Positions 1 to 5,164 of a DNA stretch of 5,164 nucleotides are shown here, piece by piece (the first letter of the stretch is position 1; each line of letters begins with the position of its first letter). The notes beneath the pieces were generated by a model. That model was not told the DNA's origin, did no database searches, and was given only the letters and a program-made list of their open reading frames with translations. The DNA lies in NCBI GenBank assembly GCA_001412365.1, contig LKUE01000133.1, positions 1 through 5,164 of the forward strand, given 5' to 3'. This DNA comes from Desulfuromonas sp. SDB (GTDB lineage Bacteria > SDB-A). The translations under genes were made by a program, and so were the position numbers.

Positions 1-1
1 A

Positions 2-406
2 AAAGAATGTTTTTTGGGACAATTTTTTATCAGCAAACCTGATTTTGAACTTCAAAACTTTTCAATTGAAGAATTATGTAAAATTGTAAAAATCCATACT
101 GGAGTTTTAATAAATGTAGATGATTTTAAAAATATTAATTCGATAAAAACTTTTTTTAATAAAATTGAAAGACAATATCCTGACTTAAATAGATTTTCCA
201 AAGGTCAAGAATGGGGAGAGGTTTTATATAAATATTCAATAGAACATCCTAAAACAAACCCTTCTGGTCTTAATGATGATCGAATAATTAATCAAGTTAT
301 TCGATTTTGTGGATTTTCTACTTTGCTTAATTTTGCTAATGATCTTAAGGACAAAGAAATTGATATTAACACTGGTCGCATGATTAAAAGAATAAAGCGA
401 AAATAG
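2..406 (+). CDS. 3' part of an unrecognised protein (5' end outside window)
   Basis: The frame is open from the window edge (codon 2-4) to a TAG at 404-406, giving about 134 residues. The first in-window start candidate is a TTG at 14, but it has no ribosome binding site in view and the frame continues upstream, so the gene is most likely truncated by the window. I do not recognise the family. The protein is soluble-looking, with no membrane segment, and is predicted mostly helical. It has a Lys/Asn/Ile/Phe-rich composition, a stretch around EWGEVLYKYSIEHPKTNPSG, and a very basic C-terminus ending in RMIKRIKRK that could touch nucleic acid. It lies 117 bases upstream of the next gene, on the same strand and in the same frame, and shares its very low GC. 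It may belong to the same cassette, but this rests only on position and composition. Confidence 0.7.
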   Translation, partial: KECFLGQFFISKPDFELQNFSIEELCKIVKIHTGVLINVDDFKNINSIKTFFNKIERQYPDLNRFSKGQEWGEVLYKYSIEHPKTNPSGLNDDRIINQVIRFCGFSTLLNFANDLKDKEIDINTGRMIKRIKRK

Positions 407-509
407 ATGGGAACTATAAAAATTAAGATTAAACATTGATCAAATTTAGGAAAACTAATAAAGTATATTTTCTTGTTTTTATTTATATATTGTTTTAAAA
501 TATATAAAT

Positions 510-517
510 GGAGGAGG
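510..517 (+). promoter_or_regulatory. Strong ribosome binding site deciding the start of the 524 gene
   Basis: GGAGGAGG lies 6 bases before the ATG at 524. It selects this ATG over an in-frame TTG at 473, which would add 17 residues and has no Shine-Dalgarno sequence. A start at 473 would also place this purine block inside the coding region. Confidence 0.8.
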
Positions 518-523
518 ATTAGA

Positions 524-1006
524 ATGACGGAGTTAATATTATCACCAAGTGATATCAGAGAATTTCAACAGCAAACATACGACCCTTTTCGTTTTTTTGA
601 TTCAATAAAACACTGTTTAAGACATATTTCTGGATTTATAGCTGGATTGCTAAATAGAACAAAATATTCTTCTTTTGAAGTATTTTTAAAAAGAAAAAAA
701 ATAGAAATTGCTAAATGTGAAGAGTACATGTATCCATTAGAATTTAAATTAAAATTAGGAATATCATTAGATACTTTTAATAGTTGGTTAAATGAACCAG
801 AAATTGAATTATTAATGGATGATGAAGAATTTTATTTACCACCTGCTTCAATTATTGATTATCTTGATAAAGAAGATCTTCATGCCGCATCGATAAAAGT
901 AAAAAAAACTACTGAAAATTTTGTTTGTTTTTATTTTGAAGAAATTGGACATTTGAAAGGTTTTTTACAATTTTATTTATATAAATTATCTGAAAATAAT
1001 CCTTAA
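524..1006 (+). CDS. 160-residue protein with excisionase/MerR-like helix-turn-helix pattern
   Basis: The start at ATG 524 is set by GGAGGAGG six bases upstream. I do not recognise the full-length family. Residues about 74-114 fit the small winged HTH of excisionases and MerR-type regulators. LKLGISLDTFNSWL matches the 'LGIS..T...W' two-helix core. It is followed by a short strand/wing and YLPPASIIDYL, which resembles the 'y.ip.sdI..yL' end of HTH_17 domains. The putative recognition helix has almost no basic residues, so DNA binding may be weak or the fold may be used for protein contacts. The N-terminal 70 residues and the C-terminal part (FVCFYFEEIGHLKGFLQFYLYK, rich in aromatic residues) have no recognised match. 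The gene ends with TAA three bases before the ATG of the DHODH-like gene, in the same frame, which implies translational coupling and perhaps a protein-protein partnership. GC is very low (17% in line 661-720). The HTH assignment is inference from pattern only. Confidence 0.75.
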   Translation: MTELILSPSDIREFQQQTYDPFRFFDSIKHCLRHISGFIAGLLNRTKYSSFEVFLKRKKIEIAKCEEYMYPLEFKLKLGISLDTFNSWLNEPEIELLMDDEEFYLPPASIIDYLDKEDLHAASIKVKKTTENFVCFYFEEIGHLKGFLQFYLYKLSENNP

Positions 1007-1009
1007 TTA

Positions 1010-1975
1010 ATGCTTCAACCACAATTAGCAAATCCTTTTGTTATAGCTTCATGTCATTTTACGGGTCGTAAGCGTGAATTGCTTGGATTACAAAAATTAT
1101 TAAATAAAAGACCTAAAATTGAAAATTTTAATCCCTATCCTGGAGCAATAATAATTAAAAGTATTTCAGAAAAAGGTGGTGACGGTAAAACAGGTAAACG
1201 AAAGATATGGGAAGATCCTGATTATAAATTTATTAGATATACTGATGGAGATAAAACACGAGAATTACTTTTACCTAATGTAGCTATAGATTTATTTCAG
1301 TTTGCAAAGATAAGATTTCCTTCAACAGTTAAAATTGGATTAAGTGTTTTACTTGGGGAGAACTCAACTTTAAAAAATATTAAAATTGCTTCTGATGCAG
1401 ATGCTGATTTTATTGAGCTTAATACTAAATATTTAAGTAGAGGGTATCATGATTTAGATTATTTAGCTAAGGATAAAGCTGATAAATCGTTTAATGATTT
1501 TTATTCAACAATTCAAAATATTTTAAATAATTGTGATAAACCAATTTGGATAAAATTTGCTAGAGATATTATATGGTTAAGAACAAAAGATATTATTGAT
1601 CTTTCATATCTTATTCAGCGTAATGATATTTCTTTTGTTATTGCTAATACAAAACAATTTTTTATTTCTAAACATTCTGAAAAATGCAATGATCAAAAAA
1701 GAAAATCGCAGTATAAAATTCCTAATGGAAAAGCTGTAATTTGGGGAAAATGTTTATATCCAACAACTTATGATATTATAAAACAGTTAAGTCATAAAAT
1801 AAATCAAAATGTTTCTCTAATAGCAAATGGTGGTATTACTACACTTAATCAAACAAAAGCAATTCTAGATGCTGGTGTTGCAGCTATAGAATATTGTGCT
1901 TTTCTTCATGATGGTATAGATGGCTTTTCAATATGGAAAGCAGAATTAAGTTCAATATATAAAAATATTTCATAA
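1010..1975 (+). CDS. Divergent dihydroorotate dehydrogenase-like FMN TIM-barrel protein, catalytic loop altered
   Basis: This 321-residue protein matches the class 1 DHODH layout from end to end. It begins at strand 1 (LANPFVIAS), so the ATG at 1010 fits the family N-terminus. Other landmarks are IIIKS with Lys50, equivalent to the 'KS' FMN contact; LLPN at 87-90 (substrate loop); and IELN at 135-138 (barrel strand with conserved Asn). Further on are PIWIKF with Lys182, VIANT with Asn213, IANGGI at 271-276 (FMN phosphate grip), and AGVAAIEYCAFLHDG at 288-302, equivalent to the 'GA..vqv.Ta....G' end. In true DHODHs the strand at Asn138 continues as 'LSCPN' or an equivalent Ser loop with the catalytic base. 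Here it reads TKYLS, so the catalytic Cys/Ser and following Pro-Asn are missing. FMN binding is therefore likely, and dihydroorotate oxidation unlikely. There is no PyrK partner, no class 2 membrane helix and no pyrimidine gene nearby. No Shine-Dalgarno sequence precedes it, so it probably depends on termination-reinitiation from the 524 gene. Alternatives are a tRNA-dihydrouridine-synthase-like or other FMN-barrel enzyme with a new substrate. Confidence 0.8.
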   Translation: MLQPQLANPFVIASCHFTGRKRELLGLQKLLNKRPKIENFNPYPGAIIIKSISEKGGDGKTGKRKIWEDPDYKFIRYTDGDKTRELLLPNVAIDLFQFAKIRFPSTVKIGLSVLLGENSTLKNIKIASDADADFIELNTKYLSRGYHDLDYLAKDKADKSFNDFYSTIQNILNNCDKPIWIKFARDIIWLRTKDIIDLSYLIQRNDISFVIANTKQFFISKHSEKCNDQKRKSQYKIPNGKAVIWGKCLYPTTYDIIKQLSHKINQNVSLIANGGITTLNQTKAILDAGVAAIEYCAFLHDGIDGFSIWKAELSSIYKNIS

Positions 1976-2040
1976 TTTAGACCAGACAGCATTTGATTTG
2001 AAAGGTAATAAATTGCACAATTAAAAAGACACACTCTGTA
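1976..2040. other. Short convergent intergenic region without clear terminator
   Basis: This is the gap between two convergent genes. The only structure seen is a short inverted repeat, AATTG-CA-CAATT, at 2011-2022. It is too AT-rich and too tight (2-base loop) to be a convincing intrinsic terminator. It is also where the very AT-rich left part gives way to the GC-richer HTH gene, so it may mark a junction. Confidence 0.4.
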
Positions 2041-2496
2041 TTAATCACCTTCATGATTTTTTCTTAATGCTTCCTCTCTTTTACATCTGTTGTTTAATTC
2101 TCTCATTAGTTCAGCAGTAATTACAGTAGGAGTTAATAACTCTTCATCTAATTTGGCAATTGGGCTGAGTTCTTTCTCGAGATCGTTGTACAATTTCATT
2201 TCCAGATCGATCAGTTTCTCAGTTTTTACCGTGGTAAAATCTCTTTGTTCTAATTCTTTTCGTAATGCTAGCAAAAGATTGCCAAATGTTTGGATTCTAT
2301 ATCCCGAATACAATTGGTATTTATCTCTTAGAATCTCCAGTTCCTGTAGGTGTTTCCGGGAAATATCCTCTTTAAATTCCTTGTTCCATTCCACCAGCAA
2401 TCTTTCGCTAACACCGATCAATTCTGATATCCTGGGATAACTATATCCCTTAGCTCTTAATTCAATGAATTTTTCCTTGGTGTTAATATCTTTCAT
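2041..2496 (-). CDS. HTH plus coiled-coil DNA-binding protein, terminase-small-subunit-like
   Basis: This gene encodes 151 residues from the second of two adjacent ATG codons. AAGGAG (complement of 2501-2506) is four bases from this ATG but only one base from the first ATG at 2497-2499, so the 2496 start is preferred; using the first adds one Met. Residues 5-40 form a clear helix-turn-helix: a helix with KEKFIELRAKG, a second over YPRISELIGVS and a third over ERLLVEWNKEF. This is the 'ytqisellgvs...l..W' pattern of transposase, Sigma-70 region 4-like and phage terminase small-subunit HTHs. Residues about 45-115 are highly charged and strongly helical, probably coiled coil (QELEILRDKYQLY..., LRKELEQRDF, EKLIDLEMKLYNDLEKEL), which suggests a dimer or oligomer. 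No catalytic residues are apparent. It stands alone, with no terminase large subunit or transposase beside it. Sampled lines are 42-43% GC, unlike the genes to its left. It is read divergently from the C25 gene and could bind the palindromes between them; that role is inference. Confidence 0.75.
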   Translation of the reverse strand: MKDINTKEKFIELRAKGYSYPRISELIGVSERLLVEWNKEFKEDISRKHLQELEILRDKYQLYSGYRIQTFGNLLLALRKELEQRDFTTVKTEKLIDLEMKLYNDLEKELSPIAKLDEELLTPTVITAELMRELNNRCKREEALRKNHEGD

Positions 2497-2514
2497 CATT
2501 CTCCTTTATTCTTA

Positions 2515-2559
2515 ATTATAAGAATGTGAATTTTATTGGAATAGTTAAGAACATAACAA
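2515..2559 (-). promoter_or_regulatory. Possible promoter of the HTH gene
   Basis: On the - strand, TTGTTA (2559-2554) is followed after 18 bases by TAAAAT (2535-2530). An alternative -10 box, TATAAT, lies at 2520-2515 but lacks a good -35. The TTGTTA box overlaps the left arm of the 2556-2575 palindrome, so a protein bound there would block this promoter. In DNA this AT-rich such matches are common, so confidence is low. Confidence 0.35.
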
Positions 2560-2592
2560 ATTATTAATAATTTGTAAACACTAATGTTATGT
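2551..2592. repeat. Perfect 20-bp palindrome nested with an outer 8-bp inverted repeat
   Basis: ACAAATTATT (2556-2565) is followed directly by its exact reverse complement AATAATTTGT (2566-2575), with no loop. The outer arm ACATAACA (2551-2558) is the reverse complement of TGTTATGT (2585-2592); its left copy overlaps the first three bases of the palindrome. The element sits in the divergent region between the HTH gene and the C25 gene, without a T-tract on either side. A regulator operator is more likely than a terminator. The exact base pairing is seen directly; the operator role is inferred. Confidence 0.6.
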
Positions 2593-2602
2593 GATAAATA
2601 GC

Positions 2603-2630
2603 TTGACAACATACATTGTATAAATAATCA
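2603..2630 (+). promoter_or_regulatory. Putative promoter of the C25 peptidase gene
   Basis: A perfect -35 box TTGACA (2603-2608) is followed after 16 bases by TAATCA (2625-2630), a mediocre -10; an alternative TATAGT lies at 2631 with a 22-base spacer that is too long. The spacer contains the perfect small palindrome ATACA-T-TGTAT at 2611-2621. Transcription from here would give a leader of about 110-115 bases before the ATG at 2753. The -35 match is strong, the -10 weak. Confidence 0.45.
2611..2621. repeat. 11-bp palindrome inside the promoter spacer
   Basis: ATACA and TGTAT are exact reverse complements around a single central T. Its place between the -35 and -10 boxes is a classical repressor or spacer-twisting activator position. 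It is short and AT-rich, so chance is possible. Confidence 0.35.
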
Positions 2631-2637
2631 TATAGTA

Positions 2638-2752
2638 TAGATTTTATGCTTTCACAACATCCACAAGATCATACTTTACCAAATTCCACAAAATATATTT
2701 ACCTATCTAATGGAATATCTGTGTCTAGATAATCTATAATGAGGAGGTTTCT
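2638..2752 (+). promoter_or_regulatory. Leader region and ribosome binding site of the C25 gene
   Basis: This stretch of about 115 bases has no open frame of note. TCCACAA occurs at 2660-2666 and again at 2685-2691. ATTCCA (2683-2688) and TGGAAT (2711-2716) are reverse complements 22 bases apart and could form a weak stem. The ribosome binding site GAGGAGG at 2741-2747 is five bases before the ATG at 2753, which fixes that start. No known riboswitch is recognised. Confidence 0.45.
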
Positions 2753-5164
2753 ATGAAGACTGGCTTAATCTTTATATCTGTTATTGTTTTTTTAACTTTT
2801 TTTCTATGGGGTAGTAATTTAACGACAAATATTATTTATAATCCATCAGAATTGATTCTTTCTGAATTTAATGGTTATGATTATATCGGCATTGATAATG
2901 GAATGTATTTCAGTGACCCTGGTAATCCTGCTCTTCCTGCTAAAACTATATATCTGAGTATACCACATACATCCAGGGTTATTTCAGTGGATATTGAAGA
3001 ACAACAGTGGCAAAATATAGGTTATTATAATGTAATTCCTTGTCAACAAGTTATTTCCATTGGTGAAGAACTTATATGGACTGATGAAAACAGTACAGTT
3101 TACAATTCATTAAGTTATTATCCAAATGATCCTCTGATAAACTATGGAACTAGTAGTAAATCGGGATTTATGATTGCTGATATTACATATTGCCCTTTTA
3201 GATATAATCCGGTAACTGATGAATTGCAACTGTTAACCGAAGCAATATTAAATGTAAATTATCAGTCGGGATTAAGTGAGGTGGTATATCTAAGTCCCAA
3301 TCAGTTGAATATTTTTAGTGAAGATGTTAAAACTATGGTGGATAATCCGGAAGTAGTCGATATAAACAGTCCATTTTTAAATACTGAAATTTCAGGACTA
3401 GTTGAATATGCGATAATTACTCCCCAGGAATTAGTTAGTTCTTTTGAACCATTGATAGAATGGAAAAACCAGAGGGGAATTAGAGCAAATATATTCAGCA
3501 AGGAATGGATATTATTGAATTATTCCGGATATTACGATGATATGGAATGCATCCGTGAATTTATCAAGGATTTATATGCTAATCATGGATTAATTTATGT
3601 GATTTTAGCAGGTGACTTTGATAATTTAGGGGCTAGATTAGTTCCCATAAATTTCCAAGAAACAAATTATAATTCCCCTTGTGATTGTTATTTCTCTGAT
3701 TTGGACAGTAATTGGGATGGTAATGGAAACCATATCTATGGAGAATGGCAAGTTGACGGATGTGATTGGAGAAGTGATGTCTATGTAGGCAGGTTCCCGA
3801 TTAATACAAATGATGAAGTTAACAGATGGATAAATAAATTAATAAAATACGAAAAAGATCCATGTACTAATTATTTTGAGCGGTCCTTAATGGCTGGAAC
3901 TGAAATCAATGGAAACTTAAATTGGTATGGTGATACTATTTGTGATTCAATTGTGGATAATCATCTTCCAGATCATTGGCATTCAGTTAAAATGTATCAA
4001 ACTGAATCCTATACTCCACCCGGTTTTATAGATTCATTTAACACTGGATATAATTGGTGCTATATTTGCAGTCATGGGAATATAACAAAAACATATTGGA
4101 ATGATTATCCAGATATTGCTGATATTTTATCTACAGCATGTAATATTACTAATGGTGAAAAACTAGGAATTCTTCATTCATCAGCATGTAATCCTGGTTA
4201 TTTTGATAATCACGAATGTCTTGCTGAATATGTGTTCAATTCTCCTGGAGGAGGTGCAATAGCGATAATTATGAATGCCAGAGAAGGTTTATGGGCTCCT
4301 CCATCTATTGGTCCTTCTTGTTGGATTGATATTAAATTAGCTACATTTATATTTGATCAGGAAAAGTGGAATATTGGAATAAGTCATGCATTTGCTAAAG
4401 AGTTTTTATTGTCTTGGATGAATTTTAGAGAGAATGATCACTTTGCTTTTATAGAGAATACTCTATTTGGAGATCCGGAAACCCAGCTATACACCTCTGA
4501 ACCAATTCAGTTGTATGGAGAACATGATACAGTCATCTACATGGGAGAAGGTCAGTTCACCATATCATTATCTGCTGAAGATAATCCCACCTCCGGAGTT
4601 ACCTGTTGCCTTTACCGTACTGGAAATCATGATATCTGGTTCAGGGACACCACTAATACTCAGGCTGTTGCAACCATAAGTTATGAGATAACTTCTCCAG
4701 GTGATTTACTGGTAACTGCTTATGATCATAATTACCGATGCTACATAGACACTATTGAAGTATACCCCCGACCTTATTGGCCCACCTATAAATATCCCTA
4801 TTTAATGAACTGGGATTGGTTCAACGAAGAATTGGAAGGATCAGGGAATTATGTAGTAAAGACCGAAGATGATGAATATCTGTTCACCATTGATCAGAAT
4901 TATGCCAAATATGCCGTTCTTAATGAACAGGGACAGCTACTGGATTCAGGAACCTATCTAAATCCTACAGTATTAAAGTCAGTGAATTGCATTTATGAGA
5001 TCCCTGAACAAGGTTATATTTATGGAGGTAGATCATTGCAGGGATTTTCGAATCATGGGGTGATCAGAATTGTCAATACCGATTATGAAATAATTGGCGG
5101 AGAGGATATTGGAGTAGGTGAAGTGCATAGGGTTATTAGTACTGATGATGGAAATTACCTGGCA
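2753..5164 (+). CDS. Secreted gingipain-like cysteine peptidase (family C25), 3' end outside window
   Basis: 804 residues are visible without a stop up to the window edge, starting at the ATG behind GAGGAGG. Residues 1 to about 20 form a signal peptide (MKTGLIFISVIVFLTFF...), so the protein is exported. Residues about 22-210 resemble a C25 propeptide. The catalytic domain runs from about 216 (VEYAIIT) to 575 with the usual landmarks: LAGD at 285-288, YFSD to Asp316, DVYVGRFP from 342. The catalytic His441 is in CSHGN and the catalytic Cys479 in SSACNPGYFD. GGGAIAI follows, and the domain closes with FGDPE at 572-576. The 38-residue His-Cys spacing is close to that in gingipains. Residues about 580-670 look like the Ig-like domain that follows C25 domains. 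From about 700, repeats of about 46 residues begin (EDDEYL, EQGYIYGG, DDGNYL), probably a beta-propeller or adhesive array. Whether a type IX secretion or other sorting domain ends it cannot be seen. Substrate specificity is unknown. GC3 rises abruptly after about 4480. Confidence 0.9.
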   Translation, partial: MKTGLIFISVIVFLTFFLWGSNLTTNIIYNPSELILSEFNGYDYIGIDNGMYFSDPGNPALPAKTIYLSIPHTSRVISVDIEEQQWQNIGYYNVIPCQQVISIGEELIWTDENSTVYNSLSYYPNDPLINYGTSSKSGFMIADITYCPFRYNPVTDELQLLTEAILNVNYQSGLSEVVYLSPNQLNIFSEDVKTMVDNPEVVDINSPFLNTEISGLVEYAIITPQELVSSFEPLIEWKNQRGIRANIFSKEWILLNYSGYYDDMECIREFIKDLYANHGLIYVILAGDFDNLGARLVPINFQETNYNSPCDCYFSDLDSNWDGNGNHIYGEWQVDGCDWRSDVYVGRFPINTNDEVNRWINKLIKYEKDPCTNYFERSLMAGTEINGNLNWYGDTICDSIVDNHLPDHWHSVKMYQTESYTPPGFIDSFNTGYNWCYICSHGNITKTYWNDYPDIADILSTACNITNGEKLGILHSSACNPGYFDNHECLAEYVFNSPGGGAIAIIMNAREGLWAPPSIGPSCWIDIKLATFIFDQEKWNIGISHAFAKEFLLSWMNFRENDHFAFIENTLFGDPETQLYTSEPIQLYGEHDTVIYMGEGQFTISLSAEDNPTSGVTCCLYRTGNHDIWFRDTTNTQAVATISYEITSPGDLLVTAYDHNYRCYIDTIEVYPRPYWPTYKYPYLMNWDWFNEELEGSGNYVVKTEDDEYLFTIDQNYAKYAVLNEQGQLLDSGTYLNPTVLKSVNCIYEIPEQGYIYGGRSLQGFSNHGVIRIVNTDYEIIGGEDIGVGEVHRVISTDDGNYLA

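What the first reader, a model, noticed from the sequence alone, without database searches (positions are those of the whole stretch)
1010..1975. DHODH-fold protein that keeps the FMN site but has lost the catalytic loop
The K-S, LPN, ELN, IKF, ANT and ANGGI signatures of class 1 DHODH are all present in order. The stretch after Asn138 is TKYLS in place of the family's 'LSCPN' (class 1) or Ser-bearing loop (class 2), so the catalytic base position is Tyr141 and the substrate Asn is Ser143. With no pyrimidine genes around and two unknown small genes upstream, this looks like a repurposed flavin barrel: perhaps a different enzyme, a nucleotide or flavin sensor, or an accessory-system effector. 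The family assignment rests on established DHODH signatures; the new role is inference.
Basis: partly seen in the sequence, partly recalled or inferred. Interest (0 to 1): 0.65.

Follow-up and report, generated by a model that had tools for sequence, protein, structure and literature searches.

The report
Orphan DHODH-like flavin-barrel protein, altered loop
A lone, very diverged relative of the pyrimidine enzyme dihydroorotate dehydrogenase sits in an AT-rich patch of an uncultivated bacterium; its catalytic cysteine or serine is replaced by tyrosine, but a large family of active relatives (UacX) appears to carry the same change, so it is more likely an enzyme for another small molecule than a dead or sensing protein.

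Summary
The gene is real: 321 codons, ATG at 1010, 3 bases after gene 2. It is a full-length but extremely diverged member of the dihydroorotate dehydrogenase (DHODH) superfamily: Pfam DHO_dh 26.5 bits (cut-off 27), NCBIfam pyrD_sub2 1.5e-7, home-made class 2 profile 42.4 bits. An alignment-based AlphaFold model (pLDDT 71.6, pTM 0.77) superposes on Lactococcus DHODA/DHODB over about 270 residues. The loop claim holds: where 27 viral-contig DHODHs read S-[C/S]-P-N, this protein reads K140-Y141-L142-S143. "Keeps the FMN site" holds only in part: six invariant residues are kept, but the first phosphate-binding GG and N84/G87/G92 are lost. The genome has an intact pyrDK-pyrF set elsewhere, so this is not its pyrimidine enzyme. 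New here: a UacX-like protein in the same genome, and 30 relatives, lack the Cys too, with an invariant S-T-H-Y-V loop that puts Tyr at the same place. C. difficile UacX is an experimentally active yanthine reductase. Losing Cys/Ser therefore does not imply loss of catalysis. No orthologue was found in phages, plasmids, 85,000 genomes (narrow motif scans) or about 880 genomes (HMM). Most likely an FMN oxidoreductase of unknown heterocyclic substrate. Modest interest.

The parts
1010..1975 (+). Diverged DHODH-superfamily (FMN TIM-barrel) protein, 321 aa
   Evidence: ORF; Pfam and NCBIfam; profile against shuffles; model and fold search
1427..1438 (+). Codons 140-143 (K-Y-L-S), where relatives have S-[C/S]-P-N; Tyr141 at the catalytic-base position
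   Evidence: alignments
1157..1162 (+). Codons for K50-S51, FMN/substrate-contacting pair of DHODHs
   Evidence: alignment; role from established DHODH knowledge
1820..1837 (+). Codons for I271-I276 (IANGGI), flavin-phosphate-binding loop kept
524..1006 (+). Upstream gene 2, 160 aa, no family; GGAGGAGG at 510-517; stop codon 3 bases before the ATG of the DHODH-like gene, so probably one operon
   Evidence: no convincing match in Pfam, NCBIfam, PADLOC, PHROGs, viral contigs or 240 other genomes
2..406 (+). Upstream gene 1, at least 134 aa, runs off the contig end; no family

Best explanation
The gene encodes an FMN-dependent oxidoreductase built on the DHODH barrel, probably acquired in an AT-rich segment and diverged to a substrate other than dihydroorotate. 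Shown: it belongs to the superfamily; it keeps the Lys, Asn and Gly positions that are invariant in relatives; the Cys/Ser base is replaced by Tyr141; and the genome has its own complete PyrD. Inferred: FMN still binds, less tightly or with different phosphate contacts since one GG is lost; hydride passes between flavin N5 and a small planar, probably N-heterocyclic, substrate held by N90, N138 and N213; Tyr141 (or Lys140) does the acid-base step, as the tyrosine or histidine of the UacX STHYV loop may do. Electron partner and substrate are unknown. It has no ferredoxin domain, so it would use a soluble donor or acceptor.
For: Family and fold. Kept invariant residues and replaced loop. Intact PyrD with PyrK and PyrF genes elsewhere. 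Same Cys-to-Tyr change in the UacX-like family, invariant in 31 of 31 and within an SsnA-UacX-YgeY gene order. UacX catalyses reductive dearomatisation of yanthine: PMC12507026. An open frame of 321 codons with functional motifs kept at a distance of 2.9 substitutions per site argues for selection.
Against: G242-G243 and the N84/G87/G92 loop are lost, so FMN binding may be weak or absent. No orthologue exists to show that Tyr141 is conserved. The structural model used an alignment of DHODHs, so its DHODH fold is not independent evidence (single-sequence model pLDDT 35.5). The tree does not group it with UacX, so the shared Tyr is at best convergent. That the STHYV family is UacX rests on gene neighbourhood, not on the C. 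difficile sequence.
Confidence: 0.5

Rival explanations
1. A catalytically dead DHODH barrel kept as a flavin or nucleotide sensor, or as the effector/partner of the two small upstream genes in an accessory (mobile or defence) module.
For: Tight coupling to an orphan gene (3-base gap), AT-rich segment (24-27% G+C against 37-43% in other fetched loci of this genome), patchy presence, base and part of the FMN site lost.
Against: No defence or mobile-element signature next to it; UacX shows that a DHODH barrel with Tyr at this place can be an enzyme; the substrate-binding Asn residues are mostly kept.
Confidence: 0.2
2. A fast-evolving, decaying copy of a class 2-like DHODH (or of another flavin barrel) on its way to a pseudogene after lateral transfer.
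For: Single copy, very long branch (2.9 substitutions per site), no relatives, lost motif residues.
Against: Uninterrupted frame; the six invariant positions are all kept; predicted to fold as a barrel.
Confidence: 0.12
3. A true dihydroorotate dehydrogenase with an unusual loop, working in pyrimidine synthesis.
For: Best models are pyrD models.
Against: Scores are far below the curated cut-offs (30.6 against 200 bits); Cys/Ser is absent and the loop Asn is Ser; the genome has an intact class 1B PyrD with a PyrK-like and a PyrF-like gene.
Confidence: 0.05

Closest known systems
Class 2 DHODH (PyrD, quinone-dependent; TIGR01036)
   Same: Best-scoring profile over residues 166-302; IKF-D, NT, G-K-L, GGI and Y-T/Y-C region line up
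   Different: No N-terminal membrane helix domain; Ser base and SSPN loop replaced by KYLS; first GG lost
Class 1A/1B DHODH (Lactococcus DHODA 1dor, DHODB 1ep1)
   Same: Predicted fold superposes, Z about 22 over about 270 residues; K43, S44, N67, N127, K164, N193 equivalents kept
   Different: Cys130 becomes Tyr141, Asn132 becomes Ser143; 15-18% identity
UacX (yanthine reductase of the reductive uric acid pathway, DHO_dh family)
   Same: Lacks the Cys; Tyr at the same column in E-[IVLF]-S-T-H-Y-V-G-K against E-L-N-T-K-Y-L-S-R-G
   Different: UacX-like proteins have a C-terminal ferredoxin domain and sit in SsnA/YgeY clusters; score only 20.7 bits; no tree grouping
YgfK N-terminal DHODH-like domain
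   Same: Weak similarity over residues 201-297
   Different: YgfK keeps a Cys (HGCPP) and is fused to NAD(P)H/FAD and Fe-S domains

Membership tests
DHODH superfamily (Pfam PF01180 DHO_dh) | Profile score over the curated cut-off | tested here: not met
   26.5 bits against 27, just under; E 4.6e-6; independent DHODH profile 35.7 bits, shuffles at most 2.4
DHODH superfamily (Pfam PF01180 DHO_dh) | FMN-binding alpha/beta barrel of DHODH type over the full length | tested here: met
   AlphaFold model from alignment A7, pTM 0.77; best PDB matches all DHODH/DPD, Z 22; caveat: the alignment consists of DHODHs
DHODH superfamily (Pfam PF01180 DHO_dh) | Invariant Lys, Asn and Gly positions (N90, N138, K182, N213, G246, G274) | tested here: met
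DHODH superfamily (Pfam PF01180 DHO_dh) | Both Gly pairs of the FMN phosphate site | tested here: not met
   G274-G275 kept; G242-G243 are Ala-Val
Dihydroorotate dehydrogenase (the enzyme, class 1 or 2) | Cys (class 1) or Ser (class 2) base in the S-[CS]-P-N loop | tested here: not met
   K140-Y141-L142-S143
Dihydroorotate dehydrogenase (the enzyme, class 1 or 2) | Oxidises dihydroorotate to orotate | not testable with these tools
   needs assay or complementation
UacX / STHYV family | STHYV loop | tested here: not met
   N-T-K-Y-L here; only T and Y are shared
UacX / STHYV family | C-terminal 2x[4Fe-4S] domain and SsnA/YgeY neighbours | tested here: not met
   protein ends at 321 aa; neighbours are orphans, an HTH gene and a C25 peptidase
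tRNA-dihydrouridine synthase (Dus, PF01207) | Full-length Dus profile match | tested here: inconclusive
   20.6 bits against 20.4, but over 41 residues at the shared phosphate-binding motif only

The most novel reading that the evidence does not exclude
A DHODH barrel turned into the sensor or effector of an undescribed three-gene accessory module (two orphan small proteins plus this protein), with Tyr141 replacing the catalytic base.
Probability: 0.13. Interest if true: 0.6.

Novelty: new variant of a known kind. Interest (0 to 1): 0.3.

Why it matters
The Cys/Ser base is used as the hallmark of DHODH-type enzymes. Here two branches that the tree does not join (this orphan, and the UacX-like family) have Tyr in its place, and the second has a member reported active. 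That makes it testable whether Tyr can serve as the base in this fold, and it warns against calling such proteins dead or sensory from the loop alone.

Tried and rejected
Homologue hunts that found nothing: plasmids and phages by tblastn; viral contigs with the protein and with three motif alignments whose non-motif letters were scrambled to steer the motif choice; genome contigs twice (narrow exact motifs, so a distant orthologue could be missed). HMM searches of relatives (386 genomes) and of two other phyla (395 and 103 genomes) gave only ordinary class 2 PyrD, a Cys-bearing DHODH (G603) and YgfK.

Single-sequence structure prediction failed.

Rejected: that C226 or C248 is the base (C226 in a pLDDT-under-50 loop, C248 outside the catalytic loop); a Dus assignment (41-residue match only); kinship with UacX (tree unresolved); a known defence system (PADLOC empty for this gene). 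Rfam gave nothing and no intrinsic terminator was found. Paper searches for DHODH in conflict or defence systems found none. The viral fold library gave no useful lead.

Full report
Check. Window 1010-1975 (+) is an uninterrupted ORF of 321 codons. Its ATG lies 3 bases after the stop of gene 2 (524-1006), which has a strong GGAGGAGG ribosome site at 510-517. The ORF itself has none, which suggests coupled translation (inference). The window is a whole 5164-base contig of a 3.14-Mb draft genome from a sparsely sampled phylum (4 genomes held). Genes 1, 2 and the DHODH-like gene are 24-27% G+C. The two genes to the right (HTH protein, C25 peptidase) are 34%, and other fetched loci of this genome are 37-43%. 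C25 peptidases are abundant in the genome and its family, so the contig plausibly belongs to the genome, but a binning error cannot be excluded.

Family. Pfam DHO_dh 26.5 bits (cut-off 27), Dus 20.6 over 41 residues only. NCBIfam TIGR01036 pyrD_sub2 1.5e-7, far below its 200-bit cut-off. PHROG 14943 1.2e-6. A profile of 27 viral-contig DHODHs without this protein gives 35.7 bits, shuffles at most 2.4. Profiles built per class give class 2 42.4, phage 23.7, YgfK 23.5, UacX-like 20.7, PreA 11.1, class 1 6.9 bits. So the superfamily is sure, and class 2 is nearer than class 1. In the tree it is a lone branch of 2.9 substitutions per site with unresolved placement.

Active site. In alignment A7 the invariant columns are N90, N138, K182, N213, G246 and G274, all kept. 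The near-invariant S-C-P-N is K140-Y141-L142-S143. N84, G87, G92, G242, G243 and S245 are also replaced (supported). From established DHODH structure these map to Lactococcus DHODA N67, N127, K164, N193 (kept), Cys130 (Tyr141) and Asn132 (Ser143); K50-S51 correspond to K43-S44. Thus three of four substrate Asn residues are kept, the base is changed and part of the phosphate site is lost.

Structure. Without an alignment the prediction failed (pLDDT 35.5). With A7 it reached pLDDT 71.6, pTM 0.77. The best PDB matches are DHODHs and the DHODH domain of dihydropyrimidine dehydrogenase (Foldseek E 5e-11; VIA Z about 22, rmsd 3.3, about 270 residues). Because the alignment is made of DHODHs this supports, but does not independently prove, the fold.

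Genome context. PF01180 finds in the same genome an intact class 1B PyrD (loop NISCPN) beside a PyrK-like gene and a PyrF-like gene (names of the neighbours from reading their sequences), so the window protein is not needed for pyrimidine synthesis. It also finds a 371-aa DHODH plus ferredoxin protein on contig C412. That protein reads EFSTHYVGK where PyrD reads EINISCPN. It lies between SsnA and YgeY genes in a run of co-directional genes, which matches the gene content of the reductive uric acid pathway; there C. difficile UacX (PF01180) was shown to reduce yanthine together with SsnA (PMC12507026). Relatives occur in 67 of 103 genomes of another phylum, and all 30 examined carry STHYV. So Tyr stands at the Cys130 column in a widespread family whose named member is an active reductase. 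The identification of STHYV proteins as UacX is by neighbourhood; the C. difficile sequence was not at hand.

Relatives. None beyond ordinary PyrD, a Cys-bearing DHODH and YgfK were found. Gene 2 has no relative in 240 other genomes and gene 1 has no paralogue in its own genome. Hence the conservation of Tyr141, and of the gene set, cannot be tested here.

Verdict. The protein is a new, isolated variant of the DHODH barrel. Most likely it is an FMN oxidoreductase with a Tyr in place of the Cys/Ser base and an unknown heterocyclic substrate (inference, 0.5). A sensor or effector role is possible but no evidence favours it.

Noticed in passing
L004:1093-2208 (own genome contig C412) and L141-L170: UacX-like DHODH plus ferredoxin proteins all lack the catalytic Cys and carry an invariant S-T-H-Y-V loop (31 of 31); the paper describing UacX does not use the word cysteine or tyrosine in its main text. 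Whether Tyr or His is the acid-base residue is open.
   Followed up: partly
L036: A PreA-like protein with ELDTGGPHA in place of the SCPH loop, another branch without the Cys.
   Followed up: no
L064-L139 (IMG/VR contigs): Many viral contigs encode compact (about 230 aa) DHODH-like proteins, mostly with a complete ELN-SCPN loop.
   Followed up: partly
window 2041-2499 (-): 152-aa HTH protein, weakly like phage terminase small subunit (PHROG 4102, 7e-4), with no relative in its own phylum's held genomes.
   Followed up: partly
window 2753-5164 (+): C25 (gingipain-type) peptidase with propeptide, running off the contig; the genome has about 18 C25 matches.
   Followed up: no
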